Shown piece by piece: positions 1 to 10,321 of a stretch of 10,321 bases of DNA. The stretch is from contig JACCSL010000127.1 in NCBI GenBank assembly GCA_013812995.1, positions 1-10,321 on the forward strand, read 5' to 3'. Under the pieces are notes generated by a model that worked only from the letters and a program-made list of their open reading frames with translations, was not told the DNA's origin and did not search any database. The stretch comes from Ardenticatenales bacterium (lineage in GTDB: Bacteria > Chloroflexota > Anaerolineae > Ardenticatenales > Ardenticatenaceae). A program made the position numbers and the translations under genes. The first letter of the stretch is position 1; every line of letters begins with the position of its first letter.

Positions 1-99
1 CGTTGGAGCGTTGGAGCGTTGGAGCGTTGGAACGCTGGAAGGGGCATCGTCGTTTCGCTCTATCGCTCTGTCGCTCCAACGCTCTGCCGCTTCCGTGCT
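1..99. repeat. Degenerate octanucleotide repeat (cgttggag) with inverted half
   Basis: Positions 1-40 are five head-to-tail 8-bp units (cgttggag three times, then cgttggaa and cgctggaa). After a short spacer, about 56-94 carries related 8-bp units on the opposite strand (tcgctcta, tcgctctg, tcgctcca, acgctctg). The two halves could pair as a long imperfect hairpin. Because 8 is not a multiple of 3, three units encode an 8-residue period, and the repeat is translated as the C-terminal part of the ATPase. Seen directly; that similar repeats occur in Chloroflexota is recollection, not a search result. Confidence 0.85.
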
Positions 100-897
100 G
101 GTCAGGGGTTGGCCGGGCAGGCTCAGGGCGGCGGCCACCTCCGCGATCTGCGGGGGCTGGATGGCAAAGCGGCGGAGCGCATCGACCTCGGAGAGCACCT
201 GGCGGGCGGGGCCGTCCAGAGCGATGCGCCCCTCGTGAAGGACCAAAACGCGCTCCGCCCAGCGCGCGACCCACTCCGCGTCCTGCTCGATGACGAGGAG
301 CGTGCTTTCCTGCTCTGCTTTCAGATCGTCCAGCAGCGCGGCAATGGCGCGGCGACCCAGCGGATCAAGGCCGGCCATTGGTTCATCCAGGAGGAGGACA
401 GGGGGGCGCATGGCAAGCACGCTGGCGAGGGCCAGGCGTTTCTGCTGGCCGCCGGAGAGTTGCCAGGGGGGGCGCTGGCGCAATTCCTGAAGCCCTACCC
501 GCGCCAGCACCCAGGTGATGCGCCGCTCAATCTCGGCAGCAGGCAGCGCCAGCCCCTCCAGTCCGAAGGCAACCTCATCCTCGACTGTCATGTTGAACAG
601 TTGCTGCTCGGCCTCCTGGAAGACAAGGCCCACTTCCGTGCTGAGCTGCACCGGGTCCGTGGCGCGCACATCGTACCCGGCCATGTAAATCTCGCCGGAG
701 AGCTCTCCGCCGGTGGTCATGGGCACCAACCCTGCCAGAATCAAGGCAAGTGTCGTCTTGCCTGCGCCGGTTGGCCCCATCAGCGCCACGCGCTCGCCGC
801 GCTCAATGCGAAACGAGAGTCGCTCCAGCAGCAAGCGCCCCCCGCCTTGCGGGACGAGGGGCGGGTAGCGAAAGCTCAGGTCGGTGACGCGGATCAT
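1..897 (-). CDS. ECF transporter ATP-binding protein (EcfA-type), 3' end outside window
   Basis: This is an ABC ATPase that would power an energy-coupling-factor importer at the inner face of the membrane. My translation from the ATG at 897 gives 299 codons without a stop. Visible motifs are Walker A GPTGAGKT (residues 41-48), Q-loop VFQE (Q94), signature LSGGQQKR (147-154), Walker B VLLLDEP (167-173) and D-loop GLD (176-178). The switch position reads VIEQD, with Gln205 where His is usual. The FNMTVEDEVAFG segment (101-112) is typical of cobalt/ECF ATPases. The gene lies 63 bp behind the S-component gene, same strand, so they are probably cotranscribed. There is no clear Shine-Dalgarno at 897. 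From about residue 271 the frame reads through an octamer DNA repeat, giving low-complexity sequence such as TLQRSNAPT. This may be the tail, or the linker to a second ATPase domain beyond the window. Family call is firm; substrate unknown. Confidence 0.93.
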   Translation of the reverse strand, partial: MIRVTDLSFRYPPLVPQGGGRLLLERLSFRIERGERVALMGPTGAGKTTLALILAGLVPMTTGGELSGEIYMAGYDVRATDPVQLSTEVGLVFQEAEQQLFNMTVEDEVAFGLEGLALPAAEIERRITWVLARVGLQELRQRPPWQLSGGQQKRLALASVLAMRPPVLLLDEPMAGLDPLGRRAIAALLDDLKAEQESTLLVIEQDAEWVARWAERVLVLHEGRIALDGPARQVLSEVDALRRFAIQPPQIAEVAAALSLPGQPLTSTEAAERWSDRAIERNDDAPSSVPTLQRSNAPT

Positions 898-907
898 CTG
901 TTTAGCA

Positions 908-960
908 GGCAGCGGTCAGCTTTCAGCAACGGCAAGGATCACCAACTGCTGACGGCTGCC
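908..960. repeat. 13-bp imperfect inverted repeat between ECF genes
   Basis: The arms at 908-920 (ggcagcggtcagc) and 948-960 (gctgacggctgcc) are complementary at 12 of 13 positions, with a 27-bp loop. It fills the 63-bp gap between the S-component stop and the ATPase start. There is no T-tract, so it is not a convincing terminator. It may be another short intergenic repeat or an RNA hairpin tuning the relative expression of the two genes. Confidence 0.5.
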
Positions 961-1476
961 TCATTGCGTGTAACGAGCAATCGGTGGATAGGCACGGCGG
1001 ACAGCATCAACGAGGGGAATGGCGACGATGGCCCCCACAATGTTCTGGAGCAAGTTGAATGGCCACTCGACGAGCGCCTGGGCGGGGCCGCCCCAACCCA
1101 GCGCCGGGCCGAAGTATTCTCCGAGAAAATAAATACCCACCATTGCCACCGTGCCTGCCAGTGCCCCCAGCACCCGGCTCTGTATGGACCCATCACGGGC
1201 CAGGTACCCGGCCACCAGTCCTTGAATGCCGTGAGCCAGGAAGGTCAGCGGGGCGAAGGCTCCGTAGCCCAATGAAAGGTCGGCGAGGGCCGCGCCGATG
1301 CCCCCGGCCAGAAATCCGGGGATGGGGCCGAGCAGGAACGCGGTGAGGTACACGGCGGTATCGCTGAAGTTAAAGTAGCCGCCCCCCACGGGCACCACCA
1401 GAAAGCGCGTTACGACGGCAACAAGGGCGATCATCAGGGCGACGAGGACGTAGAATTGAGTTTTGTTCTGCTGCAT
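961..1476 (-). CDS. ECF transporter S component (substrate-binding membrane subunit)
   Basis: This is a 171-residue, very hydrophobic protein that should form about six membrane helices and bind a vitamin or its precursor for import with the ECF ATPase and T subunit. Typical S-component features are GGYFNFSDTAVYL (residues 32-44), LLGPIPGFLAGGIGAALADL (48-67) and FAPLTFLAHGIQGLVAGYLA (74-93). These resemble the ECF-ribofla_trS/HmpT-like S components, but the ligand cannot be told from sequence. I chose the ATG at 1476 because AAGGAGG lies just upstream; an upstream in-frame start would add 17 residues and overlap the divergent promoter region. The ATPase gene follows 63 bp downstream. No riboswitch fits in the 81-bp gap to the divergent gene, so the usual vitamin clue to substrate is absent. 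Confidence 0.88.
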   Translation of the reverse strand: MQQNKTQFYVLVALMIALVAVVTRFLVVPVGGGYFNFSDTAVYLTAFLLGPIPGFLAGGIGAALADLSLGYGAFAPLTFLAHGIQGLVAGYLARDGSIQSRVLGALAGTVAMVGIYFLGEYFGPALGWGGPAQALVEWPFNLLQNIVGAIVAIPLVDAVRRAYPPIARYTQ

Positions 1477-1480
1477 GACT

Positions 1481-1487
1481 CCTCCTT
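1481..1487 (-). promoter_or_regulatory. Shine-Dalgarno AAGGAGG for the ECF S component
   Basis: On the minus strand AAGGAGG ends 4 bp before the ATG at 1476. It is a near-perfect anti-16S match and fixes that ATG as the start rather than the in-frame codon at 1527. Confidence 0.8.
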
Positions 1488-1557
1488 CAGCCGCTAAGAA
1501 TTGGCCAAGCATAACACAGCTATTCAATCGGCATCCAATTTGCTACCCTATGAAGCT

Positions 1558-2406
1558 ATGACAACAAAATCCTCCACCGCCTGGATGCGACTGAAGCCCA
1601 CCATCAAAACTATCGTACGCCGAGGCAATTTCATCCTGGGTCATCTCAATCCTGGGCGGTTCAAGCTTTCCATTGAGCGGGTGCATCTCACCCTACCCAA
1701 CCTGCCCCCCGCGCTGGACGGGTTGGTGATTGCCCATCTGAGTGACTTTCATCACAGCGCGGTAGTGCCTCGCTCCTACCTTGATGAGGTCGTTGCGTGC
1801 TGCAATGCCCTGCAACCAGACCTCATCGTGCTGACGGGCGATTTCGTGGCCGCCGACCCACGCTATGCAGATCCATGTGCCGAGGCACTGGCGGCGCTGA
1901 CGGCTCCACGGGGTCGCTTTGCGGTGCTTGGCAATCATGATCACAAGGTCGATGCCAGGCGCGTAACGGAGGCGCTTCGTGGGGTAGGCATCACGGTGCT
2001 GCTCAACGAGGGGGAGGAGCTATACCCTGGTTTCTGGGTGGTGGGGCTGGATGATGCGGCGCGAAAGCACGCGGACCTGCCAGGAACGATGGCCCGCCTT
2101 CAAAATGCGCCCGGTGATGTGGTGCTGCTTCTGGTTCACGAGCCGGACCTGGCGGACGAGGTCCAGCACTATCCCGTCACGCTCCAGCTATCCGGGCATA
2201 GCCACGGGGGGCAGATTCGCCTGCCTCTGCTGACCTATTTTACCCTCCCGCGCCTGGGGCGGCGCTACTGGCGCGGCCTGAGACGGGTGGGCTCCCTCTG
2301 GCTCTACACCACGCGGGGTGTTGGTATGTCGGACCTGCTGCCGCTGCGGCTGAACTGCCCGCCGGAACTGACACTTCTTACCCTGCACACGATTCAGGAA
2401 GGATAG
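1558..2406 (+). CDS. Calcineurin-like metallophosphoesterase (YkuE/YaeI-like)
   Basis: A 282-residue dinuclear-metal phosphohydrolase. All canonical metallophosphoesterase motifs are present in order: HLSDFHH (residues 60-66, D63 and H65), TGDF (G94-D95), GNHD (125-128), HEPD (194-197) and GHSHGGQ (213-219). The layout, with a basic N-terminal region followed by a short beta segment before the first motif, matches the YkuE/YaeI branch, some of which act on UDP-2,3-diacylglucosamine or other pyrophosphate substrates at the membrane. No clear signal peptide or twin-arginine leader is visible; the N-terminus (MTTKSSTAWMRLKPTIKTIV) is merely basic. Start at the ATG 1558 is preferred over a TTG at 1501, although neither has a good ribosome site. 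It is divergent from the ECF genes and convergent with the next gene. Fold is certain; substrate unknown. Confidence 0.93.
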   Translation: MTTKSSTAWMRLKPTIKTIVRRGNFILGHLNPGRFKLSIERVHLTLPNLPPALDGLVIAHLSDFHHSAVVPRSYLDEVVACCNALQPDLIVLTGDFVAADPRYADPCAEALAALTAPRGRFAVLGNHDHKVDARRVTEALRGVGITVLLNEGEELYPGFWVVGLDDAARKHADLPGTMARLQNAPGDVVLLLVHEPDLADEVQHYPVTLQLSGHSHGGQIRLPLLTYFTLPRLGRRYWRGLRRVGSLWLYTTRGVGMSDLLPLRLNCPPELTLLTLHTIQEG

Positions 2407-2471
2407 AGCGAGGAGGCGTCCGCCACGAGCACCACGCGGAACCCGCCTGCTTCTGACGGAATTTGTGGTAT
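2394..2471 (-). pseudogene. Possible C-terminal remnant of an FGE-sulfatase-domain protein
   Basis: On the minus strand the frame ending at the stop 2394-2396 reads PSEAGGFRVVLVADASS. Its core resembles the GFRVV/GFRLV strand that closes formylglycine-generating-enzyme-type (FGE-sulfatase) domains. In another frame, about 2580-2610, the strand reads VMALRGG, faintly like the VLRGGSW motif that lies some 35 residues before that end in the family. The hairpin repeat at 2498-2577 sits between the two. This could be a decayed gene interrupted by a repeat, but the match is short and may be chance. The last few codons overlap the 3' end of the metallophosphoesterase gene. Confidence 0.25.
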
Positions 2472-2497
2472 GGAAGATCGGGAAGCGTGCCATGCGA

Positions 2498-2577
2498 GCC
2501 CTCTCCCCCACGGCGCTGCGCTCCGTGTCCCCTCTCCCAATTTCGGGTGAGGGGCGGCCGAAGGCCGGGGAGAGGGC
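2498..2577. repeat. Compound hairpin intergenic repeat (CCCTCTCCCC type)
   Basis: The outer arms gccctctcccc (2498-2508) and ggggagagggc (2567-2577) are perfectly complementary over 11 bp. Inside, cccctc (2529-2534) pairs with gaggggg-type sequence at 2549-2554, CCC (2536-2538) with GGG (2545-2547), and ggcc-gaa-ggcc forms a small extra hairpin. It lies between two convergent genes. It lacks a T-tract, so a REP-like repeat or processing structure is more likely than a classical terminator. A further CCCTCTCCCC core occurs near 3579-3588. Confidence 0.65.
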
Positions 2578-2655
2578 CGCCACGCAGAGCCATGACTCCA
2601 CCACATATTCCAGCAGAACCAGCCACATAGTACGAGGCAATGAAAGGAGTCCTTG

Positions 2656-3420
2656 TCAACGCCCCAGCAGCCAGAGGAGTCGTTCCAGTGGGTAGAGCAG
2701 CATAAGCAGCGCCAGATCCAGGACCGCCGTGATGATGAAGGCAAAGGTAAGCCAGGCCGCGCCGCCCAACACCCAGAGGCTAGCCTCGGTGGGCACCTGG
2801 GGAATGCCGATGATGAGGTAGATCAGGACGCCGATGGCGGCCACAAAGAGCAAGAGCGCGGGCCAGGCCTCGCGATCACTCGGGCTCGGCATCATGGCAT
2901 TGGCGATGGCAAAGAGGGCATAGAGGAAGAACCACGCGTTGGGCACCGCAAAAATCGTGGGCAGGGCATAGAGGAGCGGCAGCACCCCCTCGATGCCGAG
3001 CACCTCGATGGCCGGGATGGGCAGGGCAAAGGCATAGCGCGCCAGCGCGGCGACCACCGCACTCCCGATGGCGAGCGGGGCCACGCCGATGAGCGAGCGG
3101 CGCACGATGTCGGTGCGCTCTACCATGACATGGCCGAGCACCATATTCCCCTGCTCGTCTACCCGGCTGGGAATAAGGTGCGGAAACTGGGCGTAGACAC
3201 CGAGGAGCCGCGCCACGATCCAATGCGAAAACTCGTGCAGGACGGTGCCCGGCCAGACGAGCAGCGCATAGAGTAGCATCGAAACCGAGAGATGGTGGGT
3301 GATGCGATAGAAGAAAGCCAGCAGCACATAGGTGACCATATAGTGCATGATCACCAGCAGGGCGAGCGCCACCACGAAGGGTAGCCAGGGAGCGAGGGCG
3401 GGCGGTAGGGGTAGGATCAT
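2656..3420 (-). CDS. Polytopic membrane protein with HExxH motif, M50-like putative metalloprotease
   Basis: A 254-residue hydrophobic protein with roughly six to seven membrane segments. Residues 60-67 read VLHEFSHW, so HEFSH (62-66) is a zinc-binding HExxH inside or at the edge of a membrane helix. Further on, NAMMPSPSD (174-182) provides an Asp in an N-x-x-P context, comparable to the NxxPxxDG second zinc-ligand motif of M50 site-2 proteases. Both features together suggest an intramembrane zinc protease-like protein, although the second motif differs from the classical form and activity is unproven. The ATG at 3420 is preferred; a TTG at 3456 would begin inside a heptamer repeat. No strong Shine-Dalgarno is seen for either. 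It stands alone, convergent with the phosphoesterase. Its substrate and partners are not evident from context. Confidence 0.75.
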   Translation of the reverse strand: MILPLPPALAPWLPFVVALALLVIMHYMVTYVLLAFFYRITHHLSVSMLLYALLVWPGTVLHEFSHWIVARLLGVYAQFPHLIPSRVDEQGNMVLGHVMVERTDIVRRSLIGVAPLAIGSAVVAALARYAFALPIPAIEVLGIEGVLPLLYALPTIFAVPNAWFFLYALFAIANAMMPSPSDREAWPALLLFVAAIGVLIYLIIGIPQVPTEASLWVLGGAAWLTFAFIITAVLDLALLMLLYPLERLLWLLGR

Positions 3421-3448
3421 GGGTGACACTCGTTGGGAGAGAGAACGG

Positions 3449-3562
3449 AAAGTCAAAAGTCAAAAGTCACCAAGTAGGCCCCTAAAAGGGGAAAGTCAAA
3501 AGTCAAAAGTGACGACAAACGGCAAAGGGAACGGCAGACGGCCGGGGCGATTCAAAAGTCAG
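3449..3562. repeat. Heptamer repeats (gtcaaaa) in spacer
   Basis: Runs of the 7-bp unit gtcaaaa occur at 3449-3469 and 3492-3511, with a single related copy (ttcaaaagtca) at 3551-3561. A small hairpin-like ccctaaaagggg separates the first two. On the minus strand the unit reads TTGACTTT, so each copy also resembles a -35 hexamer upstream of the membrane-protein gene. No coding potential is evident here. Confidence 0.75.
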
Positions 3563-3647
3563 GGTTCTACGAGCTTGTCCCTCTCCCCACTCCCTAATCC
3601 TTACCCACAAGTCGGTTGGGGAGGGATAATTTTGGCTCGCGACGCCC

Positions 3648-3670
3648 GCGCGGGCATGAAGTGCCCGCGC
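3648..3670. repeat. Perfect 9-bp hairpin inside the MITE
   Basis: The arms gcgcgggca (3648-3656) and tgcccgcgc (3662-3670) enclose a 5-base loop tgaag. It is REP-like and lies in the left half of the miniature element. Confidence 0.7.
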
Positions 3671-3677
3671 TACGAGG

Positions 3678-3727
3678 TGCGCCCCGCTGGGGCGAACGGC
3701 AACCGTCGTTAGCCCCAGCGGGGCGCA
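3678..3727. repeat. Perfect 16-bp stem with 18-base loop inside the MITE
   Basis: The arms tgcgccccgctggggc (3678-3693) and its exact complement (3712-3727) enclose an 18-base loop that itself contains aacgg/ccgtcgtt-type complementarity. It is extremely GC-rich. If transcribed it would form a very stable hairpin, and it may be a pre-existing repeat captured by the element. Confidence 0.75.
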
Positions 3728-3745
3728 TCAGATAGCCCAGCGATT

Positions 3746-3771
3746 CGCCTAAAGCGCCCGCCTAAAGCGCC
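3746..3771. repeat. Tandem 13-bp direct repeat
   Basis: Two exact adjacent copies of cgcctaaagcgcc (3746-3758 and 3759-3771) lie inside the miniature element, followed by two near-copies of gttggtatc/gttggtact. No function is apparent. Confidence 0.7.
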
Positions 3772-3926
3772 TACCGTTGGTACTGTTGGTATCGCAGGGC
3801 GGGCATCACCTATGAGAGACTTTCCTCCCCATAAAAGATGTGGGTAAGGATTAGCCCCACTCCGCAGGGCGATGCAGATTTTTGAACGGCCCGCCGCAGT
3901 CCGGGGTGGGTTGCCGTAGCTGACCG

Positions 3927-4691
3927 CTATTGTGCCGCCTTGACGAGCGCGGCGAAGCTGGCTGCGTCCAGGGAGGCACCGCCCACAAGCGCCCCGTCGA
4001 TGTCGGGCTGGCGAAGGAAGTCCGCAATGTTGGCGGGCGTTACGGAGCCACCATACAGGACACGAACCTGTGCGGCTATCTGTTCGCCGTAGTGGTCCGA
4101 GAGGGCGGCGCGCACGATGATGCCCGCCACACGGTTCGCCTCGACCGCTGAGGCGGCCTGCCCGCTCCCGATGGCCCAGATCGGCTCGTAGGCGACCACC
4201 AGAGGCTCGCGCACCTGCGCCGCCGGGAGATCGGCGAGTCCATCAAGGAGCTGACCACGAATGACCGAGGCGGTTTCCCCGGCCTCGCGCGCCGCACGCC
4301 CCTCGCCCACGCAGAGAATGGGGCGGAGCCCTGCATCGAGGACGGCATGGAGCTTTTTGTGGATCAGCGCGTCGCTCTCCCCATGCCCCTCGCGCCGCTC
4401 GGAGTGGCCGATGATGACCCACTCGCACAGAGGGCGCAGCATGGGCGCGGAGACATCGCCGGTGTAGGCTCCGTGGGAGGCCCAGTGGCAATCCTGCGCA
4501 CCCAGGGCAATGTTGCTCCTAGTGGCGGGCCGCGCCGCCGCAAGCGCAGGCAGCGTCACAAAGGGCGGGCAGAGCACGATCTCCACACCGCGCACACCCT
4601 GGAGCCGGCGGCGTACCTCACGGTAGAGGGCGAGCCCCCCCTCTGGTCCAAGATTCATCTTCCAGTTGGCAGCAATCAGGGGTGTTCTCAT
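3927..4691 (-). CDS. tpiA: Triosephosphate isomerase
   Basis: A full-length 254-residue glycolytic enzyme interconverting glyceraldehyde 3-phosphate and dihydroxyacetone phosphate in the cytoplasm. The TIM-barrel active site is intact: ANWKMN (N9, K11), IIGHSERR with electrophile H96, and AYEPIWAIGSGQAA with base E169 and flexible loop 6. Phosphate-binding segments LYGGSV and VGGASL lie near the C-terminus. Loop 6 has Ser where Thr is commonest (WAIGSG), a mild variant. It starts at ATG 4691, only 10 bp after the stop of the upstream glycosyltransferase, without a clear Shine-Dalgarno. Translational coupling or leader-independent initiation is therefore possible, and the two are probably cotranscribed. 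No adjacent gapA/pgk is present, which is the more usual bacterial setting. No convincing intrinsic terminator follows. Identification is secure. Confidence 0.98.
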   Translation of the reverse strand: MRTPLIAANWKMNLGPEGGLALYREVRRRLQGVRGVEIVLCPPFVTLPALAAARPATRSNIALGAQDCHWASHGAYTGDVSAPMLRPLCEWVIIGHSERREGHGESDALIHKKLHAVLDAGLRPILCVGEGRAAREAGETASVIRGQLLDGLADLPAAQVREPLVVAYEPIWAIGSGQAASAVEANRVAGIIVRAALSDHYGEQIAAQVRVLYGGSVTPANIADFLRQPDIDGALVGGASLDAASFAALVKAAQ

Positions 4692-4701
4692 AAATTTATT
4701 C

Positions 4702-6192
4702 TCATGGGAGAGGGTCTGATGGAGGTGCCAGGTCGGGACGAAGGAAGATCACCTGCTCCGACGAGAGTTGTCGCCCCACGCGATAGTGCTGCTCTACCCA
4801 CTGCCGCCACTCCGGTAGGCTGTTGAAGCGGTTGCTCCAGAAGATAATAGCGGCAGGCCGGTCTCGCTCGGTGGCAGTAATCAGTTCCTGAGCGCTCAGG
4901 AAGCCGCTATGAATCTTGGTGAAGCTCGTGTCAGTCATATCATGGGGAACCAGTCGGCCCACGCGCACCGCGATGATCTGGTCATCGGTGAGGAGTCGGT
5001 CGGTAGGCGGAACCGTTGCTCTCAACCAGGGAATAATTTCATTCTGGAGCACGCTGCCCTGCGCCGGAGGAGAGAGCGTTGCCTGGTCCGCGCGGAGCGA
5101 GAGCGGCCAGAGCAGCACAAAGAGCGCCGCTGCCAGAGCAATGGGCAGTGCTCGCGGCTGGCGGTTGAGCAGCAGGGTCGTTCCCTCCACAAGCGCGAGC
5201 GCCCCGGCCAGAATCACTGGCGAGACGAGGGGGAGCATCAGATGCCCCCAGAGCGGCGCGTTCTGGCTGAGCAGAACGATGACGAGCGCCTCCCACCCTA
5301 GGAGCAGCCCTATCGTTCGCCACGCCCGCCGCTGCGCCAGGACAAAGAGACCCAGCAGCGCGAGCAGCGTCCACCCCAGGTGCTCCCAGTGAAACACGCC
5401 GATAAGACGCAGTGCGTTCAAGGGGTCCACCCAGGTATTAGCCACCCCCAGATGAAAGAGAAAGGCTTGTTGGTAGGCCCCTTGAATATCGACAAACGCA
5501 ACCGGGAGAAGAATCGAAAGCAAAAATCCCCCAAGCGTGGCAAGACCATCAAGGAAAAAGCGCGTGGGCGTGAAAGGGCGCTGCGGGCGGTAACTCAATA
5601 GAACGATCAGGGCCAGGAGGGGGGCAGTGTAAGCCGCCAGTTGTTTCACCCCAAAGGCCAGCCCTGCCACCAGCCCGCCCAGGAAGAAGAAGCGTCGCGC
5701 ACGCTCCTCCTGCCAGCCAACGAGCGCCACCGCGACGGCCACGAGCGAGAGGGAAAGGGAGGGAATATCGGCCATTGCGATCTGCCCATAGAAGAGCCAG
5801 CGCGGCAGCAGCAGGAGCAGCAGGGCCGCCGCCATGCCCGTGGCCGCGCCATGCCCTGGCGGCGCGAGGCGCTGCCCGCACCACGCCATCGCGACAAGGC
5901 CCAGCGCGCCCATCGCAATGATCCCAAGGCGCGCCGCCACCACCGAGGGGCCGCCCGCGAGGGCAAACAGGGTCGCCAATCCCCATAGGAAGGGGGGCAA
6001 GAGCGGCGATTTGATCTCCGTGTACAGATCATGCCCTGCATAAAGCAGGTGTGCCTCGGCCAAGTAGACGCCCTCATCATAGTCTCTTGCAAACACATCC
6101 AGACTATTGAACTGGATGACAGTAAAAAAGAGAAGGAGCAACAGGAGTATAACAGGCCAGTGGCGGTTGGGTGGAAAGAGGTGTTCCATCAT
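4702..6192 (-). CDS. GT39/ArnT-like polytopic glycosyltransferase (GT-C fold)
   Basis: A 496-residue membrane protein. After a first membrane helix (about residues 13-29) comes the external-loop segment RDYDEGVYLAEAHLLY (36-51), then GHDLYTEIKSPLLPPFLW (53-70). The paired acidic residues D39/E40 and the downstream PPxLW are hallmarks of dolichyl/undecaprenyl-phosphate-sugar mannosyltransferases (PMT/ArnT family). About ten more hydrophobic segments follow, ending in a soluble C-terminal domain of about 110 residues on the outer face. The family transfers a sugar from a lipid carrier to a protein, lipid or glycan; acceptor and sugar are not evident here. Start at the double ATG 6192/6189 is preferred to a TTG at 6240, because a promoter-like pair sits just upstream. 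It precedes tpiA by 10 bp. Confidence 0.87.
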   Translation of the reverse strand: MMEHLFPPNRHWPVILLLLLLFFTVIQFNSLDVFARDYDEGVYLAEAHLLYAGHDLYTEIKSPLLPPFLWGLATLFALAGGPSVVAARLGIIAMGALGLVAMAWCGQRLAPPGHGAATGMAAALLLLLLPRWLFYGQIAMADIPSLSLSLVAVAVALVGWQEERARRFFFLGGLVAGLAFGVKQLAAYTAPLLALIVLLSYRPQRPFTPTRFFLDGLATLGGFLLSILLPVAFVDIQGAYQQAFLFHLGVANTWVDPLNALRLIGVFHWEHLGWTLLALLGLFVLAQRRAWRTIGLLLGWEALVIVLLSQNAPLWGHLMLPLVSPVILAGALALVEGTTLLLNRQPRALPIALAAALFVLLWPLSLRADQATLSPPAQGSVLQNEIIPWLRATVPPTDRLLTDDQIIAVRVGRLVPHDMTDTSFTKIHSGFLSAQELITATERDRPAAIIFWSNRFNSLPEWRQWVEQHYRVGRQLSSEQVIFLRPDLAPPSDPLP

Positions 6193-6198
6193 TTGGGT

Positions 6199-6226
6199 AC
6201 TGTAGCGTACCCGTGCGGAATGGCAA
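6199..6226 (-). promoter_or_regulatory. Candidate promoter placing a leaderless start at 6192
   Basis: On the minus strand TTGCCA (6226-6221) and TACAGT (6204-6199) are separated by 16 bp, close to sigma70 -35 and -10 hexamers. The -10 box ends 6 bp before the ATG at 6192, so transcription would begin at or next to the start codon. That fits the lack of a Shine-Dalgarno. A chance match is quite possible. Confidence 0.3.
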
Positions 6227-6315
6227 GGTTGGCTATCCAAAGATTGAAATCCCCGATAGAATGCCGCGTGTGCCGCACCTGTCTTCGCTATCCAATAATT
6301 GACTGGAGAAGCCCT

Positions 6316-6580
6316 GTCAGCAACCCACGGCTAGAAGCCGTGGGCTTGTAGAAACAAGCCCGTGCTGACCATTGCCTAAGCCCTGCAAGGGCTACGTTAT
6401 CCTGGTCATGATACCTTGGGGTACTTGCCAGCCCCAAGCTCTATCGCCTACCGTTAAACAGTCTGAGGGTCTAAGACAGTGCGGTAGGTGCAAAAAGCTA
6501 GCATAACTTTGGCGAGGCACACATTACCCGCGCAAGCGGTGGTGGCTCAGGGGGAGCCCGGTCGAAAGATAAAATCCCCC
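6316..6580 (+). ncRNA. HEARO / IscB omega-RNA-like structured RNA, orphan
   Basis: This non-coding stretch is packed with complementary arms in order. GTCAGCA (6316-6322) pairs with TGCTGAC (6363-6369) and encloses CCCACGGCT/AGCCGTGGG (6324-6332/6336-6344) and CTTGT/ACAAG (6345-6349/6354-6358). Then come AGCCCT/AGGGCT (6379-6384/6388-6393), CTTGGGG/CCCCAAG (6415-6421/6432-6438), CGCCTACCG with CGGTAGGTG (6445-6453/6482-6490, one G-U), CCGC/GCGG (6528-6531/6536-6539) and GGCTC/GAGCC (6544-6548/6554-6558). The 3' part (ggcgaggcac... ggctcagggggagcccgg) resembles, from memory, HEARO RNAs that guide IscB nucleases. In such loci an IscB gene normally follows on the same strand; none does here. The guide would be the bases just 5' of 6316. 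An alternative is a subterminal end of an IS200/IS605-type element. Boundaries approximate. Confidence 0.6.
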
Positions 6581-6704
6581 TACTCTATACCATAATCCCC
6601 CTATCACCAGAAAGGAGAAGCCAGGGTTTGGTTTGGCAAGGCTTTTCAGTGCCGCGCCATTCCTCCCACGCATGGACTGCTGTGGGTTTCCTGGCGCTTA
6701 CCCT
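6581..6704. other. Leader between ncRNA and CHRD gene; possible alternate TTG start
   Basis: This spacer carries an imperfect direct repeat, aatccccctact at about 6574-6585 and aatccccctatc at about 6594-6605, then AAAGGAG (6611-6617). An in-frame TTG at 6633 lies 15 bp after that motif, longer than optimal. It would extend the CHRD protein by 24 residues ahead of its signal peptide. No separate gene is seen. Confidence 0.35.
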
Positions 6705-9074
6705 ATGACACCAACCCTATTGATCTTACAACGCTCGCGCCTGTTCCGTATGGCAGCCATCGTTTTGGGCGTAGCCGTCGCCCTTCTACTGACGCTGCGG
6801 CTACCTTCGGTAGTTCAGGGCTCAAGCGCGGCCAGCGTACCCACGACCAACCCGATCTTCGAGGCGCAGTTGAGTGGGTCCAACGAGGTTCCCGCCGTCG
6901 ACTCAATGGCGGCAGGGCAGGCGATCCTCATCCTGGACGAGGATATGACGACGCTTCACTATCGCTTGTTCGTGGAAAACATCACGGACATCACAGCCGC
7001 TCATATTCACCTGGGCAATCCGGGGGAAAACGGCGGCGTGATCTTCCCGCTCTACACGGGCGGTGGCTCCTTTGCGCCAGGTAGCCCCATCAGCGGAACG
7101 CTCACGCTCAATGCCACGCAGCGCGACGATCTGGTGGCCTGGCGATATTACATTAATGTCCACACCTCGGCCCATCCTAGCGGCGAGATTCGTGGTCAGG
7201 TCGAGGCATACATACCACCAAGCCGGATGAGTGCGCTGCTCAAATTCGATTCGCCCGAGCAAAACTCGCTCCCCCTCCGAGAGTTTGGGGTGGGTCATTT
7301 TACGCTCGTCAACACGAACACGCTGGAATACGATCTTGGGGTCAGCAATGTCATGAGTATCACGGCAGCCCATATTCATAAGGGCGCGCCTGGCCAGGAT
7401 GGTCCCGTTGTCCTGCCCCTTTACAACGGAACAGGCCCCTTTGATGCCGATCACCCTATCTCCGGCACGCTGACGCTGACGGCCCAGAATCTACTTGATC
7501 TGCTCACGAATCATTTTTATGTAAACATTCACACGGTGGATTCTCCCGCAGGGCGGGTGCGCGGGCAGATCAACACAGGTATGCCCGAGCTCCTTGTGGC
7601 TTCCCTATCCGGGGCGGCGGAGGTGCCGCCGCGCGACACGCATGCCTCGGGTCATGCCATTCTAGCCCTCAGCGGAGACTTGCGGGGGGCTTACTATCGC
7701 GTGACGGTCAGCGACATCATGAGTATCACGGCAGCGCACTTTCATAAGGGTGCGGTCGGGCAAAATGGCGGGGTGGTATTCCCGATCCACCAGTTCCCCG
7801 ACTTCTTTAGCCCTGACCATCCCCGCAACGGGAACATCGGCCTGACCGCCGATCAAGCTGCCGAGCTGCTGGGTGGGGAATATTACATCAACGTTCACAC
7901 CTCCAGGTACCCAAGCGGCGAGATTCGCGGTCAGGTTCACCATCAAGTCATGCCTGGCAACTTCAATGCGCTGCTATCTGGAGCAGAGGAGGTGCCAGCG
8001 GTAGAGAGTGAGGCGCTCGGCGTTGCCCGCTTCCACACGATGTACAACAGCGCGCTTGCGAATCCCCGTCTGGAACTTCACTACACCCTTGCGGTGACTG
8101 ACATCACAGGGATCACGGCAGCGCACATCCATGTTGGGAGCCGGGGGCAAAACGGCAGCGTGATTTTTGGCCTTTTTGATGGCACGGGTGCCTTTGATCC
8201 CGATAACCCCATCAGCGGGACGCTGCCCCTCGCCCATCACACCCTGATTGAGCTATATACCGGCAAATACTACGTCAATGTTCACACGACGGCCCACCCC
8301 ACAGGTGAGGTTCGCGGTCAGATTGGCCGCGCGCGCCTCTTCGCCGCGAGATTGAGTGGGGCGAACGAGGTTCCGGCGGTCAACACACCCGCCACCGGCT
8401 GGGCGCTCCTGGCCCTCAATGATAGTGCAACAATGGTTCAATACCACATCACACTCAACCATATAACAAACGTCACGGCGGCCCATGTCCATCGCGCCCC
8501 GGTGGGGCAAAACGGCGGGGTGATCTACCCGCTCTTCAGCTCCACTGCCTTCACCCCGACCGAACCGGTGAGAGGCAGCTATAGCTTCCTCACGGATCAG
8601 AGGCTCTTCGAGATGCTGAAAGGAGATCACTATATCAACTTCCACACGACTCAGGTGCCAAGCGGCGAGATTCGCGGCCAGATCGCGCGGTACGAGCTTC
8701 CCACGAGGGAGTTCGTGTCCTGGCTTCATGTGACAAATCCTGTGACGACAAGCGCCTCCGGGCTGGCGCGCTTCAGGCTCGACCCGGAGCTGAATGTGCT
8801 ACACTACGAGGTCGATGTGCAGGGCCTTGACGGTATCACCTCGGCTGCCCTGGAACAGGTGACCCCGATGGGCAACATTGAGCTGCACGACCGGCAAGAT
8901 ACCTTTAACGCGGAGACTCCGCTGACAGGCAGCAGGTTGCTTTACTCGCACCAGCTTCTGGAGTTGATCGCCGGAGCCACCTCGCTCCGGATTGGTGTCA
9001 GCGCCAACCCGGTCAACGAGTTACTAGGCAAGGTTCTGCCGCTGCGCGATGTATTCTTGCCGCTCGCTCGGTAA
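6705..9074 (+). CDS. Secreted protein with six tandem CHRD domains, the last degenerate
   Basis: A 789-residue protein beginning with a signal peptide: basic QRSRLFR, hydrophobic AAIVLGVAVALLL, and probable cleavage near VQGSSA (about residue 42). The rest is six units of about 120 residues, starting near residues 52, 175, 296, 420, 546 and 669. Units 1-5 carry the CHRD hallmarks: LSGxxEVPxV, an ITAAHIH-type strand, GENGGVIFPLY, ISGTLTL and a closing YYINVHTxxxPSGEIRGQ. CHRD was defined in chordin; bacterial versions occur in secreted proteins, and the function is not established. Unit 6 keeps the fold outline but loses the paired histidines (TSAALEQ, LRIGVS). There is no cell-wall anchor or C-terminal sorting signal, so it is presumably released or periplasmic. 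ATG 6705 was chosen because it begins directly at the signal peptide. A strong terminator follows, so it is likely monocistronic. Confidence 0.92.
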   Translation: MTPTLLILQRSRLFRMAAIVLGVAVALLLTLRLPSVVQGSSAASVPTTNPIFEAQLSGSNEVPAVDSMAAGQAILILDEDMTTLHYRLFVENITDITAAHIHLGNPGENGGVIFPLYTGGGSFAPGSPISGTLTLNATQRDDLVAWRYYINVHTSAHPSGEIRGQVEAYIPPSRMSALLKFDSPEQNSLPLREFGVGHFTLVNTNTLEYDLGVSNVMSITAAHIHKGAPGQDGPVVLPLYNGTGPFDADHPISGTLTLTAQNLLDLLTNHFYVNIHTVDSPAGRVRGQINTGMPELLVASLSGAAEVPPRDTHASGHAILALSGDLRGAYYRVTVSDIMSITAAHFHKGAVGQNGGVVFPIHQFPDFFSPDHPRNGNIGLTADQAAELLGGEYYINVHTSRYPSGEIRGQVHHQVMPGNFNALLSGAEEVPAVESEALGVARFHTMYNSALANPRLELHYTLAVTDITGITAAHIHVGSRGQNGSVIFGLFDGTGAFDPDNPISGTLPLAHHTLIELYTGKYYVNVHTTAHPTGEVRGQIGRARLFAARLSGANEVPAVNTPATGWALLALNDSATMVQYHITLNHITNVTAAHVHRAPVGQNGGVIYPLFSSTAFTPTEPVRGSYSFLTDQRLFEMLKGDHYINFHTTQVPSGEIRGQIARYELPTREFVSWLHVTNPVTTSASGLARFRLDPELNVLHYEVDVQGLDGITSAALEQVTPMGNIELHDRQDTFNAETPLTGSRLLYSHQLLELIAGATSLRIGVSANPVNELLGKVLPLRDVFLPLAR

Positions 9075-9091
9075 TCCATTCCATCCAGCCG

Positions 9092-9129
9092 GCAAAAAGG
9101 GCCATCGCAGACGCGATGGCCCTTTTTGC
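9092..9129 (+). terminator. Bidirectional rho-independent terminator after the CHRD gene
   Basis: A perfect 17-bp inverted repeat GCAAAAAGGGCCATCGC / complement (9092-9108 and 9113-9129) with loop agac. The GC-rich 10-bp stem is flanked by A5 and T5, so it can end transcripts from either strand. It begins 18 bp after the CHRD stop codon and insulates the next gene. Confidence 0.93.
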
Positions 9130-9195
9130 TGCGGATTGGCCTCTGCCTCCCTTCCGTTGTAGCATGGGCACAGAGGCCACGCATCAATCACGCAG

Positions 9196-9202
9196 AGGAG
9201 GG
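9196..9202 (+). promoter_or_regulatory. Shine-Dalgarno AGGAGGG for dGTPase
   Basis: AGGAGGG ends 4 bp before the ATG at 9207, a strong ribosome site that fixes this start. The gene lies 77 bp beyond the terminator, so it must have its own promoter in about 9130-9195; no convincing hexamers were found. Confidence 0.8.
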
Positions 9203-9206
9203 TGCC

Positions 9207-10321
9207 ATGCTGACACGGCAGGAGTATGAGAAGATCGAAGAGACGATTCTTGCCCCCTGGGCAGCGCACAGCGGGAAGAGCGAGGGACGAGCAGTGCCGG
9301 AGGACGAGCACCCCTACCGAAGTGCCTTTCAGAAGGACAGAGACCGGATCATCCACACGACCGCGTTCCGCCGCCTGGAGTACAAAACTCAGGTCTTCGT
9401 GAACTTTGAGGGGGATTATTACCGCACCCGCCTCACCCACACCATCGAGGCCGCGCAGATTGGCCGCACCATCGCCCGAACGCTCCGCCTCAACGAGGAT
9501 CTCACCGAGGCCATCACGTTGGCCCATGACCTGGGGCACACGCCCTTTGGTCACGCGGGCGAGCAGATTCTCAACAAACTGATGGCGGATTATGGCGGCT
9601 TCGACCACAACAAGCAGACGCTGCGAATCGTTACCGAGCTAGAGCATCGCTTCCCGGAGTTTCATGGGCTCAATCTGACCTACGAGGTGCGGGAGGGAAT
9701 CGTCAAACATGAGTCGGAGTATGATCTCGCAGACCCCGACAACGGGGCATACCAGCCCCACCTGCACCCCACGCTGGAGGCGCTTGTCGTGAACTACTGC
9801 GATGCAATCGCCTACACGACCCACGATCTGGACGATGGGCTGCGCAGCAATATCGTCTCGGTTGAGCAGCTACGCGCCGCAAATCTGGGGCTTGTCAATG
9901 AGGCTCTGGAGATGGTGGGCGAGGAAGGTACATGGAGCGAGATCACACGCCACCGCCTGATTCGCAAACTCATCAACCTGCTCGTCAGCGACCTTCTGCA
10001 TACTTCCAACCAACGGATTACCAGCGCGGGCGTGACCTGCCTGGATGATGTTCGACAGTGTGACAAGCGGCTCGTCGCGATGTCAGAGGAGATGGCAAGC
10101 AAGGAAAAGGCGCTGAAGCGCTTTCTCTACGAAAATATGTACCGCCACTATCGAGTGGTGCGCATGTCCGTCAAGGCTCAGCGCGTCCTGGCCGAGATCT
10201 GGAATGAGTATGTCGCGCGGCCCGAGCAGCTTCCGCCCTCCACGCAGGCCCGTATCCCCGCGCTCGGGATCCATCGCGTTGTCACGGACTATATCGCGGG
10301 CATGACGGATCGCTACGCGCT
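9207..10321 (+). CDS. dgt: Deoxyguanosinetriphosphate triphosphohydrolase-like HD protein, 3' end outside window
   Basis: This hydrolyses dGTP (and often other dNTPs) to the deoxynucleoside and triphosphate, controlling nucleotide pools. My translation gives 371 codons without a stop. The N-terminal dGTPase signature is present at about residues 35-63: HPYRSAFQKDRDRIIHTTAFRR, followed by LEYKTQVF. Metal ligands of the HD domain are H78 (RLTHTIEAAQIGR), H107-D108 (LAHDLGHTPFGH) and D199 (VNYCDAIAYTTHDLDD); H111 and H116 complete the usual catalytic set. The length and the ending VVTDYIAGMTDRYAL are what the shorter, type 2 dGTPases show just before their C-terminus, so probably only a few residues are missing. 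It has a strong ribosome site and stands behind an insulating terminator. Family is certain; nucleotide preference is not readable from sequence. Confidence 0.96.
   Translation, partial: MLTRQEYEKIEETILAPWAAHSGKSEGRAVPEDEHPYRSAFQKDRDRIIHTTAFRRLEYKTQVFVNFEGDYYRTRLTHTIEAAQIGRTIARTLRLNEDLTEAITLAHDLGHTPFGHAGEQILNKLMADYGGFDHNKQTLRIVTELEHRFPEFHGLNLTYEVREGIVKHESEYDLADPDNGAYQPHLHPTLEALVVNYCDAIAYTTHDLDDGLRSNIVSVEQLRAANLGLVNEALEMVGEEGTWSEITRHRLIRKLINLLVSDLLHTSNQRITSAGVTCLDDVRQCDKRLVAMSEEMASKEKALKRFLYENMYRHYRVVRMSVKAQRVLAEIWNEYVARPEQLPPSTQARIPALGIHRVVTDYIAGMTDRYA

Follow-up and report, generated by a model that had tools for sequence, protein, structure and literature searches.

This contig of an Ardenticatenales bacterium (JACCSL010000127.1, referred to as C587), analysed over its full length of 10,321 nucleotides and called the window, carries an omega-RNA-like sequence with no nuclease gene beside it. 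The locus raises the question of whether such an RNA is a guide that is used in trans or what remains of a transposon that has lost its gene.

Identity and extent of the element

A search with the Rfam HEARO covariance model (RF02033) returned a match at positions 6316 to 6527 of the forward strand that runs from the first to the last position of the model (1 to 211) and scores 156 bits (E = 8.9e-34), above the gathering score of 83 bits. The likeness to HEARO/omega-RNAs that the initial annotation had drawn from the letters is thereby confirmed at full length. The stretch from 6316 to 6580 has a predicted folding energy of -113.1 kcal/mol (z = -4.57), and none of 200 shuffled sequences was as low. 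The stem GTCAGCA (6316 to 6322)/TGCTGAC (6363 to 6369), which closes a three-way junction around two hairpins (6316 to 6369, forward strand), is present as described; the count of at least eight stem-loops is not reached in the predicted fold, which has seven terminal hairpins, and the mapped HEARO structure has 11 helices. Both parts of the quoted 3' motif are found: GGCGAGGCAC...ATTAC forms the 3' terminus of the HEARO match and GGCTCAGGGGGAGCCCGG lies beyond the model, inside a hairpin of four unlinked copies of the element.

The nuclease gene is missing, as had been reported: the contig contains no RRXRR (IscB) match and none of its 45 listed open reading frames is IscB-like by eye. The locus resembles the known HEARO/IscB omega-RNA in its full-length covariance match and its fold but differs from it, and from the autonomous IscB OMEGA system, in that no iscB gene follows downstream; a 31-nt hairpin and a transposon right end stand there instead. 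On the forward strand, the omega-RNA (6316 to 6527) is followed by a short hairpin CCGC-GCAA-GCGG (6528 to 6539), similar to one found before the IscB start in linked copies of the same subfamily, then by the 31-nt hairpin (6550 to 6580; outer stem GGGGGA/TCCCCC, inner GTC-GAAA-GAT), and finally by the right-end hairpin GCGCCATTCCTCCCACG...GTGGGTTTCCTGGCGC (6654 to 6697). Since this last hairpin belongs to the element, the locus does not end at 6580, as first placed, but at about 6704, while its start at 6316 stands. The whole non-autonomous ISC/HEARO element would span 389 bp (6316 to 6704, forward strand), with boundaries derived from comparison of its copies.

Directly after the element follows the ATG of a CHRD-domain gene (6705 to 9074, forward strand) that encodes 789 amino acids with six matched CHRD stretches. 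The left flank of the element reads GACTGGAGAAGCCCT; 7 nt ahead of the junction it contains GGAG (6305 to 6308, forward strand), probably the Shine-Dalgarno sequence that the CHRD gene originally used. The 16 nt directly 5' of the HEARO start (TGACTGGAGAAGCCCT, 6300 to 6315, forward strand) are the putative guide segment; its position and length are those usual for IscB omega-RNAs, in which the guide lies 5' of the RNA. No convincing promoter-like site upstream on the forward strand and no convincing terminator-like site was found at the element.

Two other features were noted in the window. The contig starts with a tandem array of CGTTGGAG (4.9 copies, positions 1 to 39), and positions 3675 to 3730 form an inverted repeat whose two arms are each about 25 bases long (GCGCCCCGCTGGGGC...GCCCCAGCGGGGCGC), where matches to Rfam MIR8622 and MIR918 (E = 0.37 and 0.74) lie far under the cut-offs and were set aside as chance matches to the inverted repeat. 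For the triosephosphate isomerase encoded in the window, the two best named matches come from a Dehalococcoidia and a Chloroflexi MAG (50 and 53%), with Elusimicrobia and Akkermansia next at 46 to 51%; taken alone, this protein makes Chloroflexota no more than probable.

Copies with and without an iscB gene

The assembly (5.03 Mb in 1069 contigs, 83.6% complete, 3.96% contamination) contains a total of 26 HEARO matches, 20 of them above the gathering score, and 24 RRXRR matches, two of which (on C425) are probably pieces of one gene. The majority of the HEARO copies (17 out of 26) immediately precede an IscB match in the same orientation, and one more (C314) is followed by an IscB start that is cut short by the contig end. 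The other eight are unlinked: the window copy, single copies on C605, C94, C999, C753, and C729, and two on C580. The C729 copy is broken inside the RNA; within the C580 pair, insertion of one copy has removed the iscB side of its neighbour, and the inserted copy is itself cut by the contig end. Five of the eight keep both a left and a right end, at five loci, and measure 389 bp (window), 537 bp (C605, or 389 bp without a 148-bp insert), 442 bp (C94), 390 bp (C999), and 358 bp (C753).

Both ends of the window copy are common to full-length copies, which is what places it among ISC-type elements: its right-end hairpin recurs after iscB in IscB-bearing copies, and its right end can be aligned to the sequence that covers the iscB end and what follows it in C448, C637, and other copies. 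With four other unlinked copies that are two-ended at other places of the genome, this makes the non-autonomous transposon the better supported of the two earlier readings. Non-autonomous elements of the ISC and IS200-IS605 type (MITE or PATE type) keep their ends and lack the gene. The window element is like them in both respects and in its several copies, but differs in carrying a structured guide RNA, and its ends are defined by comparison only.

Some copies have in turn been altered by insertion. In the right-end hairpin of the C605 copy (L157, locus positions 638 to 794), two copies of CTTGCAAAG stand at a step of 148 bp, and the inverted termini ATACTGTTGGTAAATTC and ATGCTGTTGGCAAATTC nearly match; the insert has the appearance of a small MITE that entered another element and duplicated 9 bp of its target. 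At C580 (positions 2616 to 3079, L022 and L023) an omega-RNA element is inserted in the leader of another IscB element, at about the position of the iscB start as judged against L014; it occupies the same docking place, here in a sister element. A repeat of about 22 to 24 bp, CCAACAGTAGGCGCTTTAGGCG with small variations, occurs in eight of the 26 HEARO copies, either within them or at their 3' part (L009, L011, L013, L019, L020, L021, L022, and L026), and a related stretch lies between genes at positions 3746 to 3790 of the window.

When 41 genomes (this one and 40 relatives) were screened with stricter filters, HEARO was found only in this genome and in one other of the same class; none of the five relatives of the same family, all of other genera, had it. 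Within the few genomes sampled, this suggests a recent arrival or expansion.

Conservation of the fold was analyzed in an alignment of 13 of the 26 copies; the remainder are the cut C580 copy and 12 copies from more distant subfamilies. The omega-RNA fold is kept by two-sided changes among homologous copies. Standard pairs occupy 92.2% of the cells, compared with 84.7% in shuffles, and two-sided changes affect 21 pairs (shuffle mean 13.0) and 75 cells (shuffle mean 23.6, SD 4.1), with none of 500 shuffles as high. Controls in which the partner was slid by 1 to 3 columns gave three to five two-sided cells, in a comparison that favors the true register because the structure was mapped from the window copy. 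One of the five covariation measures, the number of further pair types, showed no excess (50 versus 49.0, with 208 of 500 shuffles as high). In all scorable rows, three of the mapped pairs fail to pair, a sign of small mapping faults. The initial annotation had named a missing HEARO match and missing compensatory changes as the results that would speak against it; the match is strong, and compensatory changes are present in the homologous copies.

The unlinked copies differ from the linked ones in what follows the RNA. IscB-linked copies continue to the iscB start, whereas the window, C605, C94, and C999 copies continue with GTGGCYCRGGGGGAGCCCG, an A-rich stretch, and CCCCC. These form the 31-nt hairpin, with an outer stem of the GGGGGA/TCCCCC type, an inner stem, and a GNRA loop, the inner stem-loop being GTC-GAAA-GAT in the window and C605, GTC-GAAA-GGC in C94, and (by eye) GCT-GTAA-AGC in C999. 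The hairpin is absent from all 18 IscB-linked copies, and among the loci searched no further one contains the GTGGCYCRGGGGGAGCCCG motif with up to three mismatches. Because the C999 copy belongs to another omega-RNA subfamily (a split with 100/100 support, the bootstrap not being settled), the hairpin was either gained twice or exchanged. The C753 copy, of a third subfamily, lacks it. Exact matches among 400 genomes of the phylum were confined to this genome (three places), 21 other genomes of the phylum have places with two mismatches, and no match was found in viral contigs.

A comparable layout exists elsewhere in the phylum. Two large genomes of one other genus, in another class (G395 and G390), contain 12 copies of a different tail (nine and three, respectively), ten of which extend over all 134 query bases and two over 121 and 117. 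Each adjoins a HEARO match by its coordinates, and in the three of the 12 that were read in sequence (L161, L162, and L169) a strong hairpin and a right-end-like hairpin stand in the place of iscB. The hairpin sequence differs from that of the window element. Altae-Tran and others reportedly described stand-alone omega-RNA loci in Ktedonobacter racemifer in 2021; the likeness lies in an omega-RNA without iscB in an IscB-rich genome. HEARO RNAs that lack iscB, as in Ktedonobacter, are an already known kind.

The strongest rival explanation is an inert relic, a recent deletion derivative whose RNA is not used and whose fold has been kept only by the short time elapsed. The iscB gene could indeed have been deleted recently at this locus, and decay is visible in the broken C729 copy and the 148-bp insert in the right end of C605. 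Against this, the window copy retains standard pairing in 62 of 66 mapped model pairs, much like the other aligned copies (59 to 62 of 65 or 66), whereas the broken C729 copy retains 50 of 60; its right end is kept; and one hairpin is common to four unlinked copies from two omega-RNA subfamilies. With RNA fold and right end both looking intact, the relic is not favored and is considered unlikely.

Insertion sites and start codons

A fixed-pattern scan of the loci in this genome gave 34 rows, 22 with and 12 without a hairpin by a crude test. Two of the 22 rows describe a single place (C391), and L046 is no right end, so that 20 right ends remain. In 19 of them an ATG or GTG lies 4 to 6 nt after a shared GCTNA; 15 of these start codons open at least 60 codons, two run off the contig, and two give short frames of 26 and 6 codons. 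For comparison, an RTG that opens at least 60 codons lies within 12 nt of 9.7% of random positions in these loci. Among the 12 rows without a hairpin, three (L027, L037, and L072) are right-end-like and also have an ATG at 4 to 5 nt, one (L035) is a shifted match in a right end already counted, and eight are not right-end-like. The list is incomplete because the pattern misses right ends that begin with TTTCCTCC, of which there are several. The gene after the unlinked copy at C605 position 4182 encodes 50S ribosomal protein L34 (rpmH, NCBIfam), and another right end at the start of C605 is followed by methionyl-tRNA synthetase (NCBIfam). Two cases go against the pattern: at C999 the frame from the start codon is a mere 41 codons long, and no start codon follows the C391 right end. 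The right ends of this genome mostly abut start codons, whereas the three G395/G390 copies read share no start-codon position.

A run of at least four letters of AAGGAGGT occurs within the 15 bases at -18 to -4 in 14 of the 26 copies and is absent from 12. The corresponding frequencies at the same loci are 18.7% at random positions (binomial p = 6e-5), 19.6% before any ATG, and 26.5% before 362 GTCARC words, a milder contrast for which no p value was computed. Read together with the ATG, the left flank therefore has the look of an ordinary ribosome-binding site split by the element. Such runs were also found in 10 of 26 HEARO loci of four other genomes, a count without a control of its own. 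According to Weinberg in 2009, HEARO elements reportedly integrate before ATGA or GTGA; such a target motif may itself explain much of the start-codon placing, and selection against insertion inside genes may account for the remainder. Some right-end subfamilies (for example at L086, L090, L091, and L092) have GGAG 9 nt before the start codon (CTGGAGCTAACGTCTATG; GGAGCTAACGTCTATG) and could bring a replacement for the split ribosome-binding site; the window's own right end (CTGGCGCTTACCCTATG) has no GGAG before the start codon.

The position on the coding strand between GGAG and ATG would make the element part of the CHRD 5' leader, as a domesticated regulatory RNA that controls this gene would require. 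However, the sister copies precede unrelated genes such as rpmH, which marks the position as an insertion preference, and no conserved counterpart of the CHRD locus was found in the 40 relatives; such a role is very improbable. An empty site was sought by way of the CHRD protein, and none was found: among the 40 relatives, five other genomes match at 40 to 50% identity over parts of the protein only, and a search of wider genome contigs gave nine stretches with the CHRD pattern, none confirmed as a relative.

A proposed guide RNA in trans

The preferred reading, and a likely one, is a MITE-like ISC element that is non-autonomous and carries an omega-RNA for an IscB encoded elsewhere in the genome. 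The best-scoring IscB-linked omega-RNA, on C637, is 84% identical to that of the window over 221 bp, and that of C448 is 86% identical over 174 bp. The C637 IscB (428 amino acids from MNKVF) matches the whole NCBIfam guided_IscB model with 450.5 bits (cut-off 175), has relatives that include solved IscB structures, and is unbroken by eye in its HNH and RuvC motif regions; this protein, from the same omega-RNA subfamily as the window copy, looks complete. PADLOC returned only weak matches of it to PtuB models, which were rejected. Further IscBs of the group are found on C448, where the frame apparently changes near the end, and C667. Because IscB genes of the same omega-RNA subfamily are present in the genome, it is plausible that the window omega-RNA is a guide served in trans. 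The genome also contains nine Y1 transposase matches, and a pattern search places a similar right end near only one, a broken piece of 64 amino acids. One study states that few HEARO nucleases adjoin a TnpA gene (PMC9755519), which would fit a transposase supplied in trans.

The element keeps a left end with the complete omega-RNA and a right-end hairpin, with a short conserved RNA hairpin in the place of iscB; under the preferred reading, a transposase encoded elsewhere would move it. Each insertion would supply new flanking DNA as the guide at the omega-RNA 5' end; at this locus the CHRD ribosome-binding region would take that part. For TnpB, the guide records the insertion site, copies of the site without the element are cut, and the motif that TnpB needs is the insertion motif of the transposase (PMC11870625). 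An IscB from full-length copies would likewise load the window omega-RNA and cut element-free copies of the site, and repair from an occupied copy would restore the element. The predicted target is the 16-nt left flank followed by ATGACACC, so that an element-free CHRD allele would read ...GAGAAGCCCT and then ATGACACC; the occupied site would escape cutting, since there the element lies between the guide match and the adjoining target motif (ATGA...). The guide has one perfect match in the genome, at its own locus. Three further places with two mismatches were rejected as targets, the backwards control also giving three, and no viral contig contained the guide followed by RTG.

An assembly or binning artefact, in which an IscB-bearing copy was collapsed, would suit the fragmented assembly but is next to impossible given that the flanks of the five unlinked copies differ, that four of these copies share the hairpin, and that the layout recurs in the two large assemblies of another class, which consist of few contigs.

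Among the literature matches listed for IscB and HEARO, none concerns start-codon docking or a special hairpin of stand-alone copies, and both may already be in print. A broader proposal, that stand-alone omega-RNAs are recurrent streamlined IscB transposons with a dedicated 3' hairpin, start-codon docking, and a gene-drive-like hold, is tentative and in its entirety rather doubtful. If it is true, the dedicated hairpin, whose sequence differs between the two lineages, shapes or stabilizes a free guide RNA at its 3' end, and in this genome the elements insert between a ribosome-binding site and its start codon, at rpmH among others, while the guide aims IscB at any element-free allele of the gene. 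A host that lost the element from an essential gene would then suffer a cut there, which amounts to a gene-drive-like hold on the host. The locus is a small natural example of how a single IscB might be shared by several separate guide RNAs; the likely protein, the likely target, and the sister copies are all named, and the hairpin of the unlinked copies together with the start-codon placing could explain how such elements persist without harm to the host.
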